Shown: positions 1-64,000 of the stretch, in pieces
Numbering within the stretch: the stretch's first letter is position 1
Layout of the letters: each line of letters opens with the position of its first letter
Translations under genes and position numbers: made by a program
Assembly (NCBI GenBank): GCA_016124845.1
Contig: WGMW01000038.1
Location: 1-64,000, forward strand
DNA length: 64,000 bases
Origin: Flavobacteriales bacterium
Lineage (GTDB): Bacteria; Bacteroidota; Bacteroidia; UBA10329
Direction of reading: 5' to 3'
The notes under the pieces: generated by a model
What the model saw: only the letters and a program-made list of their open reading frames with translations
What the model was told of the DNA's origin: nothing
Database searches by the model: none

Positions 1-171
1 CCAGACCAGATGTACTGTCAATCGTGAAACAGTATGTCCATTCGATCGCTGCTCTGCCACTGACGAAAGGTATACTTTTTAGAAGCTGAAAGCGACATGC
101 ACTTAAAGTGCATAGTTTTAACTCTTTCTGTGACCAATAAAACGGCAAGACAATAAACCTCACCACTAAAC

Positions 172-426
172 ATGGCCAAACTCGTCCTCGACCTACATGA
201 CATCTACAACAAAGGCTGGAAGATCGACAAAGCCCTGAACGACATCATTGATGAGGCGGTGGAAAAGCGGATTCCGATCATTGAGATCATTCCAGGCAAG
301 GGCAGCGGCCAGTTGAAGAAGAAGGTGATCCGCTTTCTGGAGCAGAAGCACATCAAGGCCAAGTATCATCGCATTGATAAGGACAGCAAGAATTTCGGAA
401 GGCTGTTTGTCCGGTTCAAGCATTGA
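172..426 (+). CDS. Stand-alone Smr domain protein
   Basis: This 84-residue protein is essentially one Smr domain, the fold at the C terminus of MutS2 and of small proteins that bind or nick branched nucleic acids. Two family hallmarks are visible: LDLHD near residue 6, and a PGKGSG loop near residue 42 where many relatives have HGxGxG. A lysine-rich helix follows, and the protein ends in a strand reading GRLFVRF. It has no MutS2 ATPase part, and no partner gene is adjacent. The start is ATG. A C-rich hairpin repeat follows the stop. The family call is secure; the substrate is unknown, and the His-to-Pro change in the loop makes catalysis uncertain. Confidence 0.85.
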   Translation: MAKLVLDLHDIYNKGWKIDKALNDIIDEAVEKRIPIIEIIPGKGSGQLKKKVIRFLEQKHIKAKYHRIDKDSKNFGRLFVRFKH

Positions 427-465
427 GGCCTCCCCTAACCCCTCCTAAGGAAGGGAACAGGCTCA
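427..465. repeat. C-rich intergenic hairpin element (short copy)
   Basis: The stretch directly after the Smr stop contains a CCCCTCCT-AGGA type stem like the elements at 4314, 54790 and 58904. It may act as a transcript end between the convergent Smr and WG-repeat genes, but there is no T-run. Confidence 0.4.
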
Positions 466-529
466 ACGAACTATACAGAAATGCATGGATTCTCCCCTTT
501 GGGGAGATGCCGAAGGCAGAGGGGCTGAG

Positions 530-2659
530 TCAAAACCCTGGCGGTTGCCACATATATTTCTTGGTGCGCAGGTCGAAGTAGGCCATTTTGTTCTCCTTTT
601 CCAACCGAAGAATATCATCTTCCATACTGATGATCTCGTCCATGGCACAGGCAATGAGATATTCGCCATCCTTGTCGATCACGCATTTAAAATTGCCACG
701 CTTGACGATGGCCACACCCGAATGGAAGTCAGAAACTTCATCGTACTCGGCAGGGATGACCAGCTCGCCCGCATCGTTGATGTAGCCCCAAAGCTCACCG
801 AGTTTTACCGAAGCACGACCTTCTGAAAAACCGCCTGTGTCGTCAAATTTGGTCGGGATGACATCGATGCCAGCCTCGTTGAAGAACCCGAACTTGCCTT
901 TCTTTCTCGCGGCAAACCTGCCGTCTTTCACAGGGTCGATCAGATCATATTCAAATCCTTTCACCTCCAAGCCTGTTTTGTCGATCACCCCAAAGCTTTT
1001 TCCCTTACGCACAATGGCCATCCCATCTTGGAAACGGTAGCGCACCATCTCATCATCCTGGCCATCAAAATCCATCGGTATCATCGGATTGCCGAACGCG
1101 TTGATGTAGCCCACTTTGCCATCGCGCAGCACGCAGGCCAAGCCTTCTGAGAACGCCCCGATCCTGTCATATTCGATCGGTGTGACCGAATCTCCCAACG
1201 CGTTGATCAGCCCGAATTTTCCATTCCGTTCAACCCGCGCCACGCTTTCTTCGAACGATTCCGCCTCATCGTACTGGCACGGAATGACCAGATCGCCCTG
1301 TTTGTTGATGTAGCCCTTCTGCCCATCCATGGCCACAATGGCCAATCCTTCATAAAAATCCCAGGCCTCCTCATACTTCAGCGGAACCACCTGCTCGCCT
1401 TTGGTATTCACAAAGCCGTACAGGTCGTCTTTCACCACGCTGGCCAATCCTTCGCGGTAATCGTACACCTCATCATAAATGATCGGCACCACCACCTCAC
1501 CTTCCTGATCGATCACACCCATCATTTCCGCACGGCCCACAATGGCCAACCCGTGATTGAAAGGCAGCGCCTCATCGTTATTGAACGGAATGACCGTTTT
1601 GCCGCGCTTGTTGATGTAACCCCACCGCGCATCTTTGAAAACGGCCGCCAACCCACCGCTGAAATCGGACGCATTCTCATACATGAACGGAATCATGACC
1701 TTGCCCGTGCGGTTCACATAACCGAATCTCCCGTTCTGCTCCGCAGGATAAAGCTGCATGGTGAGGATGTTCAGTTCGTCATCCAATTCATCCATGAACG
1801 GATAGGCGGGATATTCGAGTTTGAACTCGGCCAGCACCTCGGCCGTCAGTTCGGGCGCAAACAGGCGGAACAGTTTGCGCCAAGCGTCATTCACATACGG
1901 GCTCTCTGGGTTCTTCTTGATAAAATCATGCACCGAGCGGACTGTCGGGTTCTGCATGGAGAGTTCGTAAACCTTGTCTTCCGCATTGCGCCTGAATGGC
2001 GATTCGGGATAATCGGCAATGAACGTGCGGTAACTTTCCAGATCGCCCTCCTTGGTCTTTTCCTCATACAGAAACCGTTCGTAGAGCGCCTTGGCCTCAA
2101 TGGTCTCGGCAGCATTCGGGTATTCCTGAATGAACTTACGGATGGCCTCGTGCGAGTTGGCGGCCTTGGCCTGCTCGTAGGCAATGGTTGCCTTCAGGTC
2201 CATCACTTCCTTTTTTTGCGGGGCAGATGGGAACCGTTTCAGAAAAAGGTCGCAAATGCGGATGGTGCGTTCCTGCTTCACCTCATCCATCGCGTAGGTA
2301 TAAACCATCACGCGCAGCCCTTCCACCGACTTGGCATTGATGCCATATTCGGCCACTTTCCCTCTGTCCTTTTCGGAGGCGATCTTCCAGAACGATTCGG
2401 TGCGCAGGGCATAGACCAAGGCCGAATCGAGGTTGTAGAACGGGTTCTGCTTGGTGATATGCACCAGCGCCAGACCGTAATTGCCCACCAATCGGTCCTT
2501 CTTCACCACTTTCTGAAACAGCTCGCGCGCCTTGAAATAGTCTTTCATCTCAAGCGCCTCAAATGCCTTATCGATCACATTGGCGCGCAGTTGTACGGAT
2601 GCCAGCAGCACCAGCATCATCGTTATCAGAAAGTTCGTTTTCAGCAGCTTCGCTTGCAT
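530..2659 (-). CDS. Secreted WG-repeat protein
   Basis: This protein of about 709 residues has a signal peptide (hydrophobic stretch ending near LRA). A helical region of roughly 280 residues follows that looks TPR-like, and then about eleven WG repeats of 30-35 residues (pattern GxxGYINxxGxxVIPxxYDxAxxFxEGLAxV). WG repeats are found in many secreted or envelope proteins of this phylum, without an agreed activity. The start is the ATG at 2659 because the GTG upstream lies inside a good -7 box (2680-2687). The last two repeats are degenerate and lack the VIP core. Function unknown; a binding or scaffold role is a guess. Confidence 0.85.
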   Translation of the reverse strand: MQAKLLKTNFLITMMLVLLASVQLRANVIDKAFEALEMKDYFKARELFQKVVKKDRLVGNYGLALVHITKQNPFYNLDSALVYALRTESFWKIASEKDRGKVAEYGINAKSVEGLRVMVYTYAMDEVKQERTIRICDLFLKRFPSAPQKKEVMDLKATIAYEQAKAANSHEAIRKFIQEYPNAAETIEAKALYERFLYEEKTKEGDLESYRTFIADYPESPFRRNAEDKVYELSMQNPTVRSVHDFIKKNPESPYVNDAWRKLFRLFAPELTAEVLAEFKLEYPAYPFMDELDDELNILTMQLYPAEQNGRFGYVNRTGKVMIPFMYENASDFSGGLAAVFKDARWGYINKRGKTVIPFNNDEALPFNHGLAIVGRAEMMGVIDQEGEVVVPIIYDEVYDYREGLASVVKDDLYGFVNTKGEQVVPLKYEEAWDFYEGLAIVAMDGQKGYINKQGDLVIPCQYDEAESFEESVARVERNGKFGLINALGDSVTPIEYDRIGAFSEGLACVLRDGKVGYINAFGNPMIPMDFDGQDDEMVRYRFQDGMAIVRKGKSFGVIDKTGLEVKGFEYDLIDPVKDGRFAARKKGKFGFFNEAGIDVIPTKFDDTGGFSEGRASVKLGELWGYINDAGELVIPAEYDEVSDFHSGVAIVKRGNFKCVIDKDGEYLIACAMDEIISMEDDILRLEKENKMAYFDLRTKKYMWQPPGF

Positions 2660-2679
2660 ACAGAATCTGTAGCGGGGCA

Positions 2680-2687
2680 CAAAAGTA
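2680..2687 (-). promoter_or_regulatory. -7 box TACTTTTG for the WG-repeat gene
   Basis: On the minus strand this reads TACTTTTG, an exact match to the Bacteroidota TAnnTTTG box, about 20 bases before the chosen ATG. No TTG is well placed at -33. Confidence 0.5.
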
Positions 2688-2722
2688 ACATACCCATCAA
2701 TCTATACGAAAGAGGTAGGCCA

Positions 2723-3364
2723 TCAGATGCCGATGGCGCGCATGATCTCTTTCAGTTCGGCCAGCATCATGGCCGTGGCACCCCAAACGGTATGACCATC
2801 TACCAGAAAATAGGGCGTACGCATCTTGAATCCTGAGCTGAGAATGATGTCTTTCTCCTCAATGATGTCATCGCGCAGCAGGTAACTGATCTCGGGAATG
2901 TGAATGCTCTGCACCTCATGTTCATCTGGAATGAGCAGGGGTGGTTTTTCAAGAATTCCGAGAACGGGATGCACCAAAAAATTGCTGGGCGGGATGTAGA
3001 GGTTGGTCAATTGTCCGATGACCTTCACTTCTTCGGGTTTGATGTTCACCTCCTCATCTGCTTCGCGAAGGGCGGTCTGCACCACATTGGCATCGGCATC
3101 TTCCATCTTCCCGCCAGGAAAACTGATCTGGCCGCTATGCGTGCCGTCATAATCCGGCCGTTTCATAAGCACGGTACGCACCGCGCCCTTCTCATCAGGA
3201 AAAAGGGCAATGAGCACGGCCCCTATTTTGGCGTTGGATGTATCGGGGTTGTAGTTCTGCGCGGCCTTTACTCGCATATTGCTGGCCATGCGCAGTTGTG
3301 CCTTCAGCCCTGGCAAGGGCGAAGTGAGTCTCTCTTGCAAACGTGCTGTCAGTTCATCCATCAT
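2723..3364 (-). CDS. Nudix hydrolase, CoA pyrophosphatase-like
   Basis: A Nudix hydrolase of about 213 residues. The Nudix box is clear (GGKMED... READEEV), preceded by the extended motif typical of coenzyme A pyrophosphatases (LMKRPxYxGTHxGQISFPGG). Such enzymes cut CoA and its oxidised forms to 4'-phosphopantetheine and 3',5'-ADP in the cytoplasm. ATG at 3364 is preferred; a TTG three codons upstream also exists. It lies about 60 bases upstream of the WG-repeat gene on the same strand. Family assignment is strong, the CoA substrate is inferred from the motif. Confidence 0.85.
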   Translation of the reverse strand: MMDELTARLQERLTSPLPGLKAQLRMASNMRVKAAQNYNPDTSNAKIGAVLIALFPDEKGAVRTVLMKRPDYDGTHSGQISFPGGKMEDADANVVQTALREADEEVNIKPEEVKVIGQLTNLYIPPSNFLVHPVLGILEKPPLLIPDEHEVQSIHIPEISYLLRDDIIEEKDIILSSGFKMRTPYFLVDGHTVWGATAMMLAELKEIMRAIGI

Positions 3365-3427
3365 TGCGAACAAATTTGATCATTTGTTTATTCATCAATA
3401 TGAAATACTTGAGAATACATGGATTAG

Positions 3428-3501
3428 CCACAGATGCACTGATTTTCACAGATGAAACACAGAAAATCAGCAAGATCTGAGTAAATCTGAGAATCTGTGG
3501 C
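3428..3501. repeat. CCACAGAT-type interspersed inverted repeat
   Basis: The ends GCCACAGAT and ATCTGTGGC form a 9-bp inverted repeat around internal CACAGAT and GATCTGAG copies. Related fragments lie near 10462-10507 and 20607-20650. It occupies the gap between the Nudix and transglutaminase-like genes. Confidence 0.55.
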
Positions 3502-3527
3502 GATAAAATGTTTCAACTTTTACAGAC

Positions 3528-3535
3528 TAACTTTG
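3528..3535 (+). promoter_or_regulatory. -7 box TAACTTTG
   Basis: An exact TAnnTTTG box lies 18 bases before the ATG at 3554. It sits downstream of the earlier in-frame start at 3497, which supports the later start of the transglutaminase-like gene. Confidence 0.55.
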
Positions 3536-3553
3536 CCTCAACAAATTGTGCTG

Positions 3554-4231
3554 ATGGATACTTACGGGCCCGAACATTTACAACCGACATTTTACATAGA
3601 CAGCGACAACCCCGATGTTGTTGCATTTGCCCAGAAACACGTGGGCAACGCCACCACCGACAGAGAAAAGGCGATCAACTTATATTACGCGGTGCGTGAT
3701 GGTTTCCGCTACAACCCGTACAACTTGCGCATGAAACCAGCGGATGTGACGGCCAGCCATCTGCTACGCGCAGGCGATGGCCATTGCATTGACAAGGCCA
3801 TCTTTTTGGCGGCCTGTGCCAGAGCCGTGGGCATTCCTTCGCGGTTGGAGTTTGCCGATGTGGTCAATCACATCAGCAGTGAGAAATTTGTGGAGATGCT
3901 GAAGAGCGAGATCTTCGCCATGCATGGCATTACGCAGCTTTACATTGATGGCAAATGGGTGAAATGCACGCCAGCATTCAATAAGGAGCTGTGCGACATC
4001 TTCAATGTGGAACCGTTGGAGTTCGATGGCGAGCACGACAGCCTTTTCCATGAGTTCGACAAGAGCCACAACAAGTTCATGGAGTATGTGGCGCAGCATG
4101 GCGTTTTCGATGATTTCCCACACATGTATTTCGTGGCCGTGATGGTGCTCAACTACCCGCACCTCTTCAGTTACGAGCGCCTTCGCAGCCTCTTGGCGCC
4201 AGACGGGAAGCCTGTTTCGGAGAAAGTCTGA
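3554..4231 (+). CDS. Transglutaminase-like domain protein
   Basis: This 225-residue protein has no signal peptide and matches the transglutaminase/protease-like superfamily. An Arg-rich helix (DREKAINLYYAVRDGFRY) precedes the core. The segment GDGHCIDKAIFLAACARAVGIPSRLEFADVVNH supplies the nucleophile Cys in the GxC position, and the conserved helix after it. Bacterial members are cysteine peptidases or amidases of mostly unknown substrate. The ATG at 3554 follows a -7 box. It is monocistronic, with a C-rich hairpin repeat after the stop. Confidence 0.75.
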   Translation: MDTYGPEHLQPTFYIDSDNPDVVAFAQKHVGNATTDREKAINLYYAVRDGFRYNPYNLRMKPADVTASHLLRAGDGHCIDKAIFLAACARAVGIPSRLEFADVVNHISSEKFVEMLKSEIFAMHGITQLYIDGKWVKCTPAFNKELCDIFNVEPLEFDGEHDSLFHEFDKSHNKFMEYVAQHGVFDDFPHMYFVAVMVLNYPHLFSYERLRSLLAPDGKPVSEKV

Positions 4232-4277
4232 CCCCCTCGTCCGCCTATGGCGGACACTCCCCCTTTCAAGGGGGAGA
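4229..4277. repeat. Composite C-rich hairpin repeat, copy 1
   Basis: Reads GACCCCCTCG, then a hairpin TCCGCC-TAT-GGCGGA, then a second hairpin CTCCCCCTTTCAAGGGGGAG. The same outer layout with a different middle hairpin recurs at 58816, and looser forms occur at 20463 and 63791. It overlaps the transglutaminase-like stop codon. Confidence 0.6.
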
Positions 4278-4313
4278 ACTGGTGTAATTGTCCAGTCTTT
4301 TCTCGAAGCGAAA

Positions 4314-4350
4314 GTTCCCCTCCTTGAAAGGAGGGGTTAGGGGAGGTCTT
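4314..4350. repeat. C-rich hairpin element after DUF2520 gene
   Basis: CCCCTCC-TTGAAA-GGAGGGG forms a perfect stem right where the DUF2520 gene ends, followed by a second purine-rich arm. It may be a transcript end, but no T-run follows on the minus strand. Confidence 0.45.
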
Positions 4351-5131
4351 TCTGATGCATCTTGATGATGCTTTCGCTTACGTCTTCGTAGAGCTTTTTG
4401 AGTTCGGGTGAGACCTTTTCGAGCATATCGAGATGTTCCTGCATCACCTTGGTATCGTTGCGCATGGCAGGGCCTGTTTGCAGATCCTTCGGATGGCCGT
4501 TATTGATGTTGTTGGCGGTCTTGCGGATAAGTGGACGAAGAATGTCGAGGTCCATGCCGTTCTTCTGGAGAATATCATCCGCCAACGCATAGAAATGGTT
4601 GGTGAAGTTGCAGGCAAACACCGCTGCGATGTGCGTAATCCTGCGCTGCTCAGAGTTCAGCACCTGAACGTTATCGCTGATGGAACGCGCCAATTCCAGT
4701 AGCATGCCTTCATTCCAGTTGGAACTACCCTCAATGCAGAACGGCACTTCCTTCATATTCACCTCCGAACCTCGGTGCATGGTCTGCAACGGATAGAAAA
4801 CGCCCAATCTGTCTGAACAATCGCCCAGCGCAGACATCGGCATACTGCCGGAGGTGTGAGCCACAACTTTTCCTGGACAGAAAATCTTGCTAGCAACCTC
4901 GCTGATCGCGTCATCCTTCACCGCAATGATCACCACATCGGTCTCGTCTGGAATGGCCTTGAAATCGGTAGTGAATTTGCAGCCCAGTTCGAACGCCAAG
5001 CGTTCGCCCCGTTTCTGATCGCGGTTGATGAGCAACAGCAATTTGTTGCCACCACGTTTCAGCGCCTTTCCCAAGTGGAAGGCCACGTTTCCCGCACCAA
5101 TAAGCACAACGTTTTTGGGTTCGAGTGGCAT
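4337..5131 (-). CDS. Rossmann-like / DUF2520 oxidoreductase-type protein
   Basis: A 264-residue protein with an N-terminal NAD(P)-binding Rossmann domain (VVLIGAGNVAFHLGKAL near residue 9) of the F420-oxidoreductase/ProC type. The C-terminal half is all-helical (DUF2520; HIAAVFACNFTNHFYALAD). The layout resembles pyrroline-5-carboxylate reductase or ketopantoate reductase relatives, but the substrate is not known. Residues VHTSGSMP in the middle are typical of the family. The gene stands alone between repeats. Dehydrogenase activity is inferred, not shown. Confidence 0.8.
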   Translation of the reverse strand: MPLEPKNVVLIGAGNVAFHLGKALKRGGNKLLLLINRDQKRGERLAFELGCKFTTDFKAIPDETDVVIIAVKDDAISEVASKIFCPGKVVAHTSGSMPMSALGDCSDRLGVFYPLQTMHRGSEVNMKEVPFCIEGSSNWNEGMLLELARSISDNVQVLNSEQRRITHIAAVFACNFTNHFYALADDILQKNGMDLDILRPLIRKTANNINNGHPKDLQTGPAMRNDTKVMQEHLDMLEKVSPELKKLYEDVSESIIKMHQKDLP

Positions 5132-5147
5132 GGTGCGAATTTAGATA

Positions 5148-5190
5148 GAACACGGATAACGCGGATGAAACGGAAATTCGCGGATAAATG
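5148..5190. repeat. GAACACGGATAACGC repeat, single arm
   Basis: This is one arm of the ~80-bp repeat seen complete at 5437, 6972 and 7461. It starts GAACACGGATAACGCGGATG and ends near the next gene, inside the intergenic region upstream of the DUF2520 gene. Confidence 0.5.
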
Positions 5191-5219
5191 CTGACCCTTA
5201 TGTTCTCAATCGAGTTAAA

Positions 5220-5438
5220 ATGGGCAGAAGCGTTCAATATATTGTTGATGATGAGGGCAAGAAGAAGTCCGTGATCATTCCGTTTGAGGAATGGGAAAAG
5301 CAGCGCAAGAAATTGAATGCGTTGCAGAACAAGCTCGATGTCTTTCAGATCATTTCCGAAGGTATTTCCGGCATGAAAGAGGCCAAAAAGAAGGGAAAAG
5401 AATTGAAAGACCTTTCCGAATTTCTAAACCAAAACTGA
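5220..5438 (+). CDS. Small antitoxin-like protein (Phd/RelB-type), no toxin nearby
   Basis: A 72-residue protein. Its start, QYIVDDEGKKKSVIIPFEEWE, resembles the beta-strand and helix of Phd/YefM-type antitoxins (strand, then IPFEEWE). A charged helical tail (MKEAKKKGKELKDLSEFL) of the type that wraps a toxin follows. No RelE/ParE or PIN gene is beside it, so it is either an orphan antitoxin or a pair that lost its toxin. The stop overlaps the beginning of an interspersed repeat. Function is inferred from pattern only. Confidence 0.5.
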   Translation: MGRSVQYIVDDEGKKKSVIIPFEEWEKQRKKLNALQNKLDVFQIISEGISGMKEAKKKGKELKDLSEFLNQN

Positions 5439-5517
5439 ACGCGGATAACGCAGAATGCGCTGAAGATCACGGATAAATAATCTGTGAAACTCCGTGCTAT
5501 CCGCGTCATCAGTGTTC
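5437..5517. repeat. ~80-bp interspersed repeat, copy A
   Basis: Begins GAACGCGGATAACGCAGAAT and ends CGCGTCATCAGTGTTC, with imperfect terminal inverted repeats. Copy B at 6972-7051 has the same order and orientation and about 10 differences. The two copies bracket the SLC13 transporter gene. Confidence 0.75.
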
Positions 5518-5521
5518 AATT

Positions 5522-6937
5522 TCAAACCTTGATGATCTGCATCAGACCCACAATGACCGCAACGGCCAAAAGGTTGATCCAAATACCCGCCTTCATCATT
5601 TCAGACACCTTGATGTGACCGCTGGAATAGACCACTGCGTTGGGTGGTGTAGAAACGGGCATCATGAAGGCACAGCTGGCCGCAAGGGTCACGGGAATGG
5701 TGAGATAGGTGGCGTCCACCCCACTCTTTTCGGCAATGCCGAACACTACGGGCAGCAACACGGTTACCAAGGCCACGTTGCTCATCACTTCGGTGGCAAA
5801 CAGTGACACAGCCGTCAGCACCAGACACAGCACAAATACGGATCCGTTGAAGGAATTGGCCACCCAATCGCCCAACAGGTCGATCATGCCTGCGGCTTCC
5901 AGTCCGCTGGCCAGGGAAAGTCCGCCACCGAACAGAATGAGGATACCCCATGGCAGTTTGGTGGTGCTTTCCCAGCGGAGAATGAATTCTCCCTTCTTCC
6001 ACGAAACAGGCACCAGGAACATGAGCAGTCCACCGCCCATGGCAATGTTGGTGTTGTTGAGGGCGTTGGTTCCGATGAGGTGATTGATCTGAACCGCAAA
6101 TACCCAACAGAACACCGTGAGGCTGAAAACTACCAGCACCAGCTTCTCGGGCAGTTGCATTTTGCCCAATTCCTTCCATTTGCGATCGAAGAGTTCCTCC
6201 ACGCCATCTATCGGCTGGGTTCGCAGAGGATACAGCACTCTTGTCAGGAGAAAATAGGTTCCCAACAACAGCAGCGTGCCACACGGAATACCGATCATCA
6301 ACCACCGACTGAACGCAAACTCCGTTTGGAAATGCTCGAAGTAATAACCCGCAAATACCACATTGGGTGGCGTGCCGATCAGCGTCATCGTTCCACCAAT
6401 GTTGGCGGCATAGGCAATGCCCAGCATCAACAGCAGACTGAACCGCTTGAAGGTGACCTCATCGGCTTGTTCCTTTACCAAGGCAATAACGGAGACGGCA
6501 ATCGGAAGCATCATCACAGCTGTGGCCGTGTTGCTGATCCACATGGCGACCAGAGCTGTGGCCAGCATAAACCCGAAGATGACGCCTTTGAGGTTGGTGC
6601 CCGTAATGCGCACCAGACCGTAGGCGATGCGTTCGTGCAACTTCCGTTCTTCCATCGCCAACGCAATGATGAACCCACCCAGAAACAGAAAGATGATCGG
6701 GCTGCCATAAGGAACGAATGTGTCCTTCAAACCCATTATTCCCAATGCGGGGAAGAACACCATGGGTAGCATAGCGGTGATGAAAATGGGAAGTGCTTCG
6801 GTTATCCACCAGATGAGCATCCAAGCGGCCACGGCCAGCACTTTCGAGGCCAGTTCGGTTGGGCCCAACTCCAACAGCCACACCAGCAGAAAGGCCAACG
6901 GCCCCAAGACAAACCCAATGCGTTTCTGTATCTCCAC
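5522..6937 (-). CDS. SLC13/DASS family anion or dicarboxylate transporter
   Basis: This inner-membrane protein of 471 residues has about 11-12 hydrophobic segments and the inverted two-half layout of divalent anion:sodium symporters. The first half carries the SNT signature (WISNTATAVMMLPIAVSVI) and a hairpin with IGGTMTLIGTPPNVVF. The second half has the matching EVMSNVALVTVLLPVV and MPVSTPPNAVVYSSG. Family members import succinate, citrate or sulfate with Na+; the substrate cannot be told from sequence. The start is GTG. The gene is monocistronic, and related ~80-bp repeats in the same orientation flank it. Confidence 0.88.
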   Translation of the reverse strand: MEIQKRIGFVLGPLAFLLVWLLELGPTELASKVLAVAAWMLIWWITEALPIFITAMLPMVFFPALGIMGLKDTFVPYGSPIIFLFLGGFIIALAMEERKLHERIAYGLVRITGTNLKGVIFGFMLATALVAMWISNTATAVMMLPIAVSVIALVKEQADEVTFKRFSLLLMLGIAYAANIGGTMTLIGTPPNVVFAGYYFEHFQTEFAFSRWLMIGIPCGTLLLLGTYFLLTRVLYPLRTQPIDGVEELFDRKWKELGKMQLPEKLVLVVFSLTVFCWVFAVQINHLIGTNALNNTNIAMGGGLLMFLVPVSWKKGEFILRWESTTKLPWGILILFGGGLSLASGLEAAGMIDLLGDWVANSFNGSVFVLCLVLTAVSLFATEVMSNVALVTVLLPVVFGIAEKSGVDATYLTIPVTLAASCAFMMPVSTPPNAVVYSSGHIKVSEMMKAGIWINLLAVAVIVGLMQIIKV

Positions 6938-6971
6938 GGGGTGAAATTAATGGAACGCAGATTTATTTATT

Positions 6972-7051
6972 GAACACGGATGACGCAGAATGCGCTGAAG
7001 ATCACGGGTAAAAATCCGCGAAACTCCATGCTATCCGCGTCATCCGCGTTC
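6972..7051. repeat. ~80-bp interspersed repeat, copy B
   Basis: Begins GAACACGGATGACGCAGAAT and ends GCGTCATCCGCGTTC, so the two ends form an inverted repeat of about 15 bases. It is a close copy of the 5437 element and lies just upstream of the SLC13 gene. Confidence 0.75.
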
Positions 7052-7088
7052 TATTCCTTACTTTCATCACAACCAAAACACTACAACC

Positions 7089-7403
7089 ATGAAACATCTT
7101 AAAACAACCCTACTTGCCTTTGCCTTACTTTTTTCTGCGAACGCTTTGATGGCACAGGAGAAGCATGATTATGCCGTCATTACGCACAATACCCAACACC
7201 TAAAGATTATTGTTTCCCTTAACGGAGAAAAGGCTGAGGAAATCAATATTCCAAAAGAAGATCAAATCAATGTTTATTATGACACAAACCCTGGTTTGAA
7301 ACAAGTAAATAAAATGGAAGATGACGGTTGGGAACTATTTGATACTGGAACAGCTGGCTCAGGCTACACTTATGTTTACTACATGAGAAGAAAAGAGCAA
7401 TAA
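7089..7403 (+). CDS. Small secreted protein, DUF4177-like
   Basis: A 104-residue protein with a clear signal peptide (lysines, a hydrophobic core, then LMAQ|E). The mature part is about 82 residues. It ends KMEDDGWELFDTGTAGSGYTYVYYMRR, which resembles the DUF4177 pattern of a helix, GWEL, and a strand ending in hydrophobic-Arg residues. Base composition is more AT-rich than its neighbours. No partner gene is evident. Periplasmic location is inferred from the signal peptide; function is unknown. Confidence 0.65.
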   Translation: MKHLKTTLLAFALLFSANALMAQEKHDYAVITHNTQHLKIIVSLNGEKAEEINIPKEDQINVYYDTNPGLKQVNKMEDDGWELFDTGTAGSGYTYVYYMRRKEQ

Positions 7404-7460
7404 TCAGCTCTTCAACCTCCTGCACATCGCCATCATCAATTAAGTTGTTTGATGGAACAC

Positions 7461-7539
7461 GAACACGGATTACGCGGGTTTTGCGGATAATCGCAGATAA
7501 AATCCGCGAAAATCAGTCCAACCTGTGTTATCCGCGTTC
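7461..7539. repeat. ~80-bp interspersed repeat, copy C (divergent)
   Basis: Starts GAACACGGATTACGCGGG and ends GTGTTATCCGCGTTC, with the same inverted-repeat ends as copies A and B but a diverged middle. Its end abuts the ccmF stop codon. Confidence 0.65.
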
Positions 7540-9956
7540 TAAGACTTCAACCTTCTGCGCATCGCCATCACCGTACCGATGACCATCACCACGCAGCCTG
7601 CCCAAAGGATGTTGATCCATGGGAAGATCATGGCCTGCATCACGATGAATTCCTTGTAGGCATCAGGCTTCTCGTAAAGCGCAATTTCCACTTTGCCGTC
7701 TTCCGGCAGCACCTTATTCACAATCAACCGCAGGCCTAGTTCTTCCATCTCCGCAGGAACGGGAATGGCCATTCTGTCTCTGATCACGTAAAGCGGTGAG
7801 AGCGTGGTCTTATTGCCCGAGATCTCCAGCGCGGTGAGATTGGCCGCCACGGCAATGTCGCCTTCCTGCAAATTGTACTTCGCCTGATCCACATTGCGGT
7901 CGAAGCCATTGAAGATGATCATCGCCTGACCAGCAAAAAGCGTATCGCCAGGAGCCAACTGTTTGGTGTCGGTGTTCTTGTATTCGTCAGGATTGTTCTT
8001 GGCCTCCTCCGTTTCCACCTCCGCGTAGGTCACAAAACTGTAGATGTCCTTGTGCAGGAAATGACGCGTGTCGGGCTCCGCGATATTTCCCATCCGTGGG
8101 TTGGTCTGCACACGCGGATGCAGCGAGAACGCAAGGTTGTAATCGTTGCCCGTCTTGGTCAGATAATCCACCTGATAGAACACGTTCACGCCTTCCTTCT
8201 GCTTGCCCACATACGTCACGAAGTAATCGGCCATGCGCAGCGTATCACCCTTCATCATCAGGATGTTCTCGCGGTTGCTGAAATCGCCCTGCTTGCCCAA
8301 ACTTTCCACGTCCATTCCAGACGTGTTCATGGAAATGACCTGCGTTTTGGATGTGCTGAGGAATGCGCCCAGCAAGATCATCCCGAAACCGATGTGCGCT
8401 ACGGAAGCTCCCGCCACTTTCACCTTGCCTTTCAGCACTTTGAACCAGTAGGTCGCATTCGCGAAAATGAGGAAAAGCGAACTGAACAGCATCGCGTAAA
8501 ACAGCACGTTGCGGTAATGCATGGCCAGGCCGATGGCCACCGTTCCGACCAATGCCAGCACAAACGGAATCGTCAGCCCTTTGGTGATCTGTTTCGGGTC
8601 GGTCTTCTTGTATTTGAAGAACTGCGTTACCGCGATGAGAATGGCCAGAATGATTGCCAACGGCAACTGAAAACTGTTGTAATGCGCAATCGGGTCGAGT
8701 GGCGGAGCAAGGTTCGTTCCGAAGAGTTTGTTCCACACGGGAATGGACGTGGTGAACATGATCTGGAACGAGGAAATGACCAGCACCAGCGCCCCGATGA
8801 ACATCCAGAACTCACGCGAGTAAAGGCTGTCCTCATCCTTCGATTTCGGAATCTCTTTCCAACGAATGATGAGCAGGATGATGGCAAGGAAAAGGAACGC
8901 CAGAAGGTAAACCAGCAACTGTCCCGACATGCCAAGGTCAGTAAAGGCGTGTACGGAAGTATCGCCCAAAATTCCGCTTCGCGTGAGGAAGGTTGAGTAC
9001 AGAATAAGAATGAACGTGGCGACTGTCAGTACGAACGTCATAATGAGCGATTGCCCGCGGTTCTTCTGTATGACCATGACGTGTGCCGCTCCCACCAGCG
9101 TCAACCAAGGAACAAGGCTTGAATTCTCCACAGGGTCCCAAGCCCAGAAACCACCGAAACTCAACGCTTCGTACGCCCAAGCACCGCCCATCAGAATTCC
9201 CGTTCCAAGAATCATCACACCGAAGAATGTCCACGGCAAGGCAGGCTTCATCCATTCGGTGTATTTCTTTTTCCAAAGCCCTGCTATCGCGAAAGCAAAC
9301 GGAACCAATGTACTGGCAAAGCCGAGGAACAGCGTTGGCGGGTGAATGGTCATCCAGTAGTTCTGCAACAGCGGATTGAGGCCGCGGCCGTCCAGTCTGT
9401 CGAGGTAATTTGCGTTCTGTAGGAACGGCAGATTTGCGAAGTCGGGATGTTCGCGCAGCAACAGGAACGGGTTGCTACCAATGCGGATCACATCTCCGAA
9501 GTTGGCTCCCAAAACCATCGAAACGAGGAACATCTGCACCAGTGCAAAAACTGCCATCACGGGCGCTTCCCAACTTTTGGCGTACTTCAGCAAAATAGTT
9601 CCGAGCACGGCATGCCAGAACATCCACAGCAGGAAACTGCCCTCCTGTCCTTCCCAAAAACTGGAAAGGATGTAGCGCATGGGCATTTCGGAGTTGGAAT
9701 GTTCCCACACGTAATGGTACTCGAACATGCCGTTGTAAAGCATGTAAAGCAACGTACCGAAGATGCCGAAGACCGAAAAGACATGCAGGCCGAATGCGCT
9801 GCGCGAGAGGGCCTTCCAATTGCTGAAAGCCGCGTCATTCTTAGCTCCCAGCGCATAACCGACAGCCGCAATAAAGGCCGAAACAAACGCCAGAATGATA
9901 AAAAGGCGGCCGAGTTGGCCTGCCCAAAGATGCTCTCCGATATAGTTGATATCCAT
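7539..9956 (-). CDS. ccmF: Cytochrome c maturation protein CcmF
   Basis: This polytopic inner-membrane protein of 805 residues belongs to the CcmF/CcsA haem-handling family. About 14 hydrophobic segments are visible. The tryptophan-rich haem-binding motif reads WGGFWAWDPVENSSLVPWL-like near residue 270. A large periplasmic domain lies between the last two membrane segments (residues about 540-770). CcmF joins haem from CcmE to apocytochrome c thiols, with CcmH and CcmI in proteobacteria. The ATG overlaps the ccmE stop by one base (TAATG), indicating translational coupling. No ccmH, ccmI or ccmG is in the window. Confidence 0.9.
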   Translation of the reverse strand: MDINYIGEHLWAGQLGRLFIILAFVSAFIAAVGYALGAKNDAAFSNWKALSRSAFGLHVFSVFGIFGTLLYMLYNGMFEYHYVWEHSNSEMPMRYILSSFWEGQEGSFLLWMFWHAVLGTILLKYAKSWEAPVMAVFALVQMFLVSMVLGANFGDVIRIGSNPFLLLREHPDFANLPFLQNANYLDRLDGRGLNPLLQNYWMTIHPPTLFLGFASTLVPFAFAIAGLWKKKYTEWMKPALPWTFFGVMILGTGILMGGAWAYEALSFGGFWAWDPVENSSLVPWLTLVGAAHVMVIQKNRGQSLIMTFVLTVATFILILYSTFLTRSGILGDTSVHAFTDLGMSGQLLVYLLAFLFLAIILLIIRWKEIPKSKDEDSLYSREFWMFIGALVLVISSFQIMFTTSIPVWNKLFGTNLAPPLDPIAHYNSFQLPLAIILAILIAVTQFFKYKKTDPKQITKGLTIPFVLALVGTVAIGLAMHYRNVLFYAMLFSSLFLIFANATYWFKVLKGKVKVAGASVAHIGFGMILLGAFLSTSKTQVISMNTSGMDVESLGKQGDFSNRENILMMKGDTLRMADYFVTYVGKQKEGVNVFYQVDYLTKTGNDYNLAFSLHPRVQTNPRMGNIAEPDTRHFLHKDIYSFVTYAEVETEEAKNNPDEYKNTDTKQLAPGDTLFAGQAMIIFNGFDRNVDQAKYNLQEGDIAVAANLTALEISGNKTTLSPLYVIRDRMAIPVPAEMEELGLRLIVNKVLPEDGKVEIALYEKPDAYKEFIVMQAMIFPWINILWAGCVVMVIGTVMAMRRRLKS

Positions 9957-10372
9957 TAGGAAGTGGCGCTTTCTGCGGTGAACTCCTGCATTTCGCCTTG
10001 CTGCCCTTCATTGTATTTCGAAGGACACTTCATCAGGATCTTCGAAGCCTTGAAAGCATCGCCCTCGTATTTACCGACCAGCACGATCTGCTCCGAGCGC
10101 TCAAAATCCTGCGGCTTGGTTCCTGCGAAATGCACACGCTGCTCATCCCCGTTGTTATCCACCATGCTGAATGAGAACAGGTTGGCATCCACCTCCGGAT
10201 CGTAGGTCATTTCCGCCTCCTTGTCCAATTGGCCCACCACGTGGTATTCTTTGCCTGGGTTATCCTTCGCTTCGCTGAAAGAAGCGTAGGTACTGCTATC
10301 AGAAACCGTGGTCAAGATCGCCCCAATGGCAATCGCGATCACGATAATGGCTATGATGTGTGTTTTCTTCAT
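9956..10372 (-). CDS. ccmE: Cytochrome c maturation haem chaperone CcmE, Cys variant
   Basis: This 138-residue protein has one N-terminal membrane anchor (residues 5-22) and a periplasmic OB-fold domain. CcmE carries haem covalently from CcmC to CcmF. The usual haem-binding histidine of the HxxxY motif is replaced: here it is Cys116 in C-P-S-K-Y120. Such CxxxY forms are known from some sulfate reducers and archaea and, as I recall, from other Bacteroidota. The gene is coupled to ccmF by a one-base overlap. A 271-base repeat-filled gap separates it from ccmD. Confidence 0.85.
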   Translation of the reverse strand: MKKTHIIAIIVIAIAIGAILTTVSDSSTYASFSEAKDNPGKEYHVVGQLDKEAEMTYDPEVDANLFSFSMVDNNGDEQRVHFAGTKPQDFERSEQIVLVGKYEGDAFKASKILMKCPSKYNEGQQGEMQEFTAESATS

Positions 10373-10643
10373 TTTATGCTGATACGAATTACGAATTGGT
10401 TACGAATATTCGAATGCAATTGAACCGCAAAGACGCAAAGTTTTCGATGAGATCGCAAAGACAAAGATCAGTCTGTGAGATCTGAGAAAATCTGTGCATC
10501 TGTGGCTTTAACATTTTTGGTTACGAATTACGAATGGATACGAATATGCGAACGGTGGTCAAATCAGACGTTTCCGCTTTAGATATTTCGAATTTCATAT
10601 TTCGGGTTTCAATTTTCAGATTTAAAATCCTCTTTCGGGGGAC
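10373..10643. repeat. Repeat-filled spacer between ccmD and ccmE
   Basis: The 271-base gap holds two runs of TACGAAT-type repeats (10382-10415 and 10519-10548), a CGCAAAGACGCAAAG stretch (10430-10470) also seen near 13197 and 20393, and a CTGTGAGATCTGAG...ATCTGTGGC fragment (10470-10507). It ends in an AT-rich ATTTCGAATTTC run. No gene was seen in it. Confidence 0.6.
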
Positions 10644-10859
10644 TTAGGGGGCTTTTTCTTCCTTCTCCAATTTGGTCAGTCGCCTATCGAGAGTTATGAG
10701 GTAAACAACCAAACCCACGAAAATGATCGCGATGACACCGACAACCACATAGATCTTTCCGTTCTGGTGAAGCGCATCGGCCATTTCAACGTCTTGGGCA
10801 AAGCCCGAAACCGGTAGAAACGCCATCATCCAAACAAGTATTCTTATCAAACTTTTCAT
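10644..10859 (-). CDS. ccmD: CcmD-like small membrane protein
   Basis: A 71-residue protein with an N-terminal signal-like hydrophobic stretch. A single strong membrane segment (IYVVVGVIAIIFVGLVVYLITL) follows, and then a charged tail, LDRRLTKLEKEEKAP. This is the usual look of the short CcmD protein, which helps release haem-loaded CcmE from CcmABC. The ATG at 10859 is preferred over upstream codons. It lies between ccmC and ccmE on the same strand, which supports the assignment. CcmD proteins are too short for a call by sequence alone. Confidence 0.7.
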   Translation of the reverse strand: MKSLIRILVWMMAFLPVSGFAQDVEMADALHQNGKIYVVVGVIAIIFVGLVVYLITLDRRLTKLEKEEKAP

Positions 10860-10901
10860 CGAACAACTACTCTTTCGTGTTTGTACCAAGTCTTGAAATA
10901 G

Positions 10902-10971
10902 CGTCACCCTGAACTCGTTTCAGGGTCTGAGTACTCCTGTTCGTAGATGCTGAAACAAGTTCAGCATGACG
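10902..10971. repeat. 70-bp inverted repeat between ccmC and ccmD
   Basis: CGTCA...TGACG ends enclose CTGAACTCGTTTCAG and CTGAAACAAGTTCAG, which are inverted copies with one mismatch. Fragments with the words GACAGGCTCAGGG or CTCAGGGTGAC lie at 34545 and 14660, so this is probably a dispersed repeat. It could also fold as a hairpin inside the ccm message. Confidence 0.65.
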
Positions 10972-11009
10972 GAACCTACTGTTAGCATGGAAAAACCTCA
11001 GTCCCATTC

Positions 11010-11714
11010 TCATTCCAATGACTTTATCAATCTGTTCTCCTTGATGGACTGCAATCGCACGCGGATGTTCACCAGCCACACGCCAAGTAAGGTCCAGCCA
11101 ATAATGGCCGGATAGAACACGAGTTTCATTTTATCGTTGAGGTCGTAACCACCGAAACCGGGATTTCCTCCGTTGCCTGGATGGAGGCTGTCTACCAATC
11201 GCGGTAGCACCATGATAAATACCATGAACATGACATAAGCGAAGATGTTGTAAACGGCCGACACCCGGGCACGTTTCTGCTCTTCGTCCATACTTCCGCG
11301 CAGCACCACATACGCCAAATACACCAGCATTCCCATGGCCACACCGTTCAGTTTGGCATCGCCCGTCCAGTAGGTTCCCCACGTGTTCTTAGCCCACAAC
11401 ATTCCAGTTGTGAGACCGAGCACACCCATGAAAAGCGCCACGTTAATTCCTTCCGAAGCGATGATGTCGGAACGTCTATCGCCTTTCATCAGTTGAATGA
11501 TGCTGTAAACCAACGATACGGTGAGGATGATCATCATCCCGAACCATTGCGTTACATGGTAAAACAGGTTGCGAATGGTCTCGTGCAGGATCGGCAGCGC
11601 TGGAACTTCAATAATAAGCCCGTAAACAAGCGAATACAACGGGAGAATGATGGCGAGCCATTTCCACCAGGCCAACCCAAGAATTTTCGTTGATGTTTCT
11701 CCGATTTTCAGCAT
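11010..11714 (-). CDS. ccmC: Cytochrome c maturation protein CcmC
   Basis: This inner-membrane protein of 234 residues has six hydrophobic segments. It belongs to the CcmC/CcsA haem-handling family, which moves haem across or to the periplasmic side and loads CcmE. The Trp-rich loop reads NTWGTYWTGDAKLNG near residue 105, a shortened form of the WWD motif. A His lies in the FYHV segment near residue 52 and another in the LHPGNGG loop. It follows ccmB after a 39-base gap. The gene order and membrane layout make the call solid. Confidence 0.85.
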   Translation of the reverse strand: MLKIGETSTKILGLAWWKWLAIILPLYSLVYGLIIEVPALPILHETIRNLFYHVTQWFGMMIILTVSLVYSIIQLMKGDRRSDIIASEGINVALFMGVLGLTTGMLWAKNTWGTYWTGDAKLNGVAMGMLVYLAYVVLRGSMDEEQKRARVSAVYNIFAYVMFMVFIMVLPRLVDSLHPGNGGNPGFGGYDLNDKMKLVFYPAIIGWTLLGVWLVNIRVRLQSIKENRLIKSLE

Positions 11715-11753
11715 TGATTTTCAGGACTTTACGAGTTCAAAACAGCCCTTTTT

Positions 11754-12416
11754 TCAATCGCGCCAAAGGTACGGAAATAAAAGGTAGCTGAGGGCGACAA
11801 CGATCACAATGATCAATACTAAGACAATTATAAGATTGTAACTGACGGATGGATCGAGGCCATCGACCGCGTTCTTGGAGAATTTGATGAGTGTCATCAA
11901 AAACGGTAGCTGCACAGGGAAACTCAGAATGGCCATCAAACTCAGGTTGTTGTCGGTTTTAGCGGCAATGGCCGACATGAGCGTTAGGATGAGCGCAAAA
12001 CCCGTGCTTCCGAGCCAGAGCGCCAGCGCGAACATGAGGTGATCCTGCACCAGATCACCGATAAAAACGTAGTAAATAACATATCCCAGCAGCGCAATGA
12101 CCCACATGATGATGGCGTTATACATCATTTTGGCCAGCACAAACGCCTGTGGCGAACACGTGGAATAGAAATACAGCAATCGCCCTTTGTGTTCCTGAAT
12201 GAACGAGCGCCCCACCGCGTTGATAGATGCAAAGAGCATGATGATCCAGAAAAGGGCGTTCCAAACAGGCACGGAAGTGATCTGACGGAAACTCAGGTAA
12301 CACACGAAAACCGTGCTCACCACGTACAGCAACAGCCCATTGAGCGCGTAACGGTTACGCCATTCCAACGTCAGTTCCTTGTAAAGAAGAGCCTTTATCT
12401 GGGCGAGCATCTGCAA
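11754..12416 (-). CDS. ccmB: Haem exporter membrane subunit CcmB
   Basis: This 220-residue protein has six hydrophobic segments and a typical CcmB opening (IKALLYKELTLEWRNRYALNGLLLYVV). With the ATPase CcmA and with CcmC, it forms the ABC-type complex that releases haem-bound CcmE. No ccmA is adjacent, which is common in this phylum where ccmA lies elsewhere. The start could also be the second Met, two codons on. It is the first gene of the leftward ccm cluster. Confidence 0.82.
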   Translation of the reverse strand: MQMLAQIKALLYKELTLEWRNRYALNGLLLYVVSTVFVCYLSFRQITSVPVWNALFWIIMLFASINAVGRSFIQEHKGRLLYFYSTCSPQAFVLAKMMYNAIIMWVIALLGYVIYYVFIGDLVQDHLMFALALWLGSTGFALILTLMSAIAAKTDNNLSLMAILSFPVQLPFLMTLIKFSKNAVDGLDPSVSYNLIIVLVLIIVIVVALSYLLFPYLWRD

Positions 12417-12422
12417 AATGCA

Positions 12423-13136
12423 TTAATAGTGAGCAACGGACTTGCCTAGTTTCAATTCCGCTTCTTCATAAGGTTGTACAAATCGAGAATAATCTTCTTT
12501 GCTGATGAAAAGATTTGCCATACCAATCAAATCTGGCGTTACAAATTTCACTCTGGATGAATAAACTTTAGTACTGTCTTCAGAAAGTTTAATGCAAAAC
12601 TGTCCTAAGATCTGGTCGGTCATTTCTTTGAACGATGGAAGTTCTCCTTTCTCGTTTGAATCTTCAGTTTTTGAGAGATTAACATCTGGATCGAACTCAC
12701 CCAACGGAATTTCAATTGGCTCGGTCTCTTCCCAAGTTGGAACTCTTTGGTGTTGATCAAAAACGAGCTGACATAAATCCTGATGGTAATTTGCATAGTA
12801 TCTTAACCAACAGGCGCACTTATCAAACTCCGTCTCGGTAATGGACACCAGTTCTATCTCATCAAAGACAAGCGTTCCTGAATTTTCATTATAAGCGAAC
12901 AGCCAATCATTTTCCAGCCCTGAGAGTCGTCCGTTTTTGAGAGACGCTAAATGTGTTTTTGTTGACCCACCAAATCTTAAAAAATAGGTCTGATCTGACT
13001 TCGAAATATTTAACCGTACAGGTTCTTCATCATAAATTCCAAGCCAATTCCCTACATACGGATCTTTCTCGTCTTGACAGGCTGAAAATACCAGCAGACA
13101 TAAGAGCCAAAAGGTGTAAGTTTTAAAGTTCTTCAT
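12423..13136 (-). CDS. Predicted lipoprotein of unknown function
   Basis: A 237-residue protein with a lipoprotein signal peptide: a hydrophobic core followed by LVFSAC, so the mature protein would begin at Cys20. The mature part opens DPYVGNWLGIYDEEPVRLNISK, reminiscent of small lipocalin-like repeats that start VGxW. Nothing else recognisable was found. It is separated from ccmB by six bases on the same strand and may be cotranscribed, but a haem role is not supported. Codon use is more AT-rich than ccm genes. Confidence 0.7.
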   Translation of the reverse strand: MKNFKTYTFWLLCLLVFSACQDEKDPYVGNWLGIYDEEPVRLNISKSDQTYFLRFGGSTKTHLASLKNGRLSGLENDWLFAYNENSGTLVFDEIELVSITETEFDKCACWLRYYANYHQDLCQLVFDQHQRVPTWEETEPIEIPLGEFDPDVNLSKTEDSNEKGELPSFKEMTDQILGQFCIKLSEDSTKVYSSRVKFVTPDLIGMANLFISKEDYSRFVQPYEEAELKLGKSVAHY

Positions 13137-13250
13137 TATGAGCTATGAGATGCGAAGATACGGTTACGAATGGGTACAAATATGCGAATGCGGAAACCGC
13201 AAAGACGCTGAGTTTTCGCTAAGAACGCGCGAAGACGCTACCACCTCATC

Positions 13251-13382
13251 TCAGGCACGCTTGAAGATGTCCTTCTTGGCCTCTTCCCAACTTCGGGTCT
13301 TCATTTCGCCTTTGGCAATCAGATCCACCCGTCTGCTCACTTCGTCCATCTGATTCCTTTGGATGTGTTTTTTATTCTTCAT
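13251..13382 (-). CDS. Short ORF coupled to the ORF6N gene, antitoxin-tail-like
   Basis: A 43-residue reading frame whose ATG overlaps the last codons of the ORF6N gene (GATGAAGAATAA). The part EVSRRVDLIAKGEMKTRSWEEAKKDIF resembles the C-terminal half of 'putative addiction module component' antitoxins (a DRR helix, then a spacer and WEEVK). It may be a remnant or a small real partner. No toxin follows. Tentative. Confidence 0.35.
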   Translation of the reverse strand: MKNKKHIQRNQMDEVSRRVDLIAKGEMKTRSWEEAKKDIFKRA

Positions 13383-13926
13383 CACGCCTATAACCTATTC
13401 TTGTGCGATTGGCCTGATCTGCCTCAGCCTGTTTTGCCTTTTCCAATTGTTGCAGATACTCGAATATCATTTTGATCTGTTCATCATGTCCCGAGACCAA
13501 TCTCCGAGTCTCCTCCAACTGGGCAAACAGTTCCGCATGATTCAGCATCATTTCGCGCATTTTCACAAATACCTCGATGATGCGGATGCCCATGAATTTG
13601 GCACGTTTGCTCCTAAGTACATTTGCAAGTTGAAGAATTCCATGTTCGGTAAAAACCATTGGTAGGTAGCGCGTTCCCCCTCTTCCTTCCTTTGAGGTCA
13701 CGATCTGTGACCTCAAAGCATTGAACTCGTCCTTTGTAAGTTCAAACATGAAGTGTTCTGGAAAAATATCAAGGTTTCTGCGCACCGCCTGTTTCAGCGC
13801 TTTCGTTTCCACCTCATACAGTTCGGCAAGGTCGTGGTCCAACATCACCTTCGTTCCGCGTATCTCATAGATCTTACTTATCAGAACTTCCTGCGGAAGC
13901 AGCGATATTCCGTCATTCTCTGGCAT
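13372..13926 (-). CDS. ORF6N domain protein
   Basis: A 184-residue protein. Residues about 10-95 form an ORF6N domain (EIRGTKVMLDHDLAELYEVETKALKQAVRRN...FPEHFMFEL). This DNA-binding module is related to KilA-N and often found in phage antirepressors and chromosomal orphans. The C-terminal 60 residues are a predicted coiled coil (LFAQLEETRRLVSGHDEQIKMIFEYLQQLEKAK). The ATG at 13926 is preferred over a TTG three codons upstream. No phage genes are nearby. Regulatory role and targets are unknown. Confidence 0.82.
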   Translation of the reverse strand: MPENDGISLLPQEVLISKIYEIRGTKVMLDHDLAELYEVETKALKQAVRRNLDIFPEHFMFELTKDEFNALRSQIVTSKEGRGGTRYLPMVFTEHGILQLANVLRSKRAKFMGIRIIEVFVKMREMMLNHAELFAQLEETRRLVSGHDEQIKMIFEYLQQLEKAKQAEADQANRTRIGYRRDEE

Positions 13927-14091
13927 GAATTCCAAAGAAAACCATTTTCCGCAGAAATGAACAATCAGAGAAGTCCGTGAAAATCAGCGCATTTTCGAAA
14001 GTTTCGGAACAAGTTGTGGCTGAAAAATGTTCGAATGCGATACCTTGCAAACAATCCACCGCAAACGAGTGTTTCCCTTAAAAATTCAACC

Positions 14092-14628
14092 ATGAAAAAG
14101 CTACTCATCCTTTTAATGACCATCTCAACAACAGCAGTTATGGCACAGACAAAAACACTCTACGATTTTACCGCCAAGACCATTGACGGGCAGGATTTCG
14201 ATTTCTCAACGCTGAAAGGCAAAAAAGTGCTGATCGTAAATACGGCCAGTAAGTGTGGTTTCACACCGCAATATGAACAGTTGGAAGAACTCTACAAGAA
14301 ATACGGTGGCGAGAATTTTCAGATCATCGGTTTCCCGGCCAACAATTTCATGCATCAGGAACCTGGCAGCAATGACGAGATCGCGGAGTTCTGCCAGAAG
14401 AATTACGGTGTGACCTTTACCATGATGGAAAAGATTGATGTGAAGGGAAAAGACCAGCACCCGATATATGCTTGGCTCACAGAGCAAAGTCAGAATGGCG
14501 TGGAAGACGCTCCTGTGAAATGGAATTTCCAGAAGTTTCTGATCGATGAGAATGGCAATTATGTGACGCACCTTGCCCCTAATGTTGACCCGATGTCTGA
14601 AGAGATTCTTTCTTGGTTGGGAAAATGA
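14092..14628 (+). CDS. Glutathione peroxidase-family thiol peroxidase, exported
   Basis: A 178-residue protein with a signal peptide (MKKLLILLMTISTTAVMAQ) and a full thioredoxin-fold GPx domain. The peroxidatic Cys55 lies in TASKCGFT, and the WNF motif is present (VKWNFQKFL). The usual FPCNQF is FPANNF, so the resolving Cys and tetrad Gln at that place are absent, as in many Bacteroidota relatives. It likely reduces hydroperoxides in the periplasm using a thioredoxin-like donor. The ATG at 14092 is chosen because it begins the signal peptide. Confidence 0.88.
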   Translation: MKKLLILLMTISTTAVMAQTKTLYDFTAKTIDGQDFDFSTLKGKKVLIVNTASKCGFTPQYEQLEELYKKYGGENFQIIGFPANNFMHQEPGSNDEIAEFCQKNYGVTFTMMEKIDVKGKDQHPIYAWLTEQSQNGVEDAPVKWNFQKFLIDENGNYVTHLAPNVDPMSEEILSWLGK

Positions 14629-14721
14629 CCCTTCGATACGATCCGATTTCATCGAACCACTCAGGGTGACCCTCGGTAAGCACGTTCGTATATTCGTACC
14701 CATTCGTAATTTGTAACCATT

Positions 14722-15423
14722 TTGAAACTGGACATTCTTGCCTTCGGTGCGCATCCTGACGATGTGGAAATTTCTGCTTCTGGCACCATTCTGAAGCACA
14801 TTGAACTTGGTTACAGGTGCGGTATCGTTGATCTGACGCATGGAGAACTCGGCACGCGAGGAAGTGGTGAACTCCGCCTGAAGGAAGCGGCCAAAGCCAA
14901 AGAAATCCTCGGAATTGAAGTGCGCGAAAACCTCGGTTTTGCAGATGGTTTCTTTTCCATTGATAAGGAACATCAACTGCCGATCATTGAAATGATTCGG
15001 AAGTATCGACCAGAAATTGTTCTTGCAAATTCCGTTCATGACCGTCATCCCGACCACGGAAGAGCTGCCAAATTAGTAGCAGATGCCTGTTTTCTATCTG
15101 GTTTGATCAAAATCGATACTGGTCAGGAAGCATGGCGACCCAACGCGGTTTATCATTACATTCAGGATGAATACATCCAACCGGACCTGACCATCGACAT
15201 CACGCCATACTTCGATAAGAAGATCGAGAGCATTTTGGCGTACAGCTCACAATTCTACGACCCGACCAGCGATGAACCTGACACACCTATTTCGGGCAAG
15301 GAATTCCTCGATTTCCTGAAAGGAAGAGCACGGGTTGTTGGAAGACCGATCGGGGCGGAGTTGGCAGAAGGATTCACAGCAGCGAGAAATGTCGGTGTGA
15401 ATAATCTCTTTGACCTCCAATAG
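14722..15423 (+). CDS. bshB1: Bacillithiol biosynthesis deacetylase BshB1
   Basis: A 233-residue zinc-dependent deacetylase of the LmbE/PIG-L family. The metal and catalytic motif AHPDDVE lies near residue 10 and the second motif HPDHGRAAKLV near residue 110. The block THGELGTRGSGELRLKEAAKA is typical of BshB1. The enzyme removes acetyl from N-acetylglucosaminyl-malate in bacillithiol synthesis, the main low-mass thiol of many Bacteroidota. The start is TTG, the only start in phase with the conserved N terminus (KLDILAFGAHPDD). Confidence 0.9.
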   Translation: MKLDILAFGAHPDDVEISASGTILKHIELGYRCGIVDLTHGELGTRGSGELRLKEAAKAKEILGIEVRENLGFADGFFSIDKEHQLPIIEMIRKYRPEIVLANSVHDRHPDHGRAAKLVADACFLSGLIKIDTGQEAWRPNAVYHYIQDEYIQPDLTIDITPYFDKKIESILAYSSQFYDPTSDEPDTPISGKEFLDFLKGRARVVGRPIGAELAEGFTAARNVGVNNLFDLQ

Positions 15424-15446
15424 ACGTTTCAACATCCATTCTTGGG

Positions 15447-15454
15447 TATCTTTG
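15447..15454 (+). promoter_or_regulatory. -7 box TATCTTTG
   Basis: An exact TAnnTTTG box lies 19 bases before the ATG of the tandem beta-lactamase-like gene. A TTT instead of TTG sits about 18 bases upstream. Confidence 0.5.
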
Positions 15455-15472
15455 CAGTCGCATTTTATTCGA

Positions 15473-17287
15473 ATGAATAGACTTCTCATTGCGCTCCTCG
15501 GTCTGATAACGTTTGTGGGGAGCAGTTGGGGACAGAACCTCAACGAACTCGACCGGAACGATTACCGACCTCTACGGAGGAAAGGCACCTTTTTCACTTC
15601 TCCGCTTTTGGAATGTGTTTACAACGGAAAATACGTTCCTCCGTTCGAAAAAGAGCTTCTCACTTATATCCTGGAGGCAAAAAAGGCAGGAGCAGCTTCA
15701 CGCATTTCCGTTTACTTCCAAGAACTGAACTCAGGTCATTCTTATGGAATTGATGAAGACGGATATTACTCTCCCGCCAGCATGATGAAAGCCGCAGATA
15801 TGATGCATATCTACAAATTGGCAGAGGTTGACCCGGAAATCCTGAATGAGACGATCATTATGCACAAAAAAAGAACCGATGCCATTGGTGACTCTCGCCT
15901 TAGGGAAGGAGGGGAATATACTGTGCTAAATGTAATGGCAGAGATGATCCTTGAATCCGATAATCAGGCCATGTTCGCTCTTCAGGATCATTTTAAGAAC
16001 GACCAACTATGGGCGTCCGTATTCAGAGAACTCGGACATGAGGTGGATTACCGAGCTGACAATTTGAAATCGATCACGCCAAAAGTCTATTCAACGATCT
16101 TCAAAGCACTTTATAACGCCACGTACCTCAGTCCAGAATACTCGGCCGAAGCGCTTAAACTCCTTGCTTCTACTTCATTTGCAGACGGCATTCTACGAGG
16201 GGTAGATGACACAACGGTTGTCATCGCCAATAAATTCGGGTTCCGAGAGTGGTCAAAAAGCTTTCAGTTTCATGAAACAGCAATCGTTTACCTCAATGAC
16301 AATCCTTATGTGTTGTCGGTAATGACCGAAGGCTCAAAAACTGCCACTGACCTGACAACGGTTATTGCGGAAATATCCCGAATCATTTTCAACAGCTACC
16401 GTGGGATTGACAAGAGCAAATCTGTCGGCTCTGGAGTCAACTCCACAGAACTGGTTAAGCCATTGTTCGAATGCTACACAGACTCCATAGGGTTCATTCC
16501 TGTGAAAAGACGCCTGATGGCAGAACTCAGCCCAATTCTACAGAAACCCACTATCAAAGATGTATCCATTTACATGATAAGCCTGCAGAGTGGGAGTTTC
16601 CTTCAAATAAACCCCGATAAGCGGTATGGGCCGGGAAGTCTGATGCGCCTGCCCCACATGATGGCACTGCTCAAAGCGTCAGAACGAAACCCCATACTGT
16701 TGGAACAACGCTTCAAGTTTATGAGAGATACAACCCTGTTCAACCTGAAAGTGGGCGACAATGGGCTTATCGCTGGAAAGGAATACAGCATGAAACAACT
16801 GATTGAGCGCATGGTGGTATTCTCAGACAATGATGCCTTGGACCTTATCTACACAAGCACTTTGAACAAAGGAGAAGTTTGGCAACGATTGTTCAATGAA
16901 TTGGGACTTGGTCATCTATGGAAAAACAACCGTGTTTCATCCAATATCACCGCTTGGGAGTATGCTACATTCCTCAGAGCGGTTTACAACTCCTCATTCC
17001 TGAACAACAGGAATTCTGAGCTGGCGCTGGAAATCCTAAGTCGCTCAAAGTTCAAATTGGGAATTCGCAAAGGAATAGGTCAGGATGACTACGCTGCAAC
17101 CAAATTTGGTGAGATCGATTATGAACTGAATGGAGAAAGTGTCATCGAGCTGCACGAAGGAGGAATCATCTATTGTGAGGATAATCCCTACATCCTCTGC
17201 GTTATGACACGAGGAACCGATTTTGAGGATCAGGCAGGTATTATCGAAGCTGTTTCAAAAATCCTATACAAGGAAATGTCAAAGTGA
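15473..17287 (+). CDS. Tandem beta-lactamase-like (class A/transpeptidase fold) protein
   Basis: A 604-residue exported protein (signal peptide ending VGSSWG) with two class A beta-lactamase-like domains in a row. Domain 1 has S103-M-M-K106, S162-D-N164 and K254-F-G256, spaced as SxxK, SDN and KTG in class A enzymes. Domain 2 has the matching S389-L-M-R392, S451-D-N453 and K544-F-G546, with Arg replacing the general-base Lys. Domain 2 may therefore be inactive or altered. Each domain ends in the pattern NPYVLSVMT / NPYILCVMT. The role could be peptidoglycan or beta-lactam hydrolysis; neither is shown. The start is the ATG after the -7 box. Confidence 0.8.
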   Translation: MNRLLIALLGLITFVGSSWGQNLNELDRNDYRPLRRKGTFFTSPLLECVYNGKYVPPFEKELLTYILEAKKAGAASRISVYFQELNSGHSYGIDEDGYYSPASMMKAADMMHIYKLAEVDPEILNETIIMHKKRTDAIGDSRLREGGEYTVLNVMAEMILESDNQAMFALQDHFKNDQLWASVFRELGHEVDYRADNLKSITPKVYSTIFKALYNATYLSPEYSAEALKLLASTSFADGILRGVDDTTVVIANKFGFREWSKSFQFHETAIVYLNDNPYVLSVMTEGSKTATDLTTVIAEISRIIFNSYRGIDKSKSVGSGVNSTELVKPLFECYTDSIGFIPVKRRLMAELSPILQKPTIKDVSIYMISLQSGSFLQINPDKRYGPGSLMRLPHMMALLKASERNPILLEQRFKFMRDTTLFNLKVGDNGLIAGKEYSMKQLIERMVVFSDNDALDLIYTSTLNKGEVWQRLFNELGLGHLWKNNRVSSNITAWEYATFLRAVYNSSFLNNRNSELALEILSRSKFKLGIRKGIGQDDYAATKFGEIDYELNGESVIELHEGGIIYCEDNPYILCVMTRGTDFEDQAGIIEAVSKILYKEMSK

Positions 17288-17288
17288 C

Positions 17289-18560
17289 TCAGGTGAAGGT
17301 CAGGTACATACCTGCCATTGCTATAGAATACCCCAAATGCCATTTCCACGGCCAGTAAATGGTGGGCGAAACGCCTTCTGACCTTTTCAAAAAGAACATC
17401 AGAACGAGTTTTTCCAATGTGCTGGCAATGACCGTTGCAAAGGCAATTCCGACCAGCCCGAAATACTGGATGAGCAGAATGCTCAACCCAAAGTTGAATA
17501 GGAGCTCGATCAGCGCCACCCACATGATGGTGGATGTTCTTTTCAACCCGATCAGCAGCGTTTGCGGGAACACCAACCGACTGACAATTAGCAGCAGATA
17601 GACATTGAAAACAGCCGCACTTTCAATGAAATCTGGATTGAACAAACGCGGATAGAGCCATTCGCTCACCAGCATCATCCCGATGGAAACGGGAAAGAAA
17701 AGATGCATGAGTCTGAGGCTTTCCCGTTTGATGGTGGCGGCCACTTCCTTCACGCCAAGTTGCGCCACTTTAGGCACCATACCATTGCTGAATGCGTTGG
17801 CCAAAAGCAACACCAACGGAAACTCTTTTGCTCCGTAGCGATACACTGCAAATGTTCCTTCATCGAAATATTTGGAAACGATGAAGCCGTCCAAGTATTC
17901 GGCAGAGCCCGAAAGCAACGTGGCTGCAATGAGCGGGACAGCAGTTGCGGAAAACTGGGCAATAAATTCGCCATCGAATTTGAATTCCGCATATCTGAAA
18001 AGCAATGCGATAAGAACCAAAAACCGCACAGCGGCACTCAACATCAGACCGTAGATCGCCTCCTGTAGGCCGTAGCCCAATACGATGGGACCGACCACGG
18101 CCAACAGTTGAATTCCGAAAGCAACCAATCCGTAGAAAGCAAGTCCGTTTGCCTTTTCCTTGAGCAGGAGAATGTATTCGACCAGATAGCTTGGGCCGAC
18201 AAGCAGCACGTAAAATGAAAACATGGCATAATGCGCCAGAATTTCCGGATTGTTGGCCATGAACGAATAAGGCGTGACCAGCAATCGGAATGCGATGAAA
18301 ACCACCACCGAAATGCCCGAAAGCACCAAAAATGCGTTGAAGAATTCCTTCGATCTTTCCTTCGGTTGATAATTCGCTAAGAGCGATTGTGTGAGACCCG
18401 AAAGCCAGAAGAAACTGAGCACGCTGCCAAGGAAAAGCAGCGCTTCGTAAATGCCGATCTCGTAGGTGCTCAGTCCGAATTTCGTGAACAGAATACCCGT
18501 CAGGAAGAAGGTTCCGAAACGGAGAACTTGAAAGAATTGAAGAGCGCGGACCGGGGACAA
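17289..18560 (-). CDS. Oligosaccharide flippase (Wzx/MATE-like)
   Basis: This inner-membrane protein of 423 residues has about 12 hydrophobic segments, in the polysaccharide biosynthesis/MOP exporter family. It opens LRFGTFFLTGILFTKFGLSTYEIGIYEALLF, typical of lipid-linked sugar flippases. It would move undecaprenol-linked glycans to the periplasm. The start is TTG; no ATG lies near the N terminus. It converges with the preceding gene with a one-base gap, and shares its strand with the TonB-like and GT-C genes, suggesting a surface-glycan unit. Confidence 0.78.
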   Translation of the reverse strand: MSPVRALQFFQVLRFGTFFLTGILFTKFGLSTYEIGIYEALLFLGSVLSFFWLSGLTQSLLANYQPKERSKEFFNAFLVLSGISVVVFIAFRLLVTPYSFMANNPEILAHYAMFSFYVLLVGPSYLVEYILLLKEKANGLAFYGLVAFGIQLLAVVGPIVLGYGLQEAIYGLMLSAAVRFLVLIALLFRYAEFKFDGEFIAQFSATAVPLIAATLLSGSAEYLDGFIVSKYFDEGTFAVYRYGAKEFPLVLLLANAFSNGMVPKVAQLGVKEVAATIKRESLRLMHLFFPVSIGMMLVSEWLYPRLFNPDFIESAAVFNVYLLLIVSRLVFPQTLLIGLKRTSTIMWVALIELLFNFGLSILLIQYFGLVGIAFATVIASTLEKLVLMFFLKRSEGVSPTIYWPWKWHLGYSIAMAGMYLTFT

Positions 18561-18577
18561 TTAGCGTGATTAACGGA

Positions 18578-19057
18578 TTAATAGCCATTTAAAGGAACCG
18601 AAAACTCGACACAGACGGGAATTCCATCCTGCTTACCGGGAATCCATTTCGAAAACGTCTCAAACTGTTTCTCGAGTTCGTTTGAACAAAATCTGCGTTC
18701 TCCCGGCTTGAAAATTGGCAAAACCATCTTTCCCTCAGTATTCACAATAAACGATAATGCGCTTGCATTGGGCACCTTGCACGTAATGCTTTCAAGGGCA
18801 GCCCGTACGTCATTGATCAACTCACCGGGTTCTCCGGTGTATTGCGGCATTTCAGATACCCATCGAAATACCACCTCACAATCCTCACATTTGGCTTTGG
18901 CGGTTGAATCAATTGAGGTTTGAGCAATTACCAGATCAACGTCAAAAACCAATACAATCAGTAAACAGCCCAGAATCTTCCGCACGTTTAGCAGACCGAA
19001 CGATGACGCTTTCAGCATCAACTTTTTCGAATTTGAATTGGGATTTTGGACATCCAT
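18578..19057 (-). CDS. TonB C-terminal-like exported protein
   Basis: A 159-residue protein with a hydrophobic segment (ILGCLLIVLVFDVDLVIAQ) near residue 30. The mature part ends in a TonB C-terminal-like fold: LSFIVNTEGKMVLPIFKPG...WIPGKQDGIPVCVEFSVPL. That fold contacts TonB-dependent receptors. Here it lacks the Pro-rich spacer of full TonB and carries four or more Cys. The ATG lies one base after the stop of the upstream gene, so translation is probably coupled. Energy transduction is not certain; it may be a stand-alone domain. Confidence 0.62.
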   Translation of the reverse strand: MDVQNPNSNSKKLMLKASSFGLLNVRKILGCLLIVLVFDVDLVIAQTSIDSTAKAKCEDCEVVFRWVSEMPQYTGEPGELINDVRAALESITCKVPNASALSFIVNTEGKMVLPIFKPGERRFCSNELEKQFETFSKWIPGKQDGIPVCVEFSVPLNGY

Positions 19058-19058
19058 T

Positions 19059-20342
19059 CTACGTGGTGATGATTTCCTGTGCAACGTTATTCTTAAATGA
19101 GAAAAACGTGCGGTAAAACTCGAAACTTCCCCACAGGAATGCAACGAGGAAGAGCGTGGCGATGAATTCGGGCCAGAAAATGAACCATCGGTTGTAGTCG
19201 ATGTGGATACCGAGCCAACTGTCGAAATAGCGGAGATATTGCATGACGGCCTCCATGTTGAGCAGGTAACCGGTGGAGACGAGCATGTACACGATGGGAC
19301 GGTGCGTGAGGATCATGAACAGACCTGAGAACAGCACGGCAGGATGAACATACCGTTCGTGCATTTGCGTATTGAACATGAAGAACGCGATGGTGACAAG
19401 CGCTGCCACTTGGAAGATGGTGCCGAGGCGTTCGTTGCGTTTCAGGTTTTCGAAAGCTCCGTTGTTGACGGCCAGAAAAAGCGGTAACAGAACCATTGCC
19501 GAAGCCACGAAGAACATTGCCATTCCCCAGTACTTCAGTGGGATTTCCAACACGGTGCGTTTATCTGAGAAATTGAATGGGTCGTTGACCAGATAGTACC
19601 ACAGGTTGTATGCGTTGCGCGATAAAACGGGATAGTGATCGACCGATCGCGTTGCCAACGCATGAACCGTTTCCATCAGGTTTCCTGAAAACAGAAACGG
19701 AAAGAGAATGAGCGCTTGTACGCCCATGATGGCGAACAGGTGTATGCCGAGGAATTTCCAGCCTTTGTTGCGGATGAACGGCAAACTGAGAATCAACACC
19801 AACGGCAGGAAAATGATGGCCTGCAACTTGAAATTGATGGCGATGAGCATCAGTACAAGCGACCATTTCCAATGTCCACGTTCCGCATAAATCAGAGCCG
19901 CCAAGGCGAAAAACGTGTGAATGGTATCGACCTGACCCCAAATGACCGTGTTGTACCAGAATGCTGGATTGAGGAAGAAAACCAGAAATCCCATCATGGG
20001 TTTGCCCGTTCTTTTCAGGATGTGGATGACGACCGCCAGCGTGAGAAAATCGAACGGCAGGACGAGTGCTTTCAGCCAATTCACAGAAGTGAGACCGATC
20101 TCTGCTGCATTGTGATGGAACAGCGAGAAGACCTTGAGCAGGTAGAGAATCAGCGGATTATTGTTGACCTCTGGGTCGAGGTAAACATTTCCAAGCCCAT
20201 TGTTCAGAATGTCCTGCGACCAGCTGATCCAGAAGTACTTATCGTAGCCTGCATCGGGCAGCACGAACAGAAACACGAGATAGGACAGCCCGAAAAGGAT
20301 GTAGTATTTCAGTGCATCCTTATGTAGCCACCGTAACCACAT
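19059..20342 (-). CDS. GT-C type glycosyltransferase
   Basis: This polytopic membrane protein of 427 residues has about 10-11 hydrophobic segments. It resembles GT-C mannosyl/glucosyltransferases that use polyprenyl-phosphate sugars. The GQVDTIHTFFALAALIYAE segment near residue 145 matches the motif around the substrate site in the ALG6/GT87-like group, and YDKYFWISWSQDIL provides an early acidic loop. It forms a leftward unit with the TonB-like gene. The acceptor is unknown, but the flippase downstream suggests envelope glycan synthesis. Confidence 0.75.
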   Translation of the reverse strand: MWLRWLHKDALKYYILFGLSYLVFLFVLPDAGYDKYFWISWSQDILNNGLGNVYLDPEVNNNPLILYLLKVFSLFHHNAAEIGLTSVNWLKALVLPFDFLTLAVVIHILKRTGKPMMGFLVFFLNPAFWYNTVIWGQVDTIHTFFALAALIYAERGHWKWSLVLMLIAINFKLQAIIFLPLVLILSLPFIRNKGWKFLGIHLFAIMGVQALILFPFLFSGNLMETVHALATRSVDHYPVLSRNAYNLWYYLVNDPFNFSDKRTVLEIPLKYWGMAMFFVASAMVLLPLFLAVNNGAFENLKRNERLGTIFQVAALVTIAFFMFNTQMHERYVHPAVLFSGLFMILTHRPIVYMLVSTGYLLNMEAVMQYLRYFDSWLGIHIDYNRWFIFWPEFIATLFLVAFLWGSFEFYRTFFSFKNNVAQEIITT

Positions 20343-20658
20343 GATCTAAAGAGGAAATGTGAAATGTGAAATAGGAAAAACGTGTATCTCTCGCAAAGAC
20401 GCCAAGGCGCAAAGGATTTTTGCAGAGAGGTGTTCTGAGGAATGGAGATGCGTAGTGACAAAATCCTCCGCCTCGTTCCTCGGCATCCCGAAGTATCGGG
20501 ACAGGCTCTCCTTTAAAAGGAGGAACTGGTGCAACGTTGAACCCAATAGACCGAACTCGAATCTTATGAAACGTTTTGGCCCAAGAAGCTTAGAAAAAGA
20601 AGTCCATTCTGTGAAAACCTCTGTGCTTTCTGTGTTTCTGTGGCCAAAAGATGTCATT
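20343..20658. repeat. Repeat-filled intergenic region, no gene
   Basis: These 316 bases hold a CGCAAAGACGCC fragment (20393-20416), a composite C-rich hairpin copy (20463-20523) and a CTGTGTTTCTGTGG fragment (20607-20650) of repeat families found elsewhere in the window. No reading frame or RNA gene was supported. Confidence 0.55.
20463..20523. repeat. Composite C-rich hairpin repeat, copy 4
   Basis: TCCTCCGCCTCG, then a small GCC...GGC hairpin and an ATCCCGA-AGTA-TCGGGA hairpin, then CTCCTTTAAAAGGAG. This is the same architecture as copies at 4229 and 58816 with a different middle. Confidence 0.5.
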
Positions 20659-22785
20659 TCAATCAATTGATTTGAACTTGAAACGAATGGAATTACCAAT
20701 GACGACCACATCCGAAAAGGCCATACTGAAAGCTGCAACCATGGGACTGAGCAGACCGATTGCCGCTACTGGAATAGCCAACGTGTTGTAGCAGAACGCC
20801 CAGAACAGGTTCTGTTTGATGGTTTTGACCGTATGATTTCCCAATTGGAAAGCCTCTTTGAGTTTGCCGATTCCGCCTTTGTCCAACACAACCACGCTTG
20901 CAGCATTAATGGCAACTTGCGTGGCGTTGCTTAACGAAATTCCAACCGTGGCGCGCGTCAACGCAGGTGCATCGTTGATGCCATCTCCTACCATGGCGGT
21001 AGGAACTTCATCTGAGAATTGCTCAATGAGTTTGAGTTTCTCGTCAGGCGATTGCTCCGCGTAAACGGTTTTGATGCCAAGTTCATCGGCCACCAACTCA
21101 CATTTGCGTTTTCGGTCGCCACTGACCATGATGGTTTCAATGCCTTGCGAATTCAAGTAAGAAACGAGGCCTTTTGCATCTTCACGAACTCTGTCCGTCA
21201 GCGAAACCTCTGCTACCAATTCGCCATTTTTCAGCATGTAGATGTCGCTGTCCGTACACTCCATGTTTCCATCAAGCATCTTGAACGAACCGACCTTCCA
21301 TTCATTGCCCGAAGCATCTTTGCCGGTCAAGCCTTTTCCTTTCTCTTCTTCTACAGATGCAAACTCAATCTTCTTCGCTTTCGATTGAAGTTCTGCTACA
21401 ACCGCACGTGCAATCGGGTGCGAGGAATACTGTTCGACACTGAACAGCACATTCTGCATCTCTTCTTCCGTTCCATTCAGCACGTTGAGCGAACCGATCT
21501 TGATATCGCCAGAAGTGAGTGTTCCTGTTTTATCGAAAACCACTTTTTTCACTTTTGAGAGATTCTCGATGCTTTCAGCGCCTTTGAAAAGGATGCCGTC
21601 TTTTGCACCACGACCCAGACCGACCATTACGGCAGTTGGCGTGGCCAGACCCATGGCGCACGGGCAGGAAATGACCAGAACCGCCACGGATTGCATAATG
21701 GATTGCTGTAGGGAAATGTGAAATATGAAGTGTGAAATGAGAAAAGTGAGAAGAGAAATGCCCAGCACGACCGGAACGAAAACGCCACTCACTTTATCCG
21801 CCAAGCGCTGAATGGAAGGTTTTTCCAACTGCGCCTTTTTCACCATTTCGATGATGCTGGAAAGTACGGTCAGCTTTCCAACGGTGGTGATTCGCACAAG
21901 TCCGTTTCCATCCGAAACCAGCGTTCCACCGATCACCATCTGATCCACGTCCTTGCTCACAGGCAAACTCTCGCCCGTCACCATGCTCTCGTCAATCTGC
22001 AACTCGCCTTTCACCAACACGCCATCTGACGGAATGCTGTCCCCCGATTTCACCATCACAAGATCATCGACTTTGAGTTGATTGAACGGAACGCGTTCCA
22101 CATGTTCATGTCCATCATGCTTCACCACTTTGTCGGCCAAACCTTCCTGCAATTTCCCGAGTTCGGTGATGGCCGTTGTGGTCTGTTTTACAGAGCGATG
22201 CTCGATGACGTTACCCAACAGAACCAGCGTGACGATGGTGGCCGAAGTTTCGAAGAACAGGAAATTATCGGCTTCGGGCGTTCCCCAGTTCATCAGCGTT
22301 CCGACCAAGCTGTAGGCAAATGCCGATGTAGAACCGATGAAAATGAGCACATCCATGTTCGGCACGCCATTTCGTAAAGATCCAAGTCCACTTTTTCCGA
22401 AGTGATACATGCCAAGCAACATGACGGGAAGACTCAATCCCAATTGCACTATCGGGTCACTAAGGAAATCCGGCATTCCCGGAATCATGTGCAACAGCAG
22501 CGGAATGGTAAACGGCAGCGTAAACAGGAATTTCTTCTCGATGGAGGCTAAACCTTGCTTCTCTTTCCGTTTCGTGCCTACATATTCGTAGCCCGCTTTT
22601 TTCACGAGTTCCGCCACGTGATCCAGGTCGATATCTTTTACGTCTGTGAGGTAAACTTCGCCCGTGGCGTAATTCACGTTCACATCAGAATATCCTCCTT
22701 TCGTAAGTGCGCGATTAACTCCTGCTGCACAGCTCGAACAGGTCATTCCTTCTACCAATACCGTTGCTTCTTTCTTCCCTGCCAT
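20659..22785 (-). CDS. copA: Copper-exporting P1B-type ATPase
   Basis: A 708-residue heavy-metal P-type ATPase. The order is an HMA domain with GMTCSSC near residue 13, eight membrane segments, CPC in SCPCAMGLATP, the phosphorylation site D418-K-T-G-T, the HP motif (SSHPIARAV), and the hinge MVGDGINDAPAL. The membrane residues after the hinge (FCYN and MVAAFSMAFSD) fit the Cu(I)-binding set of CopA. It exports Cu+ from the cytoplasm. No chaperone or CueR-type regulator is adjacent. The ATG lies only five bases after a -7 box, so the message may be leaderless. Confidence 0.92.
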   Translation of the reverse strand: MAGKKEATVLVEGMTCSSCAAGVNRALTKGGYSDVNVNYATGEVYLTDVKDIDLDHVAELVKKAGYEYVGTKRKEKQGLASIEKKFLFTLPFTIPLLLHMIPGMPDFLSDPIVQLGLSLPVMLLGMYHFGKSGLGSLRNGVPNMDVLIFIGSTSAFAYSLVGTLMNWGTPEADNFLFFETSATIVTLVLLGNVIEHRSVKQTTTAITELGKLQEGLADKVVKHDGHEHVERVPFNQLKVDDLVMVKSGDSIPSDGVLVKGELQIDESMVTGESLPVSKDVDQMVIGGTLVSDGNGLVRITTVGKLTVLSSIIEMVKKAQLEKPSIQRLADKVSGVFVPVVLGISLLTFLISHFIFHISLQQSIMQSVAVLVISCPCAMGLATPTAVMVGLGRGAKDGILFKGAESIENLSKVKKVVFDKTGTLTSGDIKIGSLNVLNGTEEEMQNVLFSVEQYSSHPIARAVVAELQSKAKKIEFASVEEEKGKGLTGKDASGNEWKVGSFKMLDGNMECTDSDIYMLKNGELVAEVSLTDRVREDAKGLVSYLNSQGIETIMVSGDRKRKCELVADELGIKTVYAEQSPDEKLKLIEQFSDEVPTAMVGDGINDAPALTRATVGISLSNATQVAINAASVVVLDKGGIGKLKEAFQLGNHTVKTIKQNLFWAFCYNTLAIPVAAIGLLSPMVAAFSMAFSDVVVIGNSIRFKFKSID

Positions 22786-22789
22786 CTCT

Positions 22790-22797
22790 CAAATATA
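22790..22797 (-). promoter_or_regulatory. -7 box TATATTTG for copA
   Basis: The minus strand reads TATATTTG four bases before the copA ATG. If used, transcription would start at or next to the start codon. Confidence 0.5.
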
Positions 22798-22857
22798 GTT
22801 TATTGCCCTATGGAAAATTTGAATCTTATAAGGTTAAACAGATGTAAAATGGAACTG

Positions 22858-22887
22858 TTGTTGGAATTGTCAGTTACATTATCTTTG
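22858..22887 (+). promoter_or_regulatory. Promoter of tRNA-His
   Basis: TTG at 22858, then 19 bases, then TATCTTTG at 22880. Both elements match the Bacteroidota housekeeping consensus at its usual spacing, 12 bases before the tRNA. Confidence 0.75.
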
Positions 22888-22898
22888 CCGCCCCAAAC

Positions 22899-22973
22899 GG
22901 TGGTTGTAGCTCAGTTGGTTAGAGCACTGGATTGTGGTTCCAGGGGTCGTGGGTTCAAGTCCCATCATCCACC
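22899..22973 (+). tRNA. tRNA-His (GTG)
   Basis: A cloverleaf is visible: D arm GCTC...GAGC, anticodon stem CTGGA/TCCAG with loop TTGTGGT (anticodon GTG, His), and T arm with TTCAAGT. An extra G precedes the acceptor stem and pairs with the discriminator C, as expected for tRNA-His. CCA is not encoded. The acceptor stem GTGGTTG/CATCCAC has one U-U mismatch at the fifth pair. Confidence 0.93.
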
Positions 22974-22979
22974 CGAAAA

Positions 22980-23002
22980 AGCCTGCGAACGCAGGCTTTT
23001 TT
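22980..23002 (+). terminator. Intrinsic terminator of tRNA-His
   Basis: AGCCTGCG-AA-CGCAGGCT forms a perfect 8-bp stem followed by T6. Confidence 0.88.
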
Positions 23003-23042
23003 AGTTTAGAGTTGACAAGAAAATCGGTTGATCAGTTTTAGG

Positions 23043-23255
23043 ATGCAACAGCCCGACCCGAATGTGCTGAAGGAATTGCTTACGTACAAGATGCCGTATG
23101 GCAAGTACAAGGATTGGCGCGTCTTGGATATTCCTGTTTATTATCTGGAGTGGATGTACGCGCAAGGCTTCCCGAAAGGGAAATTGGGAATGATGCTTTC
23201 CACAGCCCATGTCATCAAGACCAACGGATTGGAACATCTGCTTCCGAAGCAATAA
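23043..23255 (+). CDS. DUF3820 family small protein
   Basis: A 70-residue protein matching the DUF3820 pattern: MPYGKYKDWRVLDIPVYYLEWM, then GFPKGKLGMML. The family is small, cytoplasmic and uncharacterised, and relatives occur as domains near exonuclease-type proteins. The ATG at 23043 is preferred over a TTG upstream. It lies directly after the tRNA terminator and before a convergent gene. Function unknown. Confidence 0.75.
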   Translation: MQQPDPNVLKELLTYKMPYGKYKDWRVLDIPVYYLEWMYAQGFPKGKLGMMLSTAHVIKTNGLEHLLPKQ

Positions 23256-23287
23256 AAAAAGCCCACCGAACAAATTGCTCAGCGGGC
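23254..23287 (-). terminator. Terminator of the SiaC-like gene
   Basis: On the minus strand, GCCCGCTGAGC pairs with GTTCGGTGGGC (G-U pairs included), followed by T7. It lies 25 bases after the SiaC-like stop, and may also end the convergent DUF3820 message. Confidence 0.8.
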
Positions 23288-23311
23288 CTTCCTGTTGTCA
23301 AACATTGGTAC

Positions 23312-23701
23312 TTAGTCCGTGTATTCTTTGAACTCGAAATCCATCCCTACCGTTCGGGCGAAAACATGCCCAAGATCAAGAATGTCGATATCATCTTCTT
23401 CGTAGAACCAGAACACGGTCACATCATTTCCATCGTCCTTTATCTCCTTCAACTTCCTCAATATATCAGAAATTGATTTTGAGGATGGCGTATTGAAGTA
23501 TTCCAACCTGAACGTGAATTCTGTCTTTGAATTCGGAGCAGCGGCATACGAATCAAGCCATTCCAAAATGGGCAAATAGAAACCTTTCGCATTCAATGGA
23601 AAGGATCTTCCCGTTATCTCAAATCTGTTCGCTTCGGCATCCAAAGTGACCTGTGGTGTCTCCTTGGTAGCCTCCAATCTTAGTGATTTCAAGTCTCCCA
23701 T
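23312..23701 (-). CDS. SiaC-family (DUF1987) regulatory phosphoprotein
   Basis: A 129-residue protein matching DUF1987: an opening LxLEATKETPQVTLDAEANRFEITGRSFP, then LEYFNTPSSKSISDIL, then VFWFYEEDDIDIL. In the Sia system of Pseudomonas, SiaC is phosphorylated by SiaB on a threonine in the corresponding YFNT/SSK stretch and dephosphorylated by the PP2C phosphatase SiaA, which controls cyclic-di-GMP synthesis and aggregation. Here the candidate is Thr71. No SiaB-like kinase or GGDEF gene adjoins it. Three PP2C receiver proteins lie 15-29 kb away in the window, so a link is possible but unproven. Confidence 0.82.
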   Translation of the reverse strand: MGDLKSLRLEATKETPQVTLDAEANRFEITGRSFPLNAKGFYLPILEWLDSYAAAPNSKTEFTFRLEYFNTPSSKSISDILRKLKEIKDDGNDVTVFWFYEEDDIDILDLGHVFARTVGMDFEFKEYTD

Positions 23702-23797
23702 TCGCTTACGGATTTATAGGGGTGAAGGACGTGGTCAGACATCCTGCAATCAAATATGCTTATCAAATACGGTTGCGGCAAAATAAAAGTTGCACCG

Positions 23798-25351
23798 TTA
23801 ATGGATTCCGTGCATTTTCCTTTTGATGATGGGTGTTAGAAGTACCAATACAACTCCCGCACCGATTGGCAATGCCGTGTAGATCAGAAAGAACGTTGAC
23901 ATGGAATACATCTCGGTGATCGTATCGATCAAACTTCCTGTCCAACCTGCCAAGTAGTTTGCAATGGCAGTGGCACCGAACCAAACTCCGAACATCAAGC
24001 CTACCAATCGTGCTGGCGCGAGTTTACTCACGTAAGAAAGACCAACAGGCGAGAGTGCCAATTCGCCCATGGTGTGCAGGAAATAGGCAAGAATGAGCCA
24101 GACCATACTTACAGATGCTGTTGCAGCACCTTGCGGAATACTGGCAGCTCCAAATGCAAGTGCACCAAAGCCCAGTCCAAGAAGGATAAGGCCAAGCGCA
24201 AATTTGACGGAAGCCGATGGATTGAACCAGTTCTCCCACATTTTCGAGAAGATAGGCGCAAATGCGATGATGAAGAACGAGTTGAGGATTCCGAACCATG
24301 ATGCTGGAACTTCGCTGCTCTCTGCGGTGAATTCCCTCATCAACATTATAATGGCTACATACCATATTATTACAAAACTCAATCCTAAAAAAGTGTTCGA
24401 AAGCCAATAGCGTTTAAACGTTTGTCTAAACAACGTTATAAGAACATAGGTCACTATGGCAAGTGGCGCAATGGTTAAAATCGTGTTGAACCAACGGAAC
24501 GTATTTGCTGCCTCCCCTGTCAATACACGATTGGTGTAATCCTTCGCGAAAATGGTCATGGAACCTCCTGCCTGTTCAAACGCCATCCAAAAAAAGATAG
24601 TGAAGAAGGCCAGAATACCGATCACCAAAAGGCGGTCGCGCTCCACGTTTGCAGGAACATTCTCCTCCACATCCTCATCCAGTTCCATGTGGTTGTTCTG
24701 TACCGAAACTTCCAACGCCTGACCTTGTTTCGGGCTCAGCCCGATCTTGCCGAAAATGCCCTGAGCAAAATAGAATTGCAACATACCGAGGAACATGAAA
24801 ACACCCGCCAATCCGAAACCAAAGCTCCAACCTACCTTCTCCCCGATATATCCACAAAGCAGAATTCCTAAGAATGCACCTGCATTGATTCCCATGTAAA
24901 AAATGGTGTAAGCGGCATCTTTCTTATCGCTGCTTTTCGGGTAGAGATTTCCGACAATAGACGAAATGTTGGGCTTGAAAGCCCCGTTTCCAAGAACCAG
25001 TAATATCAATCCGAGATAGAATGTGAACTCGGTTTCGAGTGCCATGGACGCATGACCACACGTCATCAGAAACGCACCAAGCATCACCGCTTTGCGGAAA
25101 CCAAGCAATTTATCGGCCAAAAGCCCACCAAAAATCGGTGTGACGTACACCAAACCCGTGTACATGGCATAAAGCTTCAGCGCATCTTCGCGCTCCCAGG
25201 CCCAACCACCATCTTCCAATCCTGTGACAAGAAACAGCACCAGCAACGCCCGCATGCCGTAGTAACTGAACCGCTCCCACATTTCGGTGAAGAAGAGGAT
25301 GAACAGTCCCGCAGGGTGTCCGAACAATTGCTTTTGCTGTGCTGCTGTCAT
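23798..25351 (-). CDS. POT/PTR-family peptide:H+ symporter
   Basis: A major facilitator of 517 residues with about 12-14 membrane segments. The POT signature ExxERFxYYG is exact (FTEMWERFSYYGMRALL near residue 20). GxFKPNISS near residue 110 and the ALSPVGLSYVSKLAP segment in the C-terminal half also fit. It takes up di- and tripeptides with protons. An 18-bp palindrome shared with surE lies about 27 bases upstream of its -7-like box. The DPP-IV peptidase gene just upstream on the same strand releases dipeptides, so the two fit together. Confidence 0.88.
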   Translation of the reverse strand: MTAAQQKQLFGHPAGLFILFFTEMWERFSYYGMRALLVLFLVTGLEDGGWAWEREDALKLYAMYTGLVYVTPIFGGLLADKLLGFRKAVMLGAFLMTCGHASMALETEFTFYLGLILLVLGNGAFKPNISSIVGNLYPKSSDKKDAAYTIFYMGINAGAFLGILLCGYIGEKVGWSFGFGLAGVFMFLGMLQFYFAQGIFGKIGLSPKQGQALEVSVQNNHMELDEDVEENVPANVERDRLLVIGILAFFTIFFWMAFEQAGGSMTIFAKDYTNRVLTGEAANTFRWFNTILTIAPLAIVTYVLITLFRQTFKRYWLSNTFLGLSFVIIWYVAIIMLMREFTAESSEVPASWFGILNSFFIIAFAPIFSKMWENWFNPSASVKFALGLILLGLGFGALAFGAASIPQGAATASVSMVWLILAYFLHTMGELALSPVGLSYVSKLAPARLVGLMFGVWFGATAIANYLAGWTGSLIDTITEMYSMSTFFLIYTALPIGAGVVLVLLTPIIKRKMHGIH

Positions 25352-25373
25352 AGGTCGAATGTTTGAAAGGCGT

Positions 25374-25415
25374 TGAAGGTAAGATTTTGTCGGAAAGGGT
25401 TTGACGCATCAAACC
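25374..25415 (-). promoter_or_regulatory. Promoter region with 18-bp palindrome
   Basis: GGTTTGACGCATCAAACC (25398-25415) is a perfect palindromic stem with a CGCA/TGCG centre. It lies about 27 bases upstream of a -7-like TACCTTCA (25374-25381) for the peptide transporter. An identical 18-mer occurs upstream of surE at the same distance. Confidence 0.45.
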
Positions 25416-25438
25416 TAAACCACATAGCGACTATTCGT

Positions 25439-27616
25439 TCAGAGATTCTTCTTAATGAAATCTGTCATCTTGGTGAAGAGATGCAAGCGTGCATTCTTCC
25501 CGTAAATGCCATGATTGCGGTCGGGATAGATGTACAGTTCGAACTGCTTGTTGGCCTCAATAAGCGCTTCGGTCATTTCCACGGTGTTCTGAAAATGCAC
25601 GTTATCGTCTCCCGTTCCGTGAACCAAGAGATACGCGCCTTTCATCTTTTCCACATGATTGATAGGTGAATTATCATCGTAGCCTTTGGCGTTTTCCTGA
25701 GGCGTTCGCATGTAGCGTTCCGTGTAAATGGAATCGTAAAAACGCCAGTTGGTGACAGGTGCCACGGCAATGGCCATCGAATAGTAATCGGCACCTTTGG
25801 TCAACGCCAGCGAACTCATATAGCCGCCATAGCTCCAGCCGTACATTCCTATCCTGGCAGGGTTCACATAGCCAAGCGTTCCGAGGTATTTGGCGGTTTC
25901 AATGTAATCTTCCACTTCCAGTTTGCCGAGCTGCTTGTAGGTGCAATTCTTGAAATCCCTTCCTCGGTTTCCCGTTCCGCGATTATCCACCGAAACAATG
26001 ATGTATCCCTGCTGTGCCAACATCAGTTCCCACATCTGCGTTTTGGAGCCCCAAGCATCATTCACCGTGTTGCTTCCAGGTCCTCCGTAAATCAAAACAA
26101 GGACTGGATATTTCTGTGTCGGATCGAAGTTCGCAGGCTTGATCATCCATGCGTTGAGCGAGGTTCCGTGGGATGGTGTGAATGAGAAGAATTCCTTCTT
26201 CGGCAGGTTCATTTCCGCCAGCATCTTTTTGAGCGAAGCATTGTCTTTCAGCACGCGAAGTTGCTTGCCTTTGTCGGTGATGAGCGAAATGAACGGAGGC
26301 GTATTCGCATCTGAATGCTGGTTGATGAAATACTCATTCGTCTTGCTGAAATTCGGGTAATTCTGTCCCTTGTTCGGTGTAAGCTTCCGCTTGAAATTGC
26401 CATTGAGCGAAGCCGCGTACACATGTCGCTGTGTCGGGCCTTCTTCGGATGATTGATAATAGAAGTTCTTGCCTTTGGCATCGATGCCGTAGAAGTCGGT
26501 CACGTCCCACTCGCCCGAAGTCAGCTGCGCCTTGACGTTTCCCGCCACATCGTAGAGGTAGAGATGATTGTAACCATCCTTCTCACTGCTCCAGATGAAC
26601 TCCTGTCCGCCATCCAAAAATGTTAGGTTATCCGTAATGTCAATGTAAGTGTCGGATATCTCGCTCAGCACCACACGCGTTTTGCCTTTCAAAGCATCCG
26701 CAAACAGCAGCTCCAAGCGGTTTTGCAATCTGTTCATCCGTTGGATGGAAAGTGTCGAAGGGTCATTCGTCCACTTGATACGTGGAATGTAGATGTCATC
26801 GCGCTCCCCAATCTCCACTTTCACGTTCAATTCACGGTCCACGTGGTAGATGTAAATGGCCACTTTCGAGTTCTTCTCGCCAGCCTTCGGATACTTGAAT
26901 CTTTCTTCCGAAGGATAAAGTTGCCCTTCATATTTCGTCATCGAGAACTCCTTCACTTCCGTTTCATTGAACTCATAATAAGCGATAAAACGCCCATCGG
27001 GCGACCATTGAAAGGCTTTGGTAAACGCGAATTCCTCCTCATACACCCAATCGCTCATTCCATTGATGATCTCATTCTTCTTTCCGTTGGAAGTAATGCG
27101 TTGGGTCTTTTTCGTGTCGAGGTCTTCCACGTACAGGTCGTTGTCTTTCACGTACGCCACCTGATTGGAAACGGGCGAAAACGTAGCGTGAAACACATGC
27201 TTCCCTCCTGCTACTTCGCGCAGCTTCTTATCCGTTCGGTCGTAGGCATAATATTTGTAGCTGGATGAATGGCGGTAAACAGGATCTTCCTCCGTTGCCA
27301 ACAGCAGTTTGGTTTCGCTTTTATTGAAATCGTATTCATCGATCGTCACCATCCCACCATCAAACTTCAGGTCAGATGCCAGAACGATCGCGTCCACAGA
27401 ATCGCCACTTTCGTAACTGTACTTGATCACGTTGCTGTTCTGAAGTGTCGTGTAGTGCTTTCCATCGTTCAACGAACGGATTCCGTACACACCTTCTGTT
27501 CGGAATTTGCCCGTTTTCCAGATGTCTTCGAGCGTAATTTCCTGCTGCGCGAAAACTGCCAGCGTGTTGAAAATGATGAGAAAAACTATGCTTGTCCTTC
27601 GTAGAGGTCGCTCCAT
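25439..27616 (-). CDS. S9 family peptidase, dipeptidyl peptidase IV-like
   Basis: A 725-residue exported serine peptidase. The signal peptide ends near AVFAQQ. An eight-bladed beta-propeller region (about residues 60-480) is followed by an alpha/beta-hydrolase domain. The catalytic triad is visible: Ser595 in GWSYGGY, Asp670 in GTGDDNVHFQN and His702 in DRNHGIYG. The EEEFAFT motif in the propeller (residues about 190-200) fits the Glu pair that binds the N terminus of substrates in DPP-IV. It removes X-Pro or X-Ala dipeptides in the periplasm. Confidence 0.9.
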   Translation of the reverse strand: MERPLRRTSIVFLIIFNTLAVFAQQEITLEDIWKTGKFRTEGVYGIRSLNDGKHYTTLQNSNVIKYSYESGDSVDAIVLASDLKFDGGMVTIDEYDFNKSETKLLLATEEDPVYRHSSSYKYYAYDRTDKKLREVAGGKHVFHATFSPVSNQVAYVKDNDLYVEDLDTKKTQRITSNGKKNEIINGMSDWVYEEEFAFTKAFQWSPDGRFIAYYEFNETEVKEFSMTKYEGQLYPSEERFKYPKAGEKNSKVAIYIYHVDRELNVKVEIGERDDIYIPRIKWTNDPSTLSIQRMNRLQNRLELLFADALKGKTRVVLSEISDTYIDITDNLTFLDGGQEFIWSSEKDGYNHLYLYDVAGNVKAQLTSGEWDVTDFYGIDAKGKNFYYQSSEEGPTQRHVYAASLNGNFKRKLTPNKGQNYPNFSKTNEYFINQHSDANTPPFISLITDKGKQLRVLKDNASLKKMLAEMNLPKKEFFSFTPSHGTSLNAWMIKPANFDPTQKYPVLVLIYGGPGSNTVNDAWGSKTQMWELMLAQQGYIIVSVDNRGTGNRGRDFKNCTYKQLGKLEVEDYIETAKYLGTLGYVNPARIGMYGWSYGGYMSSLALTKGADYYSMAIAVAPVTNWRFYDSIYTERYMRTPQENAKGYDDNSPINHVEKMKGAYLLVHGTGDDNVHFQNTVEMTEALIEANKQFELYIYPDRNHGIYGKNARLHLFTKMTDFIKKNL

Positions 27617-27624
27617 TTGTAGGT

Positions 27625-27632
27625 TACTTTTG
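27625..27632 (+). promoter_or_regulatory. -7 box TACTTTTG for the FAD-oxidase gene
   Basis: An exact box 28 bases before the ATG at 27661. The -7 box of the divergent peptidase gene sits 12 bases further on the opposite strand, so the two promoters face each other. Confidence 0.5.
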
Positions 27633-27644
27633 CGTTAACTCGAT

Positions 27645-27652
27645 CAAAACTA
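27645..27652 (-). promoter_or_regulatory. -7 box TAGTTTTG for the DPP-IV gene
   Basis: Minus-strand TAGTTTTG lies 28 bases before the peptidase ATG at 27616, inside the leader of the divergent gene. Confidence 0.5.
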
Positions 27653-27660
27653 AAAATTGC

Positions 27661-29076
27661 ATGGCTTACGGACAGATCACCGCTGAGGTTATAAACGCAC
27701 TGAAAACCATTGTTGGAGAAGCCAATTTCCACGTGGATGAAGAGACGCTGACCGAGCACGCTTCCGACAAGACCGAAGACCACGTTTTTATGCCACAGGT
27801 GGTGGTCATGCCTGGCAAAGCCGAAGAAGTTGCTGCCATGCTGAAACTCTGCAACGAGCATGTGATTCCCGTAACGCCACGCGGTGGCGGAACGGGGTTG
27901 AGCGGAGGCGCGCTACCGATAAAAGGAGGCGTGGTTGTCGCTATGAAACGCTTCAATCAGATTTTGGATATTGACGAATTGAACCTACAGGCCACCGTAG
28001 AGCCGGGAGTGATCACAGAGGTTTTTCAGAATGCGGTAAAAGAAAAAGGACTGTTCTATCCGCCAGACCCAAGTAGTAAGGGAAGTTGCTTTTTGGGTGG
28101 AAATTTGGGCGAAAATGCAGGTGGACCGAAAGCGGTGAAATATGGCGTTACACGCGATTACGTTCTAAACATGCAAGTGGCATTGCCAACAGGCGAGCTC
28201 ATTTGGACGGCAGCCAACGTTCTGAAGAATTCCACGGGCTACAACCTCACGCAACTGATGTGCGGAAGCGAAGGAACGCTCGGCATCATTACGAAAATCG
28301 TGTTCAAACTGCGGCCATATCCGAAAAAGGATGTGACGCTGCTGGTTCCGTTCACAACTGCAGAGGAAGCTTGCCGGGCCATTTCGGGCATTTACATGGC
28401 TGGAATTACGCCTTCGGGAATGGAGTTCGTGGAGCGTGATGCCATTGTTCTGACCATGAAATACGTGGATGAAGTGCTCAGCGCACCCGTTTCCATCGAC
28501 CTGCCAGACAACATTAACGCCCATCTGATCATTGAACTGGACGGGAATGACGATGAGGTTTTGATGCGCGATGCGGAGAAGATCGTGGAAGTATTGGAGA
28601 ACTACGAAACGGGCGAGGTCTATTTCGCGCAGAGCGCAGAAGAAAAAGAAGGGCTTTGGCGATTGCGCAGAAACGTTTCGCCTGCCGTCAACTCATACAC
28701 GCTCACCAAAGCCGAAGATGTGGTTGTTCCTCGCGGGAATCTGCCTGCTTTGATAACAGCGATCAAAAGAATTGGCAAACAGTACGGTTTCAACTCAGTG
28801 TGCTTCGGCCATGTGGGAGATGGCAACCTCCATGTGAACATTATGAAGGAGGAAATTGATGATGCCTACTGGAACAAAGAAGTGAACGAAGGCATTGCCG
28901 ACATCTTCAAAGCGGTGATCGAACTGGGCGGAACGCTATCTGGCGAACACGGCATCGGTATTGCCAAACGGCCTTACATGCATTTGGCCATGGCCGAAAA
29001 GAACCTCGATCTGATGCGTGGCATCAAAAAGGTCTTTGACCCGAACGGGATCCTGAATCCTGAGAAGATTTTCTGA
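27661..29076 (+). CDS. FAD-linked oxidase, glycolate/D-lactate oxidase GlcD-like
   Basis: This 471-residue cytoplasmic flavoenzyme belongs to the VAO family. The FAD-binding PP-loop reads TPRGGGTGLSGGA near residue 75. The C-terminal FAD_oxidase_C domain carries CFGHVGDGNLHVNI and LSGEHGIGIAKRPYM, with its metal and carboxylate ligands. Such enzymes oxidise glycolate or D-lactate and pass electrons to quinones. No glcE or glcF gene is beside it, so the single-gene D-lactate-type form is favoured. The ATG is chosen after the -7 box; upstream codons overlap the promoter. Confidence 0.85.
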   Translation: MAYGQITAEVINALKTIVGEANFHVDEETLTEHASDKTEDHVFMPQVVVMPGKAEEVAAMLKLCNEHVIPVTPRGGGTGLSGGALPIKGGVVVAMKRFNQILDIDELNLQATVEPGVITEVFQNAVKEKGLFYPPDPSSKGSCFLGGNLGENAGGPKAVKYGVTRDYVLNMQVALPTGELIWTAANVLKNSTGYNLTQLMCGSEGTLGIITKIVFKLRPYPKKDVTLLVPFTTAEEACRAISGIYMAGITPSGMEFVERDAIVLTMKYVDEVLSAPVSIDLPDNINAHLIIELDGNDDEVLMRDAEKIVEVLENYETGEVYFAQSAEEKEGLWRLRRNVSPAVNSYTLTKAEDVVVPRGNLPALITAIKRIGKQYGFNSVCFGHVGDGNLHVNIMKEEIDDAYWNKEVNEGIADIFKAVIELGGTLSGEHGIGIAKRPYMHLAMAEKNLDLMRGIKKVFDPNGILNPEKIF

Positions 29077-29085
29077 TCAGACCAA

Positions 29086-29787
29086 TCAACTCCTATTATT
29101 TCCCATGTACCGCAGAATGTAATACAGCAACGTGGTCAGCGAAGCCAAGGCCGCTACGATATATGTTCTACCCGCCCATTTGAGTGCTGTTTTCGCTCCT
29201 TCATGTTCCTCTCCAGAGGTCAATCCACTTCTATCAAGCCAAACCAGCGCGCGGTTACTCGCGTCCATTTCCACAGGAAGGGTGATGAGTGTGAAAAGCG
29301 TAATGGCCGATTGCAGCACAATGATGGTCAACAGCATCTGATTGAACAGGTTGGCCGTGAACGCCAAGAAGATCATGGCAATGTAAACGAAGTTCAACGC
29401 TCTGGTACTGAAGTTGACGATCGGCACCAGCGAAGACCTCATCTGCAACCACGGATAACTTTTGGCATGTTGCACTGCGTGGCCACATTCGTGTGCTGCC
29501 ACTGCAGCAGCCGATACATTCCGACCATTGTAAACCTCTTGGCTGAGATTCACGGTTTTGTTCGCAGGATTGTAATGGTCGGTGAGCTGGCCTGCAACGC
29601 TTTCCACCGTTACATCATAAATACCATTGTCGGCCAACATCTTGGCAGCCACCTGCGCTCCAGACATTCCAGAACTCAGAGGCATCTTGGAATATTGATT
29701 GAAAACGGTCTTCAACCTGCTGCTTACCGCAAAGCCGATAACGCCAAACACAACCATTATCAGCAATAAAACTGGACTAAAAATCAT
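29086..29787 (-). CDS. Membrane zinc metallopeptidase, Zn_peptidase_2/YugP type
   Basis: A 233-residue protein with an N-terminal membrane segment, a central domain with HECGH (AAAVAAHECGHAVQH, near residue 130), and two or three C-terminal membrane segments. This fits the PF04298 group (YugP-like). The HExxH supplies two zinc ligands and the catalytic Glu. Its substrate is unknown; membrane-protein turnover is inferred. It converges with the FAD oxidase gene with a nine-base gap. Confidence 0.8.
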   Translation of the reverse strand: MIFSPVLLLIMVVFGVIGFAVSSRLKTVFNQYSKMPLSSGMSGAQVAAKMLADNGIYDVTVESVAGQLTDHYNPANKTVNLSQEVYNGRNVSAAAVAAHECGHAVQHAKSYPWLQMRSSLVPIVNFSTRALNFVYIAMIFLAFTANLFNQMLLTIIVLQSAITLFTLITLPVEMDASNRALVWLDRSGLTSGEEHEGAKTALKWAGRTYIVAALASLTTLLYYILRYMGNNRS

Positions 29788-29872
29788 CTGTCTTTTCCTT
29801 TAAGTGAATTTCCATTTGGATGTCAATTGACGTACCAATAGCCATCAACTGAAAGAACAACCGTTGATGCGA

Positions 29873-29880
29873 TAAGTTTG
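29873..29880 (+). promoter_or_regulatory. -7 box TAAGTTTG, possible hsp20 promoter
   Basis: An exact TAnnTTTG box, but 162 bases upstream of the hsp20 ATG and without a TTG at the right spacing. Two direct repeats ATATTGACA (29917 and 29948) lie in between. Confidence 0.3.
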
Positions 29881-30042
29881 CGACAGTATCTGTTAAATAT
29901 TCTGAACGATTCGGAAATATTGACAGCCGAAAACAATCAATTCGGTCATATTGACACTCATTTCAAACCTCTGAGCCGATGGCACAGATTTCGAAGGGTC
30001 GGGAATCAAACGGATTGATTATTAACCATAAAAACATAAGTC

Positions 30043-30462
30043 ATGACACTCGTAAAAGTTAGAAAACCAAACAACGTTTTTCCTTCCATCTTCGATGAAT
30101 TCTGGAAGGACTGGCAACCACAGGAAGTCTCTGAGTGGGTTCCAGCAGCCAACATCAAAGAATTGGACGATCGCTACCATGTAGAGCTTTCTGCCCCAGG
30201 CTACAGCCGCGATGACATTAAAGTTGCTGTTGAGGACGACACCTTGACCATTACTGGAGAAGTGAAGGTCGAAAATGAAGACAAGAAAGAGAACTACGTG
30301 AAACGTGAGTTCAGAAGTGGAAACTTCAAGCGTAGCTTCAACCTGAACGGAATGGTGAACGTAGAGAAGATCGATGCCAAGTATGTGGACGGCATTCTGA
30401 AGATCGACCTTCCGAAAGTGGATCAGGAGGTGAAGAAACTCAAGGAGATCAAAGTGGGATAA
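30043..30462 (+). CDS. Hsp20 small heat shock protein
   Basis: A 139-residue alpha-crystallin-type chaperone. The N-terminal arm is about 35 residues. The alpha-crystallin domain spans residues about 38-130, with the AxxxxGIL motif near the end (AKYVDGILKIDLPK), and a short C-terminal tail follows. Small heat shock proteins hold unfolded proteins for Hsp70. The start is the ATG shortly after AT-rich leader sequence. A strong terminator follows. Direct repeats and a CATCAAC/GTTGATG inverted repeat upstream may be regulatory. Confidence 0.92.
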   Translation: MTLVKVRKPNNVFPSIFDEFWKDWQPQEVSEWVPAANIKELDDRYHVELSAPGYSRDDIKVAVEDDTLTITGEVKVENEDKKENYVKREFRSGNFKRSFNLNGMVNVEKIDAKYVDGILKIDLPKVDQEVKKLKEIKVG

Positions 30463-30495
30463 CGACCCCCTAAATCCCCCAAAGGGGGACTTGAA

Positions 30496-30534
30496 CGGCC
30501 CTGCACTTAGACCAAGTGCGGGGCCGTTGTGTTT
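30496..30534 (+). terminator. Terminator of hsp20
   Basis: CGGCCCTGCACTT pairs with AAGTGCGGGGCCG (13 bp, one G-U) around loop AGACC, followed by TTGTGTTT. It lies 33 bases after the stop. Confidence 0.78.
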
Positions 30535-30541
30535 CCGTTAA

Positions 30542-30585
30542 GGTTTGACGCATCAAACCCTAACTGCATCAAGGCCTTACATTTG
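30542..30585 (+). promoter_or_regulatory. surE promoter with 18-bp palindrome
   Basis: GGTTTGACGCATCAAACC at 30542-30559 is identical to the palindrome at 25398. A TACATTTG -7 box follows at 30578-30585, 16 bases before the surE ATG at 30602. The palindrome occupies the -33 region, so it may be an operator. Confidence 0.5.
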
Positions 30586-30601
30586 CTTCAAACAAACCGA
30601 C

Positions 30602-31375
30602 ATGCCGAAGAAGAGACCTTTGATACTTGCTGTGAACGATGATGGAATTACGGCACCCGGTATTCAGGCGATGGTAGAAGCCGCGCAAGAGCTTGCCGAA
30701 GTGGTTGTGGTTGCGCCCGACAGTCCGCAGAGTGGAATGGGACACGCCATTACGTTGAACAAACCATTGCGCTTGGACAAAGTGGAATATCATGGCGAAA
30801 GCCTCGGTTACCAATGCAGCGGAACGCCTGTTGACTGCGTGAAGATCGCCATTGACAAGATCCTTCACCGAAAACCCGATCTGGTGATTTCAGGCATCAA
30901 TCACGGAGCAAACCATTCCATCAACGTGATCTACAGCGGAACGATGTCGGCCGCGATGGAAGGTGCCATTGAGGGAATTCCGTCTGTTGGTTTCTCACTT
31001 TTGAACTATGCGCTGGATGCCGATTTCACGGCTTCAAAACACTTCGTGAAGATCATTGTGAAAAACATGCTTCATTTCGGCATGCCAACAGGAACGCTAC
31101 TGAACGTGAACATTCCCGACCTTCCGTTGGAACAGATCAAAGGCGTAAAGATCTGCCGACAGGCCAATGCCAAATGGGAGGAGGAATTTGACGAACGCAC
31201 CGATCCGCACAACAGAAAATACTATTGGCTCACTGGCGCATTCGCCAACTATGATAAGGGCGAGGACACGGATGTTTGGGCACTCAATAATGGATATGTT
31301 TCTGCCGTTCCCGTGCAGTTCGACCTGACGGCACACCACGCCATGCCGCGTTTGAATGATTGGGACCTTGGGTAA
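30602..31375 (+). CDS. surE: 5'/3'-nucleotidase SurE
   Basis: This 257-residue metal-dependent phosphatase is typical of SurE. The NDDG metal motif lies near residue 11 (ILAVNDDGITAPGI), and the second block ISGINHGANHSINVIYSGTMSAAMEG is typical. SurE removes phosphate from nucleoside monophosphates, and the gene lies here next to a short membrane protein gene and lpxB on the same strand. The ATG at 30602 is chosen because it follows the -7 box at 30578; the in-frame start at 30545 lies within the palindrome. Confidence 0.92.
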   Translation: MPKKRPLILAVNDDGITAPGIQAMVEAAQELAEVVVVAPDSPQSGMGHAITLNKPLRLDKVEYHGESLGYQCSGTPVDCVKIAIDKILHRKPDLVISGINHGANHSINVIYSGTMSAAMEGAIEGIPSVGFSLLNYALDADFTASKHFVKIIVKNMLHFGMPTGTLLNVNIPDLPLEQIKGVKICRQANAKWEEEFDERTDPHNRKYYWLTGAFANYDKGEDTDVWALNNGYVSAVPVQFDLTAHHAMPRLNDWDLG

Positions 31376-31409
31376 AGAGACAAGAAACAAGTGATAAGAG
31401 ATAAGGGCT

Positions 31410-31697
31410 TTGAATAAAGACAACACCATACTTGGCTTGATCATTGGGCTTGTGGCTCCCATCATTGTGATGTTCATCTTCTGGCAGATCAATTTCGGGA
31501 AGCTGGGTTTTGAGGATTTCAGCGAACTGATGCTTCGCGGAGAGAAATTGCCAGGACTTATTTCCATCGGTCTTCTCGGAAATCTCGCTGCGTTCTTTGC
31601 CTTTTATCGAGCGAAACTGGATGTTTCGGCACGAGGCGTTATTCTGGCCACCTTCATCTACGGTGCTGTCATCGTTTACCTAAAATTTCTTGCATGA
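31410..31697 (+). CDS. Small membrane protein upstream of lpxB
   Basis: A 95-residue protein with three hydrophobic segments (LGLIIGLVAPIIVMFIFW; LPGLISIGLLGNLAAFFAFY; GVILATFIYGAVIVYLKFLA). The start is TTG, and the final ATGA overlaps the lpxB start codon, so translation is coupled. Similar short membrane ORFs sit beside lpxB in related genomes, as far as I recall. No functional family was recognised. Confidence 0.65.
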   Translation: MNKDNTILGLIIGLVAPIIVMFIFWQINFGKLGFEDFSELMLRGEKLPGLISIGLLGNLAAFFAFYRAKLDVSARGVILATFIYGAVIVYLKFLA

Positions 31698-32779
31698 AGC
31701 TTTTTGTCATTGCGGGTGAGGCTTCGGGCGATATGCATGGCGCTAATCTGCTTCGGGCAATTAGAACGCTTGCGCCCAGCGCAACGTTTGAAGGTTTTGG
31801 AGGCGAACGGATGAAGGCGGAGGGCATGAAGATCCTGCGTCCGTTGGACAAGCTGAGTTTCATGGGTTTCGTGGAGATCGTTCAGAACCTTGGAACGGTG
31901 CGCGAGAATTTCCGCATTTGCAAGAAAGTACTGACGGAAAATCGGCCTGACGCCATCATTCTCATCGATTATCCAGGTTTCAATCTGCGTATGGCAAAAT
32001 GGGCCAAGGAGCGGGGCATCCGTGTTTTCTATTATATCTCGCCACAGGTTTGGGCCTGGAAAGAGAACCGTGTGAAGAAGATGAAGAAATACATCGACCG
32101 CCTGATGGTGATCCTTCCCTTTGAAAAGGAATTCTTCGCGAAGCATGGGATGAACGTTGATTTTGTTGGACATCCGCTGATCGATGAAATAGAAGCACGG
32201 AATCAACGATCCGACATCAGAAAGGAGAATGTGATCGCGCTGTTGCCAGGATCGCGCGAGCAGGAGATCAAACACATTCTACCTGAGATGCTGAAACTTC
32301 AGGAACACTTTCCTGAATATCATTTTATGATAGGCAAAGCACCGGGAAGGACGGCCGCGTTTTACAGATCACGCTTCCATTTGGGCAAGGTTGATGTGTT
32401 TGAGGATGGCACGTACAAGCTGCTTTCGCGAGCGAAAGTTGCGCTGGTGGCAAGCGGAACCGCCACCTTGGAAACGGGTCTTTTGAAAGTGCCGCAGGTC
32501 GTGTGCTACAAGGCGAGCGGCATTTCGGTGCGCATTGCGCGAAGTCTGATCAAGGTGCCTTACATCTCGCTGGTCAATCTCATTCTGGACAAACCTGCGG
32601 TGAAGGAGTTGATACAACAGGAACTGAATAAGGAAAACCTGACCAAGGAATTGAACCGTTTGTTGAACGATGAGAAGGCCAAAACCCAACTTCAGGAAGA
32701 TTACGACAACCTTTGGACGGCACTTGGCGGTGGTGGCGCTTCGGAAAAGGCTGCGAAATTGATCGTGGATAATCTGTAG
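31694..32779 (+). CDS. lpxB: Lipid-A-disaccharide synthase LpxB
   Basis: A 361-residue glycosyltransferase of family GT19. It opens FVIAGEASGDMHGANLLRAI, which is the LpxB signature. ISPQVWAWKENRVKKM, LLPGSREQEI and ASGTATLETGLLKVPQVVCYK also match. It joins UDP-diacylglucosamine and lipid X to make the lipid A disaccharide at the inner face of the membrane. It overlaps the small membrane gene upstream by four bases (ATGA). Confidence 0.95.
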   Translation: MKLFVIAGEASGDMHGANLLRAIRTLAPSATFEGFGGERMKAEGMKILRPLDKLSFMGFVEIVQNLGTVRENFRICKKVLTENRPDAIILIDYPGFNLRMAKWAKERGIRVFYYISPQVWAWKENRVKKMKKYIDRLMVILPFEKEFFAKHGMNVDFVGHPLIDEIEARNQRSDIRKENVIALLPGSREQEIKHILPEMLKLQEHFPEYHFMIGKAPGRTAAFYRSRFHLGKVDVFEDGTYKLLSRAKVALVASGTATLETGLLKVPQVVCYKASGISVRIARSLIKVPYISLVNLILDKPAVKELIQQELNKENLTKELNRLLNDEKAKTQLQEDYDNLWTALGGGGASEKAAKLIVDNL

Positions 32780-32798
32780 AAAGGATGAAGCCGTTCTC

Positions 32799-32806
32799 TA
32801 TCTTTG
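32799..32806 (+). promoter_or_regulatory. -7 box TATCTTTG of the toxin-antitoxin pair
   Basis: Exact box, 20 bases before the antitoxin ATG. A CTG rather than TTG sits about 22 bases upstream. Confidence 0.45.
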
Positions 32807-32825
32807 AAAGAACATTCTAACCGCA

Positions 32826-33062
32826 ATGAGCATCAAAACGGATATTGCCTGGATAAAGGAAGAGTTGGACAAAGTTGACGACCCTGATCTGATCTCGGCT
32901 TTCAAAAGCCTGCTGAATTACCGTGAACGTCAATCCAAAATCAGTGCTTTTCGAGAAGAACGTATGGAATATGCTAAACGCTCGGAAGAAGACTTTGAGG
33001 CTGGAAGAACTTATTCTCCAAACGAAGCTCTGGAAGAACTGACCAAACGACTGAAGAAGTGA
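32826..33062 (+). CDS. Antitoxin of a RelE/ParE-type pair
   Basis: A 78-residue, mostly helical and charged protein (SIKTDIAWIKEELDKVDDPDLISAFKSLLNYRE...). It ends TYSPNEALEELTKRLKK, the usual toxin-wrapping tail of antitoxins from this group. It is followed by a toxin gene overlapping its stop by four bases (GTGA), the normal antitoxin-first order. No clear HTH is visible, so autoregulation would depend on dimer contacts. Confidence 0.7.
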   Translation: MSIKTDIAWIKEELDKVDDPDLISAFKSLLNYRERQSKISAFREERMEYAKRSEEDFEAGRTYSPNEALEELTKRLKK

Positions 33063-33364
33063 AGGTGGTCATCACCGAAACCGCGCTTACAAATCTGGAG
33101 CGTGGGCTGGAATTCATGCGTAAAAGACATCCTGAAAGTCTTTGTCTGGAAATCGGCAGAAAGGTAATTCGTTCAACATATGAACTTGCCGACAGTCCAT
33201 TCATCGGTCAGCTTGAACCAATGTTTGAAGAACTTGAGATGGAGCATAGACGCATCATTGTCGGACACTTCAAGGTTGTCTATCGTATCATCGAGAAAGC
33301 TGATACCGTCCTTGTGACCGACATTTTTGACAGCAGACAAGACCCTTCTAAGATGCAATCATAG
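33059..33364 (+). CDS. RelE/ParE-family toxin
   Basis: A 101-residue protein of the RelE/ParE toxin fold. It opens KVVITETALTNLERGLEFM and ends RIIVGHFKVVYRIIEKADTVLVTDIFDSRQDP, with the Arg-rich strand followed by DSRQDP typical of ParE/RelE proteins. Whether it cuts mRNA on ribosomes or blocks gyrase cannot be told. The start is GTG, overlapping the antitoxin stop. Confidence 0.8.
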   Translation: MKVVITETALTNLERGLEFMRKRHPESLCLEIGRKVIRSTYELADSPFIGQLEPMFEELEMEHRRIIVGHFKVVYRIIEKADTVLVTDIFDSRQDPSKMQS

Positions 33365-33369
33365 ACCCT

Positions 33370-33377
33370 TATATTTG
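33370..33377 (+). promoter_or_regulatory. -7 box TATATTTG directly before the E1 beta gene
   Basis: Exact TAnnTTTG box ending five bases before the ATG, overlapping the gap after the toxin stop. If active the message would be leaderless. Confidence 0.45.
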
Positions 33378-33382
33378 AAACC

Positions 33383-34363
33383 ATGAAAGAAGTACAGTTC
33401 AGAGAAGCGCTATGTGAAGCGATGAGTGAGGAAATGCGAAGAGACGAAAACGTGTTTCTGATGGGAGAGGAAGTGGCCGAATACAACGGTGCGTATAAGG
33501 TGAGCCAAGGCATGTTGGATGAATTCGGGGAGAAACGGGTGATTGACACACCCATTGCGGAGCTTGGTTTTGCTGGCATCGGCATCGGTGCTGCGATGAA
33601 CGGACTCCGCCCCATTGTAGAGTTCATGACGTTTAATTTTTCGCTGGTTGCGATCGATCAGGTGATCAACTCGGCTGCGAAGATTCACCAGATGAGCGGT
33701 GGGCAGTTCACTGTGCCTATCGTTTTCCGCGGACCGACAGGTTCTGCCGGGCAATTGGCAGCGCAGCACTCGCAAGCGTTTGAAAACTGGTATGCGAACT
33801 GTCCTGGGTTGAAAGTAGTGGTTCCTTCCAACCCTGCGGATGCGAAAGGGCTGCTGAAATCAGCAATCCGCGACAATGACCCTGTGATCTTTATGGAAAG
33901 CGAGCAGATGTATGGCGACAAGGGAATGATTCCCGAAGGCGAATACCTCATTCCGATCGGAAAAGCGGATGTAAAACGCAAGGGAAAGGATGTGACCATC
34001 GTTTCCTTCGGGAAAATCATGAAAGTGACACTGGCCGCAGCCGAGGAATTGGCGAAAGAAGGAATTGAAGCGGAAGTGATCGATCTGCGCACAGTAAGAC
34101 CCATTGACTATGCTACCGTTGTGGAATCTGTAAAGAAGACGAACCGCATGGTGGTGGTGGAAGAAGCGTGGCCGCTGGCCTCCATTTCATCCGAACTGAC
34201 CTATAACGTGCAGAAAGATGCTTTTGACTACATGGATGCGCCTGTGAAACGCGTGACGTGCCAGGACACACCGCTTGCCTACGCTCCTACGCTTGTGGAA
34301 GAATGGCTTCCGAATGTTGGAAGGGTTGTGGAGGCTGTGAAGGGTGTGCTTTACGTTCAGTAA
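33383..34363 (+). CDS. pdhB: Pyruvate dehydrogenase E1 component beta subunit
   Basis: A 326-residue thiamine diphosphate enzyme subunit of the 2-oxo acid dehydrogenase E1 beta group. It opens VQFREALCEAMSEEMRRDENVFLMGEEVAEYNGAYKVSQG. The Glu of the cofactor site lies in FMGEEVAEY-like context. The C-terminal transketolase domain ends TCQDTPLAYAPTLVEEWLPN. With the alpha subunit it decarboxylates pyruvate and loads the lipoyl E2. No E1 alpha or E2 gene is adjacent. Its wording is closer to pyruvate than branched-chain E1 beta, but the substrate is inferred. Confidence 0.88.
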   Translation: MKEVQFREALCEAMSEEMRRDENVFLMGEEVAEYNGAYKVSQGMLDEFGEKRVIDTPIAELGFAGIGIGAAMNGLRPIVEFMTFNFSLVAIDQVINSAAKIHQMSGGQFTVPIVFRGPTGSAGQLAAQHSQAFENWYANCPGLKVVVPSNPADAKGLLKSAIRDNDPVIFMESEQMYGDKGMIPEGEYLIPIGKADVKRKGKDVTIVSFGKIMKVTLAAAEELAKEGIEAEVIDLRTVRPIDYATVVESVKKTNRMVVVEEAWPLASISSELTYNVQKDAFDYMDAPVKRVTCQDTPLAYAPTLVEEWLPNVGRVVEAVKGVLYVQ

Positions 34364-34633
34364 CGGAAAACTCGAAATCCGAAAGGAAGAATAGCCACTG
34401 GAGACAGAATTGTTTCGCTGACGAAGGAAGCGCCTCCTTAACACGATTTTAGACCCCTCGTACCTCGGGGAATCAAAAGAAAGTGTAAGGTAGCGTGCGT
34501 TAGGGGCTGAAGCGGCATCCTTTTTTCAATCACTCGCGCTTCGTCCTTCGACCCTGCGACAGGCTCAGGGCAAGTCTTTCAGGATGACAGCTCAGCGCCC
34601 GTTCTGAAAAAAGATATAGCGGAAGACCCGACC

Positions 34634-34664
34634 CCGCACATAACGCCAAAGCGGTTATGTGCGG
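34634..34664. repeat. Strong 13-bp hairpin of the composite element
   Basis: CCGCACATAAC pairs with GTTATGTGCGG, extended by GC/GC across a single bulged G, with a CAAA loop. No T-run follows on either strand, so it is probably not a simple terminator. It is framed by GACCCGACC and GGAACGCCC, words of a dispersed element. Confidence 0.55.
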
Positions 34665-34743
34665 AGGAACGCCCAAATAACCAGACCTCTACCCTGTTCA
34701 TTCTCAAACAAATAGCTTCACTTTTGCTTAACGAGAATGAGGT

Positions 34744-34773
34744 TTGCATTAAATGATGTTTCTCATACCTTTG
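34744..34773 (+). promoter_or_regulatory. Promoter of the membrane pyrophosphatase gene
   Basis: TTG at 34744, 19 bases, then TACCTTTG at 34766, an exact match to the Bacteroidota consensus. A leader of about 45 bases precedes the ATG. Confidence 0.78.
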
Positions 34774-34823
34774 CGCGCTTCAAAAAAGAGGTTAAAAACA
34801 ACTAAGACAACCAATATCTAATC

Positions 34824-37190
34824 ATGGACAAGATCATTTACATCCTTCCATTGTTCGGAGTGCTTTCGCTCCTTTATGTTGCATGGAAAAGTGCTTGGGT
34901 AAGCAAGCAACCTGTCGGTAACGACAAGATGGCGCGTATCGCTGATAACATCTCGAAAGGTGCTATGGCGTTCTTGAGCGCTGAATACAAGATCCTTGCA
35001 ATTTTCGTAGTGGCGGTAGCTGGCCTTCTTGCTTTTAAAGGCGCTGGTGAGGCTGAATCGAGCCCACTTGTGGCGCTTTCGTTTGTTGTTGGTGCGATCT
35101 GCTCTGCCCTTGCGGGTTACTTGGGTATGAAAGTGGCCACAAAGGCAAACGTCCGTACAACCAATGCTGCACAAACTTCGCTTGGAAAGGCACTTGAAGT
35201 TGCCTTCGGTGGTGGTTCGGTTATGGGAATGGGTGTTGTAGGCTTGGGTGTTCTCGGTCTGAGCAGCCTTTTCCTTCTCTATTCTGAAGTTATCGGTGCT
35301 GATTGGGACATCACGAAAGTGCTGAACGTGTTGGCAGGCTTCTCTTTGGGAGCTTCTTCTATCGCGCTTTTTGCACGTGTTGGTGGTGGTATCTATACGA
35401 AAGCTGCTGACGTTGGTGCTGACCTTGTAGGAAAGGTTGAGGCCGGTATTCCTGAGGATCACCCACTGAACCCAGCTACCATTGCAGATAACGTTGGTGA
35501 CAACGTTGGTGACGTGGCAGGTATGGGTGCTGACCTTTTCGAGTCTTATGTTGGTTCCATTATCGGTACCATGGTTTTGGGCGCGGCTTTCGTTACGCTT
35601 CCAGAATTTGCTTCACAGTTTGATGGTTTGGGAGCTGTATTGCTTCCATTGGTGTTGGCTGCAGCCGGTATCGTCATGTCTATCGTTGGTACCTTCTTCG
35701 TGAAAGTAAAAGAAGGCGGCAGCCCTCACACCGCTTTGAACATCGGTGAATTCGGTTCTGCCGGGGTTATGGTTGTTGCTTCTTACTTCATCATCGTGGC
35801 GTTCCTTCCAGAAAGCTGGATCATTGGAGACAAGACCTTTACTGCCAACGGTGTGTTCTTCGCAACATTGGCCGGCCTGATCGCAGGTTTGGGCATCGGT
35901 AAGATCACCGAGTACTACACAGGTACAGATACGCCTCCTGTAACCTCTATTGTCCGTCAGTCTCTGACAGGTTCTGCAACCAACATCATTGCTGGTTTGG
36001 GAGTAGGTATGATGAGTACTGCGATTCCTGTTCTTTTGATCGCTGCTGCTATTCTTATTGCATTTCACTTTGCAGGATTGTACGGTATTGCCATTGCTGC
36101 GGTAGGTATGCTTGCAAATACGGGTATTCAGTTGGCGGTGGATGCTTACGGTCCTATCTCTGACAACGCTGGTGGTATTGCTGAAATGGCTGAACTTCCG
36201 AAAGAAGTACGTAAGCGTACAGATAAATTGGATGCAGTAGGTAATACAACTGCCGCCATCGGTAAAGGATTCGCCATTGGTTCTGCTGCGTTGACCGCGC
36301 TTGCCTTGTTTGCAGCATTCATGCAGCAGGCCAATGTGAGCATGATCAATATTGCTGAGCCGCGTGTAATGGCCGGACTTCTTGTAGGTGCGATGCTTCC
36401 ATTCGTGTTCTCTGCCATGAGCATGAATGCGGTTGGACGTGCTGCCATGTCGATGATCGAGGAAGTAAGACGTCAGTTTGCTGATATTCCTGCATTGAAG
36501 GATGCGCTTGAAGTATTGAAGCGTAACGAAGGCAAAGATTCTACCGAGTGGAGTGCTGAGGACAAGGCGATCTTTGAAGCTGCTGACGGTGTTGCTGAGT
36601 ATGACAAATGTGTTGAGATCTCTACAAAGGCTTCTATCAAGGAAATGGTTGTTCCGGGTCTGATGGCGGTGATCGTTCCTGTGGTTGTTGGCTTTGCAGG
36701 TGGTCCTGAAATGCTTGGAGGTCTTCTTGCAGGTGTAACTTCTGCGGGTGTATTGATGGCCATCTTCCAATCGAATGCCGGTGGTGCTTGGGACAACGCC
36801 AAGAAGATGTTTGAAGAAGGTGTTGACATCAACGGAGAGAGGTACTACAAAGGTTCTGAGCCACACAAGGCTGCCGTTGTCGGTGATACGGTTGGTGACC
36901 CATTCAAAGACACTTCCGGTCCTTCATTGAACATCCTTCTGAAGTTGATGAGTGTGGTTGCGTTGGTGATCGCTCCATCTATCGCGTTGGATCTTCCTGC
37001 TGCTGATGATACAGCCATGGCCAATGCCGCTGTTGTTGAAACTGTTGTAGAGACCACTACTACCGAAGATGGTACTGAGGTAACTACAACCACCACTACT
37101 GAAACCGTAACTGATGAGAACGGAAACGTGATCGAGGAAGAGGTTATGGAAGTTGTGGAAGAAGGAGCTGAAGGAGGAAAGACCGAATAA
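34824..37190 (+). CDS. hppA: Ion-translocating membrane pyrophosphatase with Thr/Glu tail
   Basis: A 788-residue polytopic protein of the membrane-bound pyrophosphatase family. Its diphosphate motifs are intact: [16 protein letters not shown] near residue 195, [21 protein letters not shown] near residue 222, and [15 protein letters not shown] near residue 690. The segment [19 protein letters not shown] has Ala where K+-independent enzymes have Lys, so a K+-dependent (H+ or Na+) pump is inferred. Residues about 735-788 form an extra tail rich in Thr, Val and Glu, beyond the usual end. It follows its own promoter and ends at a strong terminator. Confidence 0.92.
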
Positions 37191-37232
37191 GTGCTGAGGC
37201 GCATGCTATGCGTCTCTACTGATGATATTGAA

Positions 37233-37264
37233 AATCCCCGACCAATGCTGGTCGGGGATTTTTT
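37233..37264 (+). terminator. Terminator after the pyrophosphatase gene
   Basis: AATCCCCGACCA pairs with TGGTCGGGGATT (12 bp, loop ATGC) and is followed by a T-run. It lies 42 bases after the stop. Confidence 0.9.
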
Positions 37265-37269
37265 ATTGC

Positions 37270-37500
37270 CTGTTGTTTTGAGAACAGCGGCCTTTGCGAG
37301 CCGAGAATGTGCCTTTGATAAACGCCAAACCGCCCTTTCTTAACGATACGCTGTCTTTGAAAACAGGAAAGACGCCCACAATAAACAAGGAACATCCAAA
37401 GTTTATGGAAGAGCAGCCTTTGGGAAGAGAAAAGCCGCCCTTGATTCTCCGAAAGCATCCATTGCGTAGCGGATAGCGGCTGTTTCCTGTCTGGAAGCGC
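37270..37500. repeat. Degenerate tandem array with an exact 21-bp period
   Basis: Eleven consecutive 21-base units fill the space between the terminator and the next gene, with no insertions or deletions between units. The rough consensus is CCTTTGNNAANCGGAAAGCCG. Position 1 is C in 10 of 11 units, position 17 is A in 10 of 11, positions 4 and 5 are T in 9 of 11, and position 19 is C in 9 of 11. A weak frame of 7-residue steps (37294-37476) exists on the plus strand, opening PLxxxKP-like, but it begins at TTG. No spacers, so not CRISPR. Twenty-one bases is two helical turns, so the units lie on one face of the DNA. Confidence 0.75.
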
Positions 37501-37518
37501 GTGTTTATTTAAACCAAG

Positions 37519-38205
37519 ATGGCCATGTTGAGACTGGACCTTGCATCAATTGCCCGACAGACGGGGCTGAAAAGCGTGGCGGTGTTTCTGCGCGGAAAGG
37601 GGTTTTCGGAAAAACAGACGCGGACGCTTTCGAAGCCGACAACTGCGCAATTGATACGGGACAGGACGCTACAGCGGCTGTGCGAGGCGTTCGTGTGCAC
37701 TCCGAACGACCTGTTCCGGTGGCATGGCGACCGGGAAAGTCATCTGCTTGGGCTGAATATGGTTTCGAGCGTCCCAGCTGCCTCGTCACTTGGTGAGTTG
37801 AGCCAGGAAAAGGTGGAGTTGCTTTTGGCAGAGGTTGAGAAGTTGAGCATTGAACCCCGAACGGATGAGCCGATGCCCGAAGGAAGACTCTTTTTGAACG
37901 TGAAGCGGATGGTGGAGCAGCGGCAGGCGCGCTCGGAGGTGAAGTTTCTGCAAATGAAGGGCTTTACGGAATCGGAAGCACGGAAGCTGCTTGACCCTGA
38001 GAGGAAGGCGGTGAAGATGAGCATGCTTACACGGCTGTGCAACGCCTTTATGTGCCTGCCGAACGACCTTTACGACTGGGAGGGCTCGGAGGAGCATCCT
38101 CTGAACGCGCTACGGAAGGAGCCTGCCGTTGACCTGAATGCGCTGTTGCTACGACTGCCGCCTGATGAGGTGCGGAGGATATTGGAGAAGTTGGGGAGGA
38201 TTTGA
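37519..38205 (+). CDS. Protein with two duplicated HTH-like domains
   Basis: A 228-residue protein made of two homologous copies of about 67 residues (4-70 and 124-190), joined by an acidic linker. Copy 1 ends LQRLCEAFVCTPNDLFRWHG and copy 2 LTRLCNAFMCLPNDLYDWEG; both carry VxFLxxKGFxExxxRxL near the start. This C-x-PNDL ending resembles the last helix of Cro/C1-type (HTH_26-like) DNA-binding domains, so DNA binding is likely. The C terminus adds a helix (RLPPDEVRRILEKLGRI). The start is the ATG 18 bases after the 21-bp array; a second ATG lies two codons on. Role unknown. Confidence 0.65.
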   Translation: MAMLRLDLASIARQTGLKSVAVFLRGKGFSEKQTRTLSKPTTAQLIRDRTLQRLCEAFVCTPNDLFRWHGDRESHLLGLNMVSSVPAASSLGELSQEKVELLLAEVEKLSIEPRTDEPMPEGRLFLNVKRMVEQRQARSEVKFLQMKGFTESEARKLLDPERKAVKMSMLTRLCNAFMCLPNDLYDWEGSEEHPLNALRKEPAVDLNALLLRLPPDEVRRILEKLGRI

Positions 38206-38308
38206 ACGTAACTGAAGTCTGAAAAATCAAGCATGAGTTATTGTTCATGATGATCTGCAATAAATGATGCCGACCATCCGTTATCCAAACCATTTTGCAT
38301 ACGATACC

Positions 38309-38521
38309 ATGAAAAATTCTTATTTCCTACCGCTGATCATCACCTCATTCATCTTAGGTCTTACGATCATCTCCTGTAAGAAAGATTGCTTTGACCAAGC
38401 ATTGTATGATGCATCCAAAAACCAAGGATGCACCACGGATTGCCCAGGGGTGACGGGCTGCGATGGCAAAACCTATTGCAACGAGTGCGAAGCAAACCGC
38501 CACGGCATCCGCGTGGAATAA
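38309..38521 (+). CDS. Small Kazal-type lipoprotein
   Basis: A 70-residue protein with a lipoprotein signal peptide (hydrophobic core ending LTIISC). A short cysteine-rich domain, CTTDCPGVTGCDGKTYCNEC, resembles the core of Kazal serine protease inhibitors (CxxxxPVCGxDGxTYxNxC), although shortened and ending EANRHGIRVE. Surface-anchored inhibitor or structural module are both possible. The ATG at 38309 begins the signal peptide. A subtilase gene lies 14 kb away, with no evidence of a link. Confidence 0.7.
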   Translation: MKNSYFLPLIITSFILGLTIISCKKDCFDQALYDASKNQGCTTDCPGVTGCDGKTYCNECEANRHGIRVE

Positions 38522-38542
38522 TCATATTTATCTACCCGAACT

Positions 38543-38569
38543 AAAAAAGCCCCGTTGACCAAACGGGGC
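38543..38569 (-). terminator. Terminator of the candidate RNA
   Basis: On the minus strand GCCCCGTT pairs with AACGGGGC (8 bp, 5-base loop) and is followed by T6. Confidence 0.8.
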
Positions 38570-38686
38570 CACGTCTTCACAGGTAACCTATGTGACACCC
38601 TATTGCCACACCTGTGTTCCAAATGACAACTTCTCCGAATCACCATGGATGAATCCGGAGTTAACAGTTCCTCACCAGAATGACGT
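38543..38686 (-). ncRNA. Candidate small structured RNA of ~144 nt
   Basis: A promoter (38692-38722) and an intrinsic terminator (38543-38569) frame about 144 bases without a reading frame. The predicted RNA has a 9-bp hairpin CTCCGGATT/GATTCGGAG (with G-U pairs) around CATCCATGGT. It also has a hairpin CACAGGT/ACCTGTG with an inner TGTGG/TCACA stem, and ACGTC/GACGT pairing near the ends. It is not a tRNA, tmRNA or SRP RNA as far as I can see. A 6S-like or phylum-specific RNA is possible but not established. Confidence 0.5.
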
Positions 38687-38691
38687 TGAAC

Positions 38692-38722
38692 CGAAGGTAC
38701 GAAACCTTCAACATCATGTCAA
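38692..38722 (-). promoter_or_regulatory. Promoter of the candidate RNA
   Basis: Minus-strand TTG, 20 bases, then TACCTTCG (one mismatch to TAnnTTTG). It lies just upstream of the predicted RNA start. Confidence 0.5.
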
Positions 38723-38837
38723 TGGAACATGCATTAATTTTCAGTTCTGCAATGAGGAAAATTGAGGTGTTGATGGCACTCTGCAATCCGGTTCAATTCA
38801 AAATAAACCGTTTCTGAAAAAGCAAGAAGTTCAGAGA

Positions 38838-38854
38838 AATATCGACAAACGACA
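38838..38854 (+). promoter_or_regulatory. 17-bp element upstream of phosphatase gene 1
   Basis: AATATCGACAAACGACA, 71 bases before the ATG, followed by TTAAG (38864) and GTAAC (38876). The same 17 bases and both later words occur before the second phosphatase gene at 41067. Confidence 0.5.
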
Positions 38855-38908
38855 CAACTATTCTTAAGATTCAAGGTAACAAGTTGTTAACCGATAGAGG
38901 CTTGCTCC

Positions 38909-40903
38909 ATGAAAGGATCTTTACGAATACTGTTGCTTGAAGACTCGCACTCGGATGCTCAACTGATCCGTGATGTTCTTAAGAACAGTGACCTGGCCTT
39001 CAACCTGAACCACGTTGATTGTAAGAAGGAATATGAGCTGGCCCTTCAGAATCCTTGGGATGTCATACTCTGCGATTATTCCCTGCCAGGGTACGATGCA
39101 TTGGGTGCATTCCGGAAGCTGGTCACACGTGGCCTTGGTGGGAAAATCCCATTCATAGTGATCACGGGGACGCTGACCGACAATACAGCGAATGAAATGC
39201 TGGACATTGGCATCGATGATTATCTACTGAAGGACCGACTCGCAAGGCTTCCTCATGCGATCCACAAACAGTTGCAGCAACGGGAAACGGATGCACAACT
39301 GGATGCTCAGGAAAAGGTATCCAATATGACGACCGAACGGTACCAAACGATCACTGATCATTCAGATGACCTTATCACCGTTGTTGACGCCCTCGGAACC
39401 TATGTCTTCGTATCAAAGACCAGTGAACGGATGTTGGGATTCCGTCCCGATGAACTGCTTGGTCGGTCAGGATATGAACTGATCCCTGAATCCGATCTGG
39501 AGTATGTGAGCAGAAAGCATCAGGCCATGCTCCGCTCAAAGGAAACCATTGTGGTCGGTCACGGCATACTCCGAAAAGATGGGTCGGTCATTGATGTCGA
39601 ATCCTCAGCAAGTCCGGTCATAGACAAAGAGACCGGAGTATTGAAGGAGATCATTGTCATTGCCCGAGACGTATCTGAACGAAACAAGGAACGCAAAAGG
39701 CTTGATAGGATCAGACGTCTCTTTGCGGAGGCTCAGCACATGGCCAATTTCGGTAACTGGAACTATGATGTCTCTTCCTACGCGCTTTACTGGTCCGATT
39801 CGCTCCGTGATATCTGCGGTGTACCGAGGGACGTGAAAGCGGACTTTGACCTCTTCAAGTCCATCATTCACCCTGATGATAGAGAACACATGCTTCAAGG
39901 TATGGAGAAGGTGCAGAATGAGGGGACTGATATGGAGTCACTGTTCAAAATAATTCGTCCTGATGGAACGGAGCGGATACTGAGGTCGAAAACCCATGCA
40001 GAAACTGACATGGACGGAAAGCCCTCACGTCTGTATGGGGTGATACAGGACGTGACCGATGTCAAGCGGGCCCAATATGAACTGAAGAGAACATTAGGCG
40101 AGCTAGAACAACGTGTTGATGAACGGACCGCTTCACTCGCACAGAAAAATCAGGAAATCACGGACAGCATCCGATATGCTGAGCGTCTGGTCAGATCTGT
40201 TCAACCTGACGAACGGCTCTTTGAACGTCACTTTCAGGAACATTTCATTTTTAACCGCCCGCTGAACATCATTGGAGGAGACTTCTACTGGTTGCATAAA
40301 TCAAGAAAACAGATCATGCTCGCATGCGCTGACTGTACAGGCCATGGAGTACCTGGTGCATTCATGAGTCTTTTAGGTTCTGACCTACTCAACCATATTG
40401 TGGTGAATCAGGAATGGCGACACCCATCACTTGTGTTGGAACTTTTGGACACAGAACTTGAGAACCGATTCAAGAACGGTACCGAATTGGTAAATGACGG
40501 CATGGATGTGGCATTCTGCACTATTGACACGAAGGAGAACAGGCTTCAATTCTCAGGGGCGATGAACCCAGTTGTCATTGTAGGCAAACAAGGGGTACGG
40601 GTTCTAAAAGGAAGCAGGTATTCTCTGGGTGCATATATCAGTTCGGCCAGTAAGAGTTTTGAGACGCATGAGGTCGAATTTGAGAAAGGAGATATGCTAT
40701 ACCTCTTTTCCGATGGGTTTCAGGATCAGTTCGGTGGTCCGAATGACAAACGGTTCATGGTGAAACAGCTAAAAGAACTGTTTGAGCAGATACATCAATT
40801 GCCTACAGAAGAGCAATTGGATGCTGTGACCCGCTCCTTTGAATCATGGAAAGGAGATAATGAACAGATCGATGATGTGCTTGTAATGGGAGTTCGCCTG
40901 TAA
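38909..40903 (+). CDS. Receiver-PAS-PAS-PP2C (SpoIIE-type) phosphatase 1
   Basis: A 664-residue cytoplasmic signalling protein. The receiver domain spans residues 1-125 with phosphorylatable Asp56 (CDYSLPG) and the late Lys in DDYLLKD. PAS domains lie at about 150-265 and 275-390, followed by a coiled coil (EQRVDERTASLAQKNQEI) and a SpoIIE-type PP2C domain. Its metal motifs are GGDFYW, ADCTGHGVPGAF and SDGFQDQFGG, ending QIDDVLVMG. Such proteins dephosphorylate Ser/Thr partner proteins in switches such as RsbU and SiaA. It shares its upstream element with the next gene. Confidence 0.88.
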   Translation: MKGSLRILLLEDSHSDAQLIRDVLKNSDLAFNLNHVDCKKEYELALQNPWDVILCDYSLPGYDALGAFRKLVTRGLGGKIPFIVITGTLTDNTANEMLDIGIDDYLLKDRLARLPHAIHKQLQQRETDAQLDAQEKVSNMTTERYQTITDHSDDLITVVDALGTYVFVSKTSERMLGFRPDELLGRSGYELIPESDLEYVSRKHQAMLRSKETIVVGHGILRKDGSVIDVESSASPVIDKETGVLKEIIVIARDVSERNKERKRLDRIRRLFAEAQHMANFGNWNYDVSSYALYWSDSLRDICGVPRDVKADFDLFKSIIHPDDREHMLQGMEKVQNEGTDMESLFKIIRPDGTERILRSKTHAETDMDGKPSRLYGVIQDVTDVKRAQYELKRTLGELEQRVDERTASLAQKNQEITDSIRYAERLVRSVQPDERLFERHFQEHFIFNRPLNIIGGDFYWLHKSRKQIMLACADCTGHGVPGAFMSLLGSDLLNHIVVNQEWRHPSLVLELLDTELENRFKNGTELVNDGMDVAFCTIDTKENRLQFSGAMNPVVIVGKQGVRVLKGSRYSLGAYISSASKSFETHEVEFEKGDMLYLFSDGFQDQFGGPNDKRFMVKQLKELFEQIHQLPTEEQLDAVTRSFESWKGDNEQIDDVLVMGVRL

Positions 40904-41066
40904 AGCCCGTCACGGGAGGCGTTGATCTCATCGGGTTTTCCATTTGATTCCGACAATGGAATCGCACTCTTATGCCAAATATTTTTCTAAACAATAATCT
41001 ATCGTAAAGTATCGAAATGTCATATATAAAGTGAAAACCAGGAATAAGGAATAACAAAATCAACCG

Positions 41067-41083
41067 AATATCGACAAACGACA
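41067..41083 (+). promoter_or_regulatory. 17-bp element upstream of phosphatase gene 2
   Basis: AATATCGACAAACGACA, 75 bases before the ATG, followed by TTAAG (41098) and GTAAC (41106). It matches the element at 38838 exactly. Confidence 0.5.
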
Positions 41084-41141
41084 TCACCTTTTCTCCGTTA
41101 AGACAGTAACTTAATGTTATCAACCTCTTGCATAATATATC

Positions 41142-44100
41142 ATGGATAAAGATGTCCTGAAAATTCTACTACTGGAAGATAACGAGTATGATGCAAAGCT
41201 TGTAGCTGACCACTTGGAACAATCTGAATTTCGCTTCAAACTAAAACACGTTACGGATCGAAAGCACTTTTTAGAAGCCTTGCACAAGTGGAAGCCAGAT
41301 CTGATACTCAGTGATTTCAATCTTCCTGACTATACAGGTGTAGAAGCGTTTAAAGAGATGAAGAAAAAGGGTCATCGAATTCCTTTTATTCTTTTAACGG
41401 GCACGCTGGATGATAAACTAACCGCTGAACTGACCAAAAATCACATTGATGATTACCTGTTAAAAGATAGACTATCGCGCTTGCCTTTGGCGATACAAAA
41501 GGTTTTTGACCACCATGTTTCGGACACTCAAATAGATGTGTTCAGGGAATCGGCATTGATGTCTGAGCAGAAGTACAAGCTGCTTACGGAATCCTCTACG
41601 GATGTCATCTCCATACACAGCATTGAGGGAGTCTATTCCTACTGTTCTCCCGCCTGTAAAGAAACCCTTGGATTTACGGTTGATGAGCTTCTGGGTCAGG
41701 ACATCTTTGAATATGTTCACCCAGATGATGTTGCAGAACTGACCCAGAAACTCAATACACTTATCAAGAAGGGAATCAAAGCTTCAACAACCTTCCGTTT
41801 TCAAAAAAAAGACGGGACCTATAGTTGGATGGAAGGGGTTGCCCTACCCATTCGTGACAATGGTTCGGAAACGACATCGAATATGATGGTGGTGCTTCGC
41901 GACATCAGCGAACGAAAACATGCTGAACTGGAGGCACAGGAGCAGCGCGAATTGATCGAACGTATTTATGCAGCTTCGTTAGATGCGGTGGTTATAATAG
42001 ATAAGGAGGGGATCATTACCAAGTGGGATGCAAAAGCAGAAGCACTTTTCGGCTGGGATGAAGCAGAGGTCAAGGACAGACGATTGTCCGAAACAATCAT
42101 CCCAGAGCGCCATCGTACTGCCCATGAGCAAGGTATGAAACACTACCTCAAAACAGGAGAAGGCCCCGTTCTGAACAGAACCATTGAGGTCAATGCCTTG
42201 AAGAAAGATGGGACAGAGATCGATGTTTCCTTAAGCATCACCCCCTCGCAGTTGAACGGGGAGCCGCATTTTATCGGATTTATCCGTGATGTATCTGAAC
42301 GTAAACGGGCTGAAAAACAACGCGAGTTCGACAAAAGCAACCTCAGATCCCTCATTAACAATACCAAAGACCGCATGTGGAGTGTGGATAGAAATTACAG
42401 GTTGATCACATGCAATCAGCGTTTTGAGGAGGTCATGAAAGCATATTCTGGGCAGGAGTTGAAAGCGGGTGACAATGTTTTGTCGGGGATTATGTCGGCA
42501 GAGCAATCCGAATATTTCAAGACACTCTATGAACGAGCCTTCTCAGGGGAAACATTTACTGAGGTGATTCATGCAGATGCTCCCGTTCAGCGCTGGTCAG
42601 AGATCTCCTGTTATCCAATATGGCAGAACGACAAGGTAATAGGCACGGCCTGCTACTCGCGAGACATTACTGAAAAATTACGGGCGGAAAAAGAACTCAA
42701 GCATAGTGAAAGACGATTGAAAGAGGCGCAAGCCATTGCCCACGTGGGCAGTTGGGAACTGAGCTTTGCCACGGGTGTTGCCATTTGGTCCGAGGAGGCC
42801 TGTAGGATATACGGCCTGAATACTGAAGAGACCGAACAGTCTTATGAAAGTTGGTTGTCCTTTATCCATCCTGATGACCTGAAATTTGTACAGGAAAGTA
42901 TTGACCGATCGAATGAAACCTTTAGCGATACGGTTATGGATCACCGAATTGTTCGAAAGGACGGTACGGTCAGGCACATTCATGCCACCACGAAGTTTGA
43001 CTTTGACGAGCAGGGGAAGCCAGTCGGTCTGTATGGAACTACCCATGATATTACCGAACAAAAACTTGCCGAAAAGAAAACCAGGGATAGTGAGTATGGT
43101 CTTAAGATGGCTCAGGCCATTGCGCATGTGGGCAGCTGGGAGGTGGATATGAAAAATGGTCTTGTCCAGAAATGGTCAGATGAGCTCTTCAACATCTATG
43201 GCCTTGACAACGAATCGGAAAGGACATTGGATCTGTTTTTGTCGGTCATTCACCCAGAAGATGCTGTATTTGTAACGCAAAGCGTTTCGGAGACTTTTGA
43301 GACGTTGAAGGATACCGTTTTCGATTATCGGGTCATTCGGAAATCGGACGGTGCCCGGCGCCATTGCCATTCAGAAACCCGATTTGACTTTGACAGTCAG
43401 GGAAAGCCGATACGCCTATACGGAATTGTGCAGGATGTAACGGAGCTTAAACTGGCCCAACAGCAATTGGAAAAGACCTTGGCCGAGTTGGAAGACCGTG
43501 TGGAGGAACGTACTCAAGAACTGGCAGAAAAAAACAAGGACATCCTCGACAGCATTGAATATTCAAAACACATACAGCAGGCCATTTTGCCGAAGATCGA
43601 AGACTGTCAGAAGATATTCCCCGACTCGTTTGTACTGTGGATGCCGCGGGATGTTGTAAGTGGCGATTTTCTGTGGTGTCATTTTGATGAGCAATATGAT
43701 TTTGTGGCTGTAGCAGATTGTACAGGCCATGGCGTTCCAGGGGCGTTGATGAGCATCATTGCCAACCAACTGCTGGAAAGGGTGGTTGCCAATTATAGGT
43801 TTACCCGACCCAGAGACATCCTATTTCATTTGAATGAGGCCGTGATCGCGGCCCTGCAACAGGAAACAGGCATTGTAAAGGACGGAATGGACATTGCGTT
43901 GTGCCGCGTAGATAGGATCAACAACAGGTTGGTGTTTGCAGGCGCGAACCTATCACTATTTCATTATGACGGCAGCCAGTTGAATGAACTGAAGGGCAGC
44001 CGACACGGCATTGGTGGAATAGTTACCGGTAGTGGACTGAAGCGTTTTGCTGAAACGGAGATCCCGTTCAAAAAAGGTGACCGCATCTATCTCAGTTCCG

Positions 44101-44291
44101 ATGGTTACTATTCTCAGTTCGGTGGTGAGAACGGAAAAAAGATGATGAAAAAGAACATGGCCAAGCATTTTTCCAATGCTGCCGAACACCCTATATCTGA
44201 ACAACAACAGCTATTAAAGGAGTATTACCAAACTTGGCAAAAGGATGAGATACAAATTGATGATGTTCTTGTACTGGGAATTCAGCTTTGA
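41142..44291 (+). CDS. Receiver-(PAS)5-PP2C phosphatase 2
   Basis: A 1049-residue cytoplasmic protein. The receiver has Asp58 (SDFNLPDYTG). Five PAS domains lie at about 140-255, 265-390, 395-510, 520-640 and 645-765. The fourth and fifth are a recent-looking duplicate pair (both contain AQAIAHVGSWE). A coiled coil (EDRVEERTQELAEKNKDILDS) leads to the PP2C domain with SGDFLW, ADCTGHGVPGALM and IQIDDVLVLG. In the DGxxDQFGG motif Asp is replaced by Ser (SDGYYSQFGG). That may weaken but need not abolish activity. It follows phosphatase 1 in the same orientation. Confidence 0.88.
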   Translation: MDKDVLKILLLEDNEYDAKLVADHLEQSEFRFKLKHVTDRKHFLEALHKWKPDLILSDFNLPDYTGVEAFKEMKKKGHRIPFILLTGTLDDKLTAELTKNHIDDYLLKDRLSRLPLAIQKVFDHHVSDTQIDVFRESALMSEQKYKLLTESSTDVISIHSIEGVYSYCSPACKETLGFTVDELLGQDIFEYVHPDDVAELTQKLNTLIKKGIKASTTFRFQKKDGTYSWMEGVALPIRDNGSETTSNMMVVLRDISERKHAELEAQEQRELIERIYAASLDAVVIIDKEGIITKWDAKAEALFGWDEAEVKDRRLSETIIPERHRTAHEQGMKHYLKTGEGPVLNRTIEVNALKKDGTEIDVSLSITPSQLNGEPHFIGFIRDVSERKRAEKQREFDKSNLRSLINNTKDRMWSVDRNYRLITCNQRFEEVMKAYSGQELKAGDNVLSGIMSAEQSEYFKTLYERAFSGETFTEVIHADAPVQRWSEISCYPIWQNDKVIGTACYSRDITEKLRAEKELKHSERRLKEAQAIAHVGSWELSFATGVAIWSEEACRIYGLNTEETEQSYESWLSFIHPDDLKFVQESIDRSNETFSDTVMDHRIVRKDGTVRHIHATTKFDFDEQGKPVGLYGTTHDITEQKLAEKKTRDSEYGLKMAQAIAHVGSWEVDMKNGLVQKWSDELFNIYGLDNESERTLDLFLSVIHPEDAVFVTQSVSETFETLKDTVFDYRVIRKSDGARRHCHSETRFDFDSQGKPIRLYGIVQDVTELKLAQQQLEKTLAELEDRVEERTQELAEKNKDILDSIEYSKHIQQAILPKIEDCQKIFPDSFVLWMPRDVVSGDFLWCHFDEQYDFVAVADCTGHGVPGALMSIIANQLLERVVANYRFTRPRDILFHLNEAVIAALQQETGIVKDGMDIALCRVDRINNRLVFAGANLSLFHYDGSQLNELKGSRHGIGGIVTGSGLKRFAETEIPFKKGDRIYLSSDGYYSQFGGENGKKMMKKNMAKHFSNAAEHPISEQQQLLKEYYQTWQKDEIQIDDVLVLGIQL

Positions 44292-44373
44292 AGCTGAACC
44301 GCAGATTTCAACACTACTATGTTGAAGAGTATCGAAATTCCGTTGCCCCAATTGCATGTATTCTGTACATTTA

Positions 44374-44400
44374 GGGGTATTGAACAACCCCAATCAATAC
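44374..44400 (+). promoter_or_regulatory. Overlapping alternative hairpins upstream of cheR
   Basis: GGGGT pairs with ACCCC (44374/44387), and GTATTGA pairs with TCAATAC (44377/44394). The two stems share bases and cannot form together, as in an attenuator. No T-run follows, so this is only a candidate. Confidence 0.25.
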
Positions 44401-44574
44401 ATTGAATCTTAGGAACTTTGAACTGTATCAATAAACTGGGAACTCTTGGAATGCTACCGTGAAATTGGAATTGAGAAGTAAGATTGTTTTCCCCTTGAGT
44501 TATTGTTGACGAGACCATCAGGTCCGTTTGCATTTTGGTTTCCGATACAGCCAATGTTCGCAAAATGAACTGGC

Positions 44575-45426
44575 GTGAACGGATTATCTGATATTGATTC
44601 GAATGCCGTGACCACGGTCGATCTGGAGATCGAGCTGTTGCTGGAAGCGGTTTTCCGAAAATATGGCTACGATTTCCGTGAGTATTCCAAGGCACACGTG
44701 AAACGAAGGGTTCTCAGCCGTTTGCGCCTCAGCCGAATAGAGAGCGTAAGCATGATGCAGCATCTGGTATTGCATGATGCGGATTTTGCAGCACTTCTAC
44801 TCAAGGATCTGAGCATCAACGTAACAGAAATGTTCCGTGACCCGAACTTTTACAAGGCCATCAGAGAGACAGTGGTCCCCATCCTCAAAACATGGTCATA
44901 CATTAAATTGTGGCATGCAGGATGCAGCACGGGCGAAGAGGTCTATTCCATGGCCATTCTGCTTAAGGAAGAAGGACTGTATGATCGGACACAGATCTAT
45001 GCCACCGACTTCAACCATCATGTTCTTAAGCATGCCAAAGAGGGTATTTACCCTGCGGAACTGATGAAAAAGTACGCGAAGAATTACCAAGATTCTGGGG
45101 CAAAAGGCTCTTTTTCAGACTACTACCATGCGCAGTACGATTCGGCCATTATGGATGCCTCATTGAAGAAGAATATCGTGTGGGCCAACCACAACTTGGT
45201 GACCGATAGTGATTTCGCAGAAACCCAGATGGTGGTGTGCCGCAATGTGCTCATCTATTTCAATAAAGAACTACAGAATAAGGTACACGGACTGTTTCAC
45301 AACAGTTTGGTGAACGGTGGCATCCTCTGCTTGGGAAATAAGGAAAGTCTGCAATTCTCGGAGTACCAATCTCATTTCGATGTATTGGACAAGAAGCAGA
45401 AGATCTATAAGAAGAAGTACAGATGA
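44575..45426 (+). CDS. cheR: CheR-type protein-glutamate methyltransferase
   Basis: A 283-residue methyltransferase of the CheR family. The N-terminal helical domain (VFRKYGYDFREYSKAHVKRRVLSRL) and the AdoMet-binding GCSTGEEVYS (Gly116-Glu122) are typical, as are INVTEMFRDP and CRNVLIYFN. It methylates Glu side chains on receptor-type helices. It starts at GTG, because the upstream ATG frame closes at once. It begins a six-gene unit running to the third phosphatase and overlaps cheB by four bases (ATGA). No chemoreceptor, CheA or CheW gene is in the window. Confidence 0.88.
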   Translation: MNGLSDIDSNAVTTVDLEIELLLEAVFRKYGYDFREYSKAHVKRRVLSRLRLSRIESVSMMQHLVLHDADFAALLLKDLSINVTEMFRDPNFYKAIRETVVPILKTWSYIKLWHAGCSTGEEVYSMAILLKEEGLYDRTQIYATDFNHHVLKHAKEGIYPAELMKKYAKNYQDSGAKGSFSDYYHAQYDSAIMDASLKKNIVWANHNLVTDSDFAETQMVVCRNVLIYFNKELQNKVHGLFHNSLVNGGILCLGNKESLQFSEYQSHFDVLDKKQKIYKKKYR

Positions 45427-46016
45427 ACGGGCAGGTAACATATCAGGCCATCGTGCTGGGTGCTTCCGCTGGAGGAATGGCGGTTGTGAAGAATCTGGTC
45501 ACCTCCCTGCCAAAGGATTTTTCTATGGCCTTGCTCATCGTTCAGCACATAGGAGATACTTCTGATGGAATTTGGGCGCAACTGCTGAACGACAAAAGTC
45601 AGGTTTTTGTAAAAGAGGCAGACGAAAAGGAGTCTGTGAAGGAAGGAACCGTGTATCTGGCACCAGCCAATTATCATCTTCTCGTTGAACCCGACCATAC
45701 GTTGACGCTAACGGTTGATGAGCGGGTAAACTATGCACGTCCATCCATTGATGTGCTGTTTGAAACGGCCGCTGAAGCGTATGGCAAACACCTTATTGGT
45801 ATTGTTTGCACGGGAGGAAACTTCGATGGCGCCAAAGGACTCGCCTACATCAAAGAAAAGGGAGGATTGACCATTGTGCAGGATCCTGAGACAGCCGAAA
45901 CCCCTGCCATGCCCAAGGCCGCCTTGCAGGCAACCGAGGTAGACCACGTGCTGAACATGCAGGACATCACCGAACTGTTACTTCAAATAGACCATCAACA
46001 ATCAAAGAGCAAATGA
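45423..46016 (+). CDS. cheB: CheB-type methylesterase without receiver domain
   Basis: A 197-residue CheB catalytic domain. The triad is present: Ser15 in GASAGG, His42 in IVQHIG and Asp135 in GNFDGAKG. CheB removes methyl esters (or deamidates Gln) on receptor helices. Unlike standard CheB there is no N-terminal receiver domain, so activity cannot be switched by its own phosphorylation. It overlaps cheR and the downstream kinase gene by four bases each (ATGA), implying coupled translation. Confidence 0.87.
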   Translation: MNGQVTYQAIVLGASAGGMAVVKNLVTSLPKDFSMALLIVQHIGDTSDGIWAQLLNDKSQVFVKEADEKESVKEGTVYLAPANYHLLVEPDHTLTLTVDERVNYARPSIDVLFETAAEAYGKHLIGIVCTGGNFDGAKGLAYIKEKGGLTIVQDPETAETPAMPKAALQATEVDHVLNMQDITELLLQIDHQQSKSK

Positions 46017-49000
46017 ATTTTAGGATAGATACACTTGGTAAGAAAATCGGACTGGGTTACCTCATGATGGCCGTTACCCTTTCGATTGCCGTGCTCATTA
46101 CTATCGGTCAGGTCAAAGATGTCAATTCGTTGTCCTCGTTTCTCAAAGATCAGCGTCAACCATCTTCTCGGGCAGACCTGGAATTGATGAATGGCATCAA
46201 TCATAGCATTGCATCGCTACGTGGCTGGATCCTATTAAAGCGTGATACCTTTAAAAGGGAGCGGCAAATTGCCTGGAAAGAAGAGATACGTGAATCGATC
46301 GGGCAAATGGACAACCTTTCTATGAGTTGGACCAATGCAGAGAATACGAGGCGTCTTTCGGTCTTGAAACCGATGATCGACCAGTTGGACATCTACCAGC
46401 AACAGGTTGAAGATATTGCCTTGACCGATCAAGACTCTGCCGTGGCGCTGATGGACACAAAGGTACTCCCGCTCAACAAGGAAATTCGAGGCGTACTGGA
46501 TGAACTCATGGATGATCATGAGCGACTCATGTTGGCGGATTTCGAAACGATAAACAACCGAATTGGTCTTCTCTCAAACATTGAATGGCTTTTACTTGCA
46601 GTTGGCATTTTCATAAGTGGTTTACTGGCATGGCTGATCACAGGATCCATTACAAGACCTGTGGCAAATGCGGTTGCAGTGGCACAGAACATCGGAGCTG
46701 GAGATCTGAACACGGATGTGAACGTGGAAGGCTCGAGGGAACTGGAAACATTGGGCGGTGCCCTTGTTGAAATGCGGGATTCATTGAAGCAAAAGACCGC
46801 AGAGGCCGACCGTTACGAATGGTTAAGCACGGGGCAGAACAAACTCAATGAGGCCATGCGGGGTGATTTAGATGTCAAAGACCTTTCGAACGCCATTGTT
46901 GCCTTCCTATGTAATTACGTAAAAGCATCCATCGGAAGTGTTTACCTGATAAATGATGCAGGCAATGAGCTCGCACTTGCGGGGCAATATGCACTTGAAA
47001 ATGAGAAGGCAAACAAGCGCTTCAAACTTGGTGAAGGACTCATTGGCCAAGTTGCAAAAGATCGGCAAACCGTATCGGTCTCAGAGTTGACGGAAGAGGA
47101 TATCCGCGTGCGTTCGTCTCTGTTGGATGCTCTGCCAAGGAGTGTTGTTGTGGTGCCGTTTCTGTTTGAAGGAAACGTGTTGGGGGTTGTGGAACTTGGA
47201 AAGTTCGATGATTTCAATTCTACACAACAGGAATTCTTGGAATCGAACATGGAAGCGATAGGCATTGCGCTGAACTCTGCCATTGCACGCACCAAGATCC
47301 GAGAATTGCTTGAAGAAACCCAACGGCAAAGTGAAGAATTGCAGCAGCAACAGGAAGAACTGCAGCAGAGCAATGAAGAGCTGGAGGAACAGACACAAAA
47401 ACTGAAAGAACAACAGGAAGAACTTCAGGCCGCCAACGAGGAATTGGAAGAGCAGACACAGATCGTAGAAGAGAAGAACCGAGGTCTTGAAGCAGCAAGA
47501 ACCGACATTGAACTGAAGGCCAAGCAACTGGAAGTGAGCAGTAAGTATAAGAGTGAGTTTCTGGCCAACATGAGCCACGAACTGCGCACCCCGCTGAACA
47601 GCCTGTTGATCCTATCTAACGACCTGGCCGCCAACAAGGAAGGTAACCTGAACGAAGAACAGATTGAAAGTGCACAGATCGTATCAAAAAGCGGTTACGA
47701 CCTGCTCAACCTGATCAATGAGATCCTGGATCTGAGCAAGATTGAGGCTGGCAAGATGGATCTGAATCTCAATGAGACGGTTGTTTCGGAGATTGCTGAA
47801 GACATTAAACGGAACTTTAAGCGCTCAGCAGAAGAAAAGGGTCTTGTGCTGAACGTTGAGGTGGACGGTGCTCTTCCTGCAAAGATCAATACAGATCGAC
47901 AGCGTCTCGATCAGATCATCAAGAACATGATAAGCAATGCCATCAAGTTCACCGATAACGGGTCGGTAACGGTCAACCTGCAACGTGATGCTGGAGATCA
48001 GTTGGCCATTTCTGTGAAAGACACGGGCATCGGTATTCCGAAAGATAAACTCGATGTCGTGTTCGAGGCGTTCCAACAGGCAGATGGCGGAACTTCGCGC
48101 AAGTACGGAGGAACGGGTCTGGGGCTTTCCATATCGCGAGAACTGGCCAAACTCTTGGGAGGCCGTATTACACTAAGAAGTGTTGTGGGCGAGGGTTCCA
48201 CATTCACGTTGATCATTCCGCTGAATGCGGTGGAGAAACCCGTGCAACAGGCGTCAGCACCTGTTTCGGAGCCTTTCGCCAAACCAATGCTGCAAAAGGA
48301 AAGTAAATTCCTCAACTACCCGACCATTGCAGACGATCGGGAGAATATCGGATCTGACGACCATGTCATTCTCATTATTGAAGACGATATGGATTTTGCC
48401 AAGGTCTTGGCGCATCAGGCCAAGGAAAAAGGATTCAAATTTTTGAGTGCTTCCACAGGCGAGGACGGTCTGAAACTGGCTGAAATGTTCTTTCCAGTGG
48501 CCATTATACTGGACATGGAACTTCCAGGGGTCAATGGCCACGTGGTGCTGAAAGAACTGAAGAGCACCCCCAACCTGCGGCATATTCCAGTTCACATCAT
48601 CTCCGCAGAAGAAAAAACCTTGGATCCGATCCGCTCGGGCGCAGTTGAGTATCTCACCAAACCCGTTACAAAAGACCAGTTGGACGATGCATTCGGGCGT
48701 ATCGAGGACCTGGCAAGCCGGAAAATGAAGAACCTTCTGGTGATCGAGGACAATGACGACCTGCGAAAGGCCATTGTGAAACTGATCGGAAACGGAGATG
48801 TGAAAAGCTTTGAGGCTGGAACGGCCAAAGAGGCCTTGGATGTGTTCAGCAAGGAAACCGTAGACTGCATTGTGCTGGACATCGGTCTGCCCGACATGAG
48901 CGGTTTTGAACTCATCAAAGAATTAGAGAAACAGTTTGACGGGAGAGTTCCACCGATCATCGTGTATACAGGAAAGGAACTCTCCCGCAAGGAGAATGAA

Positions 49001-49531
49001 GAACTTCAACAATATGCCGAAACCATCATTGTGAAAGGCGTGAAAAGTGAGGAGCGCCTGTTGGATGAAACGGCACTTTTCCTTCACCGAACGGTGAGAA
49101 ACCTGCCAGAGAAAACCCAAAAGGTCATCGCAGGTCTGTATGATAAGGAAACCATGTTCAATGGCAAGAAAGTACTGGTGGTTGATGACGACATGAGGAA
49201 TGTATTTGCCCTAAGCAAGGTTCTGAAGGAAAAAGGACTTGAGATCGTCAAAGCCGAGAACGGTAAGGTAGCATTAGAGGCTTTGGATGGTGAACCTGAC
49301 ATCGACATCGTCCTTATGGACATCATGATGCCTGAAATGGACGGTTATGAGTGCATGCAGGAAATACGCAAACAGAAACGGTTTAAAGACCTACCAATTC
49401 TGGCACTAACAGCCAAGGCCATGAAGGAGGACAGACAGAAATGCATAGACGCTGGCGCCAATGACTACATCACCAAACCCGTTGATGTGGAACGGTTGCT
49501 GTCGCTGATGCGAATTTGGATCAAACGATAA
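46013..49531 (+). CDS. Hybrid histidine kinase with three receiver domains
   Basis: A 1172-residue membrane sensor kinase. Membrane segment 1 lies near residues 11-31, a helical periplasmic domain (CHASE3-like) at 35-185, segment 2 near 188-208, HAMP at 208-262, and GAF at 290-425. A long Gln/Glu-rich coiled coil (430-515) precedes HisKA with His522 (MSHELRTP) and HATPase (to about 745). Three receivers follow with Asp834, Asp956 and Asp1103. The coiled coil repeats EELQQQQEELQQSNEELEEQ and could be the methylation target of the adjoining CheR/CheB; this is inference. The gene is coupled to cheB. Confidence 0.9.
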   Translation: MNFRIDTLGKKIGLGYLMMAVTLSIAVLITIGQVKDVNSLSSFLKDQRQPSSRADLELMNGINHSIASLRGWILLKRDTFKRERQIAWKEEIRESIGQMDNLSMSWTNAENTRRLSVLKPMIDQLDIYQQQVEDIALTDQDSAVALMDTKVLPLNKEIRGVLDELMDDHERLMLADFETINNRIGLLSNIEWLLLAVGIFISGLLAWLITGSITRPVANAVAVAQNIGAGDLNTDVNVEGSRELETLGGALVEMRDSLKQKTAEADRYEWLSTGQNKLNEAMRGDLDVKDLSNAIVAFLCNYVKASIGSVYLINDAGNELALAGQYALENEKANKRFKLGEGLIGQVAKDRQTVSVSELTEEDIRVRSSLLDALPRSVVVVPFLFEGNVLGVVELGKFDDFNSTQQEFLESNMEAIGIALNSAIARTKIRELLEETQRQSEELQQQQEELQQSNEELEEQTQKLKEQQEELQAANEELEEQTQIVEEKNRGLEAARTDIELKAKQLEVSSKYKSEFLANMSHELRTPLNSLLILSNDLAANKEGNLNEEQIESAQIVSKSGYDLLNLINEILDLSKIEAGKMDLNLNETVVSEIAEDIKRNFKRSAEEKGLVLNVEVDGALPAKINTDRQRLDQIIKNMISNAIKFTDNGSVTVNLQRDAGDQLAISVKDTGIGIPKDKLDVVFEAFQQADGGTSRKYGGTGLGLSISRELAKLLGGRITLRSVVGEGSTFTLIIPLNAVEKPVQQASAPVSEPFAKPMLQKESKFLNYPTIADDRENIGSDDHVILIIEDDMDFAKVLAHQAKEKGFKFLSASTGEDGLKLAEMFFPVAIILDMELPGVNGHVVLKELKSTPNLRHIPVHIISAEEKTLDPIRSGAVEYLTKPVTKDQLDDAFGRIEDLASRKMKNLLVIEDNDDLRKAIVKLIGNGDVKSFEAGTAKEALDVFSKETVDCIVLDIGLPDMSGFELIKELEKQFDGRVPPIIVYTGKELSRKENEELQQYAETIIVKGVKSEERLLDETALFLHRTVRNLPEKTQKVIAGLYDKETMFNGKKVLVVDDDMRNVFALSKVLKEKGLEIVKAENGKVALEALDGEPDIDIVLMDIMMPEMDGYECMQEIRKQKRFKDLPILALTAKAMKEDRQKCIDAGANDYITKPVDVERLLSLMRIWIKR

Positions 49532-49539
49532 GTGAAACT

Positions 49540-50706
49540 ATGGGAACTGGAATGATGAAAGAAATGGACGTACCCGAATCGTTAGGTCGCCCGAAGATCC
49601 TGATGGTGGACGACCGTCCTGAAAACCTTGTGGCGCTGGAGCGTTTGCTCAAACAGATGCCTGTTGAACTGTACAGCGCCAACAGCGGTAACGAGGCACT
49701 ACGGCTAACGCTGCATCACGATTTCGCTTTGGCCCTGCTCGATATTCAGATGCCCGAGATGGATGGATATGAGCTTGCCGAGTTCCTACGTTCCGAAGAG
49801 AAGACCGCAAGAATGCCGTTCATTTTCGTGTCGGCCATTTACACGGATCAGATCCACGTGTTCAAAGGTTACGAGAAGGGTGCGTTCAGTTTCATTACCA
49901 AACCATTCGAACCCGTTGTGCTTACAAGCAAGGTCGAATTCTTTGTAGAGAAATACCAGCAGGAACAGCTGCTGATCCATGCCCATCAGTTGCTTGAGCA
50001 ACGGGTAAAGCAGCTCCAAATGGCCAACGAGGAAATGGAATCATTCAGCTACTCTGTATCGCACGACCTACGTGCCCCACTGCGCGCGATAGACGGCTAT
50101 AGTCAGTTCATGCTGAAAAAGTATTCTGAGGGTTTGGATGAGACGGGACAACGCTACTTGACCACCATTGCGGACAATGCCAAAAAGATGGGGCAATTGA
50201 TCGATGACATTCTGGCCTTTTCGAGGCTTGGTAGGCAAGCGCTTTCAAGAAGCACTTTCAACCTGAAGGAAATGGTGACTGAAGTGGTGAAAAACGTAAC
50301 CGAACACGAAGGATATTCCAATGTGACCGTTGAAATCAAAGACCTTCCAGAGGTGGAGGGAGACCATAGCCTTATACGTCAGGTTATCGTCAATCTGGTT
50401 TCCAACGCCATGAAATATTCATCCAAAAAAGACGAACCTAAGGTTGAGGTCGGTCAGACCCAAGAAAATGGCCGAACGATCTTCTATGTAAAAGACAATG
50501 GAGCTGGCTTTGACATGAAGTACTATGACAAGTTGTTCGGGGTATTTCAGCGCTTGCATCATAATGATGAATTCCATGGCAACGGTGTCGGGTTGGCGCT
50601 GGTGAAAAGGATCATTAACCGACACCACGGGGAGATATGGGCCGAGAGCAAACTGCAACAGGGAGCCACTTTTTTCTTTACCTTAAATGAATCAACCTCT
50701 AAATAA
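49540..50706 (+). CDS. Receiver-histidine kinase protein
   Basis: A cytoplasmic protein of about 388 residues. An N-terminal receiver with Asp68 (LLDIQMPEMDG) is joined by a helical linker to HisKA with His175 (SVSHDLRAP) and an HATPase domain (QVIVNLVSNAMKYSSK, GNGVGLALVKRI). This resembles proteins that accept phosphate and then pass it on, or are kinases gated by their receiver. ATG at 49540 is preferred, nine bases after the previous stop; a TTG overlaps that gene. The next gene follows after five bases. Confidence 0.85.
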   Translation: MGTGMMKEMDVPESLGRPKILMVDDRPENLVALERLLKQMPVELYSANSGNEALRLTLHHDFALALLDIQMPEMDGYELAEFLRSEEKTARMPFIFVSAIYTDQIHVFKGYEKGAFSFITKPFEPVVLTSKVEFFVEKYQQEQLLIHAHQLLEQRVKQLQMANEEMESFSYSVSHDLRAPLRAIDGYSQFMLKKYSEGLDETGQRYLTTIADNAKKMGQLIDDILAFSRLGRQALSRSTFNLKEMVTEVVKNVTEHEGYSNVTVEIKDLPEVEGDHSLIRQVIVNLVSNAMKYSSKKDEPKVEVGQTQENGRTIFYVKDNGAGFDMKYYDKLFGVFQRLHHNDEFHGNGVGLALVKRIINRHHGEIWAESKLQQGATFFFTLNESTSK

Positions 50707-50711
50707 TTGAA

Positions 50712-51155
50712 ATGAACAGTCGTGAAAATGTGGATGTCCTGCTTGTAGAAGACAGCGAGTATGATGCCGAAATGGCATTGATGTCGTTGGTGGACAATAA
50801 GGTATCCAACAACAACCTTTGGGTCAAGGATGGTGAACAAGCTTTGGAATACTTGTTCGGCAGCGACCAAGCAGAAGGGACAATATCAAAAAAGTGGCCC
50901 AAGCTCATTCTCTTGGACATTAAAATGCCAAAGGTCAACGGGCTTCAGGTACTGGAAGCCATTAGAACAGATGAGCGTACAAAACATATTCCTGTGGTCA
51001 TGCTCACTTCATCCAAAGAAAGTCGGGATCTGGCCATGAGCTATGATCTCGGAGTTAACAGCTACATTGTAAAGCCCGTTGAGTTCGACCGTTTTGAAAA
51101 AGCGGTGAGCGAGATCGGGCATTATTGGTTGAGCCTCAATCAACCTCGGGTATGA
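50712..51155 (+). CDS. Single-domain response regulator, Rcp1-like
   Basis: A 147-residue lone receiver. The acidic pocket opens VLLVEDSEYDAE, the phospho-acceptor is Asp69 in LLDIKMPKVNG, and Lys lies in NSYIVKPVEF. The layout with a GEQALEYLFG insert resembles Rcp1-type regulators paired with phytochrome or hybrid kinases. It has no output domain, so it may shuttle phosphate between the kinases and the receiver-phosphatases beside it. Confidence 0.87.
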   Translation: MNSRENVDVLLVEDSEYDAEMALMSLVDNKVSNNNLWVKDGEQALEYLFGSDQAEGTISKKWPKLILLDIKMPKVNGLQVLEAIRTDERTKHIPVVMLTSSKESRDLAMSYDLGVNSYIVKPVEFDRFEKAVSEIGHYWLSLNQPRV

Positions 51156-51193
51156 CATGATCTTATTTAGTTAAAGGAATTATTGGAACTGAA

Positions 51194-52852
51194 ATGAACA
51201 TTTTAAATGAAAACATCCGAGTGCTGTTGGTGGAAGACAGCCCGTCCGATGCGGAACTTATTCAGTTGATGCTGTTGGATGAGATGGACAATCTCGAATT
51301 CCACCGTGTTTATAGTGATGAGGATCTGAGGCGAAGTCTTGCCACGTTTGACCCTCAGATCATCATCTCCGATTATTCAATGCCTGGGTTCTCTGGTCTC
51401 GAAGCACTTTCCATCTGTCGAATGACCAAGCCCGATGCACCTTTCATTTTTGTTTCTGGCACCATTGGCGAGGAACGGGCTGTTGAAGCATTGAAGAACG
51501 GTGCAAGCGACTATGTATTGAAAAACAGTCTTTCGCGTCTGCCTCACGCTATTCGGCAGGCGGTGGTAATTCAAAGGGACAAACGCCAAAAAAAACGACA
51601 ACAGGAGGAATTGGCCCGCACATACGAGCTCCTCAATTCCATCTTCGACACCACCCACATGATGGTGGCCTACATGGACACGGATTTCAATTTCATACAG
51701 GTAAACCGTTCGTTTGCGGAGATGACCTCCCGATCACCTCAGTTCTACCTGGGAAAAAACTTCTTTGAGTTATTCCCAGATGACAGCAAAACAGAGATGT
51801 TCAGAGAAGTTGTCCAAACAGGCAAACCCCATTTCCAGTACATGGATTCCTCATTGGATGACGATGGGAATCGGGATCGGGATGCGTTCCGCTATTTTGA
51901 TTGGAGCATTGCCCCAACCAAAAGTTATGGTATGACAGAAGGTCTTGTGTTCACCTGTCTTGACATTACTGAACGGGTCAAACTACGTTCCGAACGGGAT
52001 GAGCTTTTACGGACGTTGGAAGAGCGGGTCATTCAGCGCACCGCAGAATTGAAAGGTGCTCTGGAACAATTGGCCACTTTTAAAAAGGACATCACAGATA
52101 GCATTACCTATGCAAAACGCATTCAAGATGCGTTCATCCCATCTCGGTCTGCTCGGGAATTCCATGTGGCCGATGCTTTTGTTATCGACCTTCCAAGAGA
52201 CATTCTGAGTGGTGATTTTCATTGGAGCTACCACAACACCTACACCGACAGCACATTTGTGGTCGTGGCCGATTGCACTGGTCATGGGATACCTGCCTCA
52301 TTGATGACCCTTTTGGCGGTTCAGCTTTTGGAGCAATCCTTGGTCGAATATCAGGCAAACCGTAGTCCTGCCCAAGTACTTCATGATATTGACGAATCCA
52401 TTATCAGTTTTCTCAATCAGGAGGATGAGTCCAAGATGATGAATGATGGGATGGAGATCGTCCTGTTCAGAATCGATCACAAACACCAAAAAGTAACGTA
52501 CGCCAGTGCAGGACGCCCTGTGTATCTGTTTTCCGATAGTGAACTGAAGCGCCTCCAATCATCCAAGGGGGCCGTTGGCGGAATTGTGAAGGGAAGACAG
52601 AAGAACTTCGAAGAATTTGAGCTCAGATACAAGAAAGGTGACCGCGTTTATGTATTCTCCGATGGGGTGGTCGATCAATTCGGTGGTGAAAGAGGAGGTA
52701 AGTTCCTGCGGAAACGCTTGGAGACCATGCTGACCGAACTACAGGAGTTTCCATTCTCAGAACACGCCAAGGTCATTTCGGACCAGTTGCAAGTTTGGAA
52801 AGGAAACCTTGAACAGGTTGATGATATTATCTTCCTTGGGATGGAGTTTTGA
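51194..52852 (+). CDS. Receiver-PAS-PP2C phosphatase 3
   Basis: A 552-residue protein. The receiver domain has Asp60 (SDYSMPGFSG) and Lys in SDYVLKNS. One PAS domain lies at about 145-265, then a coiled coil (TLEERVIQRTAELKGALEQ) and the SpoIIE-type PP2C domain with SGDFHW, ADCTGHGIPASLM, SDGVVDQFGG and QVDDIIFLG. The internal motif is DGMEI where the other two have DGMD. It is a paralogue of the two phosphatases upstream, and closes the cheR-led unit after a 38-base gap. Confidence 0.88.
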   Translation: MNILNENIRVLLVEDSPSDAELIQLMLLDEMDNLEFHRVYSDEDLRRSLATFDPQIIISDYSMPGFSGLEALSICRMTKPDAPFIFVSGTIGEERAVEALKNGASDYVLKNSLSRLPHAIRQAVVIQRDKRQKKRQQEELARTYELLNSIFDTTHMMVAYMDTDFNFIQVNRSFAEMTSRSPQFYLGKNFFELFPDDSKTEMFREVVQTGKPHFQYMDSSLDDDGNRDRDAFRYFDWSIAPTKSYGMTEGLVFTCLDITERVKLRSERDELLRTLEERVIQRTAELKGALEQLATFKKDITDSITYAKRIQDAFIPSRSAREFHVADAFVIDLPRDILSGDFHWSYHNTYTDSTFVVVADCTGHGIPASLMTLLAVQLLEQSLVEYQANRSPAQVLHDIDESIISFLNQEDESKMMNDGMEIVLFRIDHKHQKVTYASAGRPVYLFSDSELKRLQSSKGAVGGIVKGRQKNFEEFELRYKKGDRVYVFSDGVVDQFGGERGGKFLRKRLETMLTELQEFPFSEHAKVISDQLQVWKGNLEQVDDIIFLGMEF

Positions 52853-52960
52853 TTTAGGGACAGCTCGGTATAAAACCTGATGAATGAATGATAGGTGATT
52901 TGCTGACCCTCAGTCAAATGAACCGCGAATGCTTACTTTCGATTCGCTAAACAGACACCG

Positions 52961-54790
52961 ATGCTTCGATATCTATTTATTCTATTCGCTATTCCTTTTG
53001 TGGCCTTTGGGCAGGATGAACTTGAGCAAACGCATGTGGCCGCGCAGTTCGATACGCAGTTGAGCCGTGCCGAGCGCTTGGGGCTTCTTGAGAAATACGG
53101 CCTTTCGGATGTTTCGGACATTTCGGAGTTTCACTACAAGCCGTATGTGATCATTGCAAACGATGCGGTGGATGTGGATGCACTTCTGCTGAATCCTTCG
53201 GTGGAATTCATCAGCCTGGTGCACACCAATGCGAAGCATGAGTTTGTGACCTACCTGCCGAATTTCTTCGTGCATCTGCGCCAAGCAAGCGATCTGGAAC
53301 TGTTGGAGCGCGAGGCGGCCAAATTGGGTGTAGAAGTGGTTGGACCGAACCGCTACATGGAAAACATTATTGAACTGCGGACGACCAAGAACGGTGTGAA
53401 TCCCATTGAGGCGGTGAATGCGTTGAAAGCGACCGGCCTTTTTAGAACGGTGAGCCCGAACCTGATGCATACGGTGAGCGATTGTTCGGTGAACGACCCG
53501 CGCTACGACCGCCAGTGGAACCTGAAGAACGATGGAACGCCTACCCAAGGCAACGGCACGCCCGGAGCGGACATTGATGCGGAAGCTGCCTGGGCGGTAA
53601 CAACCGGAAGTTCGAATGTTCATATTGTAGTGGTGGACAGCGGTGTAGATACGCTGCATCCGGATCTGGAAGGGAAACTGCTGCCCGGTTTTGATGCAAT
53701 GGGCGACAGCACCAACGGCTACCCCACGCCAAATTATGACGAGGACGGCCACGGAACATGTTGCTCGGGCATTGCGGCAGCCAATACGAACAACGGCATC
53801 GGCATTGCGGGCATCTGCCAAGAGTGCATGGTCTATCCGGTACGCGTGTTCCATTACGAGACCATCCTTGGGCAAGTGCAACCATGGTCTGAAACACAGT
53901 TCTTCTTGGACGCGATGGGCTGGCAGACACAGGCGGACATTACGGTGTCATCGAACTCGTGGGGTGTGCCCGATCAGCTGTTGGCATTTTATCCGGGTTC
54001 TGATACGCTGATCAATGCGGTGATTGATGAGGTGGTTGACAATGGTCGCGGTGGCTTGGGCGTGCCGATGCTTTTTTCAAGCGGCAATGATGGAGTGACC
54101 GATACCATTCCTATTTGGCCTGCACGCTACGGAAAGACCATTGCGGTGGGCGCCACCAGCATGTGCGATGAACACAAAACGCCTACATCTTGCGATGGAG
54201 AGAACTGGTGGGCTGGCAACTGGGGCGAAGGATTGGATGTGAGTGCTCCGGGTGTGCGTGTCGCCACCATTGACATGATGGGAACGAACGGATTTTCGGT
54301 ATCGGAGTATTTCAACACCTTCAATGGCACTTCGGCTGCCTGTCCGAATGCTGCGGGCGTGATGGCGTTGATGCTATCTGAAACGCCTACGCTGCCGGAA
54401 TGGTTGGCGCGCAAGGCGCTGGGCCTGACGGCCGAACGGGTGGGCGACTACTGGTATGGCTACTGGAAAGAAGCGGGCAGTTGGTCGATGGAACTGGGTT
54501 ATGGTCGTGTGAACGCTTACCAGGCGGTAACGTATGGTGCTTCGGGTATTGCAGATGCGGACAATGAGACGCATACGATCGTGGAAACGCATGCGGACCG
54601 CCATGTGCTACGATTTGAAAAGAACACTTACCGTACGTGGTCGCTTATTGATATGAGTGGACGAATTGTGGCGAATGGGAACTCGAACAGTTCCATCGTT
54701 ATTTCGCATGCGGGACTTCCGACAGGTGTCTATGCTGTGCGCGTGGATGCTGGTGGGGCGGTGCAAACGGTGAAGGTGGTTGTGAATTGA
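52961..54790 (+). CDS. S8 subtilase with T9SS C-terminal tail
   Basis: A 609-residue exported serine protease. The signal peptide ends AFG. A prodomain-like region runs to about residue 180. The catalytic triad is Asp226 (VVVDSGVDTLHPDL), His264 (DGHGTCCSG) and Ser458 (NGTSAACPNAAG). The last ~75 residues form a type IX secretion sorting domain (YRTWSLIDMSGRIVANG... GVYAVRVD), so it should be secreted to the surface or medium. No T9SS machinery gene is in the window. Several Cys flank the active site. Confidence 0.9.
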   Translation: MLRYLFILFAIPFVAFGQDELEQTHVAAQFDTQLSRAERLGLLEKYGLSDVSDISEFHYKPYVIIANDAVDVDALLLNPSVEFISLVHTNAKHEFVTYLPNFFVHLRQASDLELLEREAAKLGVEVVGPNRYMENIIELRTTKNGVNPIEAVNALKATGLFRTVSPNLMHTVSDCSVNDPRYDRQWNLKNDGTPTQGNGTPGADIDAEAAWAVTTGSSNVHIVVVDSGVDTLHPDLEGKLLPGFDAMGDSTNGYPTPNYDEDGHGTCCSGIAAANTNNGIGIAGICQECMVYPVRVFHYETILGQVQPWSETQFFLDAMGWQTQADITVSSNSWGVPDQLLAFYPGSDTLINAVIDEVVDNGRGGLGVPMLFSSGNDGVTDTIPIWPARYGKTIAVGATSMCDEHKTPTSCDGENWWAGNWGEGLDVSAPGVRVATIDMMGTNGFSVSEYFNTFNGTSAACPNAAGVMALMLSETPTLPEWLARKALGLTAERVGDYWYGYWKEAGSWSMELGYGRVNAYQAVTYGASGIADADNETHTIVETHADRHVLRFEKNTYRTWSLIDMSGRIVANGNSNSSIVISHAGLPTGVYAVRVDAGGAVQTVKVVVN

Positions 54791-54825
54791 CCTCCCCCAA
54801 CCCCTCCTTTCCAGGAGGGGAGTTC
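54788..54825. repeat. C-rich hairpin element after the subtilase gene
   Basis: CCCCTCCT-TTCC-AGGAGGGG makes an 8-bp stem right after the stop. Same family as those at 427, 4314 and 58904. Confidence 0.5.
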
Positions 54826-54920
54826 TGAGTCCGAAACGAGTTTTGGGTGACGGGATTGACCTCTCCCGACCCTTCGCTTCACTCAGGGAAACAAGAAAAA
54901 AACGTTTGGGTTACTGGGAA

Positions 54921-55547
54921 TCAGAAGAGGCCGTGAATCTGGGCGTCTATCTGGTTGATGATCTTACCGAGGTCTTCGGGGTTCTCTGAGAAGTTATTCT
55001 CATCCACCTCCACTACCAGCAGGTTGCCTCTATCGTAGGTGCTGATCCATGCTTCGTAACGCTCGTTGAGGCGCTTGAGGTAATCTAAACGGATGGTCTC
55101 TTCATAAGCGCGGCCACGCTTCTGGATCTGGTTGACCAACGTTGGAATGGAAGCTCGCAGGTAGATCAACAGATCCGGTGGCCCGACAAATTCACTCATC
55201 AGACCGAACAACGACTGGTAGTTCTCATAGTCGCGGCTGGTCATAAGCCCCATGGCATGCAGGTTGGGCGCAAAGATGTACGCATCCTCAAAAATGGTAC
55301 GGTCCTGAATGACCGTTTTGTTGCCATTGCGGATCTCCATCACCTGACGGAACCGCGAGTTGAGGAAGTAAACCTGCAGGTTGAAGGACCAACGTTGCAT
55401 CTCCTCATAGAAGTCGTTCAGGTAAGGGTTGTCATCTGCGGCCTCGTAGTGCGCATCCCACTTGTAATGCTTGGAAAGCAAGCGCGTCAGCGTGGTTTTT
55501 CCCGCCCCGATGTTGCCTGCAACTGCTATGTGTTTCGGTTCTGCCAT
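54921..55547 (-). CDS. Deoxynucleoside kinase
   Basis: A 208-residue cytoplasmic kinase of the deoxyadenosine/deoxyguanosine kinase family. The P-loop GNIGAGKTT lies near residue 12. The DRT motif (IQDRTIFEDAYIFA) and a RGRAYE segment, the mobile Arg loop, are present. It phosphorylates deoxynucleosides for salvage. The start lies three bases beyond a perfectly spaced promoter (TTG-N19-TATTTTTG), so a near-leaderless message is likely. Confidence 0.9.
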   Translation of the reverse strand: MAEPKHIAVAGNIGAGKTTLTRLLSKHYKWDAHYEAADDNPYLNDFYEEMQRWSFNLQVYFLNSRFRQVMEIRNGNKTVIQDRTIFEDAYIFAPNLHAMGLMTSRDYENYQSLFGLMSEFVGPPDLLIYLRASIPTLVNQIQKRGRAYEETIRLDYLKRLNERYEAWISTYDRGNLLVVEVDENNFSENPEDLGKIINQIDAQIHGLF

Positions 55548-55554
55548 GGACGGT

Positions 55555-55584
55555 CAAAAATAGTAATTCGACATACGTTCCCAA
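55555..55584 (-). promoter_or_regulatory. Promoter of the deoxynucleoside kinase gene
   Basis: Minus-strand TTG (55584-55582), 19 bases, TATTTTTG (55562-55555). Both boxes are exact; the ATG begins eight bases below the box end. Confidence 0.75.
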
Positions 55585-55624
55585 CCAAAGAATGAGTTCA
55601 GGCCAGACAAGTTTTACACGGATT

Positions 55625-56419
55625 TTACTTTGTGAGTTCGTACACCAGAACGGCATCCTTCTGCAAAACGAAGAGCCTGTTCTTCTCGATGCTCACCGAC
55701 TCGAACTCTTGGACAGGAAGTTCGATCTCCGACTGTTCGAAATTGAGCAGGTCGTACTTCACCAACCGATCTTCAAACTCGAAGAAAATACCGTTGGGGC
55801 GCACTTGAATCCGCTCGGCACCTTTAATGGGAATGAGCTTGGAATACGTTCCGAACGAATCGAACACGAACACGCCATGGTCGGGGTCGTTCATGTAAAC
55901 CCAGCTGTCGGCCTCCACCATCTGATTGGGGTTGATCTCTGCCCCCACCAGCTGATTGACGTTCGCCACATCATTGGTAACCTTCAACCCTTGGTCGTAA
56001 CGCAACAAGCGGAAACTGACAGGGTCATACACCCAGAAGCCGTTATCGAACGATGTGCAGGCCAGTTGCACCAGTTCGAGTTGCAAGGTGTTCAGGTCCA
56101 CGCTGGGCTGGCTGCGGCTGAGCGTGTTGTCGAGAAACACGATGAGGCTGTAGGTGGGATAGAACAGCAACAGCTTCATCGGGTTGCGGGTGTCCAGTTG
56201 CGTGATGGCCCCACGGCTGAGGTCGCTGAACTGGTACTTCATTGTGCCATCTGGATAATACAGAAAGAGCTCATGGCCACGTGCGATGTACAATCGTCCA
56301 AGCACATCGCTGGTCATGTAATCGTAATGCCCTTCGATGGTCTTCACCAATCGCAACTCCTGCCCTGCTGAAAACAGCGGAAGCAAGAGGGAAAATGAAA
56401 GGACCAGACGCCAATGCAT
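55625..56419 (-). CDS. Exported protein, probable beta-propeller
   Basis: A protein of about 264 residues with a signal peptide (WRLVLSFSLLLPLFSAGQ). The rest is strand-rich with repeating VYDPxxF, WVYMNDPDHGVFVFD-type segments, suggestive of a small propeller. The family appears in many genomes of this phylum, to my recollection, without known function. The ATG at 56419 is chosen for the signal peptide; an in-frame ATG at 56491 also lies after a -7 box. Downstream lies the kinase gene on the same strand. Confidence 0.65.
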   Translation of the reverse strand: MHWRLVLSFSLLLPLFSAGQELRLVKTIEGHYDYMTSDVLGRLYIARGHELFLYYPDGTMKYQFSDLSRGAITQLDTRNPMKLLLFYPTYSLIVFLDNTLSRSQPSVDLNTLQLELVQLACTSFDNGFWVYDPVSFRLLRYDQGLKVTNDVANVNQLVGAEINPNQMVEADSWVYMNDPDHGVFVFDSFGTYSKLIPIKGAERIQVRPNGIFFEFEDRLVKYDLLNFEQSEIELPVQEFESVSIEKNRLFVLQKDAVLVYELTK

Positions 56420-56509
56420 GGAAACGAATCTACGCAATGCGTTGGCTTGTGGTGCTGGTTCGTGTTGATAAATCGGAATGGCCTCGGACATGATGGTACG
56501 TGTAATACT

Positions 56510-56517
56510 TACTTTTG
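56510..56517 (+). promoter_or_regulatory. -7 box TACTTTTG for the DUF5606 gene
   Basis: Exact box, 16 bases before the ATG at 56534. The divergent box (56520-56527) lies two bases away on the other strand. Confidence 0.5.
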
Positions 56518-56519
56518 AG

Positions 56520-56527
56520 CAAAATTA
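56520..56527 (-). promoter_or_regulatory. -7 box TAATTTTG for the propeller gene
   Basis: Minus-strand exact box, just past the opposite box of the DUF5606 gene. Only two bases separate the two boxes. Confidence 0.45.
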
Positions 56528-56533
56528 TTGCCA

Positions 56534-57073
56534 ATGAACCTTACTGGAATTCTTTCGATCGCGGGCTATCCAGGGCTTTTCAAGATGATCAGCCAAATGA
56601 AAAGCGGCCTTGTGGTCGAATCTATCGTAGATGGGAAACGCATGCCCGCCTACGCCACGCAGAAGATCCTTGCGCTGGAGGACATCAGCATTTACACGGA
56701 AGACGAAGACGTGCCGTTGGGCGAGGTTTTCGGGCTGATCTACAAAAAGACGGGAGGCAAAGCGGCCATCGACCCGAAGAAGGCATCATCCAAAGAACTG
56801 GGCGATTATTTGGCTTCGGTGCTACCGACCTACGACCGCGACCGCGTGTATCAGTCAGACATGAAGAAACTCTTTCAATGGTTCAACCTGATGGTTGAGA
56901 AAGGGCTGCTGGAAGAAGAAAAGGAAGAGACCGAGGAGAAGAAGGGCGAAGAGAAAGAGGCAAAGAAAAAGGCGGCTGCGCCAAAATCTGCCAAGCAGGA
57001 AAAGGCGGAAGCGCCCAAGCCAAAATCGGAGTCGAAGGGAAAGAAAGGTTCGACCAAAAAAGTGAAGAAATAA
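56534..57073 (+). CDS. DUF5606 domain protein
   Basis: A 179-residue protein. Residues 1-125 match DUF5606 (opening NLTGILSIAGYPGLFKMISQ... and YDRDRVYQSDMKKLFQW). A low-complexity Lys/Glu/Ala tail of about 60 residues follows, typical of the family. Function is unknown; RNA or protein binding through the tail is a guess. The ATG follows its own -7 box. The M3 peptidase gene begins eight bases after the stop, so they are probably cotranscribed. Confidence 0.8.
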   Translation: MNLTGILSIAGYPGLFKMISQMKSGLVVESIVDGKRMPAYATQKILALEDISIYTEDEDVPLGEVFGLIYKKTGGKAAIDPKKASSKELGDYLASVLPTYDRDRVYQSDMKKLFQWFNLMVEKGLLEEEKEETEEKKGEEKEAKKKAAAPKSAKQEKAEAPKPKSESKGKKGSTKKVKK

Positions 57074-57081
57074 AGCGTGCA

Positions 57082-58803
57082 ATGCAAAAGGAAGCAGTAA
57101 TACCCACCCGACCAATTAGAAAATACGTTCCAGAAACGTTCAAAGTAGAAAGTTGGGAAACGCTTCTACCGATGTTCGAAGAGCTGTCGGACCGCGCCCT
57201 GAACAGCGTTGAGGAACTGGAGGATTGGATCCACGATCTGAGCGAACTGGAAGCGGTGCTGAGCGAAGAAACTGCCTGGCGGTACATCCGCATGAGCATT
57301 GACACGACCAACGAGGAGTATGCGAAAGCATTTGATTTCATGGTTTCGGAGATCGACCCGAAGACCGCTCCTTATTCCGATAAATTCAATAAGAAACTGA
57401 TCGATTCTCCTTTCTGCAAGGAACTCGACCAAGAGAAATATGCCATCTTTCTGCGAAGCTTGAAAATGCAGATCAAGCTTTTCCGCGAGGAGAGCATTCC
57501 GCTGTTCACCACGTTGCAGCAGTTGCAACAGCGCTACGGCACCATTACGGGCGGCATGTGCATTGAGCATAATGGACAGCAGCTTACGTTGCAGATGGCC
57601 AACAGCTTTTTGAAGGAGACCGACCGCGAATTGCGGAAAGCGATCTATGAGAAGGTCAATGCGGCCCGTTTGGCCAAGTCGAAAGACCTGGATGTGCTGT
57701 TTACGGAGCTGATAAAGCTGCGCGACAAGGTGGCCAAGCAAGCCGATTATGCCAACTACCGCGATTACAAACTGGACGCGTTGGGTCGGTTCGATTATAC
57801 AACCGAGGACTGCTTCACCTTCCATAAGGCCATTCAGGCGGAGTGTGTTCCGTTGGTGAACCGAGTGGATGCGGAACGAAAAAGGCAATTGGGCCTTGAT
57901 AGCCTGAAACCTTACGATACGGATGTGGATCCATCGGGCAAGGCTGGTCTGAAGCCATTTAAGGATGAGCATGAGTTGATCAATCTTTCCATTGAGGCAT
58001 TCAGCCGCATCCGACCATATTATGGCGAGTGTCTGGAAACCATGCAGGCCATGGGCCACTTGGATCTTGGTTCGCGTTTAGGAAAAGCTCCAGGCGGATT
58101 CAACTATCCGCTGTACGAGATCGGTGTTCCGTTCATTTTCATGAATTCGGTGGGTTCGCTGCGCGATCTGATAACCATGGTGCATGAAGGTGGCCACGCG
58201 GTGCATTCGTTCTTGAGCAAAGATCTGGAGATCACCGCTTTCAAGAATCTTCCTTCAGAGGTGGCAGAACTTGCCAGCATGAGTATGGAGTTGCTTTCCA
58301 TCGATCAGTGGGATGTGTTCTTCGATAATGAAGAAGACCTGAACCGCGCGAAGAAGGAACATCTGGAAAAGATCATGGCCGTGTTGCCTTGGACAGCGAC
58401 CATCGATGCGTTCCAGCATTGGATCTACACCAACCCGACACATACGGAAGAAGAGCGTGCCGAGAATTGGCTGCGCATCAGCGGAGAACTCGGAAGCGAT
58501 GTGGTAGACTGGACAGGTTACGAAGATGCCCGCAAGTACCAATGGCAGAAGCAGTTGCATCTCTACGAAGTGCCGTTCTACTACATTGAATATGCCATTG
58601 CACAGCTTGGAGCGATTGCCGTTTGGAGAAACTACCGACAGAATCCTGAGAAGGCTTTGGATCAGTACGAGGCTGCGCTGAAACTCGGTTACACCAAGCC
58701 GATCAGTGAGATCTATGCTACGGCAGGCATTGAATTCAATTTCACGCAGGAATACGTGCGTGAACTGATGGAATTCGTTTGGGAGGAGTATTCCAAACTC
58801 TAA
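57082..58803 (+). CDS. M3-family oligoendopeptidase
   Basis: A 573-residue zinc peptidase of family M3 (PepF/Oligoendopeptidase F type). The zinc motif HEGGH lies at His368-His372 (MVHEGGHAVHSFL), with the third ligand expected in the SEVAELASMSME helix (about 25 residues on). It lacks a signal peptide and acts in the cytoplasm on peptides of moderate length. It follows the DUF5606 gene closely. A composite C-rich repeat follows the stop. Confidence 0.92.
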   Translation: MQKEAVIPTRPIRKYVPETFKVESWETLLPMFEELSDRALNSVEELEDWIHDLSELEAVLSEETAWRYIRMSIDTTNEEYAKAFDFMVSEIDPKTAPYSDKFNKKLIDSPFCKELDQEKYAIFLRSLKMQIKLFREESIPLFTTLQQLQQRYGTITGGMCIEHNGQQLTLQMANSFLKETDRELRKAIYEKVNAARLAKSKDLDVLFTELIKLRDKVAKQADYANYRDYKLDALGRFDYTTEDCFTFHKAIQAECVPLVNRVDAERKRQLGLDSLKPYDTDVDPSGKAGLKPFKDEHELINLSIEAFSRIRPYYGECLETMQAMGHLDLGSRLGKAPGGFNYPLYEIGVPFIFMNSVGSLRDLITMVHEGGHAVHSFLSKDLEITAFKNLPSEVAELASMSMELLSIDQWDVFFDNEEDLNRAKKEHLEKIMAVLPWTATIDAFQHWIYTNPTHTEEERAENWLRISGELGSDVVDWTGYEDARKYQWQKQLHLYEVPFYYIEYAIAQLGAIAVWRNYRQNPEKALDQYEAALKLGYTKPISEIYATAGIEFNFTQEYVRELMEFVWEEYSKL

Positions 58804-58815
58804 ATCACGTTTACT

Positions 58816-58867
58816 GACCCCCTCGCCACGCTTTTGGGGCGTGGCACTCCCCCTTTCAAGGGGGAGA
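58816..58867. repeat. Composite C-rich hairpin repeat, copy 2
   Basis: GACCCCCTCG, then a middle hairpin CCACGC-TTTTGGG-GCGTGG, then CTCCCCCTTTCAAGGGGGAG. The flanks match copy 1 but the middle stem differs. It lies just after the M3 peptidase gene. Confidence 0.6.
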
Positions 58868-58903
58868 GTGGCGCATTTCCCAAACGTTTAAACATGGTGA
58901 TAG

Positions 58904-58961
58904 CTCCCCCCTGGAAATTGCCTGCCCTGAGCCTGTCGAAGGGAGGGGTTGGGGGAGGTCA
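58904..58961. repeat. C-rich / CTGTCGAAGG composite element
   Basis: CTCCCCCCTGG, a CCTGAGCCTGTCGAAGG core, and GGAGGGGTTGGGGGAGG. It combines two dispersed repeat families. It fills the rest of the gap before the convergent DUF3078 gene. Confidence 0.45.
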
Positions 58962-59020
58962 AATTCCAATTTCACAAACGCTTTTCCCTTCCCTCATCAT
59001 GAGAGAGGATGGTTCTGCTA

Positions 59021-60232
59021 TCAGAACACGTAACCCAAGCCCAATGTGAAGCCTTCGCGGAACTGAATACCTCGTGAAGAGTAGGTTGAAATGCCATCGT
59101 TCTGGTACTTCGGAACAGCAATGTCGTAATCATACAGCAACTGCCACTCCAAGGAAGCCTGCAGGTACTTGTTGATCTTGAAAGAGATCCACGTCTGCCA
59201 GTTCACATCCACATTTATGCGGTTGTCATACGCGTAAATTGGGTCTCCGTTGGAGTCAGTTCCAACCTGTGTGTTCTGACTTCTTGTTGCAGGGTTGTAG
59301 TAGAAGCTGGTTCCCGAGGTATCCTTAGCCGTAGCCCCTATGTTGTCTACATGCTTCTTATCAAGATAATTACCGAACAGTTCGATCTGCGTTTTCACGA
59401 TCACGTTCTTGAACACCTCCTTCTCCAAGTTTCCACGGAAATACCAACCGAACTCCGCACGATATACACTTGTTGGTGTTGAAAGACCATAGGCTGTTGC
59501 CCCAATACCAGTACCCTTCGCATCATAAACATTTGCCGCAGGGTTCACGAAGGTGAATTTTCCTGCAACTGGAGATAGATACAATTGCACCCAACTCACG
59601 GGTTTGAACGTGACACCAGCAGATAGCGTCAGGTAAGCAGGAGCCGCAAACTGCGAAACCTTGGTCCGTGAGTTGATCCTGTTCGGATTGGTGTTGATCT
59701 CATCGATCGTCCCGTCCGAATTCAGAACCGTGTCTTTGTGCGCATAATTCCCGTAGCCGTTCAATAACTGCGAACGGAAATCGAGCAGACCAGAGGCATA
59801 CCACTTGCCTTTTTTGTCCAGTTCATAGCTGCCCACAGAAGTAAGCTGCAGGTTATCTATGTTCTTTCTGAACGGGAATCGGTTGAGTTTATCTGAATAT
59901 TTCTCCTGCGGGAAAAGTGCGATACCACCTACTCCCAGAACCAAGTTGTTATCCCACGCTGCTTTGCCTTTACGGTAGTTGGCGTGCACCAGCCCCGTAA
60001 ACGCCATGGAAATGGCATTCTGACCTCCAGAGGCCCAACTCTTCAAATAAGACTGTCCGAAGTTGAGTGCTACCGAACCACCGATGTCCCACGCTTTGGT
60101 TGAATCGGCCGCTGGATCCAATTTCAGATCTGCACCAACCGCAGCATCTTTAGATGTCATATCCTCCTGTGCAAAGGATACGTTTATTAGTAACAGAGGA
60201 ATAAATAATGTTGTTAGAAAACCTTTCTTCAT
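59021..60232 (-). CDS. DUF3078 outer-membrane-like protein
   Basis: A 403-residue protein with a signal peptide (ending NVSFAQ). A Gly/aromatic-rich pattern of about 12 alternating strands follows (GGSVALNFGQSYLKSWASGGQ...). This matches DUF3078, a beta-barrel-like family of this phylum. It ends in an aromatic residue (GLGYVF), as outer-membrane proteins do. Its role is unknown. A textbook promoter lies 22 bases upstream of the ATG. Confidence 0.85.
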   Translation of the reverse strand: MKKGFLTTLFIPLLLINVSFAQEDMTSKDAAVGADLKLDPAADSTKAWDIGGSVALNFGQSYLKSWASGGQNAISMAFTGLVHANYRKGKAAWDNNLVLGVGGIALFPQEKYSDKLNRFPFRKNIDNLQLTSVGSYELDKKGKWYASGLLDFRSQLLNGYGNYAHKDTVLNSDGTIDEINTNPNRINSRTKVSQFAAPAYLTLSAGVTFKPVSWVQLYLSPVAGKFTFVNPAANVYDAKGTGIGATAYGLSTPTSVYRAEFGWYFRGNLEKEVFKNVIVKTQIELFGNYLDKKHVDNIGATAKDTSGTSFYYNPATRSQNTQVGTDSNGDPIYAYDNRINVDVNWQTWISFKINKYLQASLEWQLLYDYDIAVPKYQNDGISTYSSRGIQFREGFTLGLGYVF

Positions 60233-60253
60233 TGTCTATCAATTTTATGGGCA

Positions 60254-60283
60254 CAAAAATAGACACAACCTTATGGCTGACAA
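60254..60283 (-). promoter_or_regulatory. Promoter of the DUF3078 gene
   Basis: Minus-strand TTG (60283-60281), 19 bases, TATTTTTG (60261-60254). Both boxes are exact, 22 bases before the ATG. Confidence 0.75.
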
Positions 60284-60335
60284 TTGAGAAATACCAATTG
60301 TATTTCGTTGGCTCAACATTTCTAATTTGGCATAG

Positions 60336-62195
60336 ATGAAACCGATCCTTAAACTATTAATGCCGCTGCTTGCTATGATTGGACTGGGTGCTTGCGGCTC
60401 TCACCATAAACCACCACCGAATCCGATCAGCAACAAGGCCACGCTATCCAAGAACCTTGACGAGGCGAGTGTAGCGACCAACCCGAACAAGAACCTGTAT
60501 TGGGGCGATCTGCACGTGCATACGTGTCTTTCGTTCGATGCCTATTTCTCGGGAACCTTGGCCAATGCCGATGATGCATACAACTACGCCAAAGGGAAAA
60601 CGATCAGCATTTTCGGGAGAGATGTGAAACTGCGCGAACCGCTGGATTTCTGTGCCATTACCGATCACTCGGAACTGATGGGCGAAACCTACAGCATCAG
60701 CACCAAAGGTGCGAAGGGGCACAACTCATTGGCGGGAATGTACATCCGCTCCATCTACAAGACCGATTCACCCTTGATGGTGGATACGGCCAAGCAATGG
60801 AATATCTTCCTCAAGGCCATGGACAAGGCCGAAAAACCGAGCCGCACGCATCCTTCATTCTTCTATGGTTACGAGACCACCATGAGTGCGTGGGATATTG
60901 CCATCGATGCAGCCGAAAAGCATTACCGACCTGGCGAATTCACCACGTTTGCGGGCTTCGAATTCACGCTGATGACGGGACGTGCACATCTGCACCGCAA
61001 CATCATTTTCCGCGACATGAACGTGCCTGCCTATCCGATGAGTTCCATCGAAATTGAAAACGAAAAGGGACTTTGGGATTGGATGCAGCAAGCCACGGAA
61101 AATGGCTCTACGCTGATGTCCATTCCGCACAACACCAATCTTTCTGAAGGGCATGCCTTTGATGGTTTGGACCGTGTCGGAAACCCGATAACGAAGGAGT
61201 ATGCGGAGATGGAAGCGAACTTCGAGCGGCTGGTGGAAATTCATCAGGTGAAGGGGAATTCGGAAGTGCACGCGGCCTTTTGGAAAAATGATGAGTTTGC
61301 CGATTTCGAGAATCACACATTCGGAGAACCCAACAAGGCAAGCTACGTGCGTTACGGCTTGCAGAAAGGACTGCAGATGCAGCGCGAACTGGGTGTAAAT
61401 CCGTACAAATTGGGCTTCATTGGCAGCACTGATACGCATAATGCCACGCCTGGAAACACGGAAGAGGATGATGAACAGATCGGCAATAAAGGCGTGACCG
61501 ACATTGATGCGCTGAACCGCAGCTTCGACAAATGGCCACTGGACATGAGCCAAAAGACACGCGAAGTGGTAAACCCCGGTGGTTTGGTGGCCGTTTGGGC
61601 CGATGCCAACACACGCGGACATATTTATGATGCGCTCGCAAAGCGAGAAGTGTACGCCACCAGCGGAAACCGTATTGAGCTGCGCTTTTTCGGTGGAAAG
61701 GATTTCAATACTTCAAGTTCATCTCAAGAAATGGTGGCAGATGCGTACCAGAAAGGAGTTCCGATGGGAGGCGATCTGCCAATGGTTGATGGGAAACCGC
61801 AGTTCCTCGTGTGGGCCAAAAAGGCCAAATACGGAGCCAACTTAGAGCGTATTCAGATCATCAAAGGCTGGTGCGATAAAGAGGGCGGTATTTACGAAGA
61901 GACCTTCGATGTGGCTGTCTCAGACCGAAAACTTCCCGAAGGAGAAACAGCGGTGAACACGCAAACGGGCGAATGGAACAAGAACCACGGTTCGGAGGAA
62001 TTGAAAGTGGTCTGGACCGATGAGGATTTCAACGCAGAGAATTTTGCTTTCTACTATGTGCGTGTGTTGGAAGTGCCCACGGCCAGTTGGCGACTTTGGG
62101 ACATGCTCCGCTACGGATATGATTACAGCAAGGAGAAGGGGTTGATCATACAGGAACGGGCGTGGTCATCGCCCATCTGGTATTCTCCTAATTAA
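60336..62195 (+). CDS. DUF3604 lipoprotein
   Basis: A 619-residue protein with a lipobox (MIGLGACGS) at residue 20. The PHP-like DUF3604 domain opens NLYWGDLHVHTCLSFDAYFSGT and continues FCAITDHSE, with the metal-binding His and Asp residues of polymerase-and-histidinol phosphatase type enzymes. C-terminal blocks (DTHNATPGNTEEDDE, VYATSGNRIELRFFGG) are conserved in the family. The hydrolysed substrate is unknown. It overlaps the convergent downstream gene by four bases. Confidence 0.85.
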   Translation: MKPILKLLMPLLAMIGLGACGSHHKPPPNPISNKATLSKNLDEASVATNPNKNLYWGDLHVHTCLSFDAYFSGTLANADDAYNYAKGKTISIFGRDVKLREPLDFCAITDHSELMGETYSISTKGAKGHNSLAGMYIRSIYKTDSPLMVDTAKQWNIFLKAMDKAEKPSRTHPSFFYGYETTMSAWDIAIDAAEKHYRPGEFTTFAGFEFTLMTGRAHLHRNIIFRDMNVPAYPMSSIEIENEKGLWDWMQQATENGSTLMSIPHNTNLSEGHAFDGLDRVGNPITKEYAEMEANFERLVEIHQVKGNSEVHAAFWKNDEFADFENHTFGEPNKASYVRYGLQKGLQMQRELGVNPYKLGFIGSTDTHNATPGNTEEDDEQIGNKGVTDIDALNRSFDKWPLDMSQKTREVVNPGGLVAVWADANTRGHIYDALAKREVYATSGNRIELRFFGGKDFNTSSSSQEMVADAYQKGVPMGGDLPMVDGKPQFLVWAKKAKYGANLERIQIIKGWCDKEGGIYEETFDVAVSDRKLPEGETAVNTQTGEWNKNHGSEELKVVWTDEDFNAENFAFYYVRVLEVPTASWRLWDMLRYGYDYSKEKGLIIQERAWSSPIWYSPN

Positions 62196-62746
62196 AACTT
62201 GGAGCCACCTTGGCGCAGTTCGTTGCGGAACTTCGCGCCATTGTTTCGGAAGATGTTGAAATACTTCTGCCCCGTTTGGATCTGCTTGATGAGGTATTTC
62301 TTGTCCTGTTCGTTCTCGGTCTCAAATGCCGCATCGAATGCCTTCTCGGTATCATCCTGCAGCCAGTCGATCAACGTGCGGCCATCGCGCTCGATCACGT
62401 TCATGTCCACACGCGCATCGTACACAAAGAAGAAGCAGATGTTCAAGGCATCTTCAAACACAACTTTTCGGAGTAGCGAACCTCCACGGAAACCAGGCTC
62501 ATCCTCACAGTAGAAACACTCGTAGTTGTCTTTTGTCCATTTAAGGATCTGATCCAAGGTGTTGCCAGAACTTCTGCGTTGCATCAGATCTTTGATATAT
62601 GCGGCCTGATTGTTCTCCACACCCGTACAAACTTTCTTCACATAATTGTTACCGATCCTGTTGCAATCGGCCTGATGCTGAGCAGATACAGATAGCGAGA
62701 CTCCGAGAATCATCGCAAGGATAAATGGCGTTCTTTCAATAGACAT
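62192..62746 (-). CDS. Exported protein of unknown function
   Basis: A 184-residue protein with a signal peptide (MSIERTPFILAMILGVSLSVSAQ). The middle, ARVDMNVIERDGRTLIDWLQDDTE, resembles a single degenerate ankyrin repeat. Five or more Cys are present (CNR, CTGV, CFYC). The start is the ATG at 62746, inside the last codons of murB (11-base overlap), so translation may be coupled. No function can be named. Confidence 0.65.
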   Translation of the reverse strand: MSIERTPFILAMILGVSLSVSAQHQADCNRIGNNYVKKVCTGVENNQAAYIKDLMQRRSSGNTLDQILKWTKDNYECFYCEDEPGFRGGSLLRKVVFEDALNICFFFVYDARVDMNVIERDGRTLIDWLQDDTEKAFDAAFETENEQDKKYLIKQIQTGQKYFNIFRNNGAKFRNELRQGGSKF

Positions 62747-63746
62747 TGACTTCCCTTTCAAGTTGGACGCCAAAAGTATCGTAAACTGACCGTATGATCT
62801 GTTCCGAAAGATTGAAAATTTCAACACCTGTTGCATGCCCGTAGTTGACGAGCACAAGCGCCTGCTTGGCGTGGCTTCCAGTATTGCCCACCACTTTGCC
62901 TTTCCAGCCGCATTGCTCAATCAGCCAACCGGCAGCCAACTTGGTCTCATCACCCGCAGGATAACCAGGAATGTTCGGGTATTTCGTTTTGAGTTCCTCG
63001 AATTTGGAAGTAGGAACAACTGGGTTCTTGAAGAAACTGCCTGAATTGCCGAGTTCCTTCGGGTCGGGCAATTTGCTCTGGCGGATGTGAATAACGGCTC
63101 GGCTCACATCTTGGATGGTCGGAGATGAAATTCCCATCGCCTCCAGTTCTTGCTCAATCGCTCCGTAAGATGTGTTGATGTCGGGATTCTTGGAAAGTTT
63201 GAGCGTTACCGATGAGATCACAAACTGACTTTTCAGCTTCCGTTTGAAAACACTTTCACGGTAACCGAAATCGCACTCAGAATTGGAGAACGAATGCACT
63301 TCTCCCGTGGCCATTTCCACCGCTTCCAGCGAATGGAACACATCTTTCAGCTCCACGCCATACGCACCGATGTTCTGCATGGGCGCGGCACCAACGTTTC
63401 CTGGAATGAGCGACAGATTCTCGATGCCCGCGTAGTTATTCGCAATACAATGCAATACCAATTCGTGCCACACCACGCCAGCACCCGAACGGACAAAGTA
63501 ATGTTCGGACGTTTCACCGATCACCTCAATACCATCGATCTCGTTCTTGATGACCAAACCGTTCACATCACGTGTCAGCAGAATGTTGCTGCCGCCTCCG
63601 AGTATGAAACGCTCCTCCTTGGCAAGACTTGCGTCCGCCAGCACCTCCTGCAATGCAGGAACTGAACCCACGCGCGCCATGAGTTTGGCCTGTGCGTCCA
63701 ATCCAAAAGTGTTGTAAGGTTTGAGGGAAACGTTCTGCTCGATCAT
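62736..63746 (-). CDS. murB: UDP-N-acetylmuramate dehydrogenase MurB
   Basis: A 336-residue flavoprotein of type I MurB. FAD-binding RFILGGGSNILLT lies near residue 47, with IPGNVGAAPMQNIGAYG and YRESVFKR further on, and the catalytic Ser in NSGSFFKNP near residue 230. The Glu that protonates is in the last domain. It reduces UDP-GlcNAc-enolpyruvate to UDP-MurNAc in the cytoplasm. It overlaps the exported gene downstream. The -7-like TATATTCG upstream has one mismatch. Confidence 0.95.
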   Translation of the reverse strand: MIEQNVSLKPYNTFGLDAQAKLMARVGSVPALQEVLADASLAKEERFILGGGSNILLTRDVNGLVIKNEIDGIEVIGETSEHYFVRSGAGVVWHELVLHCIANNYAGIENLSLIPGNVGAAPMQNIGAYGVELKDVFHSLEAVEMATGEVHSFSNSECDFGYRESVFKRKLKSQFVISSVTLKLSKNPDINTSYGAIEQELEAMGISSPTIQDVSRAVIHIRQSKLPDPKELGNSGSFFKNPVVPTSKFEELKTKYPNIPGYPAGDETKLAAGWLIEQCGWKGKVVGNTGSHAKQALVLVNYGHATGVEIFNLSEQIIRSVYDTFGVQLEREVNVY

Positions 63747-63790
63747 TTGGGCGAATATAGATCAATCGTTGATTTTCGGAGTTCAATAAA

Positions 63791-63832
63791 ATCCCCCGCC
63801 TCGTTCCTCGGCACCCCCTATAGAAGGGGGAA
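63791..63832. repeat. Composite C-rich hairpin repeat, copy 3 (short)
   Basis: CCCCCGCCTCG, GCC...GGC arms and CCCCCTATAGAAGGGGG. It lies between murB and the next gene. Confidence 0.5.
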
Positions 63833-63839
63833 TCGCGGT

Positions 63840-64000
63840 CTACACGGATCTACTCAAATATTGAAGAATGGCCTCAGTAGCTCCCGTTCTTTCATTCATA
63901 AACTCCTGAATTCTCTTTCGAAGATCGGTTTGGTCTTCATTCAGCAATTCGGTGAGTTTGCTTTGAATCTGCGTTTGATTCTCAATTCTGAAAGCTAACC
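63840..64000 (-). CDS. C-terminal end of a gene, Kdo transferase-like
   Basis: A 52-residue fragment, cut at the window edge. It reads IENQTQIQSKLTELLNEDQTDLRKRIQEFM, then NERTGATEAILQYL. The GAT-x-I-L-x-Y-L ending resembles the close of Bacteroidota 3-deoxy-D-manno-octulosonic acid (Kdo) transferase, a GT-B enzyme that adds Kdo to lipid A. Only the tail is present, so this is a weak call; other GT-B enzymes end similarly. Confidence 0.35.
   Translation of the reverse strand, partial: LAFRIENQTQIQSKLTELLNEDQTDLRKRIQEFMNERTGATEAILQYLSRSV

Follow-up and report, generated by a model that had tools for sequence, protein, structure and literature searches.

A candidate minus-strand gene for a species-specific small RNA in a gene-free gap between a Kazal-like and a SpoIIE-type phosphatase gene in a Bacteroidota genome

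The minus strand of a 387-nt gap between two plus-strand genes, a Kazal-like gene and a phosphatase gene, appears with moderate confidence to carry an intergenic small RNA gene that stands alone and would be specific to its lineage, and more precisely to its species. The gap is located in a 64,000-nt stretch of DNA (G000:C38:1-64000), referred to here as the window, from a Bacteroidota genome of 4.36 Mb in 65 contigs (G000), whose family, among the genomes compared, consists of one genus with nine genomes (G000-G008). The sequence contains a promoter-like site and a unidirectional terminator that has no other gene to serve, with no ORF in between. The candidate small RNA is about 146 nt long (38543..38688, minus strand) and is predicted to form two hairpins enclosed by a 5-bp stem (ACGUC/GACGU), with the terminator following. 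A sigma-A type promoter at approximately 38722-38692 would drive minus-strand transcription, and the RNA would start near 38688 and stop at the intrinsic terminator at 38543. From these elements we infer that the candidate RNA is transcribed.

One flank of the gap is formed by a small Kazal-like lipoprotein gene on the plus strand (38264..38521, with a start that may be at 38309), which has no Pfam match and the stop codon of which is about 27 nt away from the terminator hairpin. The other flank is formed by a response regulator-PAS-PAS-SpoIIE phosphatase gene, also on the plus strand (38909..40903). The flanking genes both sit on the plus strand, opposite to the candidate, which is therefore not a leader, in agreement with an earlier sequence-only reading of this locus. 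The same reading had noted that no ORF lies under the candidate, and indeed no ORF of at least 20 aa is contained within the transcript. The sole minus-strand ORF that begins inside the candidate (57 aa) reads through the terminator into the Kazal-like gene in antisense, and it is not credible. The Kazal-like lipoprotein, to which Pfam is blind, has a paralogue in its own genome (L038, G000:C27:15929-16111) and homologues in four congeners. Upstream of its gene, window positions 37519-38205 encode a protein with two Cro/C1-type HTH_26 stretches (PF13443), that is, a duplicated HTH. The response regulator/PAS/SpoIIE phosphatases are an expanded family, with 36 matches in this genome (for example at window positions 38909-40903 and 41142-44291, and at G000:C58:42457-44436), and the phosphatase next to the candidate RNA has its closest relative (53%) within its own genome and none close in the congeners.

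The intrinsic terminator (GGCCCCGTTTGGTCAACGGGGC-T6; 38543..38570, minus strand) consists of GGCCCCGTT-TGGTC-AACGGGGCT (38570-38548) followed by TTTTT(T). Hence, the terminator of 8 bp plus T6 claimed before is present, as a hairpin of 8-9 bp plus T6, and it is unidirectional, with the T tract absent from the plus-strand side. In a mechanical terminator scan it ranked best of five in 5 kb. The strong terminators were also surveyed across 852 kb of this genome, window included, in which genes and tRNAs were called; the genes were called by a simple codon-usage script, which missed the Kazal-like gene, so that this gene was added by hand and the survey counts are approximate. The data showed 48 strong terminators, 44 of them intergenic, and for 40 of these 44 a gene or tRNA on the same strand ended no more than 150 nt upstream. 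The four exceptions were one that belongs to an apparent uncalled CDS, one in a tandem array at tRNA-Lys, one that is bidirectional and serves the neighboring plus-strand gene, and the candidate's own. After inspection, the terminator of the candidate was thus the only unidirectional one among the 44 intergenic terminators in 852 kb without a same-strand gene or tRNA upstream. Such an orphan terminator points to a minus-strand transcript that is missing from the annotation. Two of the exceptions, which are far from a same-strand gene, were also considered as terminators of sister small RNAs, and they are explained by the apparent missed CDS and by the tRNA repeat array. This array (L095:18644-19059; G000:C27:58644-59059) comprises four copies of a 104-bp unit (97% matches), and every copy closes with a terminator hairpin (AGCCTTTCC..GGAGAGGCTTTTT). 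It continues straight on from the 3′ end of a tRNA-Lys gene, and it is a tandem array of the tRNA 3′ end plus terminator.

The minus-strand promoter proposed in the sequence-only reading, TTG-N20-TACCTTCG (38692..38722), is present in the sequence as described, with TTG at 38722-38720 and, after the N20 spacer, TACCTTCG at 38699-38692; the transcription start would be expected near 38688. The Bacteroidota promoter consensus seems valid in this genome, because all four perfect (6/6) TTG-N19-TAnnTTTG sites in the window are located in gaps, where three precede genes and one is 13 nt before a tRNA. Perfect promoter sites were also enriched 7.7-fold in 354 upstream regions of this genome. The TACCTTCG box matches five of the six defined bases of TAnnTTTG, having one mismatch, and for 5/6 sites as a class the window showed no enrichment (19 versus about 16 expected by shuffling). 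The variant present here, TAnnTTCG, is among the few one-mismatch variants that are enriched, as it was found 35 times upstream of genes versus 14.5 expected (2.4-fold) when TTG was not required, and its enrichment was weak when TTG was required (2 versus 1.2 expected). The 20-nt spacing falls inside the range of the perfect sites, which peaks at 19. The chance that the 340 nt preceding the terminator would hold a comparable site, defined as a perfect, TTCG or TTTA variant, each with TTG, was estimated from the upstream-region rates as about 3%. On this sequence evidence, the candidate minus-strand promoter with one mismatch is plausible. An alternative promoter further upstream on the minus strand, TTG-N19-TAGTTGTG (38853..38882), is also a 5/6 match. 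Its T-to-G change is not enriched before genes, and it is less likely than the promoter at 38722-38692. An imperfect inverted repeat, ATGATGTTGAA-N16-TTCAACGTCAT (38680-38717), spans the candidate −7 box, and it is only in minus-strand RNA that its arms pair fully, one of the pairs being G-U. The reading of this repeat as an operator was rejected, as 12 of 100 shuffles were as good and the repeat did not recur in the genome.

The sequence-only reading had described about 144 bases with at least two hairpins and end pairing, and both of these features are present in the candidate of about 146 nt, in its MFE structure as well as in its centroid structure. The candidate is predicted to form a three-way junction carrying two hairpins. 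Inner hairpin 1, which is interrupted and has the apical part CUCCGGAUUCAUCCAUGGUGAUUCGGAG, spans 38618..38680 with limits taken from the MFE structure, while inner hairpin 2 (ACACAGGUGUGGCAAUAGGGUGUCACAUAGGUUACCUGUG) is predicted at 38578..38616, both on the minus strand. The fold including the terminator (38688-38543) had a predicted energy of −53.5 kcal/mol, with a z-score of −2.9 to −3.4, and the body without the terminator had a z-score of −1.9 (9 of 200 shuffles were as good) to −2.2. Since 5-10% of random 117-nt windows taken from this sequence reach the z-score of the body, the argument that the fold is more than chance rests mainly on the terminator, and the body, taken by itself, has a marginal predicted fold. 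When the strands were compared, the plus strand of the body had a z-score of +0.7, which is worse than chance, versus −2.2 for the minus strand, and the minus-strand structure contains seven G-U pairs, which are exclusive to the minus-strand RNA. This strand asymmetry of the predicted fold, consistent with the G-U pairs, mildly supports the minus strand as the RNA. Of the proposed structured RNA with promoter and terminator, the independent unit is supported, well by the orphan terminator and moderately by the promoter, while the structured body finds weak support.

The search for relatives of the candidate included Rfam, a check proposed along with the sequence-only reading, and at both gathering and permissive thresholds it returned only chance matches. 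No homologue was found by blastn in the eight congeneric genomes and other relatives, by blastn in 395 class genomes, or by a covariance model made from this sequence in the genus and 295 class members. No related sequence was found in the phages and plasmids searched, and the candidate RNA is single copy in its own genome. The earlier suggestion of a phylum-specific RNA is contradicted by the absence of a homologue in eight congeners and about 300-400 class members, and the absent homologues give no evidence of selection on the candidate RNA. Several matches were rejected, including a blastn match in a congener (G003, L002), which lies inside a coding gene and is due to chance, and two class-wide blastn matches (L074 and L075), which are limited to the terminator hairpin and represent the usual kind of gene terminator. 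An exact 18-mer shared with two viral contigs showed no further similarity and would be expected by chance at that volume. The neighborhood of the candidate is not conserved either. No ortholog of the phosphatase above about 44% identity was found in the genus outside its own genome, and a search of the genome contigs with the phosphatase returned distant relatives only. The Kazal homologues of the congeners are in other gene contexts, and the stretch downstream of the H+-pyrophosphatase differs in the congeners, so that synteny followed via the phosphatase, the Kazal-like gene and the H+-pyrophosphatase revealed no neighborhood conserved in the genus.

The hairpin could also be a decayed bidirectional terminator of the Kazal-like gene, in which an A6 sequence before the plus-strand stem gives the accidental T6 of the minus strand, while no small RNA is made; we consider this rather unlikely. 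Such a reading agrees with the normal position of the hairpin, which begins about 27 nt past the Kazal stop codon, and with the two near-identical hairpins (AAAAAGCCCCGTT-loop-AACGGGGCTTTTT) of other Bacteroidia (L074, L075), which lie 20-30 nt past the ends of coding genes and are bidirectional terminators of the ordinary type. On the other hand, the plus strand has no T tract (CCACGTCTTC), so that the hairpin as it stands would terminate on the minus strand only, the Kazal homologues of the relatives and the paralogue show no visible intrinsic terminator at this place, and the candidate promoter speaks against this reading as well. Another explanation, which seems quite unlikely, is that the terminator merely blocks spurious antisense transcription coming from the phosphatase gene or from the gap, and that the RNA is a functionless by-product. 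It would fit the complete lack of conservation, the weak promoter match and the marginal fold of the body, but the 852 kb surveyed held no second orphan terminator of this type, so the genome does not generally use termination in this way.

The 6S-like identity offered in the sequence-only reading was not upheld, and it is highly improbable that the candidate is a diverged 6S RNA acting by sequestration of RNA polymerase. The candidate is like 6S RNA (RF00013) and 6S-Flavo (RF01685) in its size class and in the pairing of its ends, which are roughly in range, and neither model detected a 6S RNA in any of the nine genomes of the genus (G000-G008), which leaves a 6S gene unaccounted for. However, the candidate matched neither model, its predicted fold is a three-way junction rather than a rod with a central bubble, and its sequence and structure model was absent from all eight congeners, although 6S is a conserved housekeeping RNA. 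The RF00013 positive controls gave matches in E. coli, B. subtilis and others. RF01685 also finds nothing in 97 of 99 class genomes, so little can be read into its lack of a match in this genus, and the 6S RNA of the genus seems to be outside the coverage of Rfam.

As for the action of the candidate small RNA, antisense base pairing may be supposed, at a lower confidence than transcription, from the class of intergenic small RNAs to which it would belong. Pairing could take place in trans with mRNAs, or alternatively in cis with the 387-nt plus-strand spacer between the Kazal-like and phosphatase genes, if both genes are co-transcribed. A plus-strand TAnnTTTG promoter at the right spacing before the phosphatase gene was not found, and in view of this lack of a consensus promoter, transcription may read through from the Kazal-like gene, which keeps the cis option; with such read-through the RNA would be antisense to the spacer. 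In the comparison with 645 translation starts, the best duplex energies were inside the shuffled range, and the genes of the window also gave no outlier. A more specific proposal, that this is a recently born, species-specific de novo gene of a cis-acting small RNA, which co-opted a terminator and, as an antisense RNA in the spacer, sets the expression of the SpoIIE-type phosphatase, is very unlikely.

If transcribed, the candidate would be one more lineage-specific small RNA, from a Bacteroidota group that is largely uncultured and in which the Rfam models found no 6S RNA, and to our knowledge none of the regulatory RNAs of this group have been mapped so far. The rarity of an orphan unidirectional intrinsic terminator in this genome (1 of 44 after inspection) makes it a cheap flag for unannotated transcripts, and this terminator-based method is perhaps more useful than the single case described here.

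As a species-specific intergenic small RNA, the candidate would be of an ordinary kind, as such genes are common in Bacteroidota. In Flavobacterium psychrophilum, 85 independent new transcripts with a median of 176 bp were reported, and among its Rfp1-89 RNAs 40% of the non-antisense ones are strongly folded (PMC9723704). Like the Rfp1-89 RNAs, the candidate would be a short independent non-coding transcript (PMC9723704), while it differs in that they were shown by RNA-seq and many of them are conserved in the species or genus. In Bacteroides thetaiotaomicron, there are 49 high-confidence intergenic small RNAs with a start site and a terminator, 27 of which are strain-specific, and both elements are present in eight of nine Northern-validated intergenic small RNAs (PMC7366714). 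One small RNA of this species, GibS, is a 145-nt intergenic trans-acting RNA (PMC7366714). GibS has a long unstructured 5′ seed that is conserved in its genus, while the candidate is predicted to be mostly paired and is unconserved in its genus. A sequence relation between the two is not expected, and their likeness is one of anatomy, which includes the length (145 versus about 146 nt), an own sigma-A promoter, predicted here for the candidate, an intrinsic terminator, and the location in a gene-free gap.
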